From positions 186,001 through 250,000 of the forward strand of contig NZ_JANTEZ010000002.1 in NCBI RefSeq assembly GCF_024978135.1: 64,000 nt of DNA, in the 5' to 3' direction. The notes under the pieces were generated by a model that was not told the origin of the DNA, did no database searches, and saw nothing but the letters and a program-made list of their open reading frames with translations. Shown piece by piece: positions 1 through 64,000 of the stretch; positions within the stretch are counted from its first letter, which is position 1; each line of letters begins with the position of its first letter. A program made the translations under genes and the position numbers. Origin of the DNA: Herbiconiux gentiana. GTDB taxonomy: Bacteria; Actinomycetota; Actinomycetes; Actinomycetales; Microbacteriaceae.

Positions 1-21
1 CACGATGCCGAAAACGCCGAA

Positions 22-47
22 GGGCCCTCCCCCGAAGGGAAGGGCCC
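22..47 (-). terminator. Rho-independent-like terminator of the nrd operon
   Basis: A perfect 7-bp inverted repeat (gggccct at 22-28, agggccc at 41-47) sits 18 bp beyond the nrdF stop, with extra tccc/ggga pairing inside the loop. There is no strong T-run, as is usual in high-GC actinobacteria. It probably ends the nrdHIEF transcript. Confidence 0.65.
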
Positions 48-65
48 GGTGACGGAGAGCAGGAC

Positions 66-3212
<3,147 letters not shown>

Positions 3213-3228
<16 letters not shown>

Positions 3229-3617
3229 AGTCTGTCCAATCCAATCTGGACGGCCTCGCGGTCATCCGGTGTTCCGAATACTTCGAATCGATAGAGCAGC
3301 GGGACCTTGCATTTGCGCGCGACGATGTCGCCCGCAAGGCAGTAGGCCTCGCCGAAGTTGGTGTTGCCGGCGGCGATGACGCCGCGGATCAGGCCTCTGT
3401 TCTCCTCGTCGTTGAGGAACTGGATGACCTGCTTGGGAACCGCACCGCCCGTCTCCCCACCTCCGTAGGTGGGGAGCACGAGCACGTACGGCTGCGTGGC
3501 CTTCAGTCGCTCTTCGCGGGCGTAGAGGGGGATGCGGGAGGCCGGACGCCCCAGCCCTTCGACGAACCGGCGGGTGTTGCCCGAGACGCTCGAGAAGTAG
3601 ATGAGGTCGGTGGACAT
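3213..3617 (-). CDS. nrdI: NrdI flavodoxin-like activator of class Ib RNR
   Basis: NrdI is a small flavoprotein that generates the oxidant needed to assemble the Mn2-tyrosyl radical cofactor of NrdF. The 134-residue product begins with the flavodoxin FMN-phosphate loop ([11 protein letters not shown], about residues 9-19) and has the downstream motifs LPTYGGG and [15 protein letters not shown] typical of NrdI. It overlaps nrdE by 16 bp and follows nrdH after about 55 bp. The position inside nrdHIEF makes the assignment secure. Confidence 0.96.
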
Positions 3618-3635
3618 CGGACTGCCTGCGCTGAA

Positions 3636-3671
3636 CTGGCCGGTCTGGATGATCTGGCCGGTCTCGATGGG
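3636..3671. repeat. 18-bp tandem repeat (2 copies) between nrdH and nrdI
   Basis: Two adjacent copies of ctggccggtctggatgat (3636-3653) and a near-identical unit (3654-3671) fill most of the nrdH-nrdI gap and abut the nrdH stop codon at 3673-3675. This is one of many gene-end repeats in the window. Confidence 0.8.
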
Positions 3672-3672
3672 A

Positions 3673-3912
3673 CTAGACGGCGGCGCGGCTGGCCAGCTCG
3701 GCGATCTTGTCGGGGCGGAAGCCCGACCAGTGGTCGCCGTCGTCGGTCATGACGACCGGAGCCTGGAGGTAGCCCAGCTCCTTGACCGTCTCGAGGGCCT
3801 TCTCGTCGACCGAGAGGTCGAAGATCTCGAACTCGAGACCCTTGTTCTCCAGGGCGCGGTACGTGGCCGTGCACTGGACACAGGAGGGCTTCGTGTAGAC
3901 CGTGATTGCCAT
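3673..3912 (-). CDS. nrdH: NrdH glutaredoxin-like electron donor for class Ib RNR
   Basis: NrdH is a small redoxin that passes electrons from thioredoxin reductase to NrdE. The 79-residue protein starts [20 protein letters not shown], with the CxxC active site CVQC, and contains the WSGFRPDKI substrate-binding region characteristic of NrdH. The start at 3912 was chosen because the protein then begins exactly at the conserved beta strand; an upstream in-frame ATG at 4029 would add 39 non-homologous residues and would lie inside the first NrdR box. An AAAGG Shine-Dalgarno precedes the ATG by about 10 nt. It is the first gene of the operon. Confidence 0.95.
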
Positions 3913-4009
3913 AGGTGCTGCACCTTTCTCGACGATGGAAAAACAGGAGGTTCTGTGGTTCTGCGGGCTGTTCACGTCGTTCTGACGCACTCCCCGGCCC
4001 GGGAGTTCA

Positions 4010-4057
4010 ATACTACATCTAGTTGTCACGCCTGGCGAGCACCCCTAGATGAAGTGT
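4010..4057 (-). promoter_or_regulatory. Pair of NrdR boxes upstream of nrdHIEF
   Basis: Two matches to the NrdR-box core (CwAtATaTwG) lie at 4010-4025 (core CTACATCTAG, 8/10) and 4042-4057 (core CTAGATGAAG followed by the consensus tgt). Their centres are 32 bp apart, three helical turns, the arrangement known for NrdR-repressed nrd operons. The first box overlaps a possible -10 element (TAGTAT on the minus strand). NrdR itself is not encoded in this window. Confidence 0.8.
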
Positions 4058-4070
4058 TACACCCGTGTAA

Positions 4071-4193
4071 TTATCCACAGGCCCCGGAGATCTGTGCACA
4101 GCTTTCACGACCATTCCTCCACAGCTTCTTCCGCGAAAAGACGCCATTCGATGCGCGCCTGTGGAGACTGCGCATCCGATCGCCTGAGGATAA
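4071..4193. promoter_or_regulatory. DnaA box and degenerate copies upstream of nrdH
   Basis: The 9-mer ttatccaca at 4071-4079 is a perfect DnaA box. A one-mismatch copy in the opposite orientation (tgaggataa) lies at 4185-4193, and further tccacag/tgtgga fragments occur between them (about 4115-4165). The rest of the 330-bp nrdH-marR gap shows no gene. DnaA control of nrd genes is known in E. coli; here it is inference from sequence only. Confidence 0.55.
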
Positions 4194-4244
4194 CTTCGAC
4201 CACCGACATCGAGCGGGCCGGGCGTGTCGCGCGGTCGTCGGGCG

Positions 4245-4751
4245 TCAGAGACCCAGGCGGCGCAGCCAGTGCGACAGAATGCGCTCCAGCTCGGCCCGGT
4301 CATCCGCCGGCAGCTCGGCCAGCAGTCGCGCCTCGTTGGCCATGTGGGCGGCGAAGGCCTCGTCGATCAGGCGCCGCCCGTCACCGGTCAGCGCCACGAC
4401 GCGGCGGCGACCGTCTCCGGCCGCCGAGCGCCGCACCACGAGCCCCGCCGACTCGAGCCGGTCGAGCCGCTTGGTCATCGCGCCGGTGGTCACCATGGTG
4501 TGGCCGGCGAGCTCGCTCGGGGCCAGCTCGAACGGGTCGCCCGAGCGTCGCAGGGTGGCCAGCACGTCGAACTCCCCCTCTCCCAGCCCGAAGCGCGCGT
4601 AGACCTCCACCAGCTCGGCGGTGAGCCGGCCGGCCAGGCGGTGCACGCGGCCGACCACCCCCTGCGGCGAGACGTCGAGGTCGGGACGCTCGCGGCGCCA
4701 CTCGGCCTGGATCTCGGAGACGCGGTCGGGGGCGGGATCGGGGCGGGCCAT
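4245..4751 (-). CDS. MarR-family transcriptional regulator
   Basis: A 168-residue MarR-type winged-helix repressor. Around residues 55-120 it shows the family features: GEFDVLATLRRSG (helix 2-3), LAGHTMVTTGAMTKRLDRLES (recognition helix) and the wing GLVVRRSAAGDGRRRVVALTGDGR. It is transcribed divergently from an EamA-type exporter with only 39 bp between the two start codons. That gap holds two palindromes with identical CTTCC/GGAAG half-sites, so it very likely represses itself and the exporter until a ligand binds. The ATG at 4749-4751 lies 6 nt from a TATAGT -10, so the mRNA is probably leaderless. The ligand cannot be told from sequence. Confidence 0.93.
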   Translation of the reverse strand: MARPDPAPDRVSEIQAEWRRERPDLDVSPQGVVGRVHRLAGRLTAELVEVYARFGLGEGEFDVLATLRRSGDPFELAPSELAGHTMVTTGAMTKRLDRLESAGLVVRRSAAGDGRRRVVALTGDGRRLIDEAFAAHMANEARLLAELPADDRAELERILSHWLRRLGL

Positions 4752-4754
4752 GTC

Positions 4755-4797
4755 TCGACTATAGCTTCCTGGGAAGTTATAGTCACTTCCATGGAAG
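4755..4797. promoter_or_regulatory. Divergent leaderless promoters with twin MarR operators
   Basis: Palindrome 1 (4759-4782) has arms ctatagcttcc / ggaagttatag; palindrome 2 (4786-4797) is the perfect dyad cttccatggaag. The CTTCC/GGAAG cores are centred at 4770.5 and 4791.5, exactly 21 bp apart. The arms of palindrome 1 contain a TATAGT -10 on each strand: plus 4778-4783 with -35 tcgact at 4755-4760, and minus 4763-4758 with -35 gtgact at 4786-4781. Each has a 17-bp spacer and lies 6-7 nt from its start codon. Confidence 0.75.
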
Positions 4798-5750
4798 CTA
4801 AATGGCGCTGGATGCTCCTCACGGCGATCGCACCGATCGCCTGGGGGTCGAACTACTACGTAACGCGGTGGTTCCTTCCCGACGACGTGCCGCTCTGGGG
4901 GGCGGTGCTGCGGGCGCTCCCGGCCGGGCTCGTGCTGCTCGCGGTGGTGCGGGAGCGGCCGCACGGCGCCTGGTGGTGGAAGGCGGCCGTGCTCGGGGTG
5001 CTCAACGTGGGGGCCTTCTTCGTGCTGATCTACGCGGCCTCGCAGCTGCTGCCGACGAGCACGGCGTCGACGCTGATGGCGTCGTCGGCGGGGGTGCTGC
5101 TGCTCGTCGCGTGGCCGCTGCTCGGGGAGCGGCCGCGGGCCGCCGGGCTGCTGGGGGCGGGGGTCGGGATCGCGGGGGTGGTGCTGATGCTGGCGGGCGG
5201 GGTGGGCGGTGTGGGGCCCGCGGTGGGTGGCTCGGTGGGGCTGGGGGTCGCGGCGTCGCTCGGCGCGATGGCGATGTCGTCGGTGGGGTTCGTGCTGACG
5301 AAGAAGTGGGGTGCGGGCATCCGCGTGCTCTCGCTGACCTCGTGGCAGCTGGTGGCCGGAGGGCTGGCGGTGCTGCCGTTCGCCCTTCTGCTCGAGGGTG
5401 CGCCGCCGCGGCTCGACACGCCCGCGGTGATCGGGTTCGGCTACGTGTCGCTCGTGGCCACCGCGCTCGCGTTCGCGGCCTGGTTCGCAGGCCTCCGACA
5501 TCTGCCGGCCGGGTCGGTGGGATTGATCGGTCTGCTCAACCCGGTGACCGGGGTTCTGCTCGGCACGCTGCTGGCCGGCGAGCCGTTCGGACCGCCGCAG
5601 GCACTGGGAACGGCGTTGGTGCTCGGTGGTGTGTTGCTCGGGCAGCGTCCACTCCTGCACAGGCGGGCTCATGTTAAACGTATGAGACGGGATGTCCCGT
5701 CGGGTGGCGCGGGCGACACGGGGTCGGATAAGGTCGCGTCACCGAACTGA
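4791..5750 (+). CDS. EamA/DMT-family membrane transporter
   Basis: A 319-residue integral membrane protein of the drug/metabolite transporter superfamily. About ten hydrophobic helices are visible in two homologous halves, beginning MEAKWRWMLLTAIAPIAWGSNYYVTR and with the second EamA repeat ending GLIGLLNPVTGVLLGTLLAGEPFGPPQALGTALVLGGVLLGQ. Such proteins usually export amino acids or small metabolites; the substrate is unknown. The ATG at 4791 is chosen because it coincides with the predicted transcription start of a TATAGT promoter; ATG 4812 is an alternative. The start codon lies inside the second MarR operator, implying direct repression. The M1 peptidase gene follows 13 bp downstream and may be co-transcribed. 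Confidence 0.9.
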   Translation: MEAKWRWMLLTAIAPIAWGSNYYVTRWFLPDDVPLWGAVLRALPAGLVLLAVVRERPHGAWWWKAAVLGVLNVGAFFVLIYAASQLLPTSTASTLMASSAGVLLLVAWPLLGERPRAAGLLGAGVGIAGVVLMLAGGVGGVGPAVGGSVGLGVAASLGAMAMSSVGFVLTKKWGAGIRVLSLTSWQLVAGGLAVLPFALLLEGAPPRLDTPAVIGFGYVSLVATALAFAAWFAGLRHLPAGSVGLIGLLNPVTGVLLGTLLAGEPFGPPQALGTALVLGGVLLGQRPLLHRRAHVKRMRRDVPSGGAGDTGSDKVASPN

Positions 5751-5763
5751 GATGAGGTCGTCC

Positions 5764-7566
5764 GTGACGAGTTGTGTGCTTGCCGCCACCGGTTTCGAGT
5801 CCTGGCCGCTGCTGCTGGCCGTGGGGCTCCTCGCCATCGGCGGTGGAACGGCCGCCTGGCTGCTGCTCGGGCGCCGCAACCGCACGGCGAAGACCGCGGC
5901 GTTCGCCGCGATCCCGCTGCTCGTGCTCGCCCTCGTCGCCTCCGGCGGCTTCGCCCCGGCTCCGGCGAGCGCCGCGGCCCCGTGCCCTCCCGGCTCGACG
6001 CCGTCCCCGATGCCCAGCACGCCGGCTCCGATCATCACGCCCACGCCCACGGCCAGCCCTTCCCCGGTCGACTACCAGCCGGGGGCGGCCGGCATCGGCG
6101 ACGCCTACTTCCCGCTCGACGGCAACGGCGGCTACGACGTGCAGCACTACGACCTCGACCTCGCCTACGCGCCCGACACCGACGTGCTCTCGGGCACGGC
6201 GACGGTCACGGCCGTGGCCACCCAGAACCTGTCGACCTTCAACCTCGACTTCGACACCCGCGCGGTCGACGGCACCGACTCCATCGTCATCTCGGCCATC
6301 ACCGTCAACGGCCAGGCCGCCGACTGGAGCCTCGCGTCCACGCAGATCAGCGACGTCACCGGGCAGCCCCGCGTCGACGGAGACGAGGGCGGCGACGCGA
6401 CTCCCCCGCGCACCGAGCTCACGGTGATCCCGTTGTCGGGCATCCCCCTCGGCGAGACGATCTCCACCACGGTGGCCTACAGCGGGGTGCCGATCGAGGT
6501 CGCCGACGCCTTCGGCCCGGCCGGCGTGTTCGCCACGCCCACGGGCGCCGTCGTCGTCGGCCAGCCGCGGGTCGCGGCGACCTGGTTCCCCGCGAACGAC
6601 CACCCCTCCGACAAGGCCACCTTCTCCACCCGCATGACGGTTCCCGAGGGCCTGCAGGTGATCGGCAACGGCCGCCTCGCCGGTCAGACCACGGCGAACG
6701 GGCAGACCACGTTCGACTGGGAGATGGACGAGCCGATGGCCACCTACCTCGCGACGGCGACCCTGGGCGACTACGCGGTCACCAGCGAGACGGGGGCCGA
6801 CGGCATCACCTACTACGACGCGATCGACCCGACGCTGTTCCAGCGCGACGTCGACGGCGCGCCGGGTGTGAAGGTCGGCGCCGTGGCGAAGACCATCTTC
6901 GAGAGCGAGCCCGAGGTCATCTCCTTCCTGTCGCAGTACTTCGGCGCCTACCCGTTCACCGAGGCGGGCGGCCTCGCCATCGGGTACATCGGCGAGCACG
7001 TCGACCCCGACACGGGCGAGACCGTGCCCGACGACCTGCCCTACGCGCTCGAGAACCAGACCCGGCCGATCTACCCGGCCTGGGCGTTCCCGGCCGACGC
7101 CGACCCGAGCGTGGTCGTGCACGAGCTGGCGCACCAGTGGTACGGCGACAGCCTGTCGATGCAGCGCTGGTCCGACATCTGGCTGAACGAGGGCTTCGCC
7201 ACCTACGCCGAGTGGCTGTGGGCGGCCGAGCACGGGGGGCCGAGCACGCAGGAGGCGTTCCAGGCGGCCTATGACCGCCGCGACGCGAGCTCTCCGTTCT
7301 GGCAGACCGTCGTGGCCGACCCCGGAGCGGCCGGCATCTTCGACGGCGCGGTCTACGACCGGGGCGGCATGACGCTGCAGGCCCTGCGCACCGAGGTGGG
7401 CGACGACGACTTCTTCGCCATCCTGAAGGGCTGGGCCACCGAGCATGCGGGCACCGCGGTCTCGACGGAGCAGTTCGTCGCCTACGCCGAGCAGGTCTCG
7501 GGCGACGACCTCACCGCGTTCTTCGACACCTGGATCTACTCCGCCGGCAAGCCCGCCCTGAACTGA
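5764..7566 (+). CDS. Membrane-anchored M1-family zinc metallopeptidase
   Basis: A gluzincin aminopeptidase of about 600 residues. The zinc site HELAHQWYGD begins at nucleotide 7120 and is followed by NEGFATYAEW, giving HExxH...E. The substrate-anchoring GxMEN motif appears as YALENQ, and VYDRGG carries the likely catalytic tyrosine. The start is uncertain: GTG 5764 has a good GAGG at 6 nt spacing, ATG 5752 is also in frame. The N-terminus is odd: LAATG, a hydrophobic helix and RRNR come first, then a second hydrophobic segment ending ASAAAP and a Pro/Thr/Ser-rich linker. The catalytic domain is therefore probably extracytoplasmic. The gene lies 13 bp after the transporter and may share its promoter. 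Confidence 0.9.
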   Translation: MTSCVLAATGFESWPLLLAVGLLAIGGGTAAWLLLGRRNRTAKTAAFAAIPLLVLALVASGGFAPAPASAAAPCPPGSTPSPMPSTPAPIITPTPTASPSPVDYQPGAAGIGDAYFPLDGNGGYDVQHYDLDLAYAPDTDVLSGTATVTAVATQNLSTFNLDFDTRAVDGTDSIVISAITVNGQAADWSLASTQISDVTGQPRVDGDEGGDATPPRTELTVIPLSGIPLGETISTTVAYSGVPIEVADAFGPAGVFATPTGAVVVGQPRVAATWFPANDHPSDKATFSTRMTVPEGLQVIGNGRLAGQTTANGQTTFDWEMDEPMATYLATATLGDYAVTSETGADGITYYDAIDPTLFQRDVDGAPGVKVGAVAKTIFESEPEVISFLSQYFGAYPFTEAGGLAIGYIGEHVDPDTGETVPDDLPYALENQTRPIYPAWAFPADADPSVVVHELAHQWYGDSLSMQRWSDIWLNEGFATYAEWLWAAEHGGPSTQEAFQAAYDRRDASSPFWQTVVADPGAAGIFDGAVYDRGGMTLQALRTEVGDDDFFAILKGWATEHAGTAVSTEQFVAYAEQVSGDDLTAFFDTWIYSAGKPALN

Positions 7567-7594
7567 CCCGCACCCGCGCCCGATCCGGGTCGCG

Positions 7595-7630
7595 CAAACG
7601 CCCCTTCCCCCCACCGGGAAGGGGCGTTTG
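7595..7630. terminator. Bidirectional hairpin terminator
   Basis: A perfect 15-bp stem (caaacgccccttccc at 7595-7609 with its complement at 7616-7630) and a 6-nt loop separate the M1 peptidase from the convergent oxidase gene. It belongs to the GCAAA...TTTGC hairpin type seen twice more in the window. Confidence 0.8.
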
Positions 7631-7681
7631 TGCGACCCCGTCGGGTGGGCGGGTGCGGAGCCCGGGCCGGACGCGCGCTGG

Positions 7682-7722
7682 AGCGGGGAGCGGGGTGCGC
7701 GGTGCGCGGTGCGCGTGCGCGC
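7682..7722. repeat. Short 7-bp tandem repeats at the 3' end of the oxidase gene
   Basis: Two agcgggg units are followed by several gtgcgcg units, ending right at the oxidase stop codon (7724-7726). The region from the hairpin at 7630 to the stop has no gene. Confidence 0.6.
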
Positions 7723-7723
7723 G

Positions 7724-9013
7724 CTAGGCCGGGAGGCCCAGGGTGCGGGTGAGGTACGGGTTGCGGAAGCGGTGGGCGGGGTCCCGCGACTCCGCGAGGG
7801 CCGCGAAGTCGGCCGCGTGCTCGTACTTCGGCTTCAGCTCAGCTGCACCAAGACTGAACCACTTGCCCCAGTGCGGCCGCACGTCGAACGGCGCGAGCGC
7901 CGCCTCGAGCGCGGGCAGCAGCGAGCGCACCTCGGCGGGGTGCGGCTGCCAGGTGAAGTGGATGGCGAGGCTGTCGCGTCCGAAGGCGGGGCTGAGCCAG
8001 AGCCCGTCGGCGGCGACCGTGCGGAGTTCGGTCACCAGGAGGTGGGGGCGGAGGCGGTCGCCGAGGGCGCGCACGGCCAGGAGGGCGGCACGCGCATCCG
8101 CTCTCGACACGAAGTACTCGGTCTGGATCTCGTCACCCGCGCTCGGCGTGACGTCGGCCCGGAAGTGCGGCAGCCGCTCCGACCAGGGGCCGGGCACACC
8201 GCCCTGCACGGTGGTGTTGTCGAGGTCGTCGCCCGCGGGCGACATGACCTTCGACCCCGCCGGCCGCGCCCCGAAGAACGAGTCGGAATAGGGGAAGGGC
8301 GCAGCAGAACCCTCCACCCGCGTCTTCACCCACGCCTGCTTGAACCCCGCGTCGCCCCAGTCGCCGAACAGGCTCACGCTGTACGCGGCACCCATGACCG
8401 CGTCGAATTCCTCGAGCGCGGCCTCCCACGAGAGGTCGACGAAGATGTCCTGCCGCACCTGGTAGCTCGGCTGGATGTCGAGGGTCACCCGTGTGACGAT
8501 GCCGAGCGCCCCCAACGCGACGACCGACCCCTCGAAGCCCTCGTCGCCCCGGACGACGCGGCGGAGCGTCCCCGACCCGTCGACGAACTCGAGCGCGGCG
8601 ACCGCCGTCGAGAGGCTGCCGTTGCCGACGCCGGACCCGTGCGTGCCGGTGGCGACGGCGCCGCCGATCGAGATGTGCGGAAGCGATCCGAGGTTGTGCA
8701 GCGCCCAGCCGCACGGCTCGAGGAAGGCCGCGAGCGAGGCGAAACGGGTGGCCGCGCCCACGGTCACGGTGCGGTCGGCCTCGGAGACCGTCGGCTCCTC
8801 GTCGCCGAACAGCGCGTCGACCGACACGAGCACACCCGGGCTGTCGGCGACGTCGTTGAACGAGTGGCGCGATCCGAGCGCACGCAACCGCGGCGTCGAC
8901 GTGACCAGCGACACCAGTTCGTCGAGCGACTCAGGGCGCACGAGGGCCGAGGCCCCGTACTCGTAGCTTCCGGCCCAGTTCGGCCCCACCGCGCTCATCG
9001 CCGGCACGCCCAT
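7724..9013 (-). CDS. Alditol oxidase-like FAD-dependent oxidoreductase
   Basis: A 429-residue flavoprotein of the VAO/D-arabinono-lactone oxidase group. The N-terminal FAD domain carries LGSRHSFNDVAD, whose histidine is covalently linked to FAD in Streptomyces AldO, and SIGGAVATGTHGSG. In the C-terminal substrate domain TELRTV and RPHWGKWF supply the Glu/Arg and Lys that AldO uses to orient polyols. It probably oxidises a polyol or sugar-like alcohol with O2, giving H2O2; the exact substrate is unknown. The start at 9013 (MGVPAMSAVGP) is uncertain, and MSAVGP at 8998 is an alternative. It lies 25 bp after cystathionine gamma-synthase on the same strand, so the two may share a transcript despite unrelated chemistry. 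Confidence 0.87.
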   Translation of the reverse strand: MGVPAMSAVGPNWAGSYEYGASALVRPESLDELVSLVTSTPRLRALGSRHSFNDVADSPGVLVSVDALFGDEEPTVSEADRTVTVGAATRFASLAAFLEPCGWALHNLGSLPHISIGGAVATGTHGSGVGNGSLSTAVAALEFVDGSGTLRRVVRGDEGFEGSVVALGALGIVTRVTLDIQPSYQVRQDIFVDLSWEAALEEFDAVMGAAYSVSLFGDWGDAGFKQAWVKTRVEGSAAPFPYSDSFFGARPAGSKVMSPAGDDLDNTTVQGGVPGPWSERLPHFRADVTPSAGDEIQTEYFVSRADARAALLAVRALGDRLRPHLLVTELRTVAADGLWLSPAFGRDSLAIHFTWQPHPAEVRSLLPALEAALAPFDVRPHWGKWFSLGAAELKPKYEHAADFAALAESRDPAHRFRNPYLTRTLGLPA

Positions 9014-9038
9014 CCCACCCCGCTCATTGCGGCCCCGC

Positions 9039-10196
9039 TCAGCGACGCGGCAGCGCGCGGTCGAGGTCGGCGATCAGGTCGTCGACCGACTCGATGCCCA
9101 CCGACAGGCGGATCACGTTCTCGGGCACCTCGAGCACCGTGCCCTTGACCGACGCGTGCGTCATCTCCGACGGGTAGCCGATCAGCGACTCCACCCCGCC
9201 GAGCGACTCGGCCAGCTGGAACACGCTCGTCGACTCGGCGAACTTGCGCGCCGCCTTCGGCCCGCCCTTGAGGGCGACCGAGATCATGCCGCCGAACGAC
9301 TTCATCTGCCGCTTGGCCAGTTCGTGGCCGGGGTGCTCGGGCAGGCCGGGGTAGTACACGGCCTCGAGCGCCGGATGCCCGACCAGGTGCTCGGCGATGG
9401 CCTGCGCGTTGGCCGAGTGCCGGTCCATCCGCACGGCGAGCGTCTTGATGCCGCGAACGGTGAGCCACGCATCCATCGGCCCGCTGACCCCGCCTGAGGC
9501 GAACTGCAGGAAGCGCACCTTCTCTTCGAGCGCGTCGTCGTTAAGCACGACGGCGCCCCCGAGCACGTCGGAGTGGCCGCCGAGGTACTTGGTGGTCGAG
9601 TGCACGACGATGTCGGCGCCGAGCGTGAGCGGCTGCTGCAGGTAGGGCGAGGCGAAGGTGTTGTCGACCACGACGAGGGCGCCGGCCGCGTGACCGATCT
9701 CGGCCAGCTCGGCGACGTCGCTGATCTTCATCAGCGGATTGGAGGGGGTCTCCAACCAGAGCAGCTTGGTGCGCCCGCCGGCCACGGCCTTCGACACGGC
9801 CGAGAGGTCGCTCATCTCGACGACCACGTTCTCGACGCCCCACTTGCCGTGGATGCGCTCGATCAGGCGGTGGGTTCCGCCGTAGACGTCGTTGCCGAGC
9901 ACGATACGGTCGCCCGGCTCGAGCAGGGCGCGCAGCAGTGCGTCCTCGGCGGCGAGACCGGACGCGAACGACAGGCCGTGCTTCGCGCCCTCGAGCGAGG
10001 CGAGCAGCGTCTCGAGCGAGGTGCGCGTGGGGTTGCCGCCGCGGGAGTACTCGTAGCCGTTGCGGAAACCGCCGATGCCGTCCTGCACGTAGGTCGACGT
10101 CAGGTAGAGGGGCGGGATGATGGCGCCGGTGGTGGGGTCGAACTCCTGGCCGGCGTGGATGGCGCGCGTCTCGAACGCGTCGATGTTCTTGGCCAT
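9039..10196 (-). CDS. metB: Cystathionine gamma-synthase (Cys/Met metabolism PLP enzyme)
   Basis: A 385-residue fold-type I PLP enzyme. It has YEYSRGGNPTR near residue 50, SFASGLAAEDALL in the cofactor pocket, VVDNTFASPYLQQPL with the PLP aspartate, and the Schiff-base lysine in VVHSTTKYLGGHSDV. The family joins O-activated homoserine to cysteine to form cystathionine; some members act as gamma-lyases, and sequence alone does not separate these. It lies 101 bp downstream of cystathionine beta-synthase on the same strand, so the pair probably interconverts cysteine and homocysteine through cystathionine. Confidence 0.92.
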   Translation of the reverse strand: MAKNIDAFETRAIHAGQEFDPTTGAIIPPLYLTSTYVQDGIGGFRNGYEYSRGGNPTRTSLETLLASLEGAKHGLSFASGLAAEDALLRALLEPGDRIVLGNDVYGGTHRLIERIHGKWGVENVVVEMSDLSAVSKAVAGGRTKLLWLETPSNPLMKISDVAELAEIGHAAGALVVVDNTFASPYLQQPLTLGADIVVHSTTKYLGGHSDVLGGAVVLNDDALEEKVRFLQFASGGVSGPMDAWLTVRGIKTLAVRMDRHSANAQAIAEHLVGHPALEAVYYPGLPEHPGHELAKRQMKSFGGMISVALKGGPKAARKFAESTSVFQLAESLGGVESLIGYPSEMTHASVKGTVLEVPENVIRLSVGIESVDDLIADLDRALPRR

Positions 10197-10249
10197 GATG
10201 GCTCCTTACTTGCGGGTGTGGTGAAGGCTGTGGTGGCGACGCGCGTGAA

Positions 10250-10279
10250 GCGACGTCGGGTGGGGCGAAGTCGGGTGAG
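10250..10279. repeat. 15-bp tandem duplication between cbs and metB
   Basis: gcgacgtcgggtggg (10250-10264) is followed directly by gcgaagtcgggtgag (10265-10279) in the 101-bp gap between the two transsulfuration genes. Confidence 0.65.
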
Positions 10280-10297
10280 GTGACCGGATGAGCCGGC

Positions 10298-11665
10298 TCA
10301 GGCCTCGGCGAGGAAGGTCAGCAGGTCCTGCCGGGTGATCACCGAGACGGGCTTGCCGTCGTCGGAGACCAGCAGGGCGCTCGACCCGGTGAGCGCCTGC
10401 CGGGCCGCCGAGACGGGCTCGTTGGCCCCGATCAGCGGCAGGGCGGGCGCCAGGAGGCCGGCGACCGTGTCGGTCATGCTGGCCTGTCCGCTGAAGACCT
10501 GATCGAGCAGGCTCTGCTCGTCGAGCGAGCCGGTCACCTCGCCCATCACGACGGGCGGCTCGGCCGAGAGCACCGGCAGCTGCGACACCCCGTACTTCGC
10601 CATGATCTCGATCACGTCGTGCACGGTGTCGGCCGGATGCGCGTGCACCAGTGCGGGCAGCTCGCCGCTCTTCGCCTTCACGATGTCGCGCACGGTCGAT
10701 CCGGCGGGGGAATTCGTGAAGCCGTAACTGCGCATCCACTTCTCGTTGAAGATCTTGCCGAGATAGCCGCGGCCCCCGTCGGGGAGCAGCACCACGACGA
10801 CCGCCTCGGCGGGCAGCTCGCGGGCCGCCTCGAGTGCCGCGGCGACCGCGAGGCCGCTCGAGCCGCCGACGAGCAGGCCCTCCTCGCGGGCGAGGCGGCG
10901 GGTCAGCTCGAAGGAGGTGGCGTCGCTGGCCGCGATGATGCGGTCGACGACCGTGCCGTCGTAGGCGGTGGGCCAGAAGTCCTCGCCGACACCCTCGACC
11001 AGGTAGGGGCGCCCGGTGCCGCCGGAGTAGACCGAGCCCTCGGGGTCGGCGCCGATGATCTGTACCGCGCCGCCCGAGACCTCCTTGAGGTAGCGGCCGA
11101 CGCCGCTGATGGTGCCGCCGGTGCCGACGCCCGCGACGAAGTGTGTGATCTCGCCCTCGGTGTCGCGCCAGATCTCGGGGCCGGTCGTCTCGTAGTGGCT
11201 GAGCGGGCCGTTCTGGTTGGAGTACTGGTTCGGCTTGAAGGCGCCGGGGATCTCGCGGGCCAGACGGTCGGAGACGGAGTAGTAGGAGTCCGGGTCCTCC
11301 GGGGCCACGGCCGTCGGGGTGACGACGATCTCGGCGCCGTAGGCGGTGAGCACGTTGCGCTTGTCCTCGCCGACCTTGTCGGGCAGCACGAACACGCAGC
11401 GGTAGCCGCGCTGCTGGGCCACGAGGGCGAGGCCGATCCCGGTGTTGCCCGAGGTGGGCTCGACGATCGTGCCGCCCGGCTTCAGCAGGCCGTCGCGCTC
11501 GGCGGCGTCGATGATGCGGGTGGCGATGCGGTCCTTCGAGGATCCGCCCGGGTTGACGTACTCGACCTTGGCGAGCACGGTGGCGCGGATGCCCTCGGTG
11601 ACGCTGTTGAGCTTCACGAGCGGGGTGTTGCCGACGAGGTCGATGACGCTGTTCGCGTACTTCAT
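10298..11665 (-). CDS. cbs: Cystathionine beta-synthase with C-terminal CBS domains
   Basis: A 455-residue PLP enzyme that condenses homocysteine (or O-acetyl-serine-type substrates) to cystathionine or cysteine. It shows the fold-type II cysteine-synthase core: GNTPLVKL near residue 12, the PLP lysine K44 in GGSSKDRIA, EPTSGNTGIGLA and the glycine-rich GVGTGGTISGVGRYLKE. From about residue 330 two CBS domains follow, a regulatory module that in other organisms senses S-adenosylmethionine or adenylates. An AAGGA ribosome-binding site lies 8 nt before the ATG. It is upstream of and codirectional with metB. Confidence 0.93.
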   Translation of the reverse strand: MKYANSVIDLVGNTPLVKLNSVTEGIRATVLAKVEYVNPGGSSKDRIATRIIDAAERDGLLKPGGTIVEPTSGNTGIGLALVAQQRGYRCVFVLPDKVGEDKRNVLTAYGAEIVVTPTAVAPEDPDSYYSVSDRLAREIPGAFKPNQYSNQNGPLSHYETTGPEIWRDTEGEITHFVAGVGTGGTISGVGRYLKEVSGGAVQIIGADPEGSVYSGGTGRPYLVEGVGEDFWPTAYDGTVVDRIIAASDATSFELTRRLAREEGLLVGGSSGLAVAAALEAARELPAEAVVVVLLPDGGRGYLGKIFNEKWMRSYGFTNSPAGSTVRDIVKAKSGELPALVHAHPADTVHDVIEIMAKYGVSQLPVLSAEPPVVMGEVTGSLDEQSLLDQVFSGQASMTDTVAGLLAPALPLIGANEPVSAARQALTGSSALLVSDDGKPVSVITRQDLLTFLAEA

Positions 11666-11846
11666 TGCTGTGTCCTTGATGGGGCTCGCAGCCGCTACGT
11701 GCTCAGATTCGCACGGCGCGCGCTGGAGAGCGGCGGCTTCGGGGCTGTGACGAACCTGGTCTGTGGGAGGGGTCGTCGCTCAGCGACGACAACAGAGGAG
11801 ATTCACGAACACCCTTCCACTGTAGCCCATGTGCCCTGCGACGCGG
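11666..11846 (-). promoter_or_regulatory. Untranslated leader of cbs
   Basis: The gap upstream of cbs has no gene. It contains an 8-bp perfect hairpin with a 3-nt loop (gtcgtcgc at 11772-11779, gcgacgac at 11783-11790) and a possible -10 TACAGT on the minus strand at 11824-11819. This implies a leader of roughly 140 nt. No known riboswitch could be recognised. Confidence 0.35.
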
Positions 11847-11879
11847 CCGGCCCCGCTCGTCTTTCGGGAGCGGGGCCGG
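11847..11879 (-). terminator. Hairpin terminator of the Pro/Thr-repeat gene
   Basis: A perfect 12-bp GC-rich stem (ccggccccgctc at 11847-11858, complement at 11868-11879) with a 9-nt loop lies just beyond the stop at 11901. Confidence 0.75.
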
Positions 11880-11900
11880 GTGGGGCGGTGTGCGCGGGGG

Positions 11901-12485
11901 TCAGGAGCCCTCGACCTGGGGGGTGGTCGTGGGCGGCGTGGGGGCGGTGCCGTCAGTGGGAGGGGTCGGCGGGGTGGGCGCCGAGCCGTCAGTGGGCGGG
12001 GTGGGGGCGGTGCCGTCGGTGGGCGGCGTGGGCGGGGTGGGAGCCGAGCCGTCGGTCGGCGAGGTGGGCGGGGTGGGTGCCGAGCCGTCAGTGGGCGGCG
12101 TGGGCGGGGTGCCCGCGGGGCCTCCAGCGAGCGGGCCGCCGGTCGCGCCCGGGCCGCAGTCGCCGCCGGGGGCTCCGGCGCCGGGCGCGGGGGGTGTCGC
12201 CGCATCGCTGGAAGGAGCATCCGTCGACGGCGTGGCCGGCGTGACCGCACCCGGGGTGGGCGCGACCGCACCCGGCGTGGCCGACGCCGACGCCACCACC
12301 GTCGGCACCGCTCCCGCCCCGCCCGAGGCGGCGAACGCGGCGGTCGTGCCGACGAGGCCGAGCCCCACCACGCCGCAGGCGGCACCGATGGCGATGCGGC
12401 GGGCGAGCGAGGGGCGGCGGGGCGGCTGCGGCTCCATCGGGATGGGCTTGGTCGCGTCGTCGAAGTAGCTGTTCAGGTCGGACAT
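11901..12485 (-). CDS. Membrane-anchored Pro/Thr-rich repeat protein of unknown function
   Basis: A 194-residue protein that I cannot assign to a family. Residues 1-30 are cytoplasmic and proline/arginine-rich (MSDLNSYFDDATKPIPMEPQ). One transmembrane helix follows (RIAIGAACGVVGLGLVGTTAAFAA), then an Ala/Pro/Thr-rich segment with a single cysteine (GGDCGPG) and a C-terminal array of about five units of the type PPTPPTDGSAPT. The outer part is probably disordered and may span the cell wall. It is transcribed divergently from a two-component system (start codons 153 bp apart), which suggests it is a target or accessory of that system. A 12-bp hairpin follows it. The start was chosen because the upstream extension is not protein-like. 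Confidence 0.75.
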   Translation of the reverse strand: MSDLNSYFDDATKPIPMEPQPPRRPSLARRIAIGAACGVVGLGLVGTTAAFAASGGAGAVPTVVASASATPGAVAPTPGAVTPATPSTDAPSSDAATPPAPGAGAPGGDCGPGATGGPLAGGPAGTPPTPPTDGSAPTPPTSPTDGSAPTPPTPPTDGTAPTPPTDGSAPTPPTPPTDGTAPTPPTTTPQVEGS

Positions 12486-12580
12486 GGGGTCTCCGTTCGA
12501 TTCGGCACCGGGTGCCGTCCGGGCGACTTCGGCCCGGCATCCCCCACTCTCGAAAGCGAATCTGAAGCTCCACTTAAGGT

Positions 12581-12624
12581 CAGCCCGCTCACAGCCGACC
12601 GATAGGAAGCGGATAGCCGCGGTG
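12581..12624 (+). promoter_or_regulatory. 11-bp-phased direct repeats upstream of the response regulator
   Basis: cagcc recurs at 12581 and 12592, and gatag at 12601 and 12612, each pair exactly 11 bp apart. This is the spacing used by OmpR/PhoB-type dimers. The site lies 15-58 bp upstream of the response-regulator start and in the divergent promoter region. Confidence 0.45.
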
Positions 12625-12638
12625 CCTACCGTCGCACC

Positions 12639-13307
12639 ATGACCACCCCCGCGCGCATCCTGCTGGTCGAGGACGACGACACGATTCGCGACGCCGTCGC
12701 CACCGCACTGAGCGCCGAGGGCTTCACGGTCGCGGCCCGCCCCGACGGCCACGACTTCGCCGCCGAGCTCGCCGCCTTCGTGCCCGATCTCGTCGTGCTC
12801 GACTGGATGCTCCCCGGCGCCAGCGGCCTGCAGCTCGCCGCGACCGCACGCACCAGCACCGACTGCGGCGTGCTCATGCTGACCGCCCGCGACGAGGTCG
12901 ACGACCGGTTGCGCGGCTTCGCGGAGGGCATCGACGACTACGTCGTGAAGCCGTTCGCGATGGCCGAGCTGATCGCGCGGGTGACCGCGGTGCTGCGGCG
13001 GCGGGGCCGCATCCCCGCCGTGATCGAGGTGGCCGACCTCGTGGTCGACGTGGCCGGTGCGCGATCGAGGCGAGCCGACCGGATGCTCGAACTGACCGCC
13101 ACCGAGTTCCGGCTGCTCAGCTTCCTGGCCGAGAGCCGCGGGCGAACGCTCTCGAAAGGTCAGATCCTGACGCAGGTGTGGGGATACGACGACGTCGACC
13201 CGAACGTGGTGGAGGTGCACCTGAGTTCGCTCCGGCGCAAGATGGAGCAGAACGGGCCGCGCCTCATCCACACCGTGCGCGGCATCGGGTATCGGCTGAG
13301 CGCGTGA
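12639..13307 (+). CDS. OmpR/PhoB-family response regulator
   Basis: A 222-residue two-domain regulator. The receiver domain (about 6-118) has the acidic pocket VEDDD, phospho-acceptor D55 (VVLDWMLPG), the conserved Thr in LMLTARDE and Lys in VVKPF. The C-terminal winged helix (about 125-222) includes LTATEFRLLSFLAE, ILTQVWGYDD and the recognition helix VEVHLSSLRRKM. It acts as a transcription factor when phosphorylated by the adjacent kinase, whose GTG start overlaps its TGA stop. No Shine-Dalgarno precedes the ATG, so initiation may be leaderless. The signal sensed is unknown. Confidence 0.95.
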   Translation: MTTPARILLVEDDDTIRDAVATALSAEGFTVAARPDGHDFAAELAAFVPDLVVLDWMLPGASGLQLAATARTSTDCGVLMLTARDEVDDRLRGFAEGIDDYVVKPFAMAELIARVTAVLRRRGRIPAVIEVADLVVDVAGARSRRADRMLELTATEFRLLSFLAESRGRTLSKGQILTQVWGYDDVDPNVVEVHLSSLRRKMEQNGPRLIHTVRGIGYRLSA

Positions 13308-15100
13308 GCCCGGACGCCGCTGAGGCCTCCCGCGGGTCGCGAACGCACGGTGCCGGTCGCGGCGGCGGGCTCCGCACCGGGTCGCTCCGCACGCGCACCG
13401 TGCTCGCGGTGCTCGGGCTGCTCGCCGTGCTGCTCGTCGGCCTCGGCCTCACCGTTCAGCTCGTGCTCGGCGAGCGCCTGCGCGCCCAGATCGAGGAGCG
13501 GCTCGCCGACCGCGCCGCCGCGGCCGCCGCCCTGATCGGCACGGTCTCGAACGACGACCTCGCCGCGCGGCTCTCGGCGCAGGGCGTGTCGGTGCTGATC
13601 GAGAGCCCCGACGGCGGCGCGGTCGTGGCCGGCCCCACCCCCGACGAGCTCCGCCGCGGCCCCGACCCGGCGGCCCTCCCCCCGCTCGGCGGCCCGGGTG
13701 GCGACGGGGCGCCCGCGCCGACCGACGCGCCCGCACCCACCGACGACACGCCCGCTGCGGCCGACGACACCGCCGCGCCGACCGACACCACGTCCACCGC
13801 ACCGACCGACACCGCCTCGCCCGCCCAGACCGGCGCGACCGTCACCGCCTCGAGCATCGACAGCTCGGATGCGCGGCTCCTCACCCTGCGCTCCGAGCTC
13901 AGCGACGGCAGCACCCTCACCCTCACGACCGACACCTCGGGCGTCGAGCAGACGCTCGCCCAGCTGCGCGGCATCATGCTGGCCGCGTCGGCGGCGTTCC
14001 TCGTGGTGGCGGCCGGAGCGCTCGTGCTCGTCGTGCGCCGGTCGCTGCGCCCGCTCGACACGATGACCGCTCTCGCCCGCGACATCGGCGGCGGAGACCG
14101 CGGCCGCCGCCTGCGGCCCTCCCGCCCGCGCACCGAGATCGGCCGCACCGCCCGCGCCTTCGACGAGATGCTAGACGAGATCGAGGGCGCCGAGCGCGCC
14201 GCCCGCGAGGCCGAGGCGGCCGCCCGCGAAGCAGCGGCGACGGCCCGCGAGGCCGAGGGCGCCGCCCAGCAGGCAGAGCTCGTCGCACGCCGCGCGGAGG
14301 CCGACTCCCACGCGTCCGAGCTCGTCGCGCGCCGCGCCGAGGCCGAGTCCCACGCGTCCGAGCTCGTCGCCGTCGAGGCCGAGCGGCGGGTTCGCGCCTT
14401 CGTCAGCGACGCCGCGCACGAGCTGCGCACCCCGGTGGCCGGGATGCGCGCCGCCGCCGACACGCTCGTGCGGGCATCCGTCGACCCCGCCGGACGGGAA
14501 CGTCTCGCGGTGCACGTGGTGCGCGAGGCAGGGCGGGCCGGCCGCCTGATCGACGACATGCTGCTGATGGCGCGGCTCGACGAGGGCCTCACGCTCGCGC
14601 GGCGCCCGGTCTCGCTGCGCGAGGTGGTCGACGCCGAGGCCGAGCGGCAGCGCATCCGTCACCCGCAGCTCGAGCTGCGTGTGCACGCCCCCGCCGAGCT
14701 GCGCGTCGACGGCGACCCCGAGCGTCTCGGGCAGGTGCTCGCCAACCTCGTCGACAACGCGAGCCGGATGACCGGCGGACGCGGCCCCGTCACCGTCACC
14801 CTCGCGGCCTCCGCCGACGGTCGCGCGGCTCACCTTGAGGTCGCCGACGACGGCCCCGGGGTGCCCGCCGCCGACCGCGAGCGCATCTTCGACCGCTTGG
14901 TGCGCCTGGACGCGTCCCGCGCCACCGCCGGAGGCGCCGCCGGCTCGGGCCTCGGCCTCCCGATCGCCCGCGGCATAGCCCGCGCCCACGGCGGCGAGCT
15001 CCGCTGCCTCGAGCCGCTCACCCCCCGCGGCGCCCGCTTCGCCCTCACCCTCCCGCGAGCGCTCCCGCCCGATTCGCCCACGATCGTCCCGGCCGGGTAG
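13304..15100 (+). CDS. Sensor histidine kinase with long coiled-coil insert
   Basis: A 598-residue membrane kinase. TM1 lies near residues 29-52. An extracytoplasmic loop follows and ends in an Ala/Pro/Thr-rich, probably disordered stretch (about 130-185, with TDTTSTAPTDTAS). TM2 is near 225-250 (GIMLAASAAFLVVAAGALVLVV), then HAMP. An unusual Ala/Glu/Arg-rich coiled coil leads into the H-box AFVSDAAHELRTPVAG (His372) and an HATPase domain with NLVDNAS, DDGPGVP and GSGLGLPIA. The coiled coil contains a 14-residue tandem repeat (ELVARRAEADSHAS, ELVARRAEAESHAS). The GTG start overlaps the regulator stop as GTGA. It presumably phosphorylates that regulator. Confidence 0.93.
   Translation: MSPDAAEASRGSRTHGAGRGGGLRTGSLRTRTVLAVLGLLAVLLVGLGLTVQLVLGERLRAQIEERLADRAAAAAALIGTVSNDDLAARLSAQGVSVLIESPDGGAVVAGPTPDELRRGPDPAALPPLGGPGGDGAPAPTDAPAPTDDTPAAADDTAAPTDTTSTAPTDTASPAQTGATVTASSIDSSDARLLTLRSELSDGSTLTLTTDTSGVEQTLAQLRGIMLAASAAFLVVAAGALVLVVRRSLRPLDTMTALARDIGGGDRGRRLRPSRPRTEIGRTARAFDEMLDEIEGAERAAREAEAAAREAAATAREAEGAAQQAELVARRAEADSHASELVARRAEAESHASELVAVEAERRVRAFVSDAAHELRTPVAGMRAAADTLVRASVDPAGRERLAVHVVREAGRAGRLIDDMLLMARLDEGLTLARRPVSLREVVDAEAERQRIRHPQLELRVHAPAELRVDGDPERLGQVLANLVDNASRMTGGRGPVTVTLAASADGRAAHLEVADDGPGVPAADRERIFDRLVRLDASRATAGGAAGSGLGLPIARGIARAHGGELRCLEPLTPRGARFALTLPRALPPDSPTIVPAG
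14276..14371 (+). repeat. 42-bp tandem repeat encoding two heptads in the kinase
   Basis: Two nearly identical 42-bp units (14276-14317 and 14318-14359) plus the first 12 bp of a third encode the 14-residue repeat between HAMP and the phospho-acceptor domain. Being two heptads long, the repeat keeps coiled-coil register. Confidence 0.85.
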
Positions 15101-15141
15101 CGCAAACGGCCCTCCGGGCGATGCCGAAGGGCCGTTTGCGC
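15100..15141. terminator. Bidirectional hairpin terminator
   Basis: A perfect 14-bp stem (gcgcaaacggccct at 15100-15113, complement at 15128-15141) with a 14-nt loop lies between the convergent kinase and araA genes. It starts on the last base of the kinase TAG stop. Confidence 0.8.
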
Positions 15142-15164
15142 GACCCCGCGGGCCGGAATCCGGG

Positions 15165-16688
15165 CTAGAGGCCCTGGGCCAGGCGGTAGTAGGCCTGGTT
15201 CCAGCGCACCTCGTTCTGGAAGCCGCGCAGCGTGGTCTCGGCGTCGATGCGCAGCAGCTCGGTCTTGGCGATGGTGGCGAAGTCCTGGAAGACCTCGACG
15301 CCGACCGCGGTCGACATGACCGTGTGGTGCGCGGCGCCGGCGGTCAGCCACGCTGCCGCCGAGACGGCGAACGAGGGCTCGGGGCGCCAGACGGCGCGGC
15401 CGACGGGCAGGTTCGGCAGCGGCGCGCGCGGCGGCACGACCTCGACGACGTTCGCCACGAGGCGGAAGCGGTCGCGCATGTCGCTGAGCGCGACCACGAC
15501 GGCCGGGCCGGGGTCGGCGGTGAAGACCAGGCGCACCGGGTCGTCCTTGCCGCCGATGCCGAGCGGGTGGATCTCGAGCGTCGGCTTCGAGGTCGTGAGC
15601 GACGGGCTCACCTCGAGCATGTGCGCGCCGAGGATGGTCTCGGCGCCGTCGACGAGGTCGTAGGTGTAGTCCTCCATCAGGCTGGCGCCGCCGGGCAGGC
15701 CCGCGCCCATGACGTTGGCGGCACGCACCAGGATGGCCGTCTTCCAGTCGCCCTCGGCGCCGAAGCCGTAGCCCTCGGCCATCAGGCGCTGCACGGCGAG
15801 GCCGGGCAGCTGCTTGAGAGAACCGAGGTCCTCGAAGCTCGTGGTGAACGCGCCGAAGCCGCCCTCCTCGAGGAACGAGCGCAGGCCGATCTCGATGGCC
15901 GCGCCGTCGCGCAGGGACTGGTGACGCTCACCGCCGGCCCGCAGCTCGGGAACGACGTCGTAGAGCTCCTCGTACTCGGCGACGAGCGCGTCGACCGCGG
16001 CGGTGTCCTCTTCGGCGAGCGACACCGCGGCGGCCAGCTCGTTGACACCCCAGGTGTTCACCTGCACGCCGAAGCGCAGCTCGGCCTCGGTCTTGTCGCC
16101 CTCGGTGACTGCGACGAAGCGCATGTTGTCACCGAAACGGGCGAGCTTCAGCGTCTTTACGGCCTGCCAGCCGGCGGCGGCGCGCGCCCACTGGCCGATC
16201 TCGTCCTGCACGCGGCGGTTAGTCGCGTGACCGACGACTGTCTTGCGCGCGACACCGAGGCGGGTCTGGATGTAGCCGAACTCGCGGTCGCCGTGCGCGG
16301 CCTGGTTCAGGTTCATGAAGTCGAAGTCGATCTCGGCGTAGGGCAGCTCGACGTTCGCCTGGGTGTGCAGGTGCAGCAGGGGCTTCTGCAGCGCGTCCAG
16401 CCCGGCGATCCACATCTTGGCGGGGCTGAAGGTGTGCATCCAGGCGACGAGGCCGATCACCTTGTCGTCGGCGTTGGCGTCGAGGGCCGCACGGCGGATG
16501 GACTCGGAGTCCTTCAGCACGGGCTTCCAGACGATCTTCACCGGGATGGCGTCGGAGCCGTCGAGGGTGGCCACGATCTGCTGCGACTGCTCGGCCACCT
16601 GGCGGAGCGTCTCCTCGCCGTAGAGGTTCTGGCTGCCGGTGAAGAACCAGATCTCGTAGGAGTCGAGGGAGGTGGTGAGCTTGGTCAA
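15165..16688 (-). CDS. araA: L-arabinose isomerase
   Basis: AraA converts L-arabinose to L-ribulose in the cytoplasm with Mn2+. The 507-residue protein has the typical N-terminus [25 protein letters not shown], the central [15 protein letters not shown] and [12 protein letters not shown] motifs, and [18 protein letters not shown]. The start is taken as the TTG at 16686-16688, because it sits one conserved-length peptide (MTKLTTSLD) before homologous sequence and overlaps the araD stop (TTGA). No in-frame ATG or GTG lies nearby. It is the last gene of araBDA, and a strong hairpin follows. Confidence 0.95.
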
Positions 16689-17395
16689 TTGAGTGATCCC
16701 GTCGGGTCTTGTCCGTAGACGTTCTGGTAGCGGTTGAAGAGGGAGTCGATGGCCGGCTGCGGGATGGGGTTCGGCGTGCCGAGCTGGCGCGAGAAGAGCA
16801 CCGAGCGGGCGACGTCCTCGACCATGACGGCCGCCTTGACGGCGTCCCGCGCATCCTTGCCGATGGTGAACGGGCCGTGGTTCTTCATCAGCACGGCGCG
16901 GGAACGGTGACCGCTCAGCGTCTCGACGATGCCGCGGCCGATCGAGTCGTCGCCGATGATGGCGAACGGGCCGATCGGGATCTCGCCGCCGAACTCGTCG
17001 GCCATCGCGGTGGTGACGCACGGGATGGGCTCGCCGTAGGCGGCCCACGCCACGGCGTACGGCGAGTGCGTGTGCACCACGCCGCCGACGTCGGGCATGT
17101 TGCGGTACACGTAGGCGTGCGCGGCGGTGTCGCTGGAGGGCGAGCGGTCGGAACCCGGTGAGCCGTCGACGACCGAGCCGTCGAGGGTGCAGAGGATCAT
17201 GTTCGCCGGGGTCAGCTCGTCGTAGAGCACGCCGCTCGGCTTGATCACGAAGAGGTCGGCGCCGGGCACGCGGCCCGAGACGTTGCCGCCCGTCCAGACG
17301 ACGAGGCCGTAGCGCACGAGCTCGGCGTGCAGCGCGGCGACGTCGTTCCGCACGCGGTCGATCGCCGCCTGCACCTCGGGGGTGATGTCGGTCAT
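16685..17395 (-). CDS. araD: L-ribulose-5-phosphate 4-epimerase
   Basis: AraD interconverts L-ribulose-5-phosphate and D-xylulose-5-phosphate, feeding arabinose carbon into the pentose phosphate pathway. The 236-residue class II aldolase-like protein has the substrate loop [10 protein letters not shown], the phosphate-binding KPSG, the zinc histidines in [12 protein letters not shown] and the later [10 protein letters not shown]. Its ATG overlaps the araB stop (ATGA) and its stop overlaps the TTG of araA, so all three genes are translationally coupled. Confidence 0.96.
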
Positions 17396-19038
17396 CGGGT
17401 GGTTCCTTCCAGGGTGAGGGCGTCGACCGCGGCGCGCTCGACCGCGAGGCCGGCGCTGTAGCGGTCGAGGTAGGTCGAGAAGCCGGCCACGTCGGCGGCG
17501 TCGGGCTCCGAGGTCTCGAAGACCGAGCCGGCGAAGACATGCTCGTCGAGGAATACGTCGAGGGCGATGTCCTCCTGCTGAGCCGCACGCACGTAGGCGG
17601 CGAGCACCGCGATGCCCCAGGCGCCGCCCTCCGAGGCCGACTCGGCCACCGACACGGGGGCGGCCAGCGCGCCGGCGAGGAAGCGCTGCGCCACACCGCT
17701 GGTGCGGAACATGCCGCCGTGGGCGAACATCCGGTCGAGCTCGACCCCTTCGCCGGCGAGCACGCGCATGCCGAGGGCGAGGGTGCCGAAGACGCCGTAG
17801 AGCTGGGCGCGCATGAAGTTCGCGAGCGTGAAGTCGCTGTCGGGGGTGCGCACCACGAGCGGGCGACCCTCGGTCAGGCCCGCGATGGGCTCGCCGGCGA
17901 GGTGGTTGTAGGCGAGAAGGCCGCCGGCGTCGGGGGCTCCGGTGAGCGCCTCGCGGAAGAGCACGTCGAAGACGGCGTCGGTGTCGACCGCGGCCGCGCC
18001 CTCCGGGCCCTGCGGTCGTGCGGCCTCGGCGAAGCGCCCGAACAGCCCCACCCACGCGGCCAGCTCGCTCGCCCCGTTGTTGCAGTGCACCATCGCGACG
18101 GGGTCTCCCGCGGGCGTGGTCACGAGGTCGAGCTCGTGGTGCACCGAGGCGAGCGGATGCTCGAGCACGACCATCGTGAAGATGCTCGTGCCGGCACTGA
18201 CGTTGCCGGTTCGCGGCGCCACCGAGTTCGTGGCGACCATCCCCGTGCCGGCGTCGCCCTCGGGCGGGCAGAGCACCGCGCCCGCGCGGAGCGCACCGCT
18301 CGGGTCGAGCAGCGCGGCACCCTCGGACGTGAGCGTGCCGGCGTCGCGGCCGGCCGGCAGCACCTCGGGCAGCAGCTCGCCGAGCGGCTTCGGCAGGGCG
18401 GTTCCGGCGGCGAGGGCGTCGTAGCGCGCCACCAGCTCGACGTCGTAGTCGTTCGTGCTCGAGTCGATCGGGAACATACCCGAGGCGTCGCCGACACCGA
18501 GCACGTTGCGGCCGGTCAGCTTCCAGTGCACGTAGCCCGCGAGGGTGGTGACCGAGTCGAGCTGCGGCACGTGGGCCTCGTGGTCGAGCACGGCCTGGTG
18601 CAGGTGCGCGATCGACCAGCGCAGGGGGATGTTCACACCCAGCAGCTCGCTCAGCTCGGCCGCGGCGGGGCCCGTGCTGGTGTTGCGCCAGGTGCGGAAC
18701 GGCACGAGCAGCTCACCGGCCGCGTCGAACGCGAGATAGCCGTGCATCATGGCCGAGACGCCGACGGCGCCGAAGGTCTCGGGGCGCACGCCGTGACGCC
18801 GCTCGGCGTCGGCCACGAGGTCGGCGAAGGCCGCCTGCAGGCCGGTCCAGACGCTGTCGAGCGAGTAGGTCCAGACGCGGTCGACGAACTCGTTCTCCCA
18901 GGCGTGGCTGCCGACGGCGAGCACCTCGGTGGGGTCGTCGCCGATCAGGCAGGCCTTGATGCGGGTCGAGCCGAGCTCGATTCCGAGGGTGGCACGACCG
19001 CTGCGGATCGCGTCGGCCGGGGCGCTGTCGCTCGTCAT
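17392..19038 (-). CDS. araB: L-ribulokinase (FGGY family)
   Basis: AraB phosphorylates L-ribulose with ATP. The 548-residue sugar kinase has the FGGY N-terminal phosphate loop [18 protein letters not shown], a second conserved stretch in [14 protein letters not shown], and the C-terminal [22 protein letters not shown] near the adenosine site. The ATG at 19038 is preceded by a good GAAGGAG at 5 nt. It is first in araBDA, and a perfect 16-bp palindrome lies 43-58 bp upstream. The neighbouring LacI regulators are codirectional upstream, so some readthrough is possible. Confidence 0.94.
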
Positions 19039-19080
19039 CGGGGCTCCTTCGTCGTGATGATGGGGTGCTGCCGAGCCCGG

Positions 19081-19096
19081 ATGTGATCGATCACAT
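19081..19096 (-). promoter_or_regulatory. Perfect palindromic operator upstream of araB
   Basis: ATGTGATCGATCACAT is a perfect 16-bp palindrome with a central CG step, the form bound by LacI-family repressors. It lies in the 106-bp gap between the first lacI gene and araB. A similar TGTGA-N4-TCACA element precedes the ytfQ-like gene, hinting at shared control. Confidence 0.7.
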
Positions 19097-19144
19097 TGCG
19101 GGCCCACCTGCGAGTGTACGGCATCCGGATGCCCGGGCGCAGGG

Positions 19145-20176
19145 TCAATCCGCCGGCGCCGGCGGCGGCGCGGTCGAGGCGCGGACGACCAGCACCGGGT
19201 CGGCCGAGGGGCTCGTGCCGTCCTCGTCGAGCAGTCGGGCGAGGGCGCGGCGGCCGGCCTCGGCGAAGTCCTGCCGCACGGTGGTGAGCGGCGGAAGATA
19301 GTGGGCCGCCTCGGGGGTGTCGTCGAAGCCGACGACGCTCAGATCCTGCGGAACCGCGAGGCCGGCGTCGTGCGCCGCGTGCAGCAGGCCGAGCGCCATC
19401 TGGTCGTTCGCCGAGAACACCGCGGTGACACCCCGCCCGATCAGCTCCCGACCCGCGCGGTAGCCCGACGGGGCGCTCCAGTCGCCGTCCGCCTCGGGGC
19501 CGGCGGCGATGCCCCGCTCGGCGAGCTCGGCCCGGAAGCCGGCTCGGCGGGAGGCGGCGTCGATCCAGTCGGCGGCCCCGGCGAGGTGTCCGATGCGGCG
19601 ATGGCCGAGCTCGCCGAGGTGCGCCGTGGCGAGCCGCGCACCCTGAACCTGGTCGAGTGCGAGCTCGGCGCCGTCCGTCTGCCGCAGCGTCTGCAGCGTC
19701 ACGAACGGGATGCGGAACGACCGCGCCGTCAGCGCCGACAGCACCTGCAGCTGCGGCGCGATCACCACGATGCCCTCCGCCGAGAGGTCGACCAGGTGCG
19801 CCAGCGCCTCGTCGATCGAGCGCTGGTCGACGCCGTCGGCGTTGGCGATGCTGACGCTGTAGCCCCGCGCCCGCGCGGCGGCCTCGACGGCGGCGATGCT
19901 CGACGCGGGGCCGTACTCGCCGCTCGACGTCGAGAGGATGCCGATGATGCGCGACCGGCTCGTCACCAGTGCCCGGGCGGCGAGATTCGGCCGGTAGTCG
20001 AGCGCGCGCATGGCATCGAGCACCTTCTGCCGGGTGGCGGGCCTGAGGCTCGGATGATCGTTCAGCACCCGCGACACCGTCTGATGCGACACCCCGGCGG
20101 CCTTCGCCACGTCGAACACACTCGCGGCCCGCACCCGCGTGCCCCCCGCGCCCCCGCCCGTGCCCCCGTCCGTCAT
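19145..20176 (-). CDS. LacI-family regulator, probable arabinose repressor
   Basis: A 343-residue LacI/GalR protein. The helix-turn-helix SVFDVAKAAGVSHQTVSRVLNDHP (about 19-42) and hinge YRPNLAARALVTSRS are followed by a periplasmic-binding-protein-like effector domain with ISIANADG, VFSANDQMALGLLHA and LSVVGFDDTPEAAHY. It sits directly upstream of araB on the same strand and behind a paralogue, so it is likely the arabinose-responsive regulator of this locus. Binding to the 19081-19096 palindrome is inference. A Gly-rich N-terminal extension (MTDGGTGGGAGG) is unusual but harmless. Confidence 0.93.
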   Translation of the reverse strand: MTDGGTGGGAGGTRVRAASVFDVAKAAGVSHQTVSRVLNDHPSLRPATRQKVLDAMRALDYRPNLAARALVTSRSRIIGILSTSSGEYGPASSIAAVEAAARARGYSVSIANADGVDQRSIDEALAHLVDLSAEGIVVIAPQLQVLSALTARSFRIPFVTLQTLRQTDGAELALDQVQGARLATAHLGELGHRRIGHLAGAADWIDAASRRAGFRAELAERGIAAGPEADGDWSAPSGYRAGRELIGRGVTAVFSANDQMALGLLHAAHDAGLAVPQDLSVVGFDDTPEAAHYLPPLTTVRQDFAEAGRRALARLLDEDGTSPSADPVLVVRASTAPPPAPAD

Positions 20177-20218
20177 CCCCCGATTATCCCGCGCCCCATC
20201 GCCCCCGGCGATCGACCC

Positions 20219-20262
20219 GTCGCAAATCGCCCTATGAGGGCCGGGAGAGGGCGCTTTGCGAC
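20219..20262. terminator. Hairpin overlapping the end of the second lacI gene
   Basis: A 15-bp stem with one mismatch (gtcgcaaatcgccct at 20219-20233 against 20248-20262) encloses the TAG stop of the upstream lacI gene. It probably ends that transcript before the next lacI gene. It is the third member of the GCAAA...TTTGC hairpin group. Confidence 0.7.
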
Positions 20263-21308
20263 GGCTCGATCTCCGCGGCGGCGAGGGCCGCCGGCGGCGC
20301 CGTGCTGGCGCGGCGGACGAGGGAGACGCCGGAGACCGGCGTGGGGGGCGGCGCGTCCGGCGGGCGCTCGCCGAGGACGTCGAGCACCGTCTCCATCGCC
20401 GCCCGGCCCAGCACGGTGAAGTCCTGCCGCACCGTCGTCAGCGGCGGAGACAGGTACTCCGCCTCGGGGATGTCGTCGAACCCCACCACGCTCAGGTCGC
20501 CCGGCACCGACAGCCCCGCCTCCGTGTATGCGCGCATCAGCCCGACGGCCATCTGGTCGTTCGCCACCACGACCGCGGTCGCCGACCCCTCCGCGGCGAG
20601 CCGCACACCGTGCGCGTAGCCGCTCGCGGGCGTCCAGTCCCCCACCATCGGCTCGCGGCTCACCAGCCCGTGCGCCGCGAGCCCGCCGAACCAGCCGCGC
20701 AGCCGCTCGGCCGCGTCCATCGAGTCGGCCGGCCCCGCGATGTGCCGGATGTCGCGGTGCCCCAGGGCGGCCAGGTGGTCGACGGCGGCCCGCGACCCCG
20801 CGTACTGGTCGAGCTGCACCCGGTGCGGCACGCCGCGGTCCTCCGAGGCGACGGCCACCACCGGCACCCCGAGGTCGACGCCCGCGATGCCCTCCACGGC
20901 GGCCCGCTGCTGCACGATCAGCACGATCGCCTCGACGTTCTGCCGCACCAGCAGCTCGGCCGCGCTGCGCACGTGCACGGCATCGGCCTCGAGCAGCCCC
21001 GCGGTGATGACGGCGTAGCGCGCATCCCGAGCCGTCTCGTTGAAGTGCAGCGCGGTCGAGGAGGGCCCGTAGTCGGCCGACCCCGTGGTGATCAGGCCGA
21101 TGGTGCGCGAGCGGCGGGTGACCATGGCGCGCGCCGCCGGCGAGGGCACGTAGCGCAGCTGCTTGATCGCGTTCTCGACCCGCTGCCGGGTGGCCGGCCG
21201 CACGTTCGGCATGTCGTTCAGCACCCGCGAGACCGTCTGGTGCGAGACCCCGGCGAGGCGCGCCACATCGAAGATCGTGGCGGCCCTCGCCCTGTCGTCT
21301 TCAGTCAC
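20232..21308 (-). CDS. LacI-family regulator linked to the sugar importer
   Basis: A 358-residue LacI/GalR protein with HTH TIFDVARLAGVSHQTVSRVLNDMP, hinge YVPSPAARAMVTRRS and a complete effector domain (VVVANDQMAVGLMRAYTEAG, LSVVGFDDIPEAEYL). It resembles the next regulator downstream along its whole length and is probably an old duplicate. It lies 62 bp after the importer permease gene on the same strand; a CATAAT -10-like element is present in that gap (minus strand, 21356-21351). It is the best candidate repressor for the importer operon, whose promoter has LacI-like operators. Confidence 0.93.
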   Translation of the reverse strand: MTEDDRARAATIFDVARLAGVSHQTVSRVLNDMPNVRPATRQRVENAIKQLRYVPSPAARAMVTRRSRTIGLITTGSADYGPSSTALHFNETARDARYAVITAGLLEADAVHVRSAAELLVRQNVEAIVLIVQQRAAVEGIAGVDLGVPVVAVASEDRGVPHRVQLDQYAGSRAAVDHLAALGHRDIRHIAGPADSMDAAERLRGWFGGLAAHGLVSREPMVGDWTPASGYAHGVRLAAEGSATAVVVANDQMAVGLMRAYTEAGLSVPGDLSVVGFDDIPEAEYLSPPLTTVRQDFTVLGRAAMETVLDVLGERPPDAPPPTPVSGVSLVRRASTAPPAALAAAEIEPSQSALSRPS

Positions 21309-21370
21309 AGTCGATCCTCATCGGCGCCGCGGATGCGCGCGCGTCTACGTATTATGTCGGGCCCGGATCG

Positions 21371-22417
21371 TCACCTCCTGCGAGCGGTCAGCACCTTCTG
21401 CAGAATGATGAAGACGAGCAGCAGCGCGCCGATGAAGATCTTGGTCCACCACGACGACAGGGTGCCCTCGAAGGTGATGATCGTCTGGATCACGCCGAGC
21501 ACCAGCCCGCCGAGCACCGAGCCGAGCACGAAGCCGTAGCCGCCGGTCAGCAGGGTGCCGCCGATGACCACCGCGGCGATGGCGTCGAGCTCGGTGCCGA
21601 CCGCCGTCAGCGGGTAGCCCGAGAGCGTGTAGAACGAGAACAGCACGCCCGCGAGACCCGAGCAGAAACCGCTCACCACGTACACGATCACCTTGGTGCG
21701 CGCCACGGGCAGGCCCATCAGGATGCCCGACTGCTCGCTCCCGCCGATGGCGTACACCGTGCGCCCGAACCGCGTGAAGCCGAGCACCCACACCGCGACG
21801 ATCACCACGGCGAGCGCGATCACGACGCTCGGGGTGATGCTGAGGCCGCCGCCGAGCGGGATGCGCGTGACGGCCAGCGCCACGAAGGTGGGCTCGGTGA
21901 TCGAGATCGAGTCCTTCGAGATCACGTAGCAGAGGCCGCGGGCGAGGAACATCGCGGCCAGCGTCGCGATGAACGGCTGCACCTTGAACACGTGGATCAT
22001 CAGCCCCACGAGCAGCCCCAGCACACTGGTCAGCACCAGGATGAGCGGGATGACCACCCCCGGCGACCACCCGGTCTGCAGCAGACTCGCCGCGATCATC
22101 GTCGACAGCGCCACGACCGCCCCGACCGAGAGGTCGATGCCACCGGTCAGGATGACGAAGGTCATGCCGACCGCGAGCACGATCAGGTAGGAGTTGTCGA
22201 CGAAGAGGTTCAGCAGCACCTGGCCCGAGAAGAAGCCGTTGTAGCGCACGCCCCCCACGATGAAGACGGCGACGAAGAGCACCGCCGTGACGAGCACGGG
22301 GCCCGACTTCGGGCTCGTGAGCACGTCGCGCAGGCGGTCGATCGGGCGGCGCGGCGGGCGGCCCGGCCGCAGGGGCGCGGGTGCGCCGGTGCGGGGGCGG
22401 TCGATGGTGGCGGTCAT
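21371..22417 (-). CDS. Sugar ABC importer permease, YjfF type
   Basis: A 348-residue inner-membrane permease of the BPD_transp_2 (ribose/galactose) family, with about ten hydrophobic helices. The conserved core GMTFVILTGGIDLSVGAVVALS (about 85-106) and GYPLTAVGTELDAIAAVVIGGTLLTGGYG with its EAA-like loop are clear. The ATG overlaps the stop of the preceding permease (ATGA). With the second permease it forms the heterodimeric channel of a YtfQRT-YjfF-type importer; the E. coli system takes up galactofuranose. Next to araBDA, the cargo here is more likely L-arabinose or arabinofuranosides. Confidence 0.92.
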   Translation of the reverse strand: MTATIDRPRTGAPAPLRPGRPPRRPIDRLRDVLTSPKSGPVLVTAVLFVAVFIVGGVRYNGFFSGQVLLNLFVDNSYLIVLAVGMTFVILTGGIDLSVGAVVALSTMIAASLLQTGWSPGVVIPLILVLTSVLGLLVGLMIHVFKVQPFIATLAAMFLARGLCYVISKDSISITEPTFVALAVTRIPLGGGLSITPSVVIALAVVIVAVWVLGFTRFGRTVYAIGGSEQSGILMGLPVARTKVIVYVVSGFCSGLAGVLFSFYTLSGYPLTAVGTELDAIAAVVIGGTLLTGGYGFVLGSVLGGLVLGVIQTIITFEGTLSSWWTKIFIGALLLVFIILQKVLTARRR

Positions 22418-23466
22418 GATGCGGCTGCTTCCTTGACTCGGGCGGTGCGGGCGGCGAGCCGCTGGCGCAGCTGGGCGAACGCGGCGTTGGTGGTGGGCGA
22501 CTGCAGCAGGCACACGGCCGTGACGACGGCGGCCTTGAACACCATGGTGACGATCGGCGGGATGCCGACGGTGTACACCGTGGTGACGAGGGTCTGGATG
22601 ACCAGCGCCCCGACGAGCGTCCCGGCCAGCGAGTAGCGTCCGCCGGCGAGCGAGGTGCCGCCGATGACAACCGCGAGGATGGCGTCGAGCTCGATGAACA
22701 GTCCGGTGTTGTTCGCGTCGGCCGCGGTCTGGTTCGCGGTGAGGATGAGCCCGGCGATACCGGCTGACAGCGCGCAGAAGGCGTAGACGGTGAACAGCAG
22801 CACCCGCGCCCGCACGCCGGCCTGCCGGCTGGCTTCGGGGTTGATGCCGACCGACTCGATCAGCATGCCGAGCGCGGTGCGGCGGGTCAGCAGGGCGGCG
22901 ACCGCGAAGATCACGGCACCGATCACGACCGCGACCGGGATGCCGAACCAGAAGCCCGAGCCGAGTTCCTTGAACGGCGCGCTGTCGACGGTGAGGATCT
23001 GGCCCTCGGTGATGAGCATCGCGACACCGCGACCGGCGGTCATCAGGATGAGCGTCGCGATGATGGGCTGGATGCCGATCACCGAGACGAGGAAGCCGTT
23101 CCAGACGCCCAGCACCAGCGAGATGATCAGCGCGACGATCACGGCGACGGCCACCGTGCCGGGGTTGCCCGGGTCGGAGGAGCCGAGCAGGATCGAGCAG
23201 GCCACCGCGCCCGAGATCGCCGCCACCGCGCCGACCGAGAGGTCGATGCCGCGGGTGGCGATCACGAGGGTCATGCCGACCGCGATGATCAGCGTCGGCG
23301 CCCCGTTCCGCAGGATGTCGATGATCGAGCCGAAGAGGTGCCCGTCCTTCACCGTGACGGTGAGGAAGTCGGGGAACGCGATGACGTTGATCAGCACGAG
23401 GACGAGCAGCATCACGATCGGCCAGAACAGCCGGCTCGAGACGGTGCGGAGCAGCAGGGCGTTCAT
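22414..23466 (-). CDS. Sugar ABC importer permease, YtfT type
   Basis: A 350-residue BPD_transp_2 permease. It shows GMTLVIATRGIDLSVGAVAAISGAVA near residue 65 and IELDAILAVVIGGTSLAGGRYSLAGTLVG near residue 275, the same signatures as its partner but only distantly related to it. Both ends overlap neighbours: its ATG overlaps the ATPase stop and its stop overlaps the YjfF-type ATG, so the operon is tightly coupled. It forms the membrane channel together with the YjfF-like protein. Confidence 0.92.
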   Translation of the reverse strand: MNALLLRTVSSRLFWPIVMLLVLVLINVIAFPDFLTVTVKDGHLFGSIIDILRNGAPTLIIAVGMTLVIATRGIDLSVGAVAAISGAVACSILLGSSDPGNPGTVAVAVIVALIISLVLGVWNGFLVSVIGIQPIIATLILMTAGRGVAMLITEGQILTVDSAPFKELGSGFWFGIPVAVVIGAVIFAVAALLTRRTALGMLIESVGINPEASRQAGVRARVLLFTVYAFCALSAGIAGLILTANQTAADANNTGLFIELDAILAVVIGGTSLAGGRYSLAGTLVGALVIQTLVTTVYTVGIPPIVTMVFKAAVVTAVCLLQSPTTNAAFAQLRQRLAARTARVKEAAAS

Positions 23467-25172
23467 CGTCGGTCTCCCGAGGTCTCGAGGGGTGCGGGTG
23501 CGGTGGTGCTGTCGGGGTCGGATGCGCGACCGGCGCCCGGGCCGGAGCCGGCGGTCGGAGCATCCGGAACCCCGCCCTCTTCGGCCACCGAACCGTCGGC
23601 GATGAGAGCGAGCAGCGCGTCGACCGTGAGCCCGTCGTTCTCGATGTCGGCCACGAGGCGGCGGTCGCGGAGCACGGCGACGCGGTGCGAGAGGCGCAGC
23701 ACCTCCTCGAGCTCGGCCGAGATGAAGACGACGCTCATGCCGTTCTCGGCGAGCGTGTAGACGAGCTTCTGGATCTCGGCCTTGGCGCCGATGTCGATGC
23801 CGCGGGTCGGCTCGTCGAGGATGAGGAGGCGGGGTGCGATGGCGAGCCAGCGGGCGAGCAGCACCTTCTGCTGGTTGCCGCCGGAGAGGTTGCGCACGAG
23901 CGCGTCGGGGTTCGCGGGCCGGATGTTGAGGGCCTGGATGTAGCTCTGCGCGAGCTCCTCCTGGCGCTTCTTGGGGATGGGGCGGAACCAGCCGCGGTCG
24001 GCCTGGAGGGCCAGCACGATGTTGTCGCGGACGGTCAGCTCGTCGATGATGCCCTCGCCGCGGCGGTCTTCCGAGGAGTAGGCGATGCGGCGCGAGATGG
24101 CCTGGCGCGGGGTGCGCAGCTTCGAGCCGCCGCGGCCGCCTCGACCTGAGCCGCCGCCGGCGCCACCACGACCGGTGCCGCCGGTGCCGCGGCCGGTGCC
24201 GCCGATCGACAGCGTGCCCGAGTCGGCGCGGTCGATACCACCCAGGATGCGCGCCAGCTCGGTGCGGCCGGAGCCCAGCAGACCGGCCAGGCCGATCACT
24301 TCACCCTCGCCGATCACGAGGTCGAACGGCTCGATGGCGCCCGTGCGACCCAGTCCCTCGGCGCGCACGAAGTCGGCCGGCCGGTCTGCGGCCGCCCCCT
24401 CGGCGTCGGCGGAGTGGGCCTTGCGGCCGATCTCGTCGAGGACGGTCAGCTCCTTGCCGATCATCTTCTGCACGAGGTCGATGCGCAGCAGCTCCTCGGT
24501 GAGGTACTCGCCCACGAGGCGGCCGTTGCGGAGCACGGTGAGGCGGTCGGTGATCTCGTAGATCTGGTCGAGGAAGTGCGAGACGAAGAGGATGGCGACA
24601 CCCGAGTCGCGGAGCGAGCGGATGACGCGGAACAGCTCGGCGACCTCGTCGGCGTCGAGGCTCGAGGTGGGCTCGTCGAGGATGAGCACCTTCGCGTCGA
24701 CGTCGATCGCGCGGGCGATCGCGACCAGCTGCTGCACGGCGAGCGAGTGCGAGCCGAGCAGCGAGCCCGGGTCGATGTCGAGGTTCAGGCCGTCGAGCAG
24801 CTCGGCGGCGCGGCGGCGCATGGCGCGGCCGTCGATCGAGCCGAAGCGGCGGGGCTCGCGGCCGAGCAGGATGTTCTCGGCGACCGAGAGATTCGGCAGG
24901 AGGTTGACCTCCTGGTAGACCGTGGCGATGCCGGCGGCCTGGGCGGCGGCGGGTCCGGTGAACGAGACCGACTCGCCGTCGACGACGATGCTGCCGCTGT
25001 CGATCTGATAGACGCCGGTCAGCGCCTTGATCAGCGTCGACTTGCCGGCGCCGTTCTCGCCCATCAGCGAGTGCACCTCGCCCGGGAACATGCGGAAGCT
25101 GACGTCGTCGAGCGCTTTCACCCCCGGGAAGGAGATGGAGATGGCGCTCATCTCCACGACTGGTTCGGTCAT
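23463..25172 (-). CDS. Sugar ABC importer ATPase (two nucleotide-binding domains)
   Basis: A 569-residue protein with two fused ABC ATPase domains, as in RbsA/MglA/YtfR. Domain 1 has Walker A GENGAGKST, ABC signature LAVQQLVAIARA (degenerate) and Walker B KVLILDEPTSSLD. Domain 2 has the less standard GLLGSGRTE P-loop, signature LSGGNQQKVLLARW and Walker B LLILDEPTRGID, the asymmetry usual in this family. A Gly/Arg-rich stretch (GTGRGTGGTGRGGAGGGSGRGGRGG) interrupts domain 2 at about residues 335-365 and is an unusual low-complexity insert. The start at 25172 (MTEPVVEM) gives the standard N-terminus. Confidence 0.93.
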   Translation of the reverse strand: MTEPVVEMSAISISFPGVKALDDVSFRMFPGEVHSLMGENGAGKSTLIKALTGVYQIDSGSIVVDGESVSFTGPAAAQAAGIATVYQEVNLLPNLSVAENILLGREPRRFGSIDGRAMRRRAAELLDGLNLDIDPGSLLGSHSLAVQQLVAIARAIDVDAKVLILDEPTSSLDADEVAELFRVIRSLRDSGVAILFVSHFLDQIYEITDRLTVLRNGRLVGEYLTEELLRIDLVQKMIGKELTVLDEIGRKAHSADAEGAAADRPADFVRAEGLGRTGAIEPFDLVIGEGEVIGLAGLLGSGRTELARILGGIDRADSGTLSIGGTGRGTGGTGRGGAGGGSGRGGRGGSKLRTPRQAISRRIAYSSEDRRGEGIIDELTVRDNIVLALQADRGWFRPIPKKRQEELAQSYIQALNIRPANPDALVRNLSGGNQQKVLLARWLAIAPRLLILDEPTRGIDIGAKAEIQKLVYTLAENGMSVVFISAELEEVLRLSHRVAVLRDRRLVADIENDGLTVDALLALIADGSVAEEGGVPDAPTAGSGPGAGRASDPDSTTAPAPLETSGDRR

Positions 25173-25236
25173 GAGTTCTCTCTTCTTCGAGGGAGGGGGT
25201 GCGGGGGTGTTCGGGGTGTTCCGGTTCGGGGTGAGG

Positions 25237-25277
25237 CGGTGACGGATGCGGGGCGTCGGCCCGCGCATCCGTCACCG
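25237..25277 (-). promoter_or_regulatory. Large intercistronic hairpin after the binding-protein gene
   Basis: A perfect 14-bp stem (cggtgacggatgcg at 25237-25250, complement at 25264-25277) is extended by gggc/gccc around a gtcg tetraloop. It lies between the binding-protein and ATPase genes. Such hairpins usually protect the upstream mRNA or attenuate downstream expression, giving excess binding protein. Confidence 0.7.
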
Positions 25278-25284
25278 CGCTCAG

Positions 25285-25338
25285 GTGGTGCTGGTGGTGC
25301 GTGCGGTGCTGGTGCTGGTGCTGGTGCTGGTGGTGCTT
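25285..25338. repeat. ggtgct hexanucleotide repeat at the end of the ytfQ-like gene
   Basis: An imperfect run of ggtgct/ggtggt units occupies 25285-25338 and ends at the stop codon (25339-25341) of the binding-protein gene. Confidence 0.75.
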
Positions 25339-26328
25339 CTAGTACTGGCGGGTGGGGAGCGCCTCGGCGGCCTGGTCCTTCGTGAAGGTGGTCTCCTCGG
25401 TGATGATGCGCTTCTCGGGGGTGTCACCGTCGTTGATCTGCTTGACGATGTCGACCAGCTGCTTGCCGAGCAGCGGCGAGCACTCGACGATGAAGTTGAT
25501 CTTGCCATCGGCGAGGGCCTGCATGCCGTCCTTCACCGCGTCGACGCTGACGATCTTGATGTCGACGCCCGGCTTCAGGCCGGCCGCCTCGATCGCCTCG
25601 ATGGCGCCGAGGGCCATGTCGTCGTTGTGGGCGTAGATCAGGTTGGCGTCGGGGTTCGACTTCAGCAGCGCCTCGGTGACCTGCTTGCCGCCGGCACGGG
25701 TGAAGTCACCGGTCTGGCTGGCGACGACCTCGAACTTGTCGTCGCCCTTGATCGCCTCGGCGAAGCCCTCGGCGCGGTCGATGGCCGGAGCGGCGCCCGT
25801 GGTGCCCTCGAGCTGGATGATCTTGACGGGCTCGGTGGAGTCCTTGTACTCGTCGAGCACCCACTCGCCGGCCTTCTTGCCCTCTTCGACGAAGTCGGAG
25901 CCGAGGAAGCTCTCGTAGAGCGAGTCGTCGGCCGAGTCGACCGCGCGGTCGGTCAGCACGACGGGGATGTTCGCGGCCTTCGCCTCGTTGAGCACGGCGT
26001 CCCAGCCGGTCTCGACGACCGGGGAGAACGCGATGACGTCGACCTTCTGCTGGATGTAGGAGCGGATCGCCTTGATCTGGTTCTCCTGCTTCTGCTGCGC
26101 GTCGGAGAACTTCAGGTCGATGCCGGCGTCTTTGAACGCGGCCTGGATGTCGGTGGTGTTGGCCGTGCGCCAGCCGCTCTCGGAGCCGACCTGCGAGAAG
26201 CCGACGACGAGCTGGTCGACGGGCTTGGGGCCGGCGGATTCGCCGGCGCTGGTTCCGCCGCCGGCACAGCCCGCGAGCGTCAGGAGCATCGCTCCGGCCG
26301 CGGCGAGACCGAGGAACTTCTTCTTCAT
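25339..26328 (-). CDS. Sugar-binding lipoprotein, YtfQ type
   Basis: A 329-residue solute-binding protein. The signal peptide ends in a lipobox (LTLAGC, Cys21), so the mature protein is lipid-anchored outside the membrane. The mature part matches the ribose/galactofuranose-binding cluster: VGFSQVGSESGWRTANTTDIQAAF, VDVIAFSPVVETGWD, IPVVLTDRAVD and YAHNDDMALGAIEAIEAAG. It captures the sugar for the downstream ATPase and permeases. It is the first gene of the importer operon, and an intercistronic hairpin likely keeps its expression high. The ligand is inferred to be L-arabinose or galactofuranose. Confidence 0.93.
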   Translation of the reverse strand: MKKKFLGLAAAGAMLLTLAGCAGGGTSAGESAGPKPVDQLVVGFSQVGSESGWRTANTTDIQAAFKDAGIDLKFSDAQQKQENQIKAIRSYIQQKVDVIAFSPVVETGWDAVLNEAKAANIPVVLTDRAVDSADDSLYESFLGSDFVEEGKKAGEWVLDEYKDSTEPVKIIQLEGTTGAAPAIDRAEGFAEAIKGDDKFEVVASQTGDFTRAGGKQVTEALLKSNPDANLIYAHNDDMALGAIEAIEAAGLKPGVDIKIVSVDAVKDGMQALADGKINFIVECSPLLGKQLVDIVKQINDGDTPEKRIITEETTFTKDQAAEALPTRQY

Positions 26329-26426
26329 GGTGAACCTCTCTGTTCATCGTCCCGGCCGCGTCGTGCTGCGTGATGGTGCCGGGTCGGCCGCCACGTCGGG
26401 GCCGGTGCGCCATGGTAATCACAAAA

Positions 26427-26519
26427 TGTGAGCCTTCACAATTGGCAGTTCGGTAACGAATCGATAACCGGTTCGAAGCTGGCGCTGGCGCGCCGGAGGC
26501 CCTAATGTGAACGCTAATA
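26427..26519 (-). promoter_or_regulatory. LacI-type operators upstream of the ytfQ-like gene
   Basis: TGTGAGCCTTCACA (26427-26440) and TGTGAACGCTAATA (26506-26519) both fit the TGTGA-N4-TCACA pattern of the araB operator; an overlapping TCACAAAATGTGA begins at 26419. They lie about 100 and 180 bp upstream of the binding-protein start. No gene is seen between 26329 and 26796. Confidence 0.6.
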
Positions 26520-26591
26520 TTCCGACGGCCCCGGCAACGATGCCCACCCGCCGGATGCGAAAGGAGAGGATCAGCGGCCGCGCACGAGCGA

Positions 26592-26826
26592 CCGCACCAG
26601 GCGGGCGCCGACCCGCACCGGCAGCGACGTGCCCGCGAGCAGCCGTACCGCCGCAGCCACGCGCTGGCGAGCAGTCGCGCGGCCGCAGCTGCACAACGGC
26701 CGCACCAGGCGGGCGTCGACCGACGCTCGCCGCTACGCGGTCGCGAGTACCTGCGCGGACGCAGCTACGCGGTGGCGAGCAACTGCGCGGCCGCCGCTAC
26801 GCGGTCGTCAGCTGCTGCGCGTACAG
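26592..26826. repeat. Degenerate repeat region grown from the ABC exporter 3' end
   Basis: Three 32-bp units with exact 32-bp phase start at 26731, 26763 and 26795; the first two match at 27/32 positions, and the third is the end of the exporter gene with its stop. Further diverged pieces lie at 26654-26682. A 16-bp identical pair (ccgcaccaggcgggcg) occurs at 26592 and 26700. Confidence 0.75.
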
Positions 26827-28722
26827 CGCCGCGTACGAGCCGCCGCGCGCGAGCAGCTGCTCGTGCGTGCCCGACTCGACGATGCGCCCCGCGTCGACCA
26901 CGAAGATGACGTCGGCGTTCACGATGGTCGACAACCGGTGCGCGATGGCGATCGTGGTGCGCCCACGCGCGGCGGTGTCGAGAGCATCCTGAACCACCCG
27001 CTCGGAGATCGAGTCGAGCGCACTCGTCGCCTCGTCGAGGATGAGCACTGCCGGGTCTTTCAGCAGCACCCGCGCGATGGCGATGCGCTGCTTCTCGCCG
27101 CCCGACAGCCGGTACCCGCGCTCGCCCACCAGCGTCTCGTACCCCTCGGGGAAGCTCATGATGCGGTCGTGGATGTTCGCCGCCCGCGCCGCCGCCACGA
27201 CCTCCTGCTCGCTCGCCCCCGGCTTCGCGTAGCGCAGGTTCTCGCCGATGGTCGCGTGGAACAGGTAGGTCTCCTGGCTGACGATGCCGAGCCGGTCGAT
27301 CAGCGACTCCTGCCGCAGCTCCCGCACGTCGTGCCCGTCGACCAGCACGGCACCCTTCGTGGCCTCGTAGAACCGCGGCACGAGGTACGACACCGTCGTC
27401 TTGCCGGCCCCCGACGGCCCGACGAACGCGGCGAACTGCCCGGGCTCGATGGCGAACGAGACGTCGTCGAGGGTCGGATGCTCGGGCTCCCCGTCGGGGT
27501 ACACGAAGCTCACGTGGTCGAACTCCACCCGCCCCGCCCGCGCCGCACCGGCCCCGCGGGGGAGGTCGATCGCGTCGGGCGCATCGGCGATGCTGGGCTT
27601 GAGATCGAGGTATTCGAAGATGCGCGCGAACAGCGCCCCGGAGGTCTGCAGGTCGAGCCCGACCCGCATGAGGCCGAGCAGTGGCCAGGTGAGTCGCGCC
27701 TGCACCGTGGTGAACGCCACGATCGTGCCCGCCGTGACGTCGACCCCGCCCTGGATGAGGTAGCCCGACACGAGGTAGACGACCGCCGGCACCACCGACA
27801 GCACGATGCTGACGATGGCGAAGAACCACTGCCCGCTCATCTGCTGGCGCACCTGCAGCGCGATCTGGTTCTGGTTCTCGTCGGAGTAGCGCTCGATCTC
27901 GGCGCCCTGGCGGTTGAAGCTCTTCGCCAGCAGGATGCCCGAGACGCTCAGCGTCTCCTGAGTGATCGCCGTCATGTCGGACAGCGACTCCTGCGTCTTG
28001 CCCGCGATGCGCGCCCGCACCTGACCGACGCGGCGTTGCGCCAGCACGAGCAGCGGCATGAGGATGACGGCGACCACCGTGAGCTGCCAGCTGAGCAGCA
28101 GCATGGCCACGAGCGCCGCGATGACGGTGACCGTGTTGCCGAGCACACTCGACACGGTGTTGGTGAGCACGTTGGCCACCCCGCCGACGTCGTTCTGCAG
28201 CCGCGACTGGATGATGCCCGTCTTGGTGCGGGTGAAGAACGCCAGCTCCATGCGCTGCAGGTGCGTGAACAGCCGGATGCGCAGATCGCCCATCACGCTG
28301 TTGCCGACCCGGGCCGTGAGGTAGGTCTGCCACACCCCGAGGGCGGCCGAGACCACCCAGATCAGCACCATCGCGCCGACCAGCTCGAACAGGACGGGGA
28401 TGTTCGGCCCGCCCTGCGGGAACAGCCCGAGGTCGAAGGCTTGCTGCGTGAGGAGCGGGGGCAGCACCGTGAGGGCGGCCCCGATGAGCACGAGCACCGC
28501 GGTGACGATGAGCGCCGCGCGGTAGGGCCGGAACAGCTCGCCGATGCGGCCGAGCAGGTTCGGGATCTTCGGCGCCTCGGCGTTGGCCGCGCGCTGCGCG
28601 TCTCGATCGCCGCTGGAGACGCGGCCACCGCCACCGCCACCGCCGCCCACGCCACCCACCCGGGTGCGCCCGCCGGCCGCCGCGACGGCGCTCATGCGGC
28701 CACCGCCGCCCATTCCACTCAT
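26797..28722 (-). CDS. ABC exporter, fused membrane and ATPase domains
   Basis: A 641-residue half-transporter of the MsbA/LmrA multidrug or lipid exporter type. After a Gly-rich N-terminal stretch (about 1-45) come six transmembrane helices (about 70-340). The ATPase domain follows, with Walker A FVGPSGAGKTT, Q-loop VSQETYLFHATIGENL, signature YRLSGGEKQRIAIARV, Walker B AVLILDEATSALD and H-loop IAIAHRLSTI. It probably works as a homodimer. The ATG at 28722 lies at the centre of a 16-bp palindrome, implying repressor control. The substrate is unknown. It is separated from the upstream sugar permease by a terminator, so it is its own unit. Confidence 0.93.
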   Translation of the reverse strand: MSGMGGGGRMSAVAAAGGRTRVGGVGGGGGGGGRVSSGDRDAQRAANAEAPKIPNLLGRIGELFRPYRAALIVTAVLVLIGAALTVLPPLLTQQAFDLGLFPQGGPNIPVLFELVGAMVLIWVVSAALGVWQTYLTARVGNSVMGDLRIRLFTHLQRMELAFFTRTKTGIIQSRLQNDVGGVANVLTNTVSSVLGNTVTVIAALVAMLLLSWQLTVVAVILMPLLVLAQRRVGQVRARIAGKTQESLSDMTAITQETLSVSGILLAKSFNRQGAEIERYSDENQNQIALQVRQQMSGQWFFAIVSIVLSVVPAVVYLVSGYLIQGGVDVTAGTIVAFTTVQARLTWPLLGLMRVGLDLQTSGALFARIFEYLDLKPSIADAPDAIDLPRGAGAARAGRVEFDHVSFVYPDGEPEHPTLDDVSFAIEPGQFAAFVGPSGAGKTTVSYLVPRFYEATKGAVLVDGHDVRELRQESLIDRLGIVSQETYLFHATIGENLRYAKPGASEQEVVAAARAANIHDRIMSFPEGYETLVGERGYRLSGGEKQRIAIARVLLKDPAVLILDEATSALDSISERVVQDALDTAARGRTTIAIAHRLSTIVNADVIFVVDAGRIVESGTHEQLLARGGSYAALYAQQLTTA

Positions 28723-28729
28723 GAGTGGA
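28714..28729 (-). promoter_or_regulatory. 16-bp perfect palindrome over the exporter start codon
   Basis: TCCACTCATGAGTGGA is a perfect dyad whose centre falls on the exporter ATG. It would suit a repressor that blocks a leaderless or short-leader transcript. No regulator gene is adjacent. Confidence 0.5.
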
Positions 28730-28755
28730 GCGTACCTCCGCCCACCGACAGCGAG

Positions 28756-28795
28756 GCCCGGTTCCTCCCTCGGCGAAACGAGGGGTGAACCGGGC
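28756..28795 (-). terminator. Terminator of the sugar importer operon
   Basis: An outer 9-bp stem (gcccggttc at 28756-28764, gaaccgggc at 28787-28795) and an inner 6-bp stem (ccctcg/cgaggg) flank a gcgaaa loop. It lies 17 bp after the last permease gene. Confidence 0.75.
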
Positions 28796-28811
28796 CAGGT
28801 GCCGGGCGGCG

Positions 28812-29795
28812 TCAGCCCTTGGTGGACCCCGCCAGCAGGCCGCGCACGAAGAACCGCTGCAGCGCGAAGAACACGATCAGCGGCACGACGATGGCCACGA
28901 ACGCGCCCGCGGTGAGCAGATACCAGTCCTGACCGCGCGAACCGGTGATCTCGGCGAGCAGCTTGGTGATCGGAGCCACCCCGCCGTCGGCGAAGATCAG
29001 CGCCACGAGCAGGTCGTTCCAGACCCAGAGGAACTGGAAGATCGCGAACGACGCCAGCGCCGGCATGGTCAGCGGCAGGATGATCCGGAAGAAGATCTGC
29101 CCGTGACCGGCACCGTCGACGCGCGCCGCCTCGATGACCTCGCGCGGGATCTCCGACACGAAGTTGTGCAGCAGGAAGATCGCCAGCGGCAGGGCGAAGA
29201 TCGTGTGCGCGATCCAGACCTGCGAGAAGGTGCCGTTGGAGGGCACACCCGAGAAGATCCAGTCGTTTCCGACCGCGATGCCCCGCGAGAACAAGCTGAG
29301 CAGCGGCACGAGAGCCATCTGGATCGGCACGATCTGCAGCGCGAAGACGCCGATGAACAGCCAGTCCTTGCCCTTGAAGTCGATCCACGCGAAGGCGTAC
29401 GCGGCGAGGGCCGCGATCACCAGCGGGATCAACGTCGCCGGGATGGTGATGGCGATCGAGTTCACGAACGACGAGGCGATGGTGACCGAGGAGTTGCCCG
29501 AACCGAGCACCTCGACGTAGTTGTCGAGCGTGAAGCCCCAGTTCTGGAAGATCGTCCACCAGCCCGAGGTCTGGATGTCGTTCCGCTCGCGGAATGAGGA
29601 GATCAGCAGCCCGAAGGTCGGGATCGTCCAGATCACCGCGATGATCAGCGCGGCGACGGTCGCGCCGCGGCTGGTCAGGCGGCGCTTGGTGCGCTTGGTG
29701 ACGGTCTCGTCGCGCTCGATCGCGCGTTCGCCCGACCTCAGCTGATTCTTCGTCGACTTGTCGACCGGCAGGTCGATCGGCTGCACGGCGCTCAT
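28812..29795 (-). CDS. Carbohydrate ABC permease, MalG/AglG type
   Basis: A 327-residue permease of the BPD_transp_1 family. A basic cytoplasmic N-terminus (about 1-50) precedes six hydrophobic helices. The EAA loop EVIEAARVDGAGHGQIFFRIILPLTMPA, which contacts the ATPase, is clear near residue 235. Its ATG overlaps the stop of the MalF-like gene (ATGA). No ATPase gene accompanies the operon, so a shared MsmK/MsiK-type ATPase elsewhere must energise it, as is common in actinobacteria. The cargo is probably an oligosaccharide or glucoside. Confidence 0.92.
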   Translation of the reverse strand: MSAVQPIDLPVDKSTKNQLRSGERAIERDETVTKRTKRRLTSRGATVAALIIAVIWTIPTFGLLISSFRERNDIQTSGWWTIFQNWGFTLDNYVEVLGSGNSSVTIASSFVNSIAITIPATLIPLVIAALAAYAFAWIDFKGKDWLFIGVFALQIVPIQMALVPLLSLFSRGIAVGNDWIFSGVPSNGTFSQVWIAHTIFALPLAIFLLHNFVSEIPREVIEAARVDGAGHGQIFFRIILPLTMPALASFAIFQFLWVWNDLLVALIFADGGVAPITKLLAEITGSRGQDWYLLTAGAFVAIVVPLIVFFALQRFFVRGLLAGSTKG

Positions 29796-30922
29796 CGGAT
29801 CTCCCTCTGCTTCTTGATCTGCCTGGCGTTGTAGATGACGATCGGCATCACCAGGATGAAGAGGATGACGGCGAAGGCCGCCGACCGCCCGTACTCGAAG
29901 TTCTTGAACTGCGTGTACATCTCGTTCGCCAGCACGCTGGTCTCGTTCGCGCCCGCCGTCATGGTGCGCACGATGTCGAACACTTTCAGCGAGGCGATCG
30001 AGATGGTGGTGAGCACCACGATCAGCGACGAGCGGATGCCCGGCACCGTGACGTTGATGAAGCGCTGCCACGAATTGGTGCCGTCGAGCTCCGCCGCCTC
30101 GAGCTGCTCGGCGGGAACACCCTTGATCGCCGCCGAGAGGATGACCATCGCGAAGCCCGTCTGGATCCAGATGAGCACGACGATCAGGAAGAAGGTGTTC
30201 CAGGGCGACTCCTGCAGCCACTGCACCGGCTGACCGCCGAGCCACACGACGACCTGGTTCAGCAGACCGATCTGGCTCTCGTCGGTGGGTCGGTAGGTGT
30301 AGACGAACCGCCAGATGATGGACGCACCCACGAAGGAGATGGCCATCGGCATGAAGACGAGGATCTTGAAGAACTTCTCACCGCGGCTCTTGTCGATGAA
30401 GACCGCGTAGGCGAGACCGAAGATCGTCGAGGCGATCGGCACCACGAGCACCCAGATGATCGTGTTCAGGATGACGCGCAGGTTCTGCGGGTTGGTGAGC
30501 ACCCAGGCGAAGTTGTCGAGACCGACGAAGTTGCCCCGGCTGGAGAACAGCGAGTCGATCGCCGTCTTGACGGTGGGGTAGATGAGGCCGATCACCAGCA
30601 GGATGATCGCGGGTGCCAGGAAGCCGAAGAGCTGGAAGAGATAGCCGGCGCCCTGCGAGGACCGCTTGTCGATCCAGAAGAACGCGAGGCCCAGGGCCGC
30701 GGCGATGAGGGCCGCCCACCAGACCGAACCCACGAGCACGAGCGCGAGGAACGGGGCGATGACGCAGACCGCGAGACGGATGATCGTGTACTTGCGCCCG
30801 CTTCGCGGAGCGATCTCCACGAAGAACAGGATCAGCGCGACGACGATGCCGAACGCGATGAGGACGATGGGGATCTGCGCCAGCGCGGGCAGCTTCCCCA
30901 CCCAGAGAAGGAAATCGGACAT
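29792..30922 (-). CDS. Carbohydrate ABC permease, MalF/AglF type
   Basis: A 376-residue BPD_transp_1 permease with three extra hydrophobic segments before the usual six-helix core, as in AglF-like proteins of alpha-glucoside importers. The EAA loop is QLEAAELDGTNSWQRFINVTVPGIRSS near residue 275. It lies between the binding-protein gene (149 bp upstream, with a hairpin between) and the MalG-like gene (overlapping). Together the two permeases form the channel. Confidence 0.92.
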   Translation of the reverse strand: MSDFLLWVGKLPALAQIPIVLIAFGIVVALILFFVEIAPRSGRKYTIIRLAVCVIAPFLALVLVGSVWWAALIAAALGLAFFWIDKRSSQGAGYLFQLFGFLAPAIILLVIGLIYPTVKTAIDSLFSSRGNFVGLDNFAWVLTNPQNLRVILNTIIWVLVVPIASTIFGLAYAVFIDKSRGEKFFKILVFMPMAISFVGASIIWRFVYTYRPTDESQIGLLNQVVVWLGGQPVQWLQESPWNTFFLIVVLIWIQTGFAMVILSAAIKGVPAEQLEAAELDGTNSWQRFINVTVPGIRSSLIVVLTTISIASLKVFDIVRTMTAGANETSVLANEMYTQFKNFEYGRSAAFAVILFILVMPIVIYNARQIKKQREIR

Positions 30923-31006
30923 GAAAACCTTTCGAGTGCGACTCTGGACTCAGGAACGGCCCGGCGCCCTCGGCGCCGTGAGGACACCGTAGCACCAGGG
31001 TGCAAG

Positions 31007-31034
31007 GAGGCCGCCCGGGGGTGCGGGCGGCCTC
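31007..31034 (-). terminator. Intercistronic hairpin after the binding-protein gene
   Basis: A perfect 11-bp stem (gaggccgcccg at 31007-31017, complement at 31024-31034) with a 6-nt loop lies in the 148-bp gap between the binding-protein and MalF-like genes. It probably acts as an attenuator or mRNA stabiliser rather than a full stop. Confidence 0.7.
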
Positions 31035-31070
31035 ATCGCGACCGTTCTGGCTAGGGGTGGACGGGTCGAC

Positions 31071-32393
31071 CTACTCGGTCGGCCAGCCGCCCTCGATGGA
31101 CGTCAGGACTTCCTCCTGGGGAGTGCCGTTGATCCAGTCGACCATGCCCTTCCAGAAGGTGCCGGCGCCGACGGCACCGGGCATCAGGTCGGAGGCGTCG
31201 AACCGGAACGTGGTGTTCTCGTCCTGGAGGATGCCGATGGCCTGCTGCAGGATGGGGCTCTGCGCGTTGGAGGCCTCGAGGCCCTTGTTCGCGGAGATGA
31301 CACCACCGAGCGACACGCGGCTGTTCGCCCACTCGGGGCTCGAGAGGTACTCCTGCACCTTGACGGTGTCGGCGTCGTTCGAGAACGCGCCGACGATCTC
31401 GCCACCGCCGGTGACGGCGGTCTCGCCCTCGTTCACCGCGGGGGTGACGAACGCCCAGATGTCGGCGTCGGGGCCGACGGTCGCACCGGCGTCGGTGAGG
31501 AAGCCGTCGAAGAACGACGCCTGGTGGGTCAGCGCGCAGCTGCCGTCGGCCATGGCGTTCGCCACGTCGCCGAAGGCGGTCGCGTTGATCGACTTGACGT
31601 CACCGAAGCCGGCGTTGACGTAGCTCGGGTTGAGCAGGATGTCGCCGACGGAGGTGAAGGCGTCGCTGATCGCGGGGTCGGTGAACTTGACCTCGTTCTT
31701 GACCCACTGGTCGTAGACGTCGGGGCCGCTCTGACGCAGCACCAGGTCTTCGACCCAGTCGGTGCCCGGCCAGCCGGTGGCGTCGCCCGAGCCGAAGCCG
31801 GCGCACCACGGGGCCTTGCCCAGGGTGGTCTGCATCTTCGCGGTCAGGTCGAGCATCTCCTGGTAGGTCTTCGGGACCTCCCAGCCGTTGTCGGCGAACT
31901 GCTTCGGCGAGTACCAGATGAAGCCCTTGACGCTGGCCATCAGCGGAGCACCGTAGAAGGTGTCGTCGACGGTGCCGTAGGCCTTCCAGTCGGTCGACCA
32001 GTACTCGTCGACGTTCTTCTCGACACCCTCGGGGGCCTTCTGGATGAAGCCTCGCGACGCGAGGTCGGCGAGCAGGCCCGGCTGCGGGAAGATCGCGAGG
32101 TCGGGCGGGTTGCCACCCTGCGCGCGGATGCCGATCTGGGACTCGAACTCCTTCGACGACTCGTACTGGATGTCGATGTTGTTCTCTTTCTCCCAGTCCG
32201 CCCAGGACTGCTCGAGAAGCTCGGCCTCGGTGTCGGCGATGGTGCCGTAGACGGTGACGACGCCGTCGGCCTCACCGGCGGTACCGCCCGCCGCTCCGCC
32301 GCCGGCTCCGCCGGAGCAGCCGACGAGGGCGAGCCCGAGGCCCGCCGCGATGGCGATGGGTGCTGTGACACGGCGGTGCGAAAGTGACCGCAT
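31071..32393 (-). CDS. Carbohydrate-binding lipoprotein (family 1 extracellular solute-binding protein)
   Basis: A 440-residue solute-binding lipoprotein. The signal peptide ends with lipobox ALVGC (Cys26), followed by a Gly/Ala-rich linker. The mature domain begins VVTVYGTIADTEAELLEQSWADWEKE and carries PDLAIFPQPGLLADLASRG and LMASVKGFIWYSPKQFADNGW, typical of the maltose/alpha-glucoside cluster (AglE-like). It is the first gene of the operon, divergent from a LacI-family gene. The ligand is probably an alpha-glucoside or similar oligosaccharide, by family resemblance only. Confidence 0.92.
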   Translation of the reverse strand: MRSLSHRRVTAPIAIAAGLGLALVGCSGGAGGGAAGGTAGEADGVVTVYGTIADTEAELLEQSWADWEKENNIDIQYESSKEFESQIGIRAQGGNPPDLAIFPQPGLLADLASRGFIQKAPEGVEKNVDEYWSTDWKAYGTVDDTFYGAPLMASVKGFIWYSPKQFADNGWEVPKTYQEMLDLTAKMQTTLGKAPWCAGFGSGDATGWPGTDWVEDLVLRQSGPDVYDQWVKNEVKFTDPAISDAFTSVGDILLNPSYVNAGFGDVKSINATAFGDVANAMADGSCALTHQASFFDGFLTDAGATVGPDADIWAFVTPAVNEGETAVTGGGEIVGAFSNDADTVKVQEYLSSPEWANSRVSLGGVISANKGLEASNAQSPILQQAIGILQDENTTFRFDASDLMPGAVGAGTFWKGMVDWINGTPQEEVLTSIEGGWPTE

Positions 32394-32450
32394 ATCTCCT
32401 CCTCATTGAGTTTGTGCGCTCCGTAGTGGTGCCTTCGGTGGCGCGTGTAG

Positions 32451-32620
32451 GGAAACCTTTCCATAACTCTCACGAAATGACAAGCGAAGTCCTCGATGTC
32501 TCGAGAAGGTAACGATTGGTTCAGAGAGAGCGCTCTCACGCTAGCAGAACGGCCGGTGTTCGCGAAACTGGTCCTCCACATCCGCTGCAAGGTCACGCTA
32601 GGATTCTGGAAGCGTTTGCA
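32451..32620. promoter_or_regulatory. LacI-type operators in the divergent sugar-importer promoter
   Basis: Three dyads lie in the 250-bp gap: ggaaacctttcc (32451-32462), the perfect GAGAGCGCTCTC (32526-32537) and TGGAAGCGTTTGCA (32607-32620). The last two have the central CG of LacI-family operators, and the third sits 24 bp upstream of the lacI start, consistent with autoregulation. Confidence 0.6.
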
Positions 32621-32643
32621 CACGAGAAGACGAGGAGGTCGTC

Positions 32644-33666
32644 GTGTCGGGGATCGAAGACGTGGCGACTCTCGCCGGGGTCTCGAAGGCCACGGTGTCG
32701 CGCGCCCTGAGCGGGCGCGGCTACGTCTCGGCCGAGACCCGCACCCGGGTCTCGGCCGCCGCCGCCACCCTCGGCTACGTCGTCTCCTCGAGCGCGTCGA
32801 GCCTCGTGACCGGCCGCACGAACAACGTCGGGGTGATCATCCCCGAGATCAACCAGTGGTTCTTCGGCAGCATCATCGAGGGCGTCGAGCGCGCCCTGCT
32901 CGACCGCGGTTACGACCTCATGCTCTACAACACCTCGAAGACGGTCGAGGAGCGCAGCCGCGTCTTCGAGTACTTCCTGGTGCGCAAGCGGGTCGACGCC
33001 GTGATCGCGGTCACGCTCGAGATCACGGCGCCCGAGGCCGAGCGCCTGCTGTCGCTCGGCAAGCCGATCGCCGGCATCGGCGGCCCGCTCGTCGGCATCC
33101 CGACGCTGAGCATCGACGACGTCGAGGCGGCCCGCCTGGCCACCGAGCACCTGCTGCTGCTCGGCCATCGCGCCATCGTGCACGTCGGCGGCGACATCGA
33201 CGAGCAGATGGACTTCCACGTGCACTCCAAGCGCCTGCGCGGCTACCGCGAGGCCATCGAGGCGGCGGGCATCTCCTACGACCCGGAGTCCCACGTCGCG
33301 ACACCCTTCGACATCCCGGGCGGCTACCGGGTGGGCAAGCAGCTGCTGGGCGACCCGCGGCGCCGTCCCACCGCGGTGTTCGCGGCCTGCGACGAGGTCG
33401 GGATCGGCGTGATCCTCGCCGCGCGCGAGCTCGGGCTGTCGGTTCCCGAGGACCTGTCGGTGATCGGCATCGACGACCACCCGCTGAGCGAGATGTTCGG
33501 GCTCACCTCGATCGGCCAGCGACCCGATCTGCAGGGCGAGCAGGCGGTCGACTGGGTCATCCGCCAGCTCGAGGAGCCGGGGTGGACCCCGCCGTCCAAG
33601 CACACCTTCGTGCCGGCACGGCTGGTCATCCGCTCCTCCACCGCGCCCCCGCGCCGGGTCGGTTGA
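32644..33666 (+). CDS. LacI-family regulator of the divergent sugar importer
   Basis: A 340-residue LacI/GalR regulator. The HTH IEDVATLAGVSKATVSRALSGRG (about 4-26) is followed by the hinge GYVVSSSASSLVTGRT and an effector domain with VGVIIPEINQWFFGSIIEGVE and DLSVIGIDDHPLSEMFGLT. The start codon is GTG with an AGGAGG at 5 nt spacing. It is divergent from the binding-protein gene and likely represses both that operon and itself. Its last codons are part of a 16-bp tandem repeat that continues past the stop. Confidence 0.94.
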   Translation: MSGIEDVATLAGVSKATVSRALSGRGYVSAETRTRVSAAAATLGYVVSSSASSLVTGRTNNVGVIIPEINQWFFGSIIEGVERALLDRGYDLMLYNTSKTVEERSRVFEYFLVRKRVDAVIAVTLEITAPEAERLLSLGKPIAGIGGPLVGIPTLSIDDVEAARLATEHLLLLGHRAIVHVGGDIDEQMDFHVHSKRLRGYREAIEAAGISYDPESHVATPFDIPGGYRVGKQLLGDPRRRPTAVFAACDEVGIGVILAARELGLSVPEDLSVIGIDDHPLSEMFGLTSIGQRPDLQGEQAVDWVIRQLEEPGWTPPSKHTFVPARLVIRSSTAPPRRVG

Positions 33667-33700
33667 ACGCCGGGTCGGTTGAACGCCGGGTCGGTTAAAC
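33653..33700. repeat. 16-bp tandem repeat, three copies, starting in the lacI stop region
   Basis: gccgggtcggttgaac occurs at 33653-33668 (containing the TGA stop), 33669-33684 (identical) and 33685-33700 (one change, ttaaac). Confidence 0.9.
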
Positions 33701-33702
33701 GA

Positions 33703-33734
33703 CGGATGCCCGAGCCGTGAGGCCCGGGCATCCG
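33703..33734. terminator. Bidirectional terminator between lacI and rplL
   Basis: A perfect 10-bp stem (cggatgcccg at 33703-33712, cgggcatccg at 33725-33734) continues after one mismatch with gcc/ggc closing a gtga tetraloop. It serves both the rplJ-rplL operon and the convergent lacI gene. Confidence 0.85.
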
Positions 33735-33749
33735 ATGTGGTGCAGAAGA

Positions 33750-34136
33750 CTACTTGAGGGTGACGGTGGCGCCGGCCTCTTCGAGCTGGGCCTTGGCCTT
33801 CTCGGCGGTCTCCTTGTTGGCGCCCTCGATGACGGCCTTGGGAGCACCGTCGACGAGTGCCTTCGCCTCACCGAGGCCGAGGCTGGTGAGGGCGCGCACC
33901 TCCTTGATGACCTGGATCTTCTTCTCGCCGGCAGCCTCGAGGATGACGTCGAACTCGGTCTTCTCCTCGACCTCTTCGGCGGGGGCGCCACCGGCAGCGG
34001 CGGGGCCGGCGACGGCGACGGGGGCAGCCGCGGTGACCTCGAAGGTCTCCTCGAACGCCTTGACGAACTCGCTCAGCTCGATGAGCGTGAGCTCCTTGAA
34101 AGCCTCGAGCAGTTCCTCGGTGGAAAGCTTTGCCAT
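33750..34136 (-). CDS. rplL: Ribosomal protein L7/L12
   Basis: A 128-residue ribosomal stalk protein. It has the N-terminal dimerisation helices ([30 protein letters not shown]), an Ala/Pro/Gly-rich hinge and the globular C-terminal domain that recruits translation GTPases ([37 protein letters not shown]). It is 51 bp downstream of rplJ, whose product binds L12 dimers. A strong hairpin follows. Confidence 0.99.
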
Positions 34137-34187
34137 GATGTTCTCCTTGTTGTGGTAGTTAGTTCAACCGCGTGCTGGAGCCGGAGC

Positions 34188-34703
34188 TCAGGACGCGGAC
34201 TCCTGCTTCTCACGCAGCGCATCGACCGTGCGAACGGCCTTCGACAGCGGGGCGTTGAAGAGATATGCGGCACCGAACAGCGAGGCCTTGAAGGCACCGG
34301 CGAGCTTCGCCAGCAGGACTTCACGGGACTCGAGGTCGGCGAGCTTGGTGACCTCGTCGGCGGTCAGGGGGTTACCGTCGAAGTACCCGCCCTTCACGAC
34401 CAGCAGAGGGTTTGCCTTGGCAAAGTCACGCAGCGACTTGGCGACGGCCACGGGGTCACCGTGGACGAAGGCGATCGCGGACGGACCGGCGAGCTCGTCG
34501 TCGAACGACGAGATGCCGGCGTTGTTCGCCGCGATCTTGGTCAGCGTGTTCTTTACCACGGCGTATGACGCGTGCTCACGGATGTTGCCGCGCAGCTGCT
34601 TGAGCTGGGCGACCGTGAGACCGCGATACTCGGTCAGCAGAACGGCGGTCGAGCTCTGGAAAAGTTCCGTGAGCTCGGCAACCGAGGCTTCCTTGTTCGC
34701 CAT
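34188..34703 (-). CDS. rplJ: Ribosomal protein L10
   Basis: A 171-residue protein that anchors L7/L12 dimers to 23S rRNA at the ribosomal stalk base. The N-terminal RNA-binding domain ([38 protein letters not shown]) and the C-terminal L12-binding helix are present. It is preceded by a leader of about 200 nt with an attenuator-like hairpin and T-run, the usual target of L10-L12 autogenous control. Confidence 0.99.
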
Positions 34704-34907
34704 GGCGCTCCTAGTAATCGATGGTGTCGGCCGGGGCGACCACCGGGAGGCAAGAAAAAAGCTCCGGCGCAGGAGGCCGGAGCGAGAACTCAGCAGAACG
34801 CTGGAGACTTACTTCGTACACCTGCGCAGGTCTTCGCTCTCACGAATCTTCGGCCGGTGAACTCTGCTTCTCAGCAGCGCACACCGACGACCGGCGGTCT
34901 TTGGCCT
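34704..34907 (-). ncRNA. Ribosomal protein L10 leader RNA
   Basis: The roughly 200-nt untranslated leader between the predicted promoter and the rplJ start. Its last third holds an intrinsic terminator. L10 leaders that bind the L10(L12)4 complex are known in many bacteria; the kink-turn binding site was not folded here, so the call rests on position, length and the attenuator. Confidence 0.65.
34755..34783 (-). terminator. Attenuator in the rplJ leader
   Basis: An 8-bp perfect stem (gctccggc at 34761-34768, gccggagc at 34776-34783 on the plus strand) is followed in the direction of transcription by six T residues (34760-34755). This is the only classic T-tailed intrinsic terminator in the window, and it lies inside a leader, so it is likely regulatory. 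Confidence 0.85.
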
Positions 34908-34913
34908 CCTACA

Positions 34914-34941
34914 ATCTAGGGCACCCGACCGCCGATGGCAA
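34914..34941 (-). promoter_or_regulatory. rplJ promoter
   Basis: On the minus strand TTGCCA (34941-34936) and TAGATT (34919-34914) are separated by 16 bp, close to the sigma-70-type consensus. The -35 lies just 2 bp beyond the stop of the upstream small gene. Confidence 0.65.
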
Positions 34942-34942
34942 A

Positions 34943-35161
34943 TCAGCTCTCGCCGGCCTCCCAGGCGGCCAGCCGCCCGATCTCGTCGTCGTCGACCTCG
35001 AGGCCGGCCTGGTCGAGGCGCTCGCGCAGCAGCTCGGCGATCTCGGCCGAGGAGGCGTCGGGGGCATCGGCCTTGACCTGGGTGAGCAGGCCCTCGACCT
35101 TCTCGGTGAGGGCGGCGTCGTCGGCGCCGGCCATGATGGGCTCGTTCTGCTGATCGGTCAT
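34943..35161 (-). CDS. Small acidic protein of unknown function
   Basis: A 72-residue, strongly acidic protein (MTDQQNEPIMAGADDAALTEKVEGLLTQVK, then helix-rich sequence ending WEAGES). I do not recognise a family. It reads as two amphipathic helices (about 16-30 and 40-68, with LLRERLDQAGLEVDDDEIGRLAAWE), with no signal peptide or membrane segment. It lies upstream of rplJ on the same strand, directly against the rplJ promoter. Codon use and GC-rich third positions look like a real gene. A role near translation is only suggested by position. Confidence 0.7.
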   Translation of the reverse strand: MTDQQNEPIMAGADDAALTEKVEGLLTQVKADAPDASSAEIAELLRERLDQAGLEVDDDEIGRLAAWEAGES

Positions 35162-35215
35162 GCACTCACCGTACCCCGAGCTGCGTCCCGGATGCCCCGG
35201 CCAGGCCCGCCCCGC

Positions 35216-36664
35216 TCAGGGCGCGTCGGCGGCCAGCGGCAGCGCCACCGTGAACACGGTCGACCCCGGCTCGCTCTCGACCGCGACGGTTCCGCCGTGC
35301 GCGTCGACGACGGCCTTCACGATCGCGAGGCCGAGCCCGGTGCTGCCCTGGTGCCGGGAGCGCGAGACGTCCCCGCGCACGAAGCGCTCGAACAGCGTCG
35401 GCAGCAGTTCGGGCGCGATGCCGGGGCCGTCGTCGGAGATGCGCACGAGGGCGACCGGAGCATCCGTCGACCCGGCCGAGCCGTCGACCGAGACCGTGAC
35501 GCGCGTGCCGGGAGGGGTGTGCACCCTGGCGTTGGCCAGGAGGTTGGCGAAGACCTGGTGCAGCCGCTCGGGGTCACCCGCGACGGTCACCGGCTCCTCG
35601 GGGAGGTCGAGGTCCCACTGGTGGTCGCGGCCGGCCACGTGGGCGTCGCTGACGACGTCGACGAGCACCAGCGAGAGGTCGACGTCGGTGACGGCGAGCT
35701 CGGGCTTGGCGTCGAGGCGGGCGAGCAGCAGCAGGTCCTCGACGAGGGTGGTCATGCGCGTCGCCTCCGACTCGATGCGGCCGAGCGAGTGCGCCACGTC
35801 GCCCGGCAGCTCCGGGGCGGTACGCCGGGTGAGCTCCGCATAGCCCCGGATGCTCGCCAGCGGTGTGCGCAGCTCGTGGCTGGCGTCGGCCACGAACTGC
35901 CGCACCTTGTTCTCGCTCTGCTGGCGGGAGGTCAGGGCTGAGGCGACGTGCTCGAGCATCCGGTTGAAGGCGAGGCCCACCCGGCCCACCTCGGAGCGCG
36001 GGTCGGTGTCGCTCGCCGGCACGCGCTCGGCGAGGGCGACGTCGCCGCGGTCGAGGGGCAGCTCGGCGACCCGGGAGGCGGTGGCGGTCACCCGATCGAG
36101 CGGCCGCAGGGCGAGACGGATGATCAGGAAGGCCGCCACGCCCGCGAGAGCCATGGCGCCGGCCGTGACGAGCACGATCACGACGATCTGCTGCTGCAGT
36201 GTGCCCTCGACGTCCCGCAGCGGCAGGCCGGTGACGACCAGCGCCGGCGTGCCGGTCGTGGTCGCGACAGACTGCACCTCGACGCGGTAGCCGCCGAGAT
36301 CGCCGATGTCGACCGTGACCGGCTCGGGGCCCGCGGTGACCCCGGCGAGCGCCGCGAGCTGGGCCGTGGTGAGGTACTCGGTCGTGCCGTCCTCGCTCAG
36401 CACCAGGCCGGCCGAGCCGCCCGCGGCGATGACGGCCGCCACCGTGCCCGTGGCCTGGCCGAGCCCGAAGCCCGCCTGCGGCGGACCGCCCTGGCCCTCC
36501 CCCTGCAGCGTCGAGAGCGTGCGGTTCGAGGCCTCGCGCAGCTGCGCGTCGAGCTGGTTGACGAGGTAGCCGTTCAGAGCCACCGAGCTCACGACGCCGA
36601 TGATCACCCCGGCGAGGGCGATCAGGCCCAGCACGCTCGCGATCAGCGTGCGCCGCAGGGTCAT
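35216..36664 (-). CDS. Sensor histidine kinase
   Basis: A 482-residue membrane kinase. TM1 spans about 7-29, an extracytoplasmic domain about 30-165, TM2 about 168-190 (IVVIVLVTAGAMALAGVAAFLIIR), then HAMP. The H-box is FVADASHELRTPLASIRGYAE, and the ATPase domain has NLLANARVHTP, SDDGPGIAPELL and STGLGLAIVKAVV. Architecture and sequence resemble the TcrY/MprB-like kinases of actinobacteria. Its ATG overlaps the stop of the response regulator (ATGA), so the pair is co-translated. The ligand is unknown. Confidence 0.94.
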   Translation of the reverse strand: MTLRRTLIASVLGLIALAGVIIGVVSSVALNGYLVNQLDAQLREASNRTLSTLQGEGQGGPPQAGFGLGQATGTVAAVIAAGGSAGLVLSEDGTTEYLTTAQLAALAGVTAGPEPVTVDIGDLGGYRVEVQSVATTTGTPALVVTGLPLRDVEGTLQQQIVVIVLVTAGAMALAGVAAFLIIRLALRPLDRVTATASRVAELPLDRGDVALAERVPASDTDPRSEVGRVGLAFNRMLEHVASALTSRQQSENKVRQFVADASHELRTPLASIRGYAELTRRTAPELPGDVAHSLGRIESEATRMTTLVEDLLLLARLDAKPELAVTDVDLSLVLVDVVSDAHVAGRDHQWDLDLPEEPVTVAGDPERLHQVFANLLANARVHTPPGTRVTVSVDGSAGSTDAPVALVRISDDGPGIAPELLPTLFERFVRGDVSRSRHQGSTGLGLAIVKAVVDAHGGTVAVESEPGSTVFTVALPLAADAP

Positions 36665-37431
36665 AGCGCGGGCTTCAGCATGTAGCCGGCGCCGCGCACC
36701 GTGTGGATCATCGGGGTGCGTCCGGCGTCGACCTTCTTGCGCAGGTAGGAGATGTAGATCTCCACCACGCTCGACCTGCCGCCGAAGTCGTAGCTCCACA
36801 CCCGGTCGAGGATCTGCGCCTTGCTCAGCACGCGCCGAGGGTTGCGCATGAGGTAGCGCAGCAGCTCGAACTCGGTGGCGGTGAGCTCGATCGACTCGCC
36901 GTCGCGGAAGACCTCGTGGCTGTCCTCGTTCAGCTCCAGGTCGCCGACCGTGACGATCGGGTCGTCGGCGTCGGCCACCACGAGGGTCGAGCGGCGGATG
37001 AGCCCGCGCAGGCGCGCCACCAGCTCCTCGAGGCTGAACGGCTTGGTCACGTAGTCGTCGCCGCCCGCGGTGAGCCCGGCGATGCGGTCGTCGAGCGCAT
37101 CCTTCGCCGTGAGGAAGAGCACCGGCGTCTCGTGGCCGTCGCCGCGGATTCGGTTCAGCACCTGCAGCCCGTCGATGTCGGGCAGCATCACGTCGAGCAC
37201 GATGACGTCGGGGCGGAACTCGCGGGCGATCGTGATGGCCTGACGGCCCTCGCTCGCCGTCTTGACCTCCCAGCCCTCGTAGCGCAGGGCCATCGAGAGC
37301 AGATCGGTGAGGGTGTTCTCGTCGTCGACGACGAGGGCGCGCACCGGCGAGCCGTCGGCCCGGCGCAGGCGGGGCTGCTTGGCGGGGTTGCTGCGGGAGT
37401 CGCCGCTGAGGAGGGAGCCGTCGATAGTCAC
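36661..37431 (-). CDS. OmpR-family response regulator
   Basis: A 256-residue regulator. After a 30-residue tail, the receiver domain shows VVDDE, the phospho-acceptor Asp in VIVLDVMLPDIDG, LFLTAKDALDD and VTKPFSLEEL. The DNA-binding domain has LTATEFELLRYLMRNPRRVLSK, VWSYDFGG and VEIYISYLRKKVD with the C-terminal IHTVRGAGYML. It resembles TcrX/MprA-type regulators. It is the first gene of the pair with the overlapping kinase. Two ctatgag repeats 11 bp apart lie just upstream, a likely autoregulatory site. Confidence 0.95.
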   Translation of the reverse strand: MTIDGSLLSGDSRSNPAKQPRLRRADGSPVRALVVDDENTLTDLLSMALRYEGWEVKTASEGRQAITIAREFRPDVIVLDVMLPDIDGLQVLNRIRGDGHETPVLFLTAKDALDDRIAGLTAGGDDYVTKPFSLEELVARLRGLIRRSTLVVADADDPIVTVGDLELNEDSHEVFRDGESIELTATEFELLRYLMRNPRRVLSKAQILDRVWSYDFGGRSSVVEIYISYLRKKVDAGRTPMIHTVRGAGYMLKPAL

Positions 37432-37452
37432 ATCTCCAGTATTGGCAGTGGG

Positions 37453-37470
37453 CTATGAGGAGTCTATGAG
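37453..37470 (-). promoter_or_regulatory. 11-bp-phased direct repeat upstream of the response regulator
   Basis: ctatgag occurs at 37453-37459 and 37464-37470, exactly 11 bp apart, 22-39 bp upstream of the response-regulator ATG. This matches the tandem half-site geometry of OmpR-family dimers. Confidence 0.5.
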
Positions 37471-37513
37471 TGGGCACTGCGGGGTCTGAGAGTGCTCTGT
37501 CGATCGTGGCACG

Positions 37514-37579
37514 TCGCGGGGCCGTTCGGGTGGGCATCCGGTCGCCTCGCGGGGCCGTTCGGGCGGGCATCCGCTCGCC
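37514..37579. repeat. 33-bp tandem duplication upstream of the YqaJ gene
   Basis: The 33-bp unit beginning tcgcggggccgttcgg at 37514 is repeated at 37547 with two changes. It lies in the divergent gap between the response regulator and the nuclease gene, and no gene is seen in it. Confidence 0.85.
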
Positions 37580-37617
37580 TGGGCCTCGATGACGGTGGCG
37601 CGGGTGACAATGGAGGG

Positions 37618-38265
37618 GTGACCGACACCCTGCTCTCCTTCCCGTGGGAGGAGCACGAGGTCGCCGTGCCCGCGCCGGCCCCGCCGCCGCACCTCGCGCG
37701 GCTCGTGGCGGCGTCGACCGACCGGGTGGCCTGGCTGCGCGCCCGCAGCCGCGGTGTCACGGCGACGGATGCCGCACGGCTCGCCAGCGACGCGGCCGTG
37801 CGCGCGGTCGCCTGGGAGAAGTTCAACGGCTCGGGCTTCGGCGGCAACGCCTTCACCGACCACGGCCGGGCCCGCGAGCCCGAGATCGCCGCCTGGGTGC
37901 TGCAGGAGCACCTGATCGAGCCGAGCGTCGCCCTCTTCCACGCCGCCCGGGAGCGCCGGCACCTCGCGACACCCGACGGCATCCGGGTCACGCCCGAGGG
38001 GTCGCTCGAGCTGGCCGAGATCAAGACGACGTCGAAGCCCTGGACGCGCATCCCTCGCTCATACCTCAGGCAGGTGTGGTGGCAGCAGTACGTGCTCGGC
38101 GCCGAGCGCACGCTCGTGGTGTGGGAGCAGCACGTCGACTTCGTGCCGCTGGCCTCCGACCCGCGGTGCCAGTGGGTCGACCGCGACGAGTCCCAGATCG
38201 AGCTGCTGGTGCGGCGGGCCGACGAGCTGCTGGCGTGGATGCGCGGCGAGCGGGGCCGCGTGTGA
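37618..38265 (+). CDS. YqaJ-like (PD-(D/E)XK) nuclease
   Basis: A 215-residue protein resembling the YqaJ/lambda-exonuclease fold. An N-terminal helix (RVAWLRARSRGVTATDAARLA) is followed by GNAFTDHGRAREPEIAAWV, a site-like ATPDGIRVTPEGSLELAEIKTT (candidate catalytic D...E-x-K) and a helix with QVWWQQYVLGAERTLVVWE. Phage members process DNA ends for recombination, but the flanking genes here are ordinary chromosomal genes, and such singletons occur widely in actinobacteria. The GTG start has GGAGGG just upstream. Its stop overlaps the GTG of the hydrolase gene, so the two are coupled. Confidence 0.82.
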   Translation: MTDTLLSFPWEEHEVAVPAPAPPPHLARLVAASTDRVAWLRARSRGVTATDAARLASDAAVRAVAWEKFNGSGFGGNAFTDHGRAREPEIAAWVLQEHLIEPSVALFHAARERRHLATPDGIRVTPEGSLELAEIKTTSKPWTRIPRSYLRQVWWQQYVLGAERTLVVWEQHVDFVPLASDPRCQWVDRDESQIELLVRRADELLAWMRGERGRV

Positions 38266-39032
38266 CCACGCTGCTCCTGCACGGGCTCGGCGGGTCGAGG
38301 GCGCAGCCGCTGACGCTGTTCTCGCCGATCGTCCCGGTGGGCGAAGAGGTGCTGGCGCTCGACGTCAGGGCCCACGGGGAGGACGACCGGATCTCCGGGG
38401 AGGCGGCGTCGTTCAGCCTCGCGGCGCTGGCCGACGACGTCGCCGAGCGGGTGCGCGCCTCGGTCGGGTCCTCGCCGCTCACCGTCATCGGCATCTCGAT
38501 GGGGGCGGGGATCGCGCTGCGGCTCGCGCTGGCCGCCGCCGCCTCGGCACCGGGTGCCCTTTCCATCGACCGACTGGTGTTCGTGCGGCCGGCGTTCACC
38601 GACGTGCCGCTGCCGCCGAACCTGGTGCCGTTCCCGGTGATCGGGGAGCTGCTGACGCGGCTCGGGGCGGTGGAGGGTGAGCGGGAGTTCCTGCGCACGG
38701 CGCTCTACCGGCAGGCGCTCGAGGAGTCGCCGCTCGGGGCCGAGGGGCTGCTGGAGCAGTTCCGGTCGCCCGGGGCGGCGGCCCGGGCGCGGCGGCTGAT
38801 CGAGATCCCGCGGTCGGTGGCGTTCGACGACTCGGAGAGCCTCGCGTCGATCACGGTGCCGACGGCCATCGTCTGGGCGCCGCGCGATCCGGTGCACCCG
38901 GTGTCGGTGGCCGAACTGTGGATGGACGAGCTCGACGGGGCGGCGAGCATCCCCCTGCCGGCGCGGGATGACGGGTACGGGGCGTACGTGCGGGCGACGC
39001 GGGCCGGGGTGGGGGCGTGGTTGGGGTGGTAG
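38262..39032 (+). CDS. Alpha/beta hydrolase
   Basis: A 256-residue soluble alpha/beta-hydrolase. It has the oxyanion motif LLHGLGG at the N-terminus, the nucleophile elbow GISMG (Ser near residue 83), and the acid in APRDPVHPVS. The expected C-terminal catalytic histidine is not clear: the tail DDGYGAYVRATRAGVGAWLGW has none in the usual place, so the triad may be incomplete. The GTG start overlaps the YqaJ-type stop (GTGA). Substrate unknown. Confidence 0.82.
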   Translation: MTTLLLHGLGGSRAQPLTLFSPIVPVGEEVLALDVRAHGEDDRISGEAASFSLAALADDVAERVRASVGSSPLTVIGISMGAGIALRLALAAAASAPGALSIDRLVFVRPAFTDVPLPPNLVPFPVIGELLTRLGAVEGEREFLRTALYRQALEESPLGAEGLLEQFRSPGAAARARRLIEIPRSVAFDDSESLASITVPTAIVWAPRDPVHPVSVAELWMDELDGAASIPLPARDDGYGAYVRATRAGVGAWLGW

Positions 39033-39088
39033 CTCGTCGCGGTGCGGGCCGGGCCGGTCGGCATCGGGGTGGTCAGCGTCGGGGTGGG

Positions 39089-39133
39089 CAGTGGCGGGCC
39101 GAGCAGTGGCGCGCCGGCGTCAGTAGCGCGCCG
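39089..39133. repeat. 15-17-bp repeat including the DUF998 gene stop
   Basis: cagtggcgggcc (39089), cagtggcgcgcc (39104) and cagtagcgcgcc (39121) form three copies; the last encodes the end of the minus-strand gene, whose stop is 39120-39122. Confidence 0.7.
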
Positions 39134-39827
39134 GGGGGAGGTCGGCTCGCTGGTGGGCGCGACGTTCACGCGCTGCCGGCTCGGGCCGTCTGACGGGACG
39201 CCGCGCGGTCTCCGTGGCGAGCAGCAACGACAGCCCGACGAGCCAGGCCAGCGCCACGGTGGTCGCCGTGAGTTCGAGCAGGCCCCCGAGTTCGGTGCCG
39301 AAGCGCAGCAGCGACAGGATACCCCCGGTGGCGGCGATCAGCGCGACCGCGAGGGCCGCCACGAGCGAGAAGCGGGCGAGGCGCTTCAGCCGAGCATCCG
39401 ACGCCACCTGCAGCATCACCCAGGAGGCGCCGACGAAGCCGACGACCGCGGCCGTGGTGTGCACCAGGTCCTGCCAGGTGAAGCCGGGGCCCACCGGGAG
39501 CGGGCAGTAGCGCGTGCAGGTGACCTGGGAGGCCACGGCGAAGGCGGCCGCCGCCGCGAGCAGCACGACGGCCGGCGGGACCGCCCGGAGCGCCCGGCCG
39601 CGCGGCGTCAGCGAACCCGGCGGCATGGCCAGGGCCGTGATGGCGGCACCGACCGCGACCGACGTCATCGCCCAGCGGAACACCTCGGCCGTCGGCTCGC
39701 CGATCGCGCCGAGCTCGCTGACGTAGAGGTAGCGGTCGGCGTGGAGCCTCGCCACCCAGATCAGGACCAGACCGATCGCCGCCAGCGCCGCGGCGAGGAT
39801 CAGCGCCGCCGCTCGCACTCGGGTCAT
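39120..39827 (-). CDS. DUF998-like integral membrane protein
   Basis: A 235-residue protein with six predicted transmembrane helices and a basic C-terminus (RRPVRRPEPAARERRAHQRA). The pattern, including a cysteine pair in QVTCTRYCPLPVGPG and the following FTWQDLVHTTAAVVGFVG helix, resembles DUF998 proteins; function is unknown. The start MTRVRAAALILAAALAA gives a helix right at the N-terminus. It is divergent from the quinone oxidoreductase, and both flanks carry short tandem repeats. Confidence 0.75.
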   Translation of the reverse strand: MTRVRAAALILAAALAAIGLVLIWVARLHADRYLYVSELGAIGEPTAEVFRWAMTSVAVGAAITALAMPPGSLTPRGRALRAVPPAVVLLAAAAAFAVASQVTCTRYCPLPVGPGFTWQDLVHTTAAVVGFVGASWVMLQVASDARLKRLARFSLVAALAVALIAATGGILSLLRFGTELGGLLELTATTVALAWLVGLSLLLATETARRPVRRPEPAARERRAHQRADLPPARY

Positions 39828-39843
39828 CGGGCGGTCTCTTCTC

Positions 39844-39913
39844 TGGGTCGTCTGCGCTGGCCGGCTTCACGCTGGGTCGTCTGCGCTGGGTCGTCTGCGC
39901 TGGCTGGCTTCAC
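39844..39913. repeat. 14-bp repeat, three copies, upstream of the DUF998 gene
   Basis: tgggtcgtctgcgc is present at 39844, 39873 and 39887, interleaved with two copies of ctggcyggcttcac (39857 and 39900). The rest of the 247-bp divergent gap to 40074 shows no gene. Confidence 0.85.
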
Positions 39914-40074
39914 CGAATGTTAACCCGGGGCCTCCGAGTTTGCACCTCGGTGACGTTCCGGAAACACCGGCGAATCATTCGGACCCTAGCGTGGGAGCAG
40001 CCGACACGGCGACGCAGTGAGGCGGGTGGCCCGGACTCTCCCCCTGCACCAGGAACACGACGGAAGGGCAGTGG

Positions 40075-41100
40075 ATGATCGAGCAGTGGAGTGGATCGCC
40101 GGGTGTCTCGAGTCCCACCCTCACCCATCCGAAGACGATGCGCGCCGTGCTGCTGGAGTCGTTCGGAGATGCGGCGCAGCTGCAGGTCGGCACCGTCGAC
40201 TCTCCCGTGCGGGTGAATTCCGAGGTGCTCGTCAAGGTCGCCGCGGCCGGCATCAACCCGCTCGACGCGAAGACGCGGGCCGGGAAGGGCGTGGCCTTCG
40301 CGATCCCGTCGCTGCCGTGCATCCTGGGTTACGACTTCGCGGGCGTGGTCGTCGAGACGCCGTTCGCCGGGCATCCGCTTAACGTCGGCGACGAGGTCTT
40401 CGGCATGATGTCGGTGCCGCGGGGCGCCGGCTCGTACGCCGAGTACGTCGCGGCCCCGACGCTGCAGGTCGCCCGCAAACCGAAGTCGCTGTCGCTGATC
40501 GAGGCGGCGGCGGTTCCGCTCGCCGCCCTCACCGCCTGGGGGCTCGTGGTCGAGCTCGCGAAGGCGCACGAGGGGCAGCGGATGCTCATCCACGCCGGCT
40601 CGGGCGGAGTCGGCCACTTCGCGGTGCAGTTCGCCTCGTACTTCGGCGCCCAGGTGACCGCCACCGCGTCGACGGCGAACCAGGGCTTCCTGCGCGAGCT
40701 CGGCGCGACCACGGTGCTCGACTACGCCGCCGGGCCGTTCGAGGATCACGTGTCGAACCAGGACGTGGTGATCGACCTGGTCGGCAACGTGCACGACTCC
40801 ACGGGGACCCGCTCGCTCTCGACCCTGCGGCCCGGCGGACTGATCGTGAACGTGCCCACCGGCAGCTGGCCCACCTTCGAGACCGAGGCCGCCGAGGCGG
40901 GGATGCGCGCCACGACCTTCAAGGTGGCCCCCGACGCGGCGACGCTCGCCGTGATCGCGCGACTGATCGACTCGGGCGACGTGCACGTGCACGTGGATCG
41001 CGTCTTCCCGCTCGACGACGCCGCCGGCGCGCACCGCGCGCTGGAGTCGGGGCACACGCGGGGCAAGCTCGTGCTGCAGGTGGCGTCGCTCCCGTTCTGA
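40075..41100 (+). CDS. Zinc-free NADP-dependent alcohol dehydrogenase / quinone oxidoreductase
   Basis: A 341-residue medium-chain reductase. The GroES-like N-terminal domain (VKVAAAGINPLDAKTRAGKG, ILGYDFAGVV) lacks catalytic zinc ligands. The Rossmann domain has the motif LIHAGSGGVGHFAVQFASYFGAQV (near residue 165) and ends with GHTRGKLVLQV. Such enzymes reduce quinones or enones with NADPH. The ATG at 40075 has GGAAGGG at 6 nt; an internal start at 40138 (MRAVLLESFG) matches the family N-terminus and is a real alternative. Its 3' end is duplicated downstream. Confidence 0.9.
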   Translation: MIEQWSGSPGVSSPTLTHPKTMRAVLLESFGDAAQLQVGTVDSPVRVNSEVLVKVAAAGINPLDAKTRAGKGVAFAIPSLPCILGYDFAGVVVETPFAGHPLNVGDEVFGMMSVPRGAGSYAEYVAAPTLQVARKPKSLSLIEAAAVPLAALTAWGLVVELAKAHEGQRMLIHAGSGGVGHFAVQFASYFGAQVTATASTANQGFLRELGATTVLDYAAGPFEDHVSNQDVVIDLVGNVHDSTGTRSLSTLRPGGLIVNVPTGSWPTFETEAAEAGMRATTFKVAPDAATLAVIARLIDSGDVHVHVDRVFPLDDAAGAHRALESGHTRGKLVLQVASLPF

Positions 41101-41196
41101 CGCGAGGCCGGCGGCCCTCCGACCTGGGTGCCGACTTCTCTGCCGTTCTGAAGCCGCGTCGGCGGCATTCGGGCCTGGGTGCCGGTGCCGTTCTGG
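41092..41196. repeat. 51/45-bp repeat containing the quinone-oxidoreductase stop
   Basis: ccgttctga occurs at 41092 (with the real stop), ccgttctga at 41143, and ccgttctgg at 41188. A second shared block, cctgggtgccg, lies at 41123 and 41174, exactly 51 bp apart. Confidence 0.85.
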
Positions 41197-41204
41197 CGTG
41201 GGGG

Positions 41205-42407
41205 TCATGGGCACGGCACCAGCGCTTCGACATTCGCGCTCAGGACGAGCGGGCCGCCGAGCATCACGATCCTCCCGGGAGCCAGACGGGTGAGGTCGTC
41301 GAGCACCACCCTCGGCACGCAGTCCTGGCGCACGAGGTAGAGCGGGGCGTCGAAGTGCGCCGCCAGCGGACCGCCACTCAGGGCGTCGGGGAACGACTGC
41401 CCGCTGGCGAGGTAGGCGACCTTCGCCTCGGTGAAGGTCGAGTTCAGCGCCACCGAGGTGGCGAACCGGTCGGCCCCCGCGAACCGCTGGGTGAGCACGC
41501 GGCTCTTTAACGCCGCTTCGAGCGGCGCCGAGATCGAGGCCGTTCCCCCGGCCAGCAGCATCGTCGTGACGCGCAGTTCGGCGATGAGCGACTCCTCGGC
41601 CGCGGTGGGTGCCGCCTGCGCCCCGTCGACGAGCACCACTGGCGACTCGAGCTGTGCCGCCACCGGTGCCGAGCTGAGAGCATCCGGGTACTGCCGCCCG
41701 GTCGCCGCGATCAGCCACGGCGATCCGGGTGCCCCGACCGTCGCGTCGGACACCAGCTTCCGCGACACCTCATATCGATCGGCCCCGTCGATCCTCACGA
41801 CCGTGGCCCCGGTCGCCGCGCGGGACAACTCGAGGGCCACCGCCTCCGACACCGCCACCTCCCCACCCACGATCACGACGGTCGTCGGAGTGAGCCGCAC
41901 GATCTCCCGCCGCACCACCTCGGGGAGGCCGGCTCTCGGCGTCAGCAGCAGCGGCGCCCCGTTGATGCCCGCCACCGAGGCGGCGCTGAGGGCATCGGGG
42001 AAGTTCTCGCCACTCGCGACGTAGACGGTGTCGACGTGCCGGGCGGCCATGGCCTGCGACACGGCGACGGCGCCCTCGTACCGGTCGGCGCCGCTGAGCC
42101 TCGCGGGCCGCGGCAGCCCTGCGGTCAGCGCCTCAGCAGGCTCCGCCGCACCCGCAGGCTCCGCTGCACCCGCAGGCTCCACGGCACCCGCAGGCTCCGT
42201 GGTACCCGCGGGCTCCACTGCACCCGCAGGCTCCGCCGCACCTGCAGACTCCACGGCACCCGCAGGCTCCACGGCACCCGCAGGCTCCACCGCACTTGCA
42301 GCGGCGGTCGCCCTGCTCGGGGGTTGAGCCTGTGCCGCCGTCGGCATCACGACACTTCCGAGCACGGCGAGCGACAGCAGCAGTGCTACGGGGTTTCGAC
42401 GGAACAT
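41205..42407 (-). CDS. Secreted cell-wall-binding repeat 2 (CWB2) protein with EPAG repeats
   Basis: A 400-residue exported protein. A signal peptide (about 1-28, ending AQAQP) is followed by nine six-residue units of the type AVEPAG (about 38-92). Three CWB2 modules follow (about 100-400), each with the signature DRYE/DRFA and YVASGENFPDALSAA-like motifs (variants AATGRQYPDALSSA, LASGQSFPDALSGG) and a VVIVGG/MLLAGG/IVMLGG strand. Tandem triple CWB2 modules anchor proteins to cell-wall polymers in clostridia. No catalytic domain is present, so it is probably a surface anchor or scaffold. It shares an upstream dyad with two other CWB2 genes in the window. Confidence 0.9.
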   Translation of the reverse strand: MFRRNPVALLLSLAVLGSVVMPTAAQAQPPSRATAAASAVEPAGAVEPAGAVESAGAAEPAGAVEPAGTTEPAGAVEPAGAAEPAGAAEPAEALTAGLPRPARLSGADRYEGAVAVSQAMAARHVDTVYVASGENFPDALSAASVAGINGAPLLLTPRAGLPEVVRREIVRLTPTTVVIVGGEVAVSEAVALELSRAATGATVVRIDGADRYEVSRKLVSDATVGAPGSPWLIAATGRQYPDALSSAPVAAQLESPVVLVDGAQAAPTAAEESLIAELRVTTMLLAGGTASISAPLEAALKSRVLTQRFAGADRFATSVALNSTFTEAKVAYLASGQSFPDALSGGPLAAHFDAPLYLVRQDCVPRVVLDDLTRLAPGRIVMLGGPLVLSANVEALVPCP

Positions 42408-42467
42408 GGCTGGCTCGATTCAGGTCTGAGTGCCCCCACCCTGACGCACCCGAGCCACACCCCGGCA

Positions 42468-42484
42468 TGAGCAGTTACTGCTCA
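42468..42484 (-). promoter_or_regulatory. CWB2-associated dyad, copy 1
   Basis: TGAGCAGTTACTGCTCA is a perfect 8-1-8 palindrome centred 69 bp upstream of the CWB2 gene start. Related sequences precede the two other CWB2 genes. Confidence 0.7.
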
Positions 42485-42493
42485 CCGACACCC

Positions 42494-42651
42494 GACCGAC
42501 GCTCAGGATTCAAGCGCGACGATCACGAGCACGCCACCGGCGCTGAGATGTCGAGAGCGAGCCCCAGCATGTGGCCGACTCTCGGCGTCGCCGGCTGGCG
42601 TGTGACCGACGCTCAGGCATCGCGTGCAAGCACGCGGGACCGACGATCAGG
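42494..42651. repeat. Repeat copies of the GNAT gene 3' end
   Basis: gaccgacgctcagg occurs at 42494 and 42604, and gaccgacgatcagg at 42638, which contains the stop of the GNAT gene (42647-42649). The 163 bp between the dyad and the gene hold no ORF of note. Confidence 0.75.
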
Positions 42652-43183
42652 CGTCGAGTGGGAGCTCGAGCACGAAGTCGTCGTGCAGCTCGTCGCCCAC
42701 GAGGAACCGCTTCTCGCCGACCTTCGCGAACCCGCTCTTCTCGTAGAAGCGGATGGCGCGGGAGTTCTGCTGGTTGACTCCCAGCCATACCCCGGCCGCG
42801 CCCGACTTGCGAGCCTCGGCGATCGATGCCTCCATCAGCGCGCGGGACACCCCTTGCCCGTGGAACTGCGCCCGCACGTAGCACTTGCTGATCTCGACGG
42901 TGGGGCGTCGCGTGACGACCGCGGCGACCCCCGCATCGGACGGCTCACCGGCGACGAGCATGGTGTACCCGGCGATCTGATTGTCGACGTCGCCGAGCAG
43001 TATCGTGTGGGCCCCGCTCGCAAGGTACCCGGCGAACCGCGCCTCGGACAGGTTCTCGGCTACGAACGCCGCGATGGCCTCGGACGACGTCGTCGGCGGA
43101 CACGCCAGCTCGAACGTCTCGGCGGCGACGGCAGCGACGATCCCCACATCCTCCGGACGCGCTCGCCGAACCCTGACCGCCAT
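42647..43183 (-). CDS. GNAT-family N-acetyltransferase
   Basis: A 178-residue acetyltransferase. The GNAT core shows IAGYTMLVAGEP (beta 4), the acetyl-CoA pyrophosphate loop in CYVRAQFHGQGVSRALMEASI (near residues 105-125) and the terminal AIRFYEKSGFAKVGEKRFLVGDELHDDFVLEL. Such enzymes acetylate small amines, peptides or antibiotics; the substrate cannot be inferred. It is a monocistronic gene between two CWB2 genes. Confidence 0.92.
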   Translation of the reverse strand: MAVRVRRARPEDVGIVAAVAAETFELACPPTTSSEAIAAFVAENLSEARFAGYLASGAHTILLGDVDNQIAGYTMLVAGEPSDAGVAAVVTRRPTVEISKCYVRAQFHGQGVSRALMEASIAEARKSGAAGVWLGVNQQNSRAIRFYEKSGFAKVGEKRFLVGDELHDDFVLELPLDA

Positions 43184-43290
43184 GCCCCCAACCTACCCGG
43201 GTGCCTGCCTCCCGCCTCCCCCAACACGACGACACCTCAAAACCCCGAAGACCGAGGAAGCCTGAACTCCCCCGGCCTTCCCACCCCGCC

Positions 43291-44637
43291 TCAGTCCAGA
43301 GCGCAGGGAGTCAGGGTGTCGAGGGCGGGGCCCACCGCCTTGAGACCGCCGAGGATCGTCACGTCGACCGGCGCGAGGCGGCCGATCTCGAAGTAGACCT
43401 CAGGGCTGAGACACTCCGGCGTGGTGACGTAGAGCGGGTTGCTGCTGACACCAGCCGGCACACCCCCGGACAGCGCGTCGGGGAAGGTAGCGCCGCTGGC
43501 GATGAAGACGCGCGAGGCCGACTTGAAGACATCGTGATTCACGATCGCTCCGGTCGCGTAGCGGTCGGCACCGGCCAGACGCTCGGCCGCGAACCGGGTC
43601 GTGATGTCTTTCAGAAGCGCGTCGGACACGGTCAACGGCCCGCCCACGATCGTCGCCTCCCTCACTCCGAAGTTGTCGAGGGTACCGATCTCCGCCGATG
43701 AGAGCGTGGCGGCCCGACCGTTGACGAGCATGACCGGAGAGCCGTCTGTGAACGCGGCAGGCGTAGCGGTGAGCGCGTCGGGGAAATCGGTACCCGTCGC
43801 CAGGAAGATCGAGGACGTCTTGGGCATGCCGAACCGCGCGTCGGAAATCAGCGCCCGGGAGACCTCGTAGCGGTCGGCTCCTCCGATGCGGGTGACCTCG
43901 GCTCCCGAGCCGGACCGGAGTGCACGCTCGACGGCAGCGGACACGGCGTTGACCCCTCCGACGATCACCACGTCCTTCACCTTCAGCCGCTTCAACTCGT
44001 CGATCAGTCCGTTCGGCAGCGCTCCGCTGGGCGTGAGCAGCAGGGGCGCATGGTGCTGAGCGCCGACACTGCCGGCCGAAAGGGCGTCGGCGAACCGCTC
44101 GCCCGTGACCACATACGCGAGGTCGGCGGTGGGAAAGGCCGCCGCGGACAGGGCGATGGCCTGCGCGTAGCGATCGGCGCCCCCTATGCGGTTCACCTTC
44201 GGTGCCTGCTGCACCGTGATGGCGCAGTTCACCTCGGATGTGACGATCGCGCCAGTGGGGTCAGTGACGGTGAGCTGCAGGCGGAAGCGGTAGCGCCCTA
44301 CGGCGCTCGGTTCTCCGAAGAGCACGGTACCGAGCGCGTTGAGCTGCACACCGGGAGGAAAGGCCCCTGCGGTTCGAGTGACGATACCGCCCGCTGTCGC
44401 CTCAAGCGGCTCGATCGGGAATCCCTGGGCGGCCACCGTCTGGGGGCAGCCGGCCGCGGCCAGTGTCACCGTGGCCGAGGCCGGAGCAGCGGCGGCCACA
44501 CCTCCGGCCGCCGCGAGCAGCCCGGCGACGACAGTCGCCAGTACCGCCTTCCTCGCGTCGGTGAACCGGCGCGGTTGGATCGCTCGGGCGGTTCGGGCCG
44601 TTCGGATGGGACGGGTGAGACGGGTCGGGACAGACAT
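43291..44637 (-). CDS. Secreted CWB2 protein with N-terminal Ig-like domain
   Basis: A 448-residue exported protein. A long Arg-rich n-region and hydrophobic helix (KAVLATVVAGLLAAAGGVAAAAPASA) form the signal peptide. A beta-rich domain of about 95 residues with two cysteines (GCPQTVAAQ...SEVNCAITV) follows, then three CWB2 modules (IGGADRYAQAIALS, IGGADRYEVSRALIS, LAGADRYATGAIVN, with FADALSAG/FPDALTAT/FPDALSGG). The start at 44637 has GAAGG at 8 nt; a GTG at 44661 is also possible. It is paralogous to the next gene and shares the CWB2 upstream dyad. Confidence 0.9.
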   Translation of the reverse strand: MSVPTRLTRPIRTARTARAIQPRRFTDARKAVLATVVAGLLAAAGGVAAAAPASATVTLAAAGCPQTVAAQGFPIEPLEATAGGIVTRTAGAFPPGVQLNALGTVLFGEPSAVGRYRFRLQLTVTDPTGAIVTSEVNCAITVQQAPKVNRIGGADRYAQAIALSAAAFPTADLAYVVTGERFADALSAGSVGAQHHAPLLLTPSGALPNGLIDELKRLKVKDVVIVGGVNAVSAAVERALRSGSGAEVTRIGGADRYEVSRALISDARFGMPKTSSIFLATGTDFPDALTATPAAFTDGSPVMLVNGRAATLSSAEIGTLDNFGVREATIVGGPLTVSDALLKDITTRFAAERLAGADRYATGAIVNHDVFKSASRVFIASGATFPDALSGGVPAGVSSNPLYVTTPECLSPEVYFEIGRLAPVDVTILGGLKAVGPALDTLTPCALD

Positions 44638-44711
44638 GGGAAGCACCTTCGTAGGGAGCACGCGACCTTCGCGTTCCCTCGATGATGCGCCCGGCCGGCC
44701 CCGGATCCGTA

Positions 44712-44728
44712 TGAGTAGTTCCTACCTA
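44712..44728 (-). promoter_or_regulatory. CWB2-associated dyad, copy 2
   Basis: TGAGTAGTTCCTACCTA aligns without gaps with the dyads at 42468 and 46152 (shared ATGAG.A.T..CT.C..AC). It is centred 59 or 83 bp upstream of the CWB2 gene, depending on the start chosen. Confidence 0.65.
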
Positions 44729-44736
44729 CGCACAAA

Positions 44737-44758
44737 GGGCCCGCCGTGAGGCGGGCCC
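44737..44758 (-). terminator. Hairpin terminator after the upstream CWB2 gene
   Basis: A perfect 9-bp stem (gggcccgcc at 44737-44745, ggcgggccc at 44750-44758) closes a gtga tetraloop, followed in the minus direction by tttg. It ends the CWB2 gene at 44785 and is identical in core to the hairpin after rplA. Confidence 0.85.
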
Positions 44759-44784
44759 CTCTGGTAGGTGTGCTGCGGCGGTCG

Positions 44785-46086
44785 TCAGCCGTCGAGGCTG
44801 CAGGGCTTCAGGGTGTCGAGGTCGGCCCCGAGGGCGTTGAGGCCGCCCAGGATGAAGACCTTCTCCGGCGCGAGGCGGCCGATCTCCCGGTAGAGCTGCG
44901 AGCTGACGCAGCTCTGGGTCACGTAGAGCGGGTTGTGGGTGAGACCGGCCACGACACCGCCGCTGAGCGCGTCGGGGAAGGCAGAGCCGCTGGCCAGGAA
45001 CATCGCGCGGGCCGTGGGGAACGACAGCGAGTTCGTGCGGATGCCGGTGTCGTAGCGGTCGCCTCCGGCGAAGCGCGTCACGGCCAGGGTCTTGGCGAGG
45101 CTCGTCTCGAGCGCGGCGCTGACGGACAGCGGGCCGCCCGAGATAACGGCCTCCTTCGCGCCGAGGCCGGTGACCACCGCCGTCTCCGCAGCGGACAGGG
45201 ACGTCGACGCCCCGTTCACCAGAAGGACCGGCGCACCGGCGACGGCTGCGGGCGGCGACGCGGTGAGCGCATCGGGGAAGTTCGTTCCTGTGGCGATGTG
45301 GACGCGGTCGGACGACTTGATGCCGAAGACCGGATGCGTGATGAGGTTGCGCGACACCTCGAAGCGGTCGGCTCCGCCCACGCGGGTGATCGTGGCGGTC
45401 GAGGCGGCGTCGATCTGAGCGACCACCGCGTCGCTGATGGCCAGGGGGCCACCGACCACGACGACGTTCTTCGGGGCCACCTTCACGATCTCGGCGAGCA
45501 CCTCGGCCGGCATCGAGGACGCCGTCGTGAGCAGCAGCGGGGCCTTGTCGGCGGCGGCGACGGCCGTCGCGCTCAGCGCATCGGGGAACTTCTCGCCGCT
45601 GGCGACGAAGACCGTGTCGGCGCTCTCGAAGAACGCCTCGGCGACGGCCACCGTCTGGGCGAAGCGATCGGCCCCGGCGATGCGCACGACCTTCGGCGCT
45701 GTCCGCACCTCGATCGTGCACGTCTTGTCGGTGGACATCGGAGCGCCGTCGGGACTGGCTGCGACTCCGTGAAGAGTGAACGTGGTCGTTCCGACCGAAG
45801 CGGGCTTGCCGGTGATGAAGGATCCTTCGGGCCCGTGACTCAGGAGGAGCCCGGCCGGCAGCGCCCCGACCGACACCGTCACGGTGACGCTGGATTCCGC
45901 GATGCGCGGGGTGTCGACTTCGTAGTCGACCACGCCCACCGAAGCGGGGCAGCCGACCACGGGCGGCTTCACCAGTTCACCGGCAGACGCGCTGCCAGCG
46001 GCTCCGGATGCGAGCAGGCCGAGAACGGCCGCAGTGGACAGGGCGGTGAGAATGGCGGGGCGCGCCAGGGCAGGATGAGTCGTCAT
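44785..46086 (-). CDS. Secreted CWB2 protein with N-terminal Ig-like domain (paralogue)
   Basis: A 433-residue exported protein with the same plan as its downstream neighbour: signal peptide (ILTALSTAAVLGLLASGAAGSASA), a beta-rich domain with two cysteines (VVGCPASVGVVDYEV...TDKTCTIEV) and three CWB2 modules (IAGADRFAQTVAVA, VGGADRFEVSRNLI, FAGGDRYDTGIRTN, with FPDALSAT/FPDALTAS/FPDALSGG). The ATG at 46086 has GGAAG at 8 nt. The two genes look like a tandem duplication that has diverged. It is preceded by the CWB2 dyad and bounded by hairpins on both sides, so it is its own transcript. Confidence 0.9.
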   Translation of the reverse strand: MTTHPALARPAILTALSTAAVLGLLASGAAGSASAGELVKPPVVGCPASVGVVDYEVDTPRIAESSVTVTVSVGALPAGLLLSHGPEGSFITGKPASVGTTTFTLHGVAASPDGAPMSTDKTCTIEVRTAPKVVRIAGADRFAQTVAVAEAFFESADTVFVASGEKFPDALSATAVAAADKAPLLLTTASSMPAEVLAEIVKVAPKNVVVVGGPLAISDAVVAQIDAASTATITRVGGADRFEVSRNLITHPVFGIKSSDRVHIATGTNFPDALTASPPAAVAGAPVLLVNGASTSLSAAETAVVTGLGAKEAVISGGPLSVSAALETSLAKTLAVTRFAGGDRYDTGIRTNSLSFPTARAMFLASGSAFPDALSGGVVAGLTHNPLYVTQSCVSSQLYREIGRLAPEKVFILGGLNALGADLDTLKPCSLDG

Positions 46087-46151
46087 GGGGGTCTTCCGGG
46101 ATCGCAGGAATGGGTCAGGCGATCTTGACGCGAGAAGGACCTCGGGTGTTA

Positions 46152-46168
46152 TGAGCAATCTCTACTCA
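46152..46168 (-). promoter_or_regulatory. CWB2-associated dyad, copy 3
   Basis: TGAGCAATCTCTACTCA, centred 74 bp upstream of the CWB2 gene start, aligns with the two other CWB2 dyads and keeps the outer TGAG/CTCA arms. Confidence 0.65.
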
Positions 46169-46202
46169 CCGGCAGACGCAGAAGCTCCGCGGCAAACGCA
46201 GA

Positions 46203-46228
46203 AAGGGCCCGCCGTGAGGCGGGCCCTT
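46203..46228 (-). terminator. Terminator of the rplK-rplA operon
   Basis: An 11-bp perfect stem (46203-46213 with 46218-46228) around a gtga tetraloop lies 17 bp after the rplA stop. Its 22-bp core is identical to the hairpin at 44737-44758. Confidence 0.85.
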
Positions 46229-46244
46229 CCAGGAATGCAGCGAC

Positions 46245-46934
46245 CTAGATCGCGTTGACGTCGAGCGGGATGCCCGGGCCGAAGGTCGTCGAGACGGCGC
46301 CCTTCTGGATGTAGCGGCCCTTCGAGGAGCTCGGCTTCAGACGAACGACCTCTTCGAGCGCCGCGGCGATGTTCTCGTCGAGCTGCTCGGGGGTGAACGC
46401 GGCCTTGCCGACGACGAAGTGCACGTTGGCGTGCTTGTCGACGCGGAACTCGATCTTTCCACCCTTGATCTCGTTGACGGCCTTCGCGACGTCGGGCGTC
46501 ACGGTGCCGGTCTTCGGGTTGGGCATGAGGCCACGCGGGCCGAGCACCTTACCGAGACGACCGACCTTGCCCATGAGCTCGGGGGTCGAGACGGCGGAGT
46601 CGAACGAGGTGTAGCCGCCGGCCACCTTCTCGATCAGCTCGTCGCCACCGACCTCGTCGGCGCCCGCGGCGATCGCGGCCTCAGCGGCCGGACCCGTCGC
46701 GAACACGATGACGCGGGCGGTCTTGCCGGTGCCGTGGGGCAGGATGACGGTGCCGCGCACCATCTGGTCCGCCTTGCGGGGGTCGACGCCGAGCTTCAGC
46801 GCGACCTCGACGGTGCTGTCGAACTTCGACGAACCCGTCTCGCGGGCCAGGTTCACGGCCTCGCTGGGGGTGTAGTACTTGCCGGCCTCGATCTTCTCGG
46901 CCGCGGCCCGGTAGGCCTTTGACTTCTGTGCCAT
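46245..46934 (-). CDS. rplA: Ribosomal protein L1
   Basis: A 229-residue 50S protein of the L1 stalk. Family motifs are clear: [77 protein letters not shown]. It follows rplK by 14 bp. In many bacteria L1 represses its own operon at the leader. The usual rplJ-rplL continuation is missing here and lies about 11.5 kb away. Confidence 0.99.
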
Positions 46935-46948
46935 TTCCCGCCTCCTCC

Positions 46949-47380
46949 TTATGCCTCGACCGTGATGCCCATGGAACGGGCGGTGCCGGCGATGATCTTC
47001 TCTGCCGCTTCGACGTCGTTCGCGTTCAGGTCGGCCTGCTTCTGCTCGGCGATCTGACGCACCTGCTCACGGGTGAGCTTCGCGACCTTGACGGTGTGCG
47101 GGGTGGAGGAGCCCTTGGCGACTCCGGCCGCCTTCTTGATGAGCTCCGCCGCCGGCGGGGTCTTCAGGATGAAGGTGAACGAGCGGTCTTCGTAGACCGT
47201 GATCTCGACGGGGATGACGTTGCCGCGCTGCGACTCGGTCGCCGCGTTGTACGCCTTGCAGAACTCCATGATGTTCACGCCGTGCTGACCCAGCGCCGGC
47301 CCGATGGGCGGTGCGGGGTTGGCGGCGCCGGCGTTGATCTGAAGCTTGATCAGACCTGTGACCTTCTTCTTCGGTGCCAT
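46949..47380 (-). CDS. rplK: Ribosomal protein L11
   Basis: A 143-residue 50S protein binding the GTPase-associated centre of 23S rRNA. It shows [45 protein letters not shown] and the C-terminal RNA-binding domain ending [12 protein letters not shown]. It is first in the rplK-rplA unit, after nusG. Confidence 0.99.
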
Positions 47381-47400
47381 TTCTTCTCTTCTCTGTCGAG

Positions 47401-47450
47401 CCGCCTGGCAGGCGGCGCTCCCACCACGGGCCTTCTGCCCGCAGTGGTGG
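47401..47450 (-). promoter_or_regulatory. Hairpins in the nusG-rplK gap
   Basis: ccgcct/aggcgg (47401-47415) and ccaccacgggc...gcccgcagtggtgg (47421-47450) can fold within the 125-bp gap between nusG and rplK. They may be a leader or partial terminator of rplK; which one cannot be decided here. Confidence 0.45.
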
Positions 47451-47505
47451 TTCCGGATGCCCGTGAGGGCAACCTCGAAATCTTAGCCGATCAGCCTGAG
47501 AGGCT

Positions 47506-48447
47506 CTACAGCTTCGTGACCTGGTCGAACGAGAGCTCGACCGGGGTCTCGCGCTCGAACAGGGAGACGAGCACGGTGAGCTTGCCGCTCTCGGGCTTGA
47601 TCTCGCTGATCGAACCGGGAAGGCCGGCGAACGAGCCCTCCTTGATGGTGATGGTCTCGCCGATCTCGAAGTCGACCTCGGCCGGGATGGAACGGCTGAC
47701 GGCCTTGCCGCCCTTGCCACCGGCGCTCTTCGCGGCCGGCACGTCCTTGACCTCGACGAGGCTCTTCAGCATGTTGAAGGCCTCCTCGAAGCGCAGTGGC
47801 GTCGGGTTGTGCGAGTTGCCGACGAAGCCGGTGACGCCCGGCGTGTGACGCACGACGGACCAGCTGTCCTCGTTCAGGAACATGCGCACCAGCACGTAGC
47901 CGGGGATGCGCACGCGGGTGACCAGCTTGCGCTGGCCGTTCTTGATCTCGACGACGTCCTCCATCGGGACCTCGACCTGGAAGACGAAGTCCTCCATGCC
48001 CATCGAGGTCTTGCGGCTCTCGATGTTCGACTTCACGCGCTTCTCGAAGCCCGCGTAGGAGTGGATGACGTACCACTTGCCCGGCAGCGAGCGCAGCTCG
48101 GCACGGAAGGCCTCGTACGGGTCGACCTCGGTCTCGTCGTCCGAAGCCTCATCGTCGGAAGCGGAAGCCGAGTCGGACGACGCAGGCGCAGAAGCGACAG
48201 CGGCCAGAGCCACCTCACCCTCCACGTCCTCGCCCTCGATGGGATCCCCGGCCTCGTCGGCCTCGGAGTCCTCCAGCACGTCGAGCACCGCGGCGGCCTC
48301 GTCGAAGGAGTCGATGTTCAGTGCGTCGTCGACCACCGCATCGGCTTCAGGGTCGGCCGGCGCGTCGATCGCCTCGAGGAGGGCATCGAGGTCGGCCGGG
48401 ACTCCGGCTTCTTCGGGCTTTGAGTCTGTCACGGGTGACGGTTCCAC
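47506..48447 (-). CDS. nusG: Transcription termination/antitermination protein NusG
   Basis: A NusG of 313 residues, longer than the usual 180 or so because of an acidic N-terminal extension (about residues 1-110, rich in D/E/A/S). The NGN domain (KWYVIHSYAGFEKRVKSNIESR, FQVEVPMEDVVEIKNGQRK, PGYVLVRMFLN) binds RNA polymerase, and the KOW domain (FEIGETITIKEGSFAGLPGSISEI) binds Rho or S10. Acidic N-terminal extensions are frequent in actinobacterial NusG. The start is uncertain: GTG 48447 or GTG 48432 (MTDSKPEEAG). It is located between secE and rplK as expected. Confidence 0.97.
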   Translation of the reverse strand: MEPSPVTDSKPEEAGVPADLDALLEAIDAPADPEADAVVDDALNIDSFDEAAAVLDVLEDSEADEAGDPIEGEDVEGEVALAAVASAPASSDSASASDDEASDDETEVDPYEAFRAELRSLPGKWYVIHSYAGFEKRVKSNIESRKTSMGMEDFVFQVEVPMEDVVEIKNGQRKLVTRVRIPGYVLVRMFLNEDSWSVVRHTPGVTGFVGNSHNPTPLRFEEAFNMLKSLVEVKDVPAAKSAGGKGGKAVSRSIPAEVDFEIGETITIKEGSFAGLPGSISEIKPESGKLTVLVSLFERETPVELSFDQVTKL

Positions 48448-48505
48448 TTCTTGTCGATGAGGCCGACGGCGACGAGCGCACAGCCGGCACGGGCATCCGG
48501 AGTTC

Positions 48506-48778
48506 TTAGGCCGGGTCTCCGAAGACGATGATCGCCAGCCAGCCGAACAGCTGGTCGAGGCCGACCACGATCGCCATCATGATGACCACGAAGACCAGCA
48601 CGACGAGCGTGTAGTTCAGCAGCTCGCGCCGGGTCGGCGTGACGACCTTCTTCAGTTCGGTGAGAACCTGCTTGATGAACAGGATGATGCGGGCGAAGGG
48701 GTTGCGTCGAGCAGCCCGCTCCTTCTTGGCGTTCTCGACGACGTCCTCGGAGGGCTCGTCGATTACTTTTCGTGCCAC
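48506..48778 (-). CDS. secE: Preprotein translocase subunit SecE
   Basis: A 90-residue single-helix subunit of the SecYEG channel. A charged N-terminus precedes the conserved amphipathic stretch NPFARIILFIKQVLTELKKVVTPTRRELLNYT and one transmembrane helix (LVVLVFVVIMMAIVVGLDQLFGWL). It lies between tRNA-Trp and nusG, the standard position. Confidence 0.98.
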   Translation of the reverse strand: MARKVIDEPSEDVVENAKKERAARRNPFARIILFIKQVLTELKKVVTPTRRELLNYTLVVLVFVVIMMAIVVGLDQLFGWLAIIVFGDPA

Positions 48779-48835
48779 CGTTTCACCTTTGTTTCATTTT
48801 TCTCGACGACAGCAACAACCCTCGTCGAGCCGGTG

Positions 48836-48908
48836 CAGGGCGGACAGGACTCGAACCTGCAACCTGCGGTTTTGGAGACCGCTGCTCTACCAATTGAGCC
48901 ACCGCCCT
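48836..48908 (-). tRNA. tRNA-Trp (anticodon CCA)
   Basis: A 73-nt tRNA reading on the minus strand. The acceptor stem AGGGCGG pairs with CCGCCCT, the D-loop has TCAATTGGTAGAGC, the anticodon loop is CTCCAAA (CCA, Trp), and the T-arm has GGTTCGAGTCC. The 3' CCA is not encoded. Directly upstream of secE, as in other actinobacteria. An 8-bp hairpin (ctcgacga/tcgtcgag, 48802-48829) separates the two. Confidence 0.96.
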
Positions 48909-49034
48909 AAGTGTCGAAGTGCGTCGGCTTCGCTACGCTGGCCCCGAGGCCACCTGGGTGACCTCGAAAAAAGGCATAGAAAAGCTTGGCAGATTTCGAC
49001 TACCGACAGTAAGTGTAGGTCAGATCGAGCGGCC

Positions 49035-50096
49035 ATGCAAAGGCGAGCGGACGGGGCACGCATGCACGGCAACGCATTCAGAATCGGCTTCGTGGCGACC
49101 CTGGGCGGGCTGATGGCGATCGCGGTCGGCTTCGCGTTCACTCAGCTCTCGACGGTGGTGATCTGCATCGTCGGCGCGCTGTTCCTCGCGCTCGGCCTCG
49201 ATCCGCTGGTGCGCTGGCTGACCCGTCGGGGCATCCCGCGGGGTCTGTCCATCCTGATCGTCTTCGTGCTGGTGATTGCGTTCGCGGCCACCGTGTTCCT
49301 CCTCGTCATCCCGGCGGTCGTCGACCAGGTCGTCGAACTGGTGCAGAACCTGCCCGGTGCGATCGCCGCGGTGACGAAGGAGCCCTGGTTCATCAGGGTG
49401 TTCGGCGACACCGCCGGCAGCCAGCAGCTCGAGAAGGACCTCGCCTCCTACCTCTCCGACCCGGTGAACCTGCTGTCGCTCGGCGGCGGGGTGCTGAAGG
49501 TCGGCACCGCCGTCGCCAACGGCATCTCGGGGGGCATCCTCGTGGTGGTGCTCACCCTGTTCTTCCTGGGCTCGCTCGACGCCGTGAAGAACAGCTTCTA
49601 TGTGCTCGTCCCGATGTCGACCCGGGCCTCGGTGGTCGACATCACCGATCAGATCGTCGTGTCGATCGGCAGGTACGTCAGCGGTCAGGTGCTGCTGGCC
49701 GGCACCAACGGCCTGTTCGGTTTCGTCGCGATGGTGCTGGCGGGTGTGCCCTACGCCGGTGCGCTGGCGGTCGTGGCGTTCCTGCTAGCGCTGATCCCGC
49801 TGGTCGGCACCGTGATCAGCGCGGTGCTCGTCACCTTCGTGGCACTCACCGTCTCGCCGGCCACCGCGCTGGTCATCGGCATCTACTTCCTGGTCTACAT
49901 GCAGGTCGAGGCCTACGTGCTGAGCCCGCGGGTGATGAACAAGGCGGTGGATGTTCCGGGCATCCTCGTGGTGATCGGCGCTCTGGTGGGGGGAACGCTG
50001 CTCGGGATCCTCGGGGCGCTGATCGCCGTGCCGGTCGTCGCGTCGGTGCTGATCGTGGTGAAGCAGGTCGTCGTGCCGCGCCAGGCGTTGAAGTAG
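49035..50096 (+). CDS. PerM/AI-2E-family membrane protein
   Basis: A 353-residue polytopic membrane protein of the PerM (AI-2E transporter) family. It has an N-terminal pair of helices (GFVATLGGLMAIAVGFAFTQL, VVICIVGALFLALGLDPLV), a soluble middle with the amphipathic VVDQVVELVQNLPGAI, and a C-terminal helical bundle containing YAGALAVVAFLLALIPLVGTVISAVL and EAYVLSPRVMNKAVDVPGILVVIGALVGG. Members export small molecules or act as Na+/H+ antiporters; the role here is unknown. Starts at 49035 and 49062 (MHGNAFRIGF) are both possible; neither has a strong ribosome-binding site. Confidence 0.88.
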   Translation: MQRRADGARMHGNAFRIGFVATLGGLMAIAVGFAFTQLSTVVICIVGALFLALGLDPLVRWLTRRGIPRGLSILIVFVLVIAFAATVFLLVIPAVVDQVVELVQNLPGAIAAVTKEPWFIRVFGDTAGSQQLEKDLASYLSDPVNLLSLGGGVLKVGTAVANGISGGILVVVLTLFFLGSLDAVKNSFYVLVPMSTRASVVDITDQIVVSIGRYVSGQVLLAGTNGLFGFVAMVLAGVPYAGALAVVAFLLALIPLVGTVISAVLVTFVALTVSPATALVIGIYFLVYMQVEAYVLSPRVMNKAVDVPGILVVIGALVGGTLLGILGALIAVPVVASVLIVVKQVVVPRQALK

Positions 50097-50194
50097 CGGG
50101 AGGCGGGGGCGGGGTCGTCGCGCCGGGGACGCGCGGCACGAGCATCCGCTCGCCGGCCGTGTACTGAGGATGTGTCGGCGGATAGGCTGATGCC

Positions 50195-51385
50195 GTGACA
50201 CGCATCTCGAACCGCATCGCATCCATCGCCGAATCGGCGACCCTCAAGGTCGACGCCAAGGCGAAGAGCCTCCAGGCCGCCGGCCGGCCCGTGATCAGCT
50301 ACGCCGCCGGCGAGCCCGACTTCCCGACGCCCGAGCACATCGTCGAGGCGGCCGCGGCGGCGGTGCGCGATCCGAAGAACCACCGCTACACCCCCGCGGC
50401 CGGCCTGCCCGAGCTGCGCGAGGCGATCGCCGAGAAGACCCTCCGCGACAGCGGCCTCGAGGTCTCGCCGTCGCAGGTCATCGTCACCAACGGTGGCAAG
50501 CAGGCCGTCTACGAGGCGTTCGCCACCCTGCTCGACCCGGGCGACGAGGTGCTCGTGCCGACCCCGTTCTGGACCACCTACCCCGAAGCGATCGCCCTCG
50601 CCGGCGGCGTGCCCGTCGAGGTGTTCGCGGGCAGCTCGCAGAACTACCTCGTCACCGTCGAGCAGCTCGAGGCCGCGCGCACCCCGCGCACGAAGGTGCT
50701 GCTTTTCGTCTCGCCCTCGAACCCCACCGGCGCCGTCTACTCCCCCGCGCAGACGAAGGAGATCGGCGAGTGGGCCGAGGCCAACGGTCTCTGGGTGATC
50801 AGCGACGAGATCTACCAGAACCTGGTCTACGACGGTGTCACCGCGTCGTCGATCGTGGCCGAGGTGCCCGCGCTCGCCGACCGCACGCTTCTGGTCAACG
50901 GTGTGGCGAAGACCTACGCGATGACCGGATGGCGGGTCGGGTGGATGGTCGGCCCCGCCGACGCCGTCAAGGCCGCCGGCAACCTGCAGTCGCACCTGTC
51001 GTCGAACGTGGCGAACATCTCGCAGCGCGCGGCGATCGCCGCCCTCACCGGCCCGCAGGACGCCGTCAAGACGATGCGCACCACCTACGAGCGCAGGCGT
51101 CGCACGATCGTCGATGCGCTCAACGAGATCCCGGGCGTGATCACGCCGATGCCGCAGGGCGCGTTCTACGTGTACCCCGACGTGTCGGGGCTGCTCGGGC
51201 GCGAGTGGGGCGGCGTGACGCCGACGAGCTCGCTGGAGCTGGCCGACCTGATCCTGTCGCAGGTCGAGGTCGCGACCGTTCCCGGTGAGGCGTTCGGGCC
51301 GAGCGGGTTCCTGCGGCTGTCGTACGCGCTCGGGGACGAGGCGCTGGTGGAGGGCGTGACTCGGCTGCAGAGGCTGTTCGGCTGA
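50195..51385 (+). CDS. aspC: Pyridoxal-phosphate aspartate-type aminotransferase
   Basis: A 396-residue class I aminotransferase of the Igamma type. It shows [35 protein letters not shown], the PLP-ring contacts [10 protein letters not shown] and [24 protein letters not shown], and the Schiff-base lysine in [19 protein letters not shown]. It probably interconverts aspartate/oxaloacetate with glutamate/2-oxoglutarate. The GTG start is used. It is near secE/nusG as in many actinobacteria. The stop codon is embedded in an 8-bp tandem repeat. Confidence 0.92.
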
Positions 51386-51420
51386 TCAGCTGATCGGCTG
51401 ATCGGTTGATCGTCTGACCG
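51381..51420. repeat. 8-bp tandem repeat, five copies, starting at the aspC stop
   Basis: gctgatca, gctgatcg, gctgatcg, gttgatcg, tctgaccg run without gaps from 51381 to 51420. The first unit contains the TGA stop of the aminotransferase gene. Confidence 0.9.
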
Positions 51421-51471
51421 GCGTCATCCGCCTCTGGCTCAGTGTCGGGGGTCGGATGTAGAGTTTCGCTC

Positions 51472-53691
51472 ATGAAGTATCGAGCGATCCTCAGGGCGGC
51501 CGTGCTTGGCGTGCTTGCGCTCGTTCTGGTTGCGCCGGCCGCCTCTGCTCTGGGTGCTCCGCTCGATCTCATCGTGACCACGGCGCCTCCGCCCGGGAGT
51601 GTGCTCGTGGCCTCTTCGTCGGGTGCACTTGTCGCGGGGCCTGTCACACTGGGCGGCACCGCGACGCACGACGCCTCCGTCTCCGTCGCCGCATCCTCGG
51701 GTGGGGACGCGCTCTGCACGACCACCGCGCTGGCCGACGGGAGCTGGACCTGCTCTCTCGGCTCGGCGCCCGATCTGGTCGGGCCCGTCGCGGTCTCGAG
51801 CGCGGGCGAGACGGTGCTGCTCGACTTCTCGGTGCTCGGGCCGCCGGCGCTCCGCACCGATCCTCCGGGCACGGTCGTGTCTAGTGTCACGGCCGACGAG
51901 GCTAGTCAGCCCGTCTCGGGCACCGGGGCGCCCGGGGCGATCGTTTCGGTGGTGATCTCCGACGTCGACGGGGCGGGCGACGGATGCTCGGCCGCCGTCG
52001 CGGCGGACGGCAGCTGGTCGTGCACCGTGCCCGCGCCACCCCCGGGGGCGGGGCCGTACTCGGTGGGGGTGTCGCAGGCGTACCCGTGGGCTCCGGGGGT
52101 GGTCGTCGAGGGCGACGGCGCGGCGTACGACTACGAGGCGCCGGGGGTCGTGGGGCCCGGGGTGGGGTCGGGGGACGGGTCGGGTGATCCGGGGGGAGGT
52201 GAGCCTGGGGCGGGCGGGCCTGGTGACGGCGGGGCTGAGCCGCCTGATGGGGGAGGTGTGCCCGGCGGTTCGGGCGGCGGCGCTGGCGCGGGCGGCGGTG
52301 TTCCTGATGTCGGGGGCAGTGGCACTCCATCTCAGACGCCGGAGGTGGTGCTCGATGCGTCGGAGTCCTCTCCGCCTGGCGGCGACACCGACGAGTCCGT
52401 CAGCCCGATCGACGTGGCGGCGATCGAATCCGGGGCCGAGTCTACGAAATCGGACCCACAGTCAGGCACACTGGCCACGCCAGTGCCACACGAACGGTCT
52501 GAGGCGAGCGGCACCCCAGGCACCGGGAACAACTCGGACGCCGGAGACGCGGCGGAGACGGATGGCAGCACCGAGGCGGGCGATGATTTTCTCGCCGGGG
52601 CACCGGCGCTCGGCGGGGGTGGCGTCTCGGCGTTCAGCGGGAGTCTTCGCACGGTCGGGGAAGTCGCGTCGATCGGGGTGGTCGGGGTCGTTCAGCTGGG
52701 GCTGCTGGTCGCGGGGATGCTGCTGCTCGTGATGGTGCCGGGCGGCATCCTCGAGTCGACGGTGCACGACAACTGGCCGCGGATCGAGCGGGCCTGGCCC
52801 ATCACCTGGTTCTCCGCGCTGCGGGAGCGCCGCCGGAGCCACGCGGGTTCGCGCGCCTCGGTCTCGGCCTGGGTCTGGGCCGGCGGCACGATCGCGGTCG
52901 GCGCGGTGGCGTCGGTGTTCGTCGCGCCCGGATCCGAGGGTGGGGCCTGGCCCGAGCTGCTCGCATTGCTGGGATCGTTCGCGATCGCACTGTCAGTGGC
53001 CAACGCCGTTCCGTTGGCGGCGACGAGCGGGTACGCGTGGGCTCGCCTGCGGCGGCGGGCACGCCTGCTGGTGCGCCCGTCGACGCTGCTGCTGACCGCC
53101 GGCACCGTGCTGCTGTCGAGGGCGGCGGGCCTGGAGCCGGGGTTCGTGTTCGGGGCGTCGATCGGGCTGGTGTTCGCGATCGCGCTCGAACGCGCATCCG
53201 GAGCCCGCGCCGTCGTGGTGGGCACCCTCGCCTCGCTGCTGCTCGGCCTCGGCACGTGGACGGCCGCGAGCGCTCTGCGGAGCTCCCCCGGTGCCGGCGC
53301 CGGGGACGCACTCCTGCTCGACACCCTGACCGCGATCACCGTCTGCACCCTGAGCGGGCCCGTCGTGGCGCTCCTCCCGCTGCGCTTCCTCGACGGCCAT
53401 CGCCTGTTCGCCGTCTCGCGCGGCGCGTGGGCCGGCCTCTACGCCGTTTCGCTCGCGGCCTTCGCGGTCGTGCTGCTGCCGCTGGCCGACGCCTGGTCGT
53501 CGGTCACGACCGACCTCGGCTGGTGGCTCGCCTGCCTGGCGGCGTCCTCGGCGATCACGGCGGCGGTCTGGCTCTACTTCCGGTACGTCCCCGCGCCCCG
53601 CCATCTCACGCAGCCGACAGCGGCGTCCGAGGATGCCGCGCCCCTCCCGTCCCGGTCGGCACGCACTTCGGCTCGATCTCCCGCCGACTGA
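51472..53691 (+). CDS. Large Ig-like / multi-transmembrane protein of unknown function
   Basis: A 739-residue protein I do not recognise. A signal peptide (MKYRAILRAAVLGVLALVLVAPAASA) is followed by two beta-sandwich-like repeats of about 85 residues (about 27-115 and 118-205), each with a paired-cysteine block and the motif ADGSWTCSL or ADGSWSCTV. A Gly/Pro/Ser-rich linker follows (about 205-395), then about eight transmembrane helices (about 405-715) and a basic/polar tail. The plan suggests an outward-facing binding module tethered to a membrane channel, sensor or scaffold. The gene is monocistronic, between aspC and a convergent hydrolase, with a long repeat array beyond its end. Confidence 0.75.
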   Translation: MKYRAILRAAVLGVLALVLVAPAASALGAPLDLIVTTAPPPGSVLVASSSGALVAGPVTLGGTATHDASVSVAASSGGDALCTTTALADGSWTCSLGSAPDLVGPVAVSSAGETVLLDFSVLGPPALRTDPPGTVVSSVTADEASQPVSGTGAPGAIVSVVISDVDGAGDGCSAAVAADGSWSCTVPAPPPGAGPYSVGVSQAYPWAPGVVVEGDGAAYDYEAPGVVGPGVGSGDGSGDPGGGEPGAGGPGDGGAEPPDGGGVPGGSGGGAGAGGGVPDVGGSGTPSQTPEVVLDASESSPPGGDTDESVSPIDVAAIESGAESTKSDPQSGTLATPVPHERSEASGTPGTGNNSDAGDAAETDGSTEAGDDFLAGAPALGGGGVSAFSGSLRTVGEVASIGVVGVVQLGLLVAGMLLLVMVPGGILESTVHDNWPRIERAWPITWFSALRERRRSHAGSRASVSAWVWAGGTIAVGAVASVFVAPGSEGGAWPELLALLGSFAIALSVANAVPLAATSGYAWARLRRRARLLVRPSTLLLTAGTVLLSRAAGLEPGFVFGASIGLVFAIALERASGARAVVVGTLASLLLGLGTWTAASALRSSPGAGAGDALLLDTLTAITVCTLSGPVVALLPLRFLDGHRLFAVSRGAWAGLYAVSLAAFAVVLLPLADAWSSVTTDLGWWLACLAASSAITAAVWLYFRYVPAPRHLTQPTAASEDAAPLPSRSARTSARSPAD

Positions 53692-53759
53692 CCCGCCGCC
53701 CGGTCGCGTCGACGGGCCAGAGCAAGTGGACCACTGGGCCGCCGCGGCGGTGTGGCGGT

Positions 53760-54035
53760 GTGGAGCGGGTCTGTGGAGGCCGAGAGCCCGGGGCCCGCCG
53801 CGGCAGGGCGCGGGTCAGCGGAGGCGGAGAGCGACGGGGCCGCCACAGCAGCAGGGCGCGGGTCGCTGGAGGCGGATGGCCACAGTGCCGCCGCGGCGGC
53901 GGGCGCGGGTTAGCGGACGCAGAAAGCTACGGGGCCGCGGCGGTAGGGCGCGGGTCAGTGGAGGAGGTGGGCCAAGGCGCCGCCGCGGCGGTGGGCGTGG
54001 TCAGCGGAGGAGGCGGGCCACCTCGCGGGCGAGGG
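53760..54035. repeat. Six-copy ~47-bp degenerate tandem array
   Basis: Units begin near 53760, 53805, 53853, 53900, 53945 and 53992 (spacing 45-48 bp), each with the core gggcgcgggtcagcggagg or a close variant. The last unit is the coding 3' end and stop (54001-54003) of the hydrolase gene. The array fills the 309-bp convergent gap, and no gene is supported inside it. Confidence 0.85.
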
Positions 54036-54786
54036 GTGGGCGGAGGAAGTGGTCGCTGCGCGGGACCTCGTGCAGGGTCACGTGGTGCATGGTGGCGAGC
54101 GCCTCGAGGGCCGCCGGCACGATGACCTGGTCGCGGGAACCCCAGACGACATCGATCGGCACCGCCACCTGGGCGATGTCGGTGGTTGTGGTCTGCGACT
54201 CGATGCAGTTCTGCATCGTCTTCGAGAAGGCCTCCCAGGCGCGGTCGTCGACGGCGGTGGCGACCCCGGGCATCCACCGCGAGAGCCGGCCGGCGTTGCC
54301 CACGATCGTGAGGCGGTTGTCGCGCACGAAGCGGTAGAACCAGAGGTAGCCGCCGACACGCATCCGGTGCCCGAGGGCGTCGATGTAGCGACGGTGCCCG
54401 TAGATGGGCGGCGCCACGAGCACGAGGTGGGACACCTCGCGACGGTGCACCGCGGCGTAGCGGCTGCCGATGAGCGCGCCCAGGCTGTGGCCGATGAGCG
54501 TGTAGCGGCGGCGCAGACGCAGCGAGCGCAGGGTGCGGTGCAGCGCCTGCACATGCTCGTCGAGGGTGAACGAGCTGCCGGCCGGCGCGTGCGAGCCGCC
54601 GAACCCGAGCACGTCGATCGCGATCACCCGGTAGAGCGGCGACAGCAGCGGCACCAGCTGCCGCCAGCTCGCCGACGACGACGCGATGCCGTGCAGCAGC
54701 ACGACCACCGGACCCTCACCGACGTCGACCGCCACGTTCAGCAACGGCGCCTCCTGCGTGCGCCGCACCCGCTCCAGCATGCTCAT
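54001..54786 (-). CDS. Alpha/beta hydrolase
   Basis: A 261-residue hydrolase with a complete catalytic triad: oxyanion motif VVLLHGIASSS, nucleophile GHSLG, acid in VVWGSRDQVIVP and histidine in EVPRSDHFLRPP. No signal peptide is seen; MSMLERVRRTQEAPLLNVAVDVGEG is a soluble start. Members include esterases, lipases and haloalkane or peroxidase-like enzymes; the substrate is unknown. It is divergent from an ABC-2 export pair across 117 bp that holds an interrupted dyad. Its last codons form the final copy of a six-unit repeat array. Confidence 0.92.
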   Translation of the reverse strand: MSMLERVRRTQEAPLLNVAVDVGEGPVVVLLHGIASSSASWRQLVPLLSPLYRVIAIDVLGFGGSHAPAGSSFTLDEHVQALHRTLRSLRLRRRYTLIGHSLGALIGSRYAAVHRREVSHLVLVAPPIYGHRRYIDALGHRMRVGGYLWFYRFVRDNRLTIVGNAGRLSRWMPGVATAVDDRAWEAFSKTMQNCIESQTTTTDIAQVAVPIDVVWGSRDQVIVPAALEALATMHHVTLHEVPRSDHFLRPPLAREVARLLR

Positions 54787-54793
54787 CCCGACT

Positions 54794-54839
54794 CCCCTGG
54801 GTCCATAGTCGAGAATACATCAGCTATGGAAACCAGGGG
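54794..54839. promoter_or_regulatory. Interrupted dyad in the hydrolase/ABC divergent gap
   Basis: CCCCTGG-gt-CCATAG (54794-54808) and CTATGG-aaa-CCAGGGG (54824-54839) form an inverted repeat with a 15-nt centre. It could be an operator pair for the divergent genes. Confidence 0.45.
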
Positions 54840-54903
54840 AAGAGTTCAGCCCGGTGGGCGCGGCCTCTGGTGCTCGTCACCCCCTGGCCCCCACGATGGA
54901 GCC

Positions 54904-55830
54904 ATGACCCTCTCCCCCGCCGTGCGCGTGCAAGAGCTGCGCAAGAGCTACGGACATTTCACCGCCGTCGACGGCGTCAGCTTCGAGATCGAGCGCGGCG
55001 AGACCTTCGCCCTGCTCGGGCCGAACGGAGCGGGCAAGAGCACGACCGTCGAGATCCTCGAGGGCTACCGCGAGCGCAGCGGGGGCGAGGTCGAGGTGCT
55101 CGGCGCCGATCCCCGGCACGCGACCCTCGAGTGGAAGGCGCGCATCGGCATCGTGCTGCAGCAGACCGGGGAGAGCGGCAACGTCACCGTGCGCGAGCAG
55201 CTGACGCACTTCGCCGCGCTGTACCCGAACCCGCGCCCGGTCGACGAGGTGCTGTCGGCCGTCGGCCTCGACGACAAGGCGAAGACGCGCATCAAGGCGC
55301 TGTCCGGCGGGCAGCGGCGGCGGGTGGATGTGGCGCTCGGCGTGATCGGGCGGCCCGAGCTGCTCTTCCTCGACGAGCCGACCACGGGCTTCGACCCCGA
55401 GGCGCGGCGGCAGTTCTGGGAGCTCATCCGCTCGCTCTCGCGAGAGGGCACGACCATCGTGCTCACAACCCACTACCTCGACGAGGCCGCACAGCTCAGC
55501 GATCGCGCCGCGGTCATCGCGGGCGGGCGGCTGATCGACATCGGCCCCGTCGGCGAGCTCGGCACAGCGGATGCGCGTGTGCCCATCGTGCGGTGGCGCG
55601 ACTCCGGCGGCCCGCGTCAGGAGCGCACCACGGAGCCCGGCCGGTTCGTCGCCGACCTCGTGGCGCGGGAGGGCGAGGTGGCGGAGCTCGAGGTGATCCG
55701 CCCGTCGCTCGAGGACATCTACCTCGGCCTCGTCGAGGCCGCGGAGACCGCGGCCGGGGAGACTCGGGGGCCCGCAGGGAAGCCCGACGATCCCATCGAC
55801 GCCATCTCCACGAAGGGAGCCCGCTCATGA
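54904..55830 (+). CDS. ABC-2-type exporter ATPase
   Basis: A 308-residue ABC ATPase. It has Walker A LLGPNGAGKSTTVEI, Q-loop VLQQTGESGN, signature IKALSGGQRRRVDVALG, Walker B LLFLDEPTTGFD and H-loop VLTTHYLDEAAQLSD, the TTHYLDEA form typical of drug/antibiotic exporters of the DrrA class. It energises the permease encoded by the next gene, with which it overlaps by 4 bp (ATGA). The ATG at 54904 gives the standard N-terminus. Confidence 0.93.
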   Translation: MTLSPAVRVQELRKSYGHFTAVDGVSFEIERGETFALLGPNGAGKSTTVEILEGYRERSGGEVEVLGADPRHATLEWKARIGIVLQQTGESGNVTVREQLTHFAALYPNPRPVDEVLSAVGLDDKAKTRIKALSGGQRRRVDVALGVIGRPELLFLDEPTTGFDPEARRQFWELIRSLSREGTTIVLTTHYLDEAAQLSDRAAVIAGGRLIDIGPVGELGTADARVPIVRWRDSGGPRQERTTEPGRFVADLVAREGEVAELEVIRPSLEDIYLGLVEAAETAAGETRGPAGKPDDPIDAISTKGARS

Positions 55831-56693
55831 GCGCCGCCACCTCCACCGCGCCGGCCGCCCGCCCGGCCCGGTTCGGGCTGGGGCGCACCCTGCGGCTCGG
55901 GGCCGCGCGGGTCGTGTACGAGACGCGGGTGTACTTCCGGGCCGGCGACACGGTGTTCTTCACCTTCCTGTTCCCGGTGGTGCTGCTCGGGATCTTCTCG
56001 GTGGCGTTCCAGGGGATGGGCAACGTCGGGGCGAACCCCGACGGGAGCGGCGGCATCAGTCAGGCGTCGTACTACCTGCCCGGGATGATCGCGGCGGGCA
56101 TCCTGCTCAGCGGCATGCAGAACCTCGGCGTCGACATCGCGATGGAACGCGGCGACGGAACACTCAAGCGCCTGGCCGGCACCCCGCTTCCGGTGATGTC
56201 GTACTTCATCGGGAAGATGGGGCAGGTTCTGGTGACGTCGGTGGCGCAGGTGATCATCCTGATGCTGCTCGCGAAGCTCGCCTTCGGGGTCGAGCTGCCG
56301 AGCGAGCCGGAGAAGTGGCTGACGTTCCTGTGGGTCTACCTGCTGGGGATCGTGACGGCCGCGGTGCTCGGCATCGCGATCTCGCGGCTGCCGCGCAGTG
56401 GGAAGAGCGCGGCGGCGGTGATCATCCCGCCGCTGCTGATCCTGCAGTTCATCTCGGGGGTGTACCTGTCGTTCAGCCTGCTGCCGGAGTGGCTGCAGAC
56501 GGTGGCGAGCGTGTTCCCGCTGAAGTGGATCGCGCAGGGGATGCGCGCGGCGCTGCTGCCCGACTCGTTCGCCTCGGCGGAGGCGGGCGGCACGTGGGAC
56601 CTCGCGGGCGTGGCGATCGTGCTCGGCATCTGGCTCGTGGTGGGGCTCGTGGTCTGCCGCCTCACGTTCCGCTGGATCCGCAAGGACAGCTGA
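55827..56693 (+). CDS. ABC-2-type permease
   Basis: A 288-residue ABC-2 membrane subunit with six helices. It has the coupling region YETRVYFRAGDTVFFTFLFPVVLLGIFSV, LAGTPLPVMSYFIGKM and the FPLKWIAQGMRAALLP segment found in DrrB-like proteins. Together with the upstream ATPase it exports an unknown hydrophobic molecule. Confidence 0.92.
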   Translation: MSAATSTAPAARPARFGLGRTLRLGAARVVYETRVYFRAGDTVFFTFLFPVVLLGIFSVAFQGMGNVGANPDGSGGISQASYYLPGMIAAGILLSGMQNLGVDIAMERGDGTLKRLAGTPLPVMSYFIGKMGQVLVTSVAQVIILMLLAKLAFGVELPSEPEKWLTFLWVYLLGIVTAAVLGIAISRLPRSGKSAAAVIIPPLLILQFISGVYLSFSLLPEWLQTVASVFPLKWIAQGMRAALLPDSFASAEAGGTWDLAGVAIVLGIWLVVGLVVCRLTFRWIRKDS

Positions 56694-56827
56694 CCCACCG
56701 ACGCGCCGACCATCTGGCCGCGTGGCTCGTCACCCGTGGCCGCCGACCGCCCGGCCGGCCGGCCGCGCAGCTGGCCCGCCGACGCCGCGGCCGCCCGGCC
56801 GCACGGCAGGCCGGCGGCCTGGCGGCC
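56694..56827. other. GC-rich convergent spacer without gene
   Basis: The 134 bp between two convergent ABC-2 permease genes are almost entirely GC-rich ggcc/gccg runs with degenerate repeats related to the end of the minus-strand gene. No clean hairpin or gene is seen. Confidence 0.5.
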
Positions 56828-57580
56828 CTACGCGTTCTCCTTGCGGAACGTCCGCGTGCCCACCCACAGCCCCGCGGCGAACAGCACCAGCGTCCACAGC
56901 ACACCCCAGAACACCGTGATCGTGAAGAAGTCACCAGTGAACAGCTCGCGGATGGCGTTCACAATGTACTTCGTCGGGATGAAGTCGCTGACGATCTGCA
57001 GCCACTGCGGCCCGATCGTCATCGGCAGCAGGATGCCCGACAGCAGCAGCACCGGCAGGGCGACGCTGTTGATCAGCGGGGCCATGACGTCCTCGCTCTT
57101 CGTGGTGAGCGCCAGCGCGTTCGACGCGGCGGCGCAGGCGGCGCCCAGCAGCACTGTGAGCAGCAGCCCGAGGAACATGCCGGCGATCGACCCCGTCAGC
57201 CCGAAGAAGAACGCCAGCCCGATGAGCACGGCGCCCTGCACGACCAGCTGCAGCACGTCGCGCAGGATGCGCCCGAGCAGCAGCGCGGTGCGGCTGGCGG
57301 GCGTCACCCGCTCCGCCTCGATCACACCCGCCCGCCACTCGGCGATCAGGCCGAAACCGGCGAACAGGGCGCCGAAGAGGCCGAGCTGCACGAGCAGGCC
57401 GGGCACGAACAGCGTGTACGCGTTCTGCGCTCCGAGCTGCCCGGCGATGGGCTCGAGCAGCGGGCCGAAGAGCACGAGGTAGAGGATCGGCTGGATCAGC
57501 CCGATGATCACCCACGCGGGATTGCGCAGCGCCAGCCGCAGCTGCCGCCGGAACACGATGAAGGTCTCGCGCCAGAACAT
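56828..57580 (-). CDS. ABC-2-type permease, DrrB type
   Basis: A 250-residue ABC-2 permease with six helices: a start typical of daunorubicin-resistance permeases (MFWRETFIVFRRQLRLALRNPAWVIIGLIQPILYLVLFGPL), RVTPASRTALLLGRILRDVLQL in the coupling region and GILLPMTIGPQWLQIVSDFIPTKYIVNAIRELFTG near the end. Its ATG overlaps the stop of the ATPase gene, so the two are coupled. Confidence 0.93.
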   Translation of the reverse strand: MFWRETFIVFRRQLRLALRNPAWVIIGLIQPILYLVLFGPLLEPIAGQLGAQNAYTLFVPGLLVQLGLFGALFAGFGLIAEWRAGVIEAERVTPASRTALLLGRILRDVLQLVVQGAVLIGLAFFFGLTGSIAGMFLGLLLTVLLGAACAAASNALALTTKSEDVMAPLINSVALPVLLLSGILLPMTIGPQWLQIVSDFIPTKYIVNAIRELFTGDFFTITVFWGVLWTLVLFAAGLWVGTRTFRKENA

Positions 57581-58560
57581 CAGGCGTCCTCTCGGAGGGA
57601 TCGGCCGGTGAGGGTGAGGAATACGTCGTCGAGGGTCGGCCGCCGCACCTCGAGCGACTCCAGCGCGATGCCCGCGGCGTCGAGCGAGCGGATGAGCCCG
57701 GCCACCTCGTGGCCGGCGCCCCGCACGCGCGCGCTGACCGTGGCGCCGGAGACGGTGAGGTCGTCGTCGGCCACGCGCGACAGCACGGTGGCCGCCTCGC
57801 CGGAGCGCGACGCGTCGGCGAGCACCAGCTCGACGAGGTCTCCCGAGACCTGCCGCTTCAGGGCATCGGGGGTGTCGCTCGCGACGATGGTGCCGTGGTC
57901 GATCACGAGGATGCGGTCGCAGAGCGCGTCGGCCTCGTCGAGGTAGTGCGTGGTGAGGAAGATGGTGGCGCCGCGGCGGGAGCGGAGGTCGCTGATGTGC
58001 GTCCAGAGATTGGCGCGCGCCTGCGGGTCGAGGCCGGTGGTGGGCTCGTCGAGGAACACCAGCGTCGGGTCGTGCACGAGGCCCATCGCGATGTCGAGGC
58101 GACGGCGCTGGCCGCCCGACATCGCCTTGGGCTCGCGCGTCCACAGCCCGTCGAGGTCGAGCTGCTCGAACAGCTCCCGGCCGCGAGCGGTGGCCTGCGC
58201 CTTGCTGATGCCGTAGAGCATGCCATGGTCGACGATCTCCTCGCCGGCCCGCGCCTCGGGCGACGTCGACCCGCTCTGCGAGACGTAGCCGATGCTGCGC
58301 CGCACCTTCTGCGACTCGGTCACGACGTCGTAGCCGGCCACCGTGGCCGTGCCCGCCGTGGGCGTGAGCAGGGTGGTGAGCATGCGGAGCGTGGTGGTCT
58401 TGCCCGCCCCGTTCGGCCCGAGGAAGCCGACGATCTCCCCCTCGTCGACGTCGATGTCGACGCCCGCGACGGCCTTCACCTCGACCTTCTCGGCCCCCTT
58501 TCCGCGCCCCGCGAAGGTGCGCGCGAGACCTCGCGCGTGAATCATCGGCTCTCCCTGCAT
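57580..58560 (-). CDS. ABC-2-type exporter ATPase, DrrA type
   Basis: A 326-residue ATPase with Walker A FLGPNGAGKTTTLRM, signature KAMSGGQRRRLDIAMG, Walker B LVFLDEPTTGLD and H-loop FLTTHYLDEADALCD, plus the DrrA-type C-terminal regulatory domain ending LESLEVRRPTLDDVFLTLTGRSLR. It probably exports a hydrophobic drug or lipid with its partner. The first codon (MQGEPMIHARG) may start at 58560 or at MIHARG (58545). A 19-bp near-perfect dyad lies directly upstream. Confidence 0.93.
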   Translation of the reverse strand: MQGEPMIHARGLARTFAGRGKGAEKVEVKAVAGVDIDVDEGEIVGFLGPNGAGKTTTLRMLTTLLTPTAGTATVAGYDVVTESQKVRRSIGYVSQSGSTSPEARAGEEIVDHGMLYGISKAQATARGRELFEQLDLDGLWTREPKAMSGGQRRRLDIAMGLVHDPTLVFLDEPTTGLDPQARANLWTHISDLRSRRGATIFLTTHYLDEADALCDRILVIDHGTIVASDTPDALKRQVSGDLVELVLADASRSGEAATVLSRVADDDLTVSGATVSARVRGAGHEVAGLIRSLDAAGIALESLEVRRPTLDDVFLTLTGRSLREDA

Positions 58561-58562
58561 CT

Positions 58563-58581
58563 ATGTGAACGGCGTACACAT
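58563..58581 (-). promoter_or_regulatory. TetR-like operator upstream of the DrrA-type gene
   Basis: ATGTGAACGGCGTACACAT is a 19-bp dyad with 8/9 matching arm positions, immediately before the DrrA-type start. No regulator gene is adjacent. Confidence 0.5.
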
Positions 58582-58654
58582 TGCCCTAGTGCGGGCCGAC
58601 ACGCAAGGCCCGGGCGAGAACCCGTGCTGAGAAGGGCGGATGTGCACACCGGCC

Positions 58655-59050
58655 TCACCCCTCCAGCAGCCGCTTCAGCGTCAGCAGATCAGCCGCGATC
58701 GCCTCCGCGTCGGCCGCCAGATCGGCATCCGTCACCCCGGGCCGCCGGAACAGCGTGAACACGACCTCGCTGCCCAGGTCGTTCGCGAGCACCCGCAGCG
58801 GGTTGTGCACCGTCTCGCCCGCCTCGGGCACCACGTCGTGGTCGAGCACCCCCGCCTCGACGGGCCCCGTGAAGCGGATCTCGATGGTTCCCCCGTCGAG
58901 GTCGGCGAACCACCGCTCCCCCTCCGACCGCAGCCCCGAGCCGAGCCCCGCCGCCCACAGCGGCAGGTTCGCGGGGTCGCCCGCGAACGCCGCCACATCG
59001 GCGGGCGAACGGTCGATCGAGACGGAGAGGTGCGTGGCGGGCCAGGTCAT
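58655..59050 (-). CDS. SRPBCC-family protein
   Basis: A 131-residue protein with the polyketide-cyclase/START-like fold pattern: a conserved N-terminal strand and helix THLSVSIDRSPADVAAFAGDPANLPLWAAG, a central strand series and a C-terminal helix DLAADAEAIAADLLTLKRLLEG. SRPBCC proteins bind hydrophobic ligands; the ligand here is unknown. It is 42 bp downstream of murB on the same strand. Confidence 0.85.
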   Translation of the reverse strand: MTWPATHLSVSIDRSPADVAAFAGDPANLPLWAAGLGSGLRSEGERWFADLDGGTIEIRFTGPVEAGVLDHDVVPEAGETVHNPLRVLANDLGSEVVFTLFRRPGVTDADLAADAEAIAADLLTLKRLLEG

Positions 59051-59092
59051 GCTCAGACCCTAGAGCGCACCGCCGACATCGGGAGGAAGGCC

Positions 59093-60238
59093 TCAGAACC
59101 CCACGTACACCGGCTCCGGCTGCAGCTGCACCCCGAACTCCGCGAGCACGCGCTGCTGCACGAACCGCGCGAGCTCGGCGACGTCGGACGCCCGCCCCGC
59201 CGCCCCGGCCCGGTTCACCAGCGCCAGCGTGTGCTTCGACGAGATCGCCGCTGTCGACCCGGGCAGCGCGAAACCCCGCCGGATGCCCGAGTGCTCGATC
59301 AGCCACGCCGCACTGAGCTTCACGTGGTACTCGGCCGGAGCCGGCCCGCGCGAGTACACCCCGGTGCCGGCGTCGGCCCCGTCCTGCGCGAGCGCCGCGG
59401 GATCGAGCGGGACCACCACGTCGGGCGCCTCCGGCTCGACCTGCCACCGGGGCGCCGACGACGGCAGCGACCGCGCGGCCCGCTCCGTGACGATCGGGTT
59501 GGTGAAGAACGACCCGGCACTCACCGAGTCGGGGTCGGCGGGGTCGAGCACCATCCCTTTGGAGGACCGCAGCCGGAGCACCGTGTCGCGCACCTGCTGC
59601 AGCGGCATCCGCTCGCCCACCTCGACGCCGAGCGCCGTCGCGAGCTGCCCGTAGGCTACGGGCGAGCTGAGCCTGGAGGAAGCGGACGAAGAAGAAGACG
59701 GCGCCCCCAGCGCGAACGTCACCGACAGCACCACCCCCCGCAGCCCCCGCTTGAACACCGAGGTACGGTACCCGAGCCCGAGCTCGGCCACGGGCATCCG
59801 CCTGACCACCCCGGCCGAGACGTCGTAGAAGTCGAGCGACTCGATCGACGCCCCCACCTCCTGGCCGTAGGCGCCGATGTTCTGGATGGGCGCCGCCCCG
59901 GTCGACCCCGGGATGCCCGAGAGCGCCTCGATGCCGCTGAAGCCCTCGGCCACCGTATGGGCGACGAGCTCGTCCCACGGATGCCCGGCCTGCACCCGCA
60001 GCCGCACCGACCCCGCGGGCGCCGGAAGCTGCACGATGCCGCGGGTGGCTACCCGCACGACCGTCCCGTCGAAGCCCTCGTCGGAGACCAGCACGTTGGA
60101 GCCGCCCCCGAGCACCAGCCACTCGTCGTCGGGGTCGAGCCCCTCAGCGAGCGCGAGCAGCTCGGGTTCGGTGCTCGCGGTCTCGAGAGCAGCCGCGGAG
60201 CCGCCGACCTGCAGGGTGGTGAAGCGCGCCAGGGTCAT
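59093..60238 (-). CDS. murB: UDP-N-acetylenolpyruvoylglucosamine reductase (MurB)
   Basis: MurB reduces UDP-GlcNAc-enolpyruvate to UDP-MurNAc with NADPH, the second step of peptidoglycan synthesis. The 381-residue protein has the FAD motif LGGGSNVLVSDEGFDGTVV, YRTSVFKRG (catalytic Arg), the proton-donor Ser in SAGSFFTNPIV, and SAAWLIEHSGIRRG. A Ser-rich insert (GAPSSSSSASSRLSSPVAYG) near residue 185 lengthens a surface loop. Its ATG overlaps the stop of the MaoC-like hydratase gene (ATGA). Confidence 0.96.
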   Translation of the reverse strand: MTLARFTTLQVGGSAAALETASTEPELLALAEGLDPDDEWLVLGGGSNVLVSDEGFDGTVVRVATRGIVQLPAPAGSVRLRVQAGHPWDELVAHTVAEGFSGIEALSGIPGSTGAAPIQNIGAYGQEVGASIESLDFYDVSAGVVRRMPVAELGLGYRTSVFKRGLRGVVLSVTFALGAPSSSSSASSRLSSPVAYGQLATALGVEVGERMPLQQVRDTVLRLRSSKGMVLDPADPDSVSAGSFFTNPIVTERAARSLPSSAPRWQVEPEAPDVVVPLDPAALAQDGADAGTGVYSRGPAPAEYHVKLSAAWLIEHSGIRRGFALPGSTAAISSKHTLALVNRAGAAGRASDVAELARFVQQRVLAEFGVQLQPEPVYVGF

Positions 60239-60660
60239 GGCAGGGTGACGCTCACCTGCGCCTTGCCGAGCACCGTCTGTCCGTCGACGGTGACGGTCAG
60301 GTCGATGCGGGCGGTGCCGGCCTCCTCGTCGAGGGTGCCGATCTTCGCGACGACCTCGATCTGCGCGCCGGAGGAGGGGTCGACGACCACGGGGCGCGTG
60401 AAGCGCACCTGGTAGGCGCCGACGCGGGCCGGGTCGCCGACCCAGTCGACGACGGGCTGCACCGCGAGCCCCATGGTGAGCATGCCGTGCGCGAGCACAC
60501 CCGGCAGCCCGACCTCGGCGGCCACGTCGTCGCGGTAGTGGATGGCGTTGAAGTCACCCGAGGCGCCCGCGTACCGCACGAGCGACTCGCGGGTGATGGG
60601 GTACGTGGCGCGAGCGACCTCGTCGCCCTTCTCGTAGCGGTGCACGATCTCGGCGCTCAT
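60235..60660 (-). CDS. hadB: MaoC-type hot-dog (3R)-hydroxyacyl dehydratase, HadB-like
   Basis: A 141-residue single hot-dog domain with the hydratase-2 motif AGASGDFNAIHYRDDVAAEVGLPGVLAHGM, containing the catalytic Asp/His pair. In mycobacteria the homologous HadB pairs with HadA to dehydrate beta-hydroxyacyl-ACP in the FAS-II system. Here its overlapping neighbour is HadA-like, and murB follows, so the cluster looks like the conserved actinobacterial hadA-hadB-murB block. In an organism without mycolic acids the role is likely in other fatty-acid steps. Confidence 0.9.
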   Translation of the reverse strand: MSAEIVHRYEKGDEVARATYPITRESLVRYAGASGDFNAIHYRDDVAAEVGLPGVLAHGMLTMGLAVQPVVDWVGDPARVGAYQVRFTRPVVVDPSSGAQIEVVAKIGTLDEEAGTARIDLTVTVDGQTVLGKAQVSVTLP

Positions 60661-61103
60661 GCGTCTCCCCTCACCACGAGGGTGGAGACCGCGGTGACCA
60701 CGTGCTCCCCCGCCGCGTCCTGGATGGTGGTCTCGGCCACGACCATGGCGTTGCCGCCCAGCGTCTTGACGCTCGTGACCTGCAGCTGCGCGGTCAGCTC
60801 GTCGCCCGCGACGATGGGGCGGGCGTAGTCGAAGCGCTGCTCGCCGTGCACCACGTGGGTGAGCTCGATGCCGGCGTCCTCCTCGGCGAGCAGCTGCGCG
60901 AGCGTGAGCTCCTGCACCACGATCGCGAAGGTCGGCGGCGCGACGACGTCGGCGTAGCCCGCCGTCTGCGCAGCCTCGACGCTGAAGTTGAGGGGGTTCG
61001 TCGAGAAGACGGCGCGGGCGAACTCGCGCACCTTCTCACGGCCCACCAGGTACGACGCGGTCACGGGGAACGCGCGCTCGGTCAGGGCTGGGTTCACTGG
61101 CAC
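60657..61103 (-). CDS. hadA: FAS1-like hot-dog dehydratase subunit, HadA-like
   Basis: A 148-residue hot-dog protein (FAS1-DH-region type). It begins MPVNPALTERAFPVTASYLVGREKVREFARAV and has DVVAPPTFAIVVQELTLAQLL and HVVHGEQRFDYARPIVAGDELTA. It lacks the catalytic Asp/His motif and in characterised HadA-HadB complexes contributes the substrate tunnel. Its stop overlaps the HadB-like ATG, so the two are translated together. Confidence 0.9.
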   Translation of the reverse strand: MPVNPALTERAFPVTASYLVGREKVREFARAVFSTNPLNFSVEAAQTAGYADVVAPPTFAIVVQELTLAQLLAEEDAGIELTHVVHGEQRFDYARPIVAGDELTAQLQVTSVKTLGGNAMVVAETTIQDAAGEHVVTAVSTLVVRGDA

Positions 61104-61257
61104 ACGCCCAGTCTACGGGCGGGGCGCTCGGCGGGCCGGGTAGGGCGGCGCGGGGCCGGGCGGGGCGCTCTGTCGTCCGGCCAAGCGCGGGCGGGCATCC
61201 GGATGCTCGTGCCGCAGGCCGCCCGGCACACCTCGCCGACTCCACTACAGTCGGGAT

Positions 61258-62187
61258 GTGCGACTCGGAGTGCTCGATGTGGGATCCAACACCGTCCACC
61301 TGATCGTCGTGGACGCGCATCCGGGTGCCCGCCCCGTGCCGCAGGCCTCGCACAAGTCGGTGCTGCGGCTCATGCGCTACCTCGAACCCGACGGCTCGAT
61401 CAGCGGCGAGGGTGTGGAGGCCATCGTCGCCGCCATCGCCTCGGCCATGGAGGTCGCGCGCCGCGAGGGCATCGAGGAGCTGCTGCCGATGGCGACCTCA
61501 GCCCTGCGCGAGGCGCGGAACGGCGAGGAGGTGCTGGCGCGCATCCAGGCCGCCACCGGTGTCGCGCTGCGGGTGCTCAGCGGGGAGGACGAGGGGCGGC
61601 TGACCTTCCTCGCCATCCGGCGCTGGTACGGCTGGTCGTCGGGCAACATCCTGCTCTTCGACATCGGCGGCGGGTCGCTCGAGATCGCGGCCGGCAGCGA
61701 CGAGTACCCCGAGGTCGCGGTGTCGCTGCCGCTCGGGGCCGGGCGCACGACCGTGCAGTTCTTCCCCGCCGACCCGCCGACGCCGTCGCAGATGCTCGAG
61801 CTGCGGGCGCACTCGCGTCAGGTGATGAGGGCGGATGCTCTGCCCCTCTTCGCCGGACAGCCCGCCTTCGACCACGTCGTCGGCTCGTCGAAGACGATCC
61901 GCTCGCTCGCACGCCTCGCGGGCTCGACCCGCGCCGGAGCGACCGGCGACATCGTCACACTTCGGCGCTCCGAGCTGAAGGACTGGATCCCGCGCCTCGG
62001 CCAGCTCCCCGCGGAGGCCCGCCAGGCGCTGCCCGGGATCACACCCGACCGCACCTTCCAGATCGTGGCCGGAGCCATCGTGCTGCACTCGGTGATGAAG
62101 CTCTACGACGTCGACGAGCTCGAGGTCTCCCCCTGGGCGCTCCGCGAGGGCATCCTGCTCCGCTACCTCGACGGCCTCGGCGCGTAG
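61258..62187 (+). CDS. Ppx/GppA-family exopolyphosphatase/guanosine pentaphosphatase
   Basis: A 309-residue single-domain-pair Ppx/GppA protein. It has the N-terminal phosphate motif LGVLDVGSNTVHLIVVD, ATSALREARNGEEVLARI, EDEGRLTF and the second phosphate loop LLFDIGGGSLEIAAG with LPLGAGRTT. Such enzymes hydrolyse polyphosphate or pppGpp; short actinobacterial forms vary in activity. The GTG start at 61258 matches the family N-terminus. It is monocistronic and followed by a very long hairpin. Confidence 0.92.
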   Translation: MRLGVLDVGSNTVHLIVVDAHPGARPVPQASHKSVLRLMRYLEPDGSISGEGVEAIVAAIASAMEVARREGIEELLPMATSALREARNGEEVLARIQAATGVALRVLSGEDEGRLTFLAIRRWYGWSSGNILLFDIGGGSLEIAAGSDEYPEVAVSLPLGAGRTTVQFFPADPPTPSQMLELRAHSRQVMRADALPLFAGQPAFDHVVGSSKTIRSLARLAGSTRAGATGDIVTLRRSELKDWIPRLGQLPAEARQALPGITPDRTFQIVAGAIVLHSVMKLYDVDELEVSPWALREGILLRYLDGLGA

Positions 62188-62248
62188 ATCGAGTTTCCCC
62201 TTTCCGCCCTAAAACAGCGTTTTTGGGGCGGAAAGGGGCAACTCGATC
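62187..62248. terminator. Very long bidirectional hairpin
   Basis: A 28-bp stem with two mismatches pairs 62187-62214 with 62221-62248 around a 6-nt loop (cagcgt), flanked by aaaa/tttt at the loop. It begins with the last base of the Ppx/GppA stop and lies between two convergent genes. Confidence 0.85.
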
Positions 62249-62257
62249 AGGGGTGCG

Positions 62258-63079
62258 TCAGCGGGAGACCGCCCAGAGGGCCACTGCGCTGGCCGCGGCC
62301 ACGTTGAGGGAGTCGATGCCGTGCAGCATCGGGATCTGCACCACCGTGTCGGCCGCCGTGAGAGCCTCGGGCGTGAGGCCCTCGCCCTCCGCGCCGAGCA
62401 CGACGGCCACCCGCTCGGGCACCGCGCGCTCGAAGTCCCGCAGGCTCACCGCGTCGGGCGTCAGCGCGAGCGCCGCGATGTGGAACCCGAGCCCGTGCAG
62501 CTGGGGCCCCAGCGTGCTCCACTCCCCCGCGCGCGTCCACGGCACCTGTAGCACGGTGCCCATGCTCACGCGGATCGCGCGCCGGTAGAACGGATCCGAG
62601 CAGCGCGGCGACACCAGCACCGCATCGGCGCCGATCGCCCCCGCCGAGCGGAAGATCGCGCCCACGTTCGTCGGGTCGACGACGTTCTCGATCACGACGA
62701 CGCAGCGCGCATCCGCCAGCAGGGCCGCCGGCTCGGGCAGCGGCGGCCTCGCCATCGACGCGACGAGGCCGCGATGCAGCAGGTAGCCGGTGAGCTCGGC
62801 GAGCAGTTCGCCGGGGCCCACGAAGACGGGGGTGTCCGGATGCCCGGCGGCGGCCAGCGCGGCCACGGCCTCCTCGGCGCTGCCGCCGAGCGCGAGCACC
62901 GAGCGCGGCACATGCCCGGCGGCGAGCGCCCGCTCCAGAATTAGCAGCGACTCGGCGAGGTACAGTCCGTGCTCGCGACCGCGCTGGTCGCGGCGGGAGT
63001 TCTTCAGGGCGACGTCGGTGGTGTGGGCGTAGTCGGTGAGGCGGGGGTCGGCGAGGTCGGCTACGGGGACGACGGGCAT
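62258..63079 (-). CDS. SpoU/TrmH-family RNA methyltransferase
   Basis: A 273-residue SPOUT 2'-O-methyltransferase. An N-terminal RNA-binding domain (about 1-115) precedes the knot domain with motif 1 VVIENVVDPTNVGAIFRSAGAIGADAVLVS (catalytic Arg), motif 2 VVLGAEGEGLTPEAL and motif 3 VQIPMLHGIDSLNVAAASAVALW. It methylates a ribose in rRNA or tRNA with SAM; thiostrepton/tiamulin-resistance-type and TrmH-type members cannot be separated here. Confidence 0.92.
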   Translation of the reverse strand: MPVVPVADLADPRLTDYAHTTDVALKNSRRDQRGREHGLYLAESLLILERALAAGHVPRSVLALGGSAEEAVAALAAAGHPDTPVFVGPGELLAELTGYLLHRGLVASMARPPLPEPAALLADARCVVVIENVVDPTNVGAIFRSAGAIGADAVLVSPRCSDPFYRRAIRVSMGTVLQVPWTRAGEWSTLGPQLHGLGFHIAALALTPDAVSLRDFERAVPERVAVVLGAEGEGLTPEALTAADTVVQIPMLHGIDSLNVAAASAVALWAVSR

Positions 63080-63089
63080 GGAGGGGAGT

Positions 63090-63620
63090 CTAGAGGGGGA
63101 CGGGGCCGGTCGCGGCGGGCGTCAGCCCCGGCGCGGCCGGCCGGCGCGGCGCGTTCAGCGGCCGCGCCAGACGTCGGAGGCCGAGCAGGACGGCTGCGCC
63201 GAGGAGTGCGCCCAGAGTGTTCGTGATCACGTCGTTGACGTCGGCCGTTCGACCGAGATCGGTGACGTACTGCGTCACCTCGATGGTCAGCGTGCTCGCC
63301 AGCGCCACCAGCAGCACGGTGCCGAACCGCGCTCCCGCGAGCACCATCAGCATCCCGAGCGGCAGGAACACGAAGGTGTTCAGCACCGCGTCGATCGCGC
63401 TGGCCGGGCCGTCGAACTGCAGGGGAAGCAGGTTCAGGCGCACGCCGAGTCCCGTGCCGGGGCGGAGCGTCATGAATCCGACCGCCGCCGCCCAGACCAG
63501 CGTCAGCAGCACCACGGGCAGCGGCCGCACCGGCGCCGGGACCACCGCCCGCACCAGCGCCACGATGGTCAGCGTCGCGAGCACCGCGGCGAAGAGCAGG
63601 TTGAGGGCGAGGCCGAACAT
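63090..63620 (-). CDS. VanZ-like membrane protein
   Basis: A 176-residue protein with about five hydrophobic helices of the VanZ family: LRPGTGLGVRLNLLPLQFD, AVLNTFVFLPLGMLMVLAG and LTIEVTQYVTDLGRTADVNDVITNTLGALLGA with the conserved R-x2-D-x-D-D-x3-N. VanZ homologues give low-level teicoplanin resistance in enterococci; in most bacteria the role is unknown. The ATG at 63620 is chosen because it begins the first helix. Confidence 0.9.
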   Translation of the reverse strand: MFGLALNLLFAAVLATLTIVALVRAVVPAPVRPLPVVLLTLVWAAAVGFMTLRPGTGLGVRLNLLPLQFDGPASAIDAVLNTFVFLPLGMLMVLAGARFGTVLLVALASTLTIEVTQYVTDLGRTADVNDVITNTLGALLGAAVLLGLRRLARPLNAPRRPAAPGLTPAATGPVPL

Positions 63621-63716
63621 GCGCCCACCCTGCCAGGGGTGCCGCAGAGCATCCTGAGCACCCCCTGACGGAACGCCGGGCAGCGTGCGCCTGCGGCGCA
63701 GTGCCAGGGTGGGCAC

Positions 63717-64000
63717 ATGCCCGTCATCGAATCGCGCCTGGTCGTGCCCGTCAGCCCCGAGGTCGCCTTCGCCGTGTCGCAGACGACGGGTGAGATCCGG
63801 ATGCGCTGGGACACGTTCATCCGACGGCAGCACCTGCTCGACGGCGCGACGACGCCGGCCAAGGGCGTGCGCACCTTCACCGAGCAGCGCTTCGGGCTGC
63901 GGATGATCAGCGAGTACGTCTCGTACAACCCGCCCTCGAACGTCGGCATGCGGATGACGAAGGGCTCCTGGTTCTTCGAACGGCTCGCCGGCGGCTGGCG
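63717..64000 (+). CDS. SRPBCC-family protein (truncated by window end)
   Basis: The first 94 residues of a protein beginning MPVIESRLVVPVSPEVAFAVSQTTGEIRMRWDTFIRRQHLLDGA, with the strand-helix pattern of polyketide-cyclase/START-like domains. It runs off the right edge. Divergent from the VanZ gene with 96 bp between. The start is the first ATG after the gap; the ligand is unknown. Confidence 0.8.
   Translation, partial: MPVIESRLVVPVSPEVAFAVSQTTGEIRMRWDTFIRRQHLLDGATTPAKGVRTFTEQRFGLRMISEYVSYNPPSNVGMRMTKGSWFFERLAGGW

Follow-up and report, generated by a model that had tools for sequence, protein, structure and literature searches.

A conserved dyad upstream of surface protein genes in Herbiconiux and a LAL-type LuxR protein as its candidate regulator

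Introduction

HspR is a widespread regulator, and the HAIR element reads CTTGAGT-N7-ACTCAAG. BldM is a NarL/FixJ-type orphan response regulator of Streptomyces. Its group I site is a 16-bp sequence, TCACcCgnncGgGTGA, in the portion of PMC4125116 available to us. Literature on LuxR/MalT class II activation is cited along with PMC3466318, which was likewise available in part. No regulator of genes for CWB2 cell-surface proteins (PF04122) in Microbacteriaceae was found among the literature matches listed, and the combination of Microbacteriaceae, regulon and LuxR gave no literature match. Herbiconiux together with LuxR led to an editorial (PMC10206216) whose available part does not concern regulation in Herbiconiux, and nothing related by title stood among the matches listed for the motif letters.

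Here we describe a window of 64,000 nucleotides, the whole stretch of DNA analysed, from a Herbiconiux (Microbacteriaceae), a soil and plant bacterium. A preliminary description had reported one dyad in front of three CWB2 genes in this window and had proposed a small surface regulon behind a specific regulator.

Results

The three dyads lie exactly where they had been placed, each 5' of a CWB2 gene on the minus strand. Copy 1 (42468..42484, minus strand; gene strand TGAGCAGTAACTGCTCA) precedes CWB2 gene 1 (41205..42407, minus strand), and the predicted −10 hexamer CAGGGT (42438..42443, minus strand) occupies positions 42-47 counted from the first base of the site. Copy 2 (44712..44728, minus strand; gene strand TAGGTAGGAACTACTCA) precedes CWB2 gene 2 (43291..44637, minus strand), with a predicted −10 hexamer CATCAT in the fixed-distance position (44682..44687, minus strand). 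Copy 3 (46152..46168, minus strand; gene strand TGAGTAGAGATTGCTCA, then TAAC) precedes CWB2 gene 3 (44785..46086, minus strand), whose predicted −10 hexamer CAAGAT (46122..46127, minus strand) keeps the distance that is fixed genus-wide. All three copies are near-palindromes: copy 1, TGAGCAGTTACTGCTCA, had been called perfect and does have two perfect 8-bp arms, but its centre base is unpaired. Gapless alignment of the three copies gives 12 invariant columns out of 19, not the 13 reported. The site centre lies 69, 83 and 74 bp from the likely ATG starts of genes 1, 2 and 3; a GTG at 44661 is also in frame for gene 2, and with a GTG start the distance becomes 59 or 74 bp. Profile matches place three PF04122 modules in each protein, as described before, and the hydrophobic, signal-like N-termini (judged by eye) fit secretion. 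Copy 2 lies directly 3' of a terminator-like stem behind CWB2 gene 3, rplA forms the other flank of copy 3, and the longest open reading frame of CWB2 gene 3 opens at a TTG within copy 3.

The shared dyad is confirmed against chance. A related pattern with up to three mismatches gave 34 matches on the two strands of the window, whereas shuffles averaged 12.2 and none of 100 reached 34. Of 124 site-free 500-bp tiles of the window, 1 scored as high as the weakest of the CWB2 sites retained; this hit, at 21659, falls within a long open frame and was dropped. Across the source genome, TGAGYARTNNCTRCYYA was found at 8 distinct places and the pattern read backwards at none. With up to two mismatches there are 19 distinct places in 3.85 Mb, and rather than being scattered with no link to secreted proteins, 12 of them precede genes for CWB2 proteins or proteins with signal-like N-termini (by eye).

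CWB2 genes number 33 in this genome (99 domains, grouped into genes), and the site precedes 9 of them. It is found at 7 of 13 CWB2 frames shorter than 560 aa versus 2 of 20 longer ones (Fisher p = 0.013). The other predicted targets are an LAxTG-type surface protein, a lipoprotein, small secreted proteins, zwf, the gap between DUF4193 and DUF3071 genes, and the candidate regulator gene itself. Of the 19 sites, 7 deviate: for L005, L215, L217 and L218 no sense target is clear, and L156, L212, L215, L217 and L219 have no −10 precisely where it is expected. Control of a HigBA-type toxin-antitoxin pair was considered because of L095 and L098 and was set aside, as these occur in 2 genomes only. The shared site suggests a specific regulator of surface proteins. 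The surface regulon proposed earlier is supported as to its shared site and surface targets, but it would be larger than three CWB2 genes.

The −10 box played no part in site selection. An alignment of 68 sites was prepared from the 69 strict sites of the genus, less one with a short flank, with identical surroundings counted once. The −10 box, read as A43 and T47 from the first base of the site, is present in 54 of the 68, and other offsets reach at most 9. In the source genome the count is 17 of 22, with 4 for the next-best offset; it comprises all 9 sites before CWB2 genes, which are paralogues, and 8 of the 13 other sites. The site ends where a −35 would begin, and TAAC or TCAC is common there. 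With the −10 at one exact distance in these 54 and 17 sites, the dyad appears to abut or overlap the −35 region in the manner of a class II activator site.

The site hardly occurs outside one genus. All 16 Herbiconiux genomes have strict matches, with a reversed-pattern control of 0 in each. A survey of 199 family genomes from 85 genera gave strict sites in the 4 Herbiconiux included and in 3 of 195 genomes outside the genus (G040, G051 and G124), and 4 control matches. Among these 195, G040 is the sole genome whose sites have the promoter layout described above; the single sites of G051 and G124 come with neither a −10 nor the candidate regulator gene LAL1 (see below) and were treated as background. 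The TAAC form of the site was found in 18 stretches of the GTDB collection, 14 of them from Herbiconiux and 4 matching genus members G008 and G010. In a further genus, g82 (27 genomes), there are two sites with both arms perfect, each at the 3' terminus of a gene for a GerE-type regulator. Taken together, the g82 genomes do not rise above background, since the relaxed pattern gave 18 matches against 23 for the control.

The site is conserved before orthologous CWB2 genes. Our synteny search, which covered loci with strict sites, found 9 loci with the order GNAT-site-CWB2 and 7 with rplA-site-CWB2; 13 of 16 genomes have one or both. G040 has no CWB2 match at all, yet it carries LAL1 and several of these sites, which makes the CWB2 branch comparable with the rest.

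LAL1 is a gene for a LAL-type LuxR regulator, and 4 of the 19 sites in the source genome fall within 7.5 kb around it, where about 0.04 would be expected. LAL1 matches (E < 1e-125) were obtained in 15 of 16 Herbiconiux genomes; the 92%-complete draft G014 gave none though sites are present. At E < 1e-200, the 199 family genomes yielded LAL1 in the 4 Herbiconiux and in G040 only (next match 1e-44); its co-occurrence with the site is thereby limited to two genera, of which one is represented by a single genome. The site lies 5' of LAL1 in 15 of 16 loci (15 Herbiconiux and G040), as TGAGTA[AG]AACCTACTCA in 14 of the 15 Herbiconiux loci and as TGAGTAGAAACTGCTCA in G040; the G005 locus has the one-base-shorter TGAGTAAACCTACTCA. 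In all 16 loci LAL1 is followed by zwf, and an extra site separates the two genes in G040 and, apart from G004, in every Herbiconiux locus (14 of 15), although it is weak in G001. A −10 at the fixed distance accompanies 12 of the 14 LAL1-zwf sites checked. From this co-occurrence and from the copy 5' of LAL1, we infer that LAL1 is probably the protein that reads the site.

The predicted LAL1 proteins have the C-terminal LuxR/GerE helix-turn-helix (HTH) of the LAL family (PF00196; E 5.7e-11 in the source genome, 2.5e-10 in G040). Their open frames of 879-977 aa and AAA/ATPase-type N-termini also agree with LAL proteins of about 900 aa, although AAA_16 exceeds its cut-off of 32.6 bits in G040 (39.6) and stays below it in the source protein (28.9). 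The HTH is the best conserved part (0.92 versus 0.70 overall). All 15 LAL1 proteins read have a Walker A motif of the form GxxGxGR[TS] or close to it, with Arg in place of the canonical Lys, which is present in three LAL2 paralogues. This Arg places the ATPase function of LAL1 in doubt, not the domain assignment.

No −10 at the fixed spacing occurs upstream of LAL1 in the source genome or G040, and by eye the other genomes are alike, so at LAL1 the site may work in another way. The different spacing at this place and in the DUF4193/DUF3071 gap could let a bound protein block transcription, as would a repressor whose operator sits at the upstream promoter edge. We regard repression as unlikely for the dyad in general: most other targets have the site 5' of the −35, at a fixed −10 distance and with TAAC/TCAC at the TTGACA start, and repression would not need such phasing, whereas a class II activator should show it.

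Other LAL genes stand beside sites in G001, G004, G009 and G010, and a first look gave 31-61 LAL-like candidates per genome. The site-bearing paralogues share RTVDNHL in the HTH, and with so many candidates more than one protein may read the site. The dyad might accordingly be a true activator operator whose main regulator is another protein, a LAL paralogue or an unrelated one, with LAL1 as a conserved target. To this we assign a low probability, given that, among the sites annotated from the matches listed, no regulator gene but LAL1 carries one in nearly all genus members, that its range matches that of the site, and that the source genome holds no second protein of the LAL1 type at E 1e-10. 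In G096 and G158, TGAGTAAAAACTACCTA stands about 560 bp 3' of the gene for a distant LAL relative, but with no −10 at the fixed place, and was not used as evidence; the relative in G209 has no TGAGTAAAAACTACCTA at such a place.

Discussion

We consider it probable, on promoter geometry and genome comparison, that the dyad is a class II activator operator in sigma-70-type promoters, with LAL1 as the proposed regulator of a surface regulon. The operator would belong to a sequence-specific transcription activator, with a −10 box (xAnnnT) at one fixed distance after the site. Given this distance, the site would take up a class II position, centred about −45 from the likely transcription start, at which the bound protein would contact RNA polymerase. 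Dimer binding and activation are what we infer here: the dimer would bind TGAGTAG-NNN-CTACTCA, of which most targets carry an altered downstream half, TTGCTCA. Most likely, LAL1 is self-regulated and activates the surface regulon, which in Herbiconiux would consist mainly of secreted and wall-associated proteins. Autoregulation, positive or negative, would act through the operator at its own gene.

A HAIR/HspR-type or BldM-type site of a known actinobacterial regulator is very improbable. HAIR and the dyad have the core TGAGT-N7-ACTCA in common, but the flanking columns of our alignment are not conserved as CTT/AAG, the dyad is placed 5' of the −35, and it is nearly genus-restricted, whereas HspR is widespread. 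BldM is alike in that a LuxR/NarL-type HTH protein binds an inverted repeat as a dimer (a dimer being proposed here), but it differs in protein architecture, and the aligned sites do not follow its group I motif as given in the available portion of PMC4125116. Chance or paralogy, with functionless similarity upstream of three adjacent paralogues, is hardly credible when the same promoter spacing precedes non-homologous genes (8 of 13 non-CWB2 sites in the source genome) and the reversed pattern gives next to no matches in Herbiconiux.

More tentatively, a clade of LAL proteins reading TGAGTAG-N3-CTACTCA may have started as local self-regulating switches with a single site by the regulator gene, comparable to those in two g82 genomes, and may have become a surface master regulator in Herbiconiux. 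The class II module would then have appeared before CWB2 proteins, a sortase-type protein, lipoproteins and zwf. Having lost the Walker lysine, LAL1 may be a ligand- or partner-sensing activator that works without normal ATP hydrolysis. The analysis provides a candidate regulator, a precise putative operator and a target list for the surface coat of an actinobacterial genus associated with plants and soil; it is a clear case of a genus-wide operator with fixed promoter spacing, in a setting where CWB2 proteins are numerous and their control is not described in the literature matches listed.

Among known systems, the window resembles others with CWB2 cell-surface proteins in its secreted proteins of three modules. 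LAL1 resembles the LAL family in its large size, its AAA-type N-terminus, its C-terminal GerE/LuxR HTH and its proposed role as an activator beside the −35. It differs from that family in the Arg of its Walker A motif, in its putative operator, the 17-bp dyad, and in its targets, which would be mainly cell-surface proteins.

The dyad and its targets in Herbiconiux gentiana

The preliminary description placed one conserved dyad ahead of three CWB2 surface-protein genes, and this holds. The 17-bp near-palindromes at 42468-42484, 44712-44728 and 46152-46168 of the window (sites 1, 2 and 3) each precede a minus-strand gene encoding three CWB2 (PF04122) modules. The alignment of the three copies has 12 of 19 columns invariant rather than the 13 first reported. 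Near-identical terminator-like stems (GGGCCCGCC...GGCGGGCCC) were also seen at 44733-44765 and 46203-46230, 3' of gene 3 (the CWB2 gene of site 3) and of rplA, immediately ahead of sites 2 and 3.

In the 3.85-Mb genome, TGAGYARTNNCTRCYYA matches 8 distinct sites and the reversed control none; TGAGTAGNNAYTACTCA with at most two mismatches matches 19 distinct sites (25 rows, palindromes being entered twice) and the control one. Targets were assigned from the downstream flanking sequence, with secretion judged by eye. Seven of the 19 sites, including the three in the window, precede CWB2 genes. The others lie before a 381-aa LAxTG-type surface protein (L008), a lipoprotein adjoining a peroxiredoxin gene (L216; the peroxiredoxin is of AhpC/TSA type in G040, a genome from outside the genus), three other frames whose N-termini look signal-like by eye (L219, L220, L221), a LAL-type LuxR regulator here called LAL1 (L212), and zwf (L213), and one falls in the gap between a DUF4193 gene and a DUF3071 gene (L156). 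Four sites lack a clear sense target: L005, antisense to a gene judged by eye to be spermidine-synthase-like, for which no Pfam match was found; L215 and L218, to which no target was assigned; and L217, which has no -10 element and is probably a chance occurrence.

The genome encodes 33 CWB2 proteins with 99 domains. Nine of the 33 have an upstream site with a PWM score of at least 16, and the remaining 24 score no higher than 9.3. Sites precede 7 of 13 CWB2 frames shorter than 560 aa versus 2 of 20 longer frames.

A predicted -10 element at a fixed distance

Columns are numbered on the gene strand, with the site occupying 1-17. Across 68 sites from the genus, TAAC or TCAC is frequent at columns 18-21, and beyond column 21 two positions stand far above all others: A at column 43 (55/68) and T at column 47 (54/68). 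They occur jointly in 54 of the 68 sites, and no other offset between 18 and 72 gives more than 9. A sigma-70 -10 box is typified by A at position 2 and T at position 6 of its hexamer. Column 54 is enriched in A (30/68) and is likely the transcription start. For the same spacing test in H. gentiana, the set was enlarged by L007, L066 and L078, weaker sites taken from other scans; the pair is present in 17 of these 22 sites, the next best offset reaching 4. By target, it occurs at all 9 CWB2 sites, which precede paralogous genes, and at 8 of 13 others.

Conservation and distribution

Strict sites occur in all 16 Herbiconiux genomes, including that of H. gentiana, and the control gives none; relaxed sites likewise occur in 16/16, with 5 control matches overall. 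Counting only loci with strict sites, the dyad is retained at orthologous CWB2 loci, 9 beside a GNAT gene and 7 beside rplA, in 13 of the 16 genomes. In the family survey (199 genomes of 85 genera, four of them Herbiconiux), the strict form outside the genus was found only in G040 (two sites), G051 (one) and G124 (one), with 4 control matches, and the G051 and G124 sites have no -10. Within the GTDB genome collection, 18 stretches match the TAAC form, 14 from Herbiconiux and four assigned to the genus members G008 and G010. No description of the motif or regulon was found in the literature searched or, for the motif letters, among the matches listed.

A LAL-type regulator accompanies the sites

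One of the two strict sites in G040 precedes the gene of a LAL-type LuxR regulator of 923 aa. Its counterpart, LAL1, turned up in 15 of the 16 Herbiconiux genomes (spanning two contigs in G008) and not in the draft genome G014. At E <1e-200, no LAL1 was found among the 199 family genomes outside Herbiconiux and G040; relatives at 1e-42 to 1e-44 occur in four family genomes.

TGAGTA[AG]AACCTACTCA stands upstream of LAL1 at 14 of 15 Herbiconiux loci, ending at the likely start codon in G006; the site of the fifteenth, G005, is one base shorter, and that of G040 reads TGAGTAGAAACTGCTCA. By tblastn, zwf lies downstream of LAL1 at 16/16 loci. An additional site separates the two genes in G040 and in 14 of 15 Herbiconiux genomes (weak in G001, missing in G004), with the -10 at its fixed place in 12 of the 14 checked (G008 left out; exceptions G001 and G011). 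Four of the 19 H. gentiana sites fall within C3:22028-29486, where about 0.04 would be expected under an even spread. CTACGTA was also seen about 35 bp upstream of the LAL1 site in all 13 Herbiconiux sequences aligned, with two copies in G005; it may represent a second operator or an element of the core promoter.

We infer that LAL1 is the regulator reading the dyad, given the site at its own gene, its neighbourhood and the joint occurrence of regulator and sites in two genera (one represented by a single genome), plus two cases in a third. The third genus, g82 (27 genomes), has 18 relaxed matches versus 23 for the control, which is background. Two of its sites have both arms perfect (TGAGTAGAAACTACTCA); both lie at the 3' ends of GerE-type regulator genes and ahead of small frames whose N-termini are signal-like. 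These regulators are putative LAL proteins, their N-termini lying outside the sequence examined. A third g82 site, TGAGCAATGATTGCTCA (G216), lies some 400 bp away from where another GerE-type gene ends.

Sites at the ends of other LAL genes, or upstream of them, occur in G001, G004, G009 and G010, accompanied in the last three by a globin gene (Pfam-confirmed in G004). A weaker site, TAGGTAGCAGCTACTCA (L202 4345, G010), was noted between the gene of a LAL1 paralogue (LAL2) and a large divergent frame whose N-terminus is signal-like.

Other sites

The sites common to G040 and Herbiconiux are those at LAL1, those preceding zwf and the L134 surface protein, and those at the DUF3071 gene (identified by eye in G040); DUF3071 is SepH. 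With no CWB2 match in G040, the CWB2 branch is missing from that genome. A site between the DUF4193 and DUF3071 (sepH-like) genes recurs at L156, L045, L046, L062, L092, L100, L159, L160, L171, L178 and L223 (G040), with a spacing unlike that of the surface-gene promoters.

Sites with a -10 at the fixed distance point antisense into a spermidine-synthase-like gene (by eye) at L005 (1501-1517), L158 and L128, from G000 (H. gentiana), G012 and G015, making a regulated antisense RNA possible; the site of L060 (G009) is directed into this gene in the sense orientation. L095 and L098 (G001 and G003) have a site roughly 38 bp ahead of a RelE/HigB-like ORF (by eye), and next comes a second inverted repeat, whose arms are GTAAC(G).

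Proposed mode of action

We propose that LAL1 dimers would bind the dyad and control a regulon comprising a wall-associated coat and zwf. Upstream of LAL1 itself no -10 follows the site at the fixed distance, so feedback there may be negative, which is a guess. Arginine replaces the Walker A lysine in all 15 LAL1 proteins read, which may modify the usual ATP-driven switch; three LAL2 paralogues retain the lysine. The arms of the site are regularly unequal, mostly TGAGTAG upstream and TTGCTCA downstream, among sites chosen by a pattern permitting both forms. Assuming an 18-bp spacer, the -35 would occupy columns 18-23, directly adjoining the site. Judged from this predicted spacing, the order of site, -35 and -10 follows the class II activator layout, and it is from the class II position that bound LAL1 would recruit RNA polymerase.
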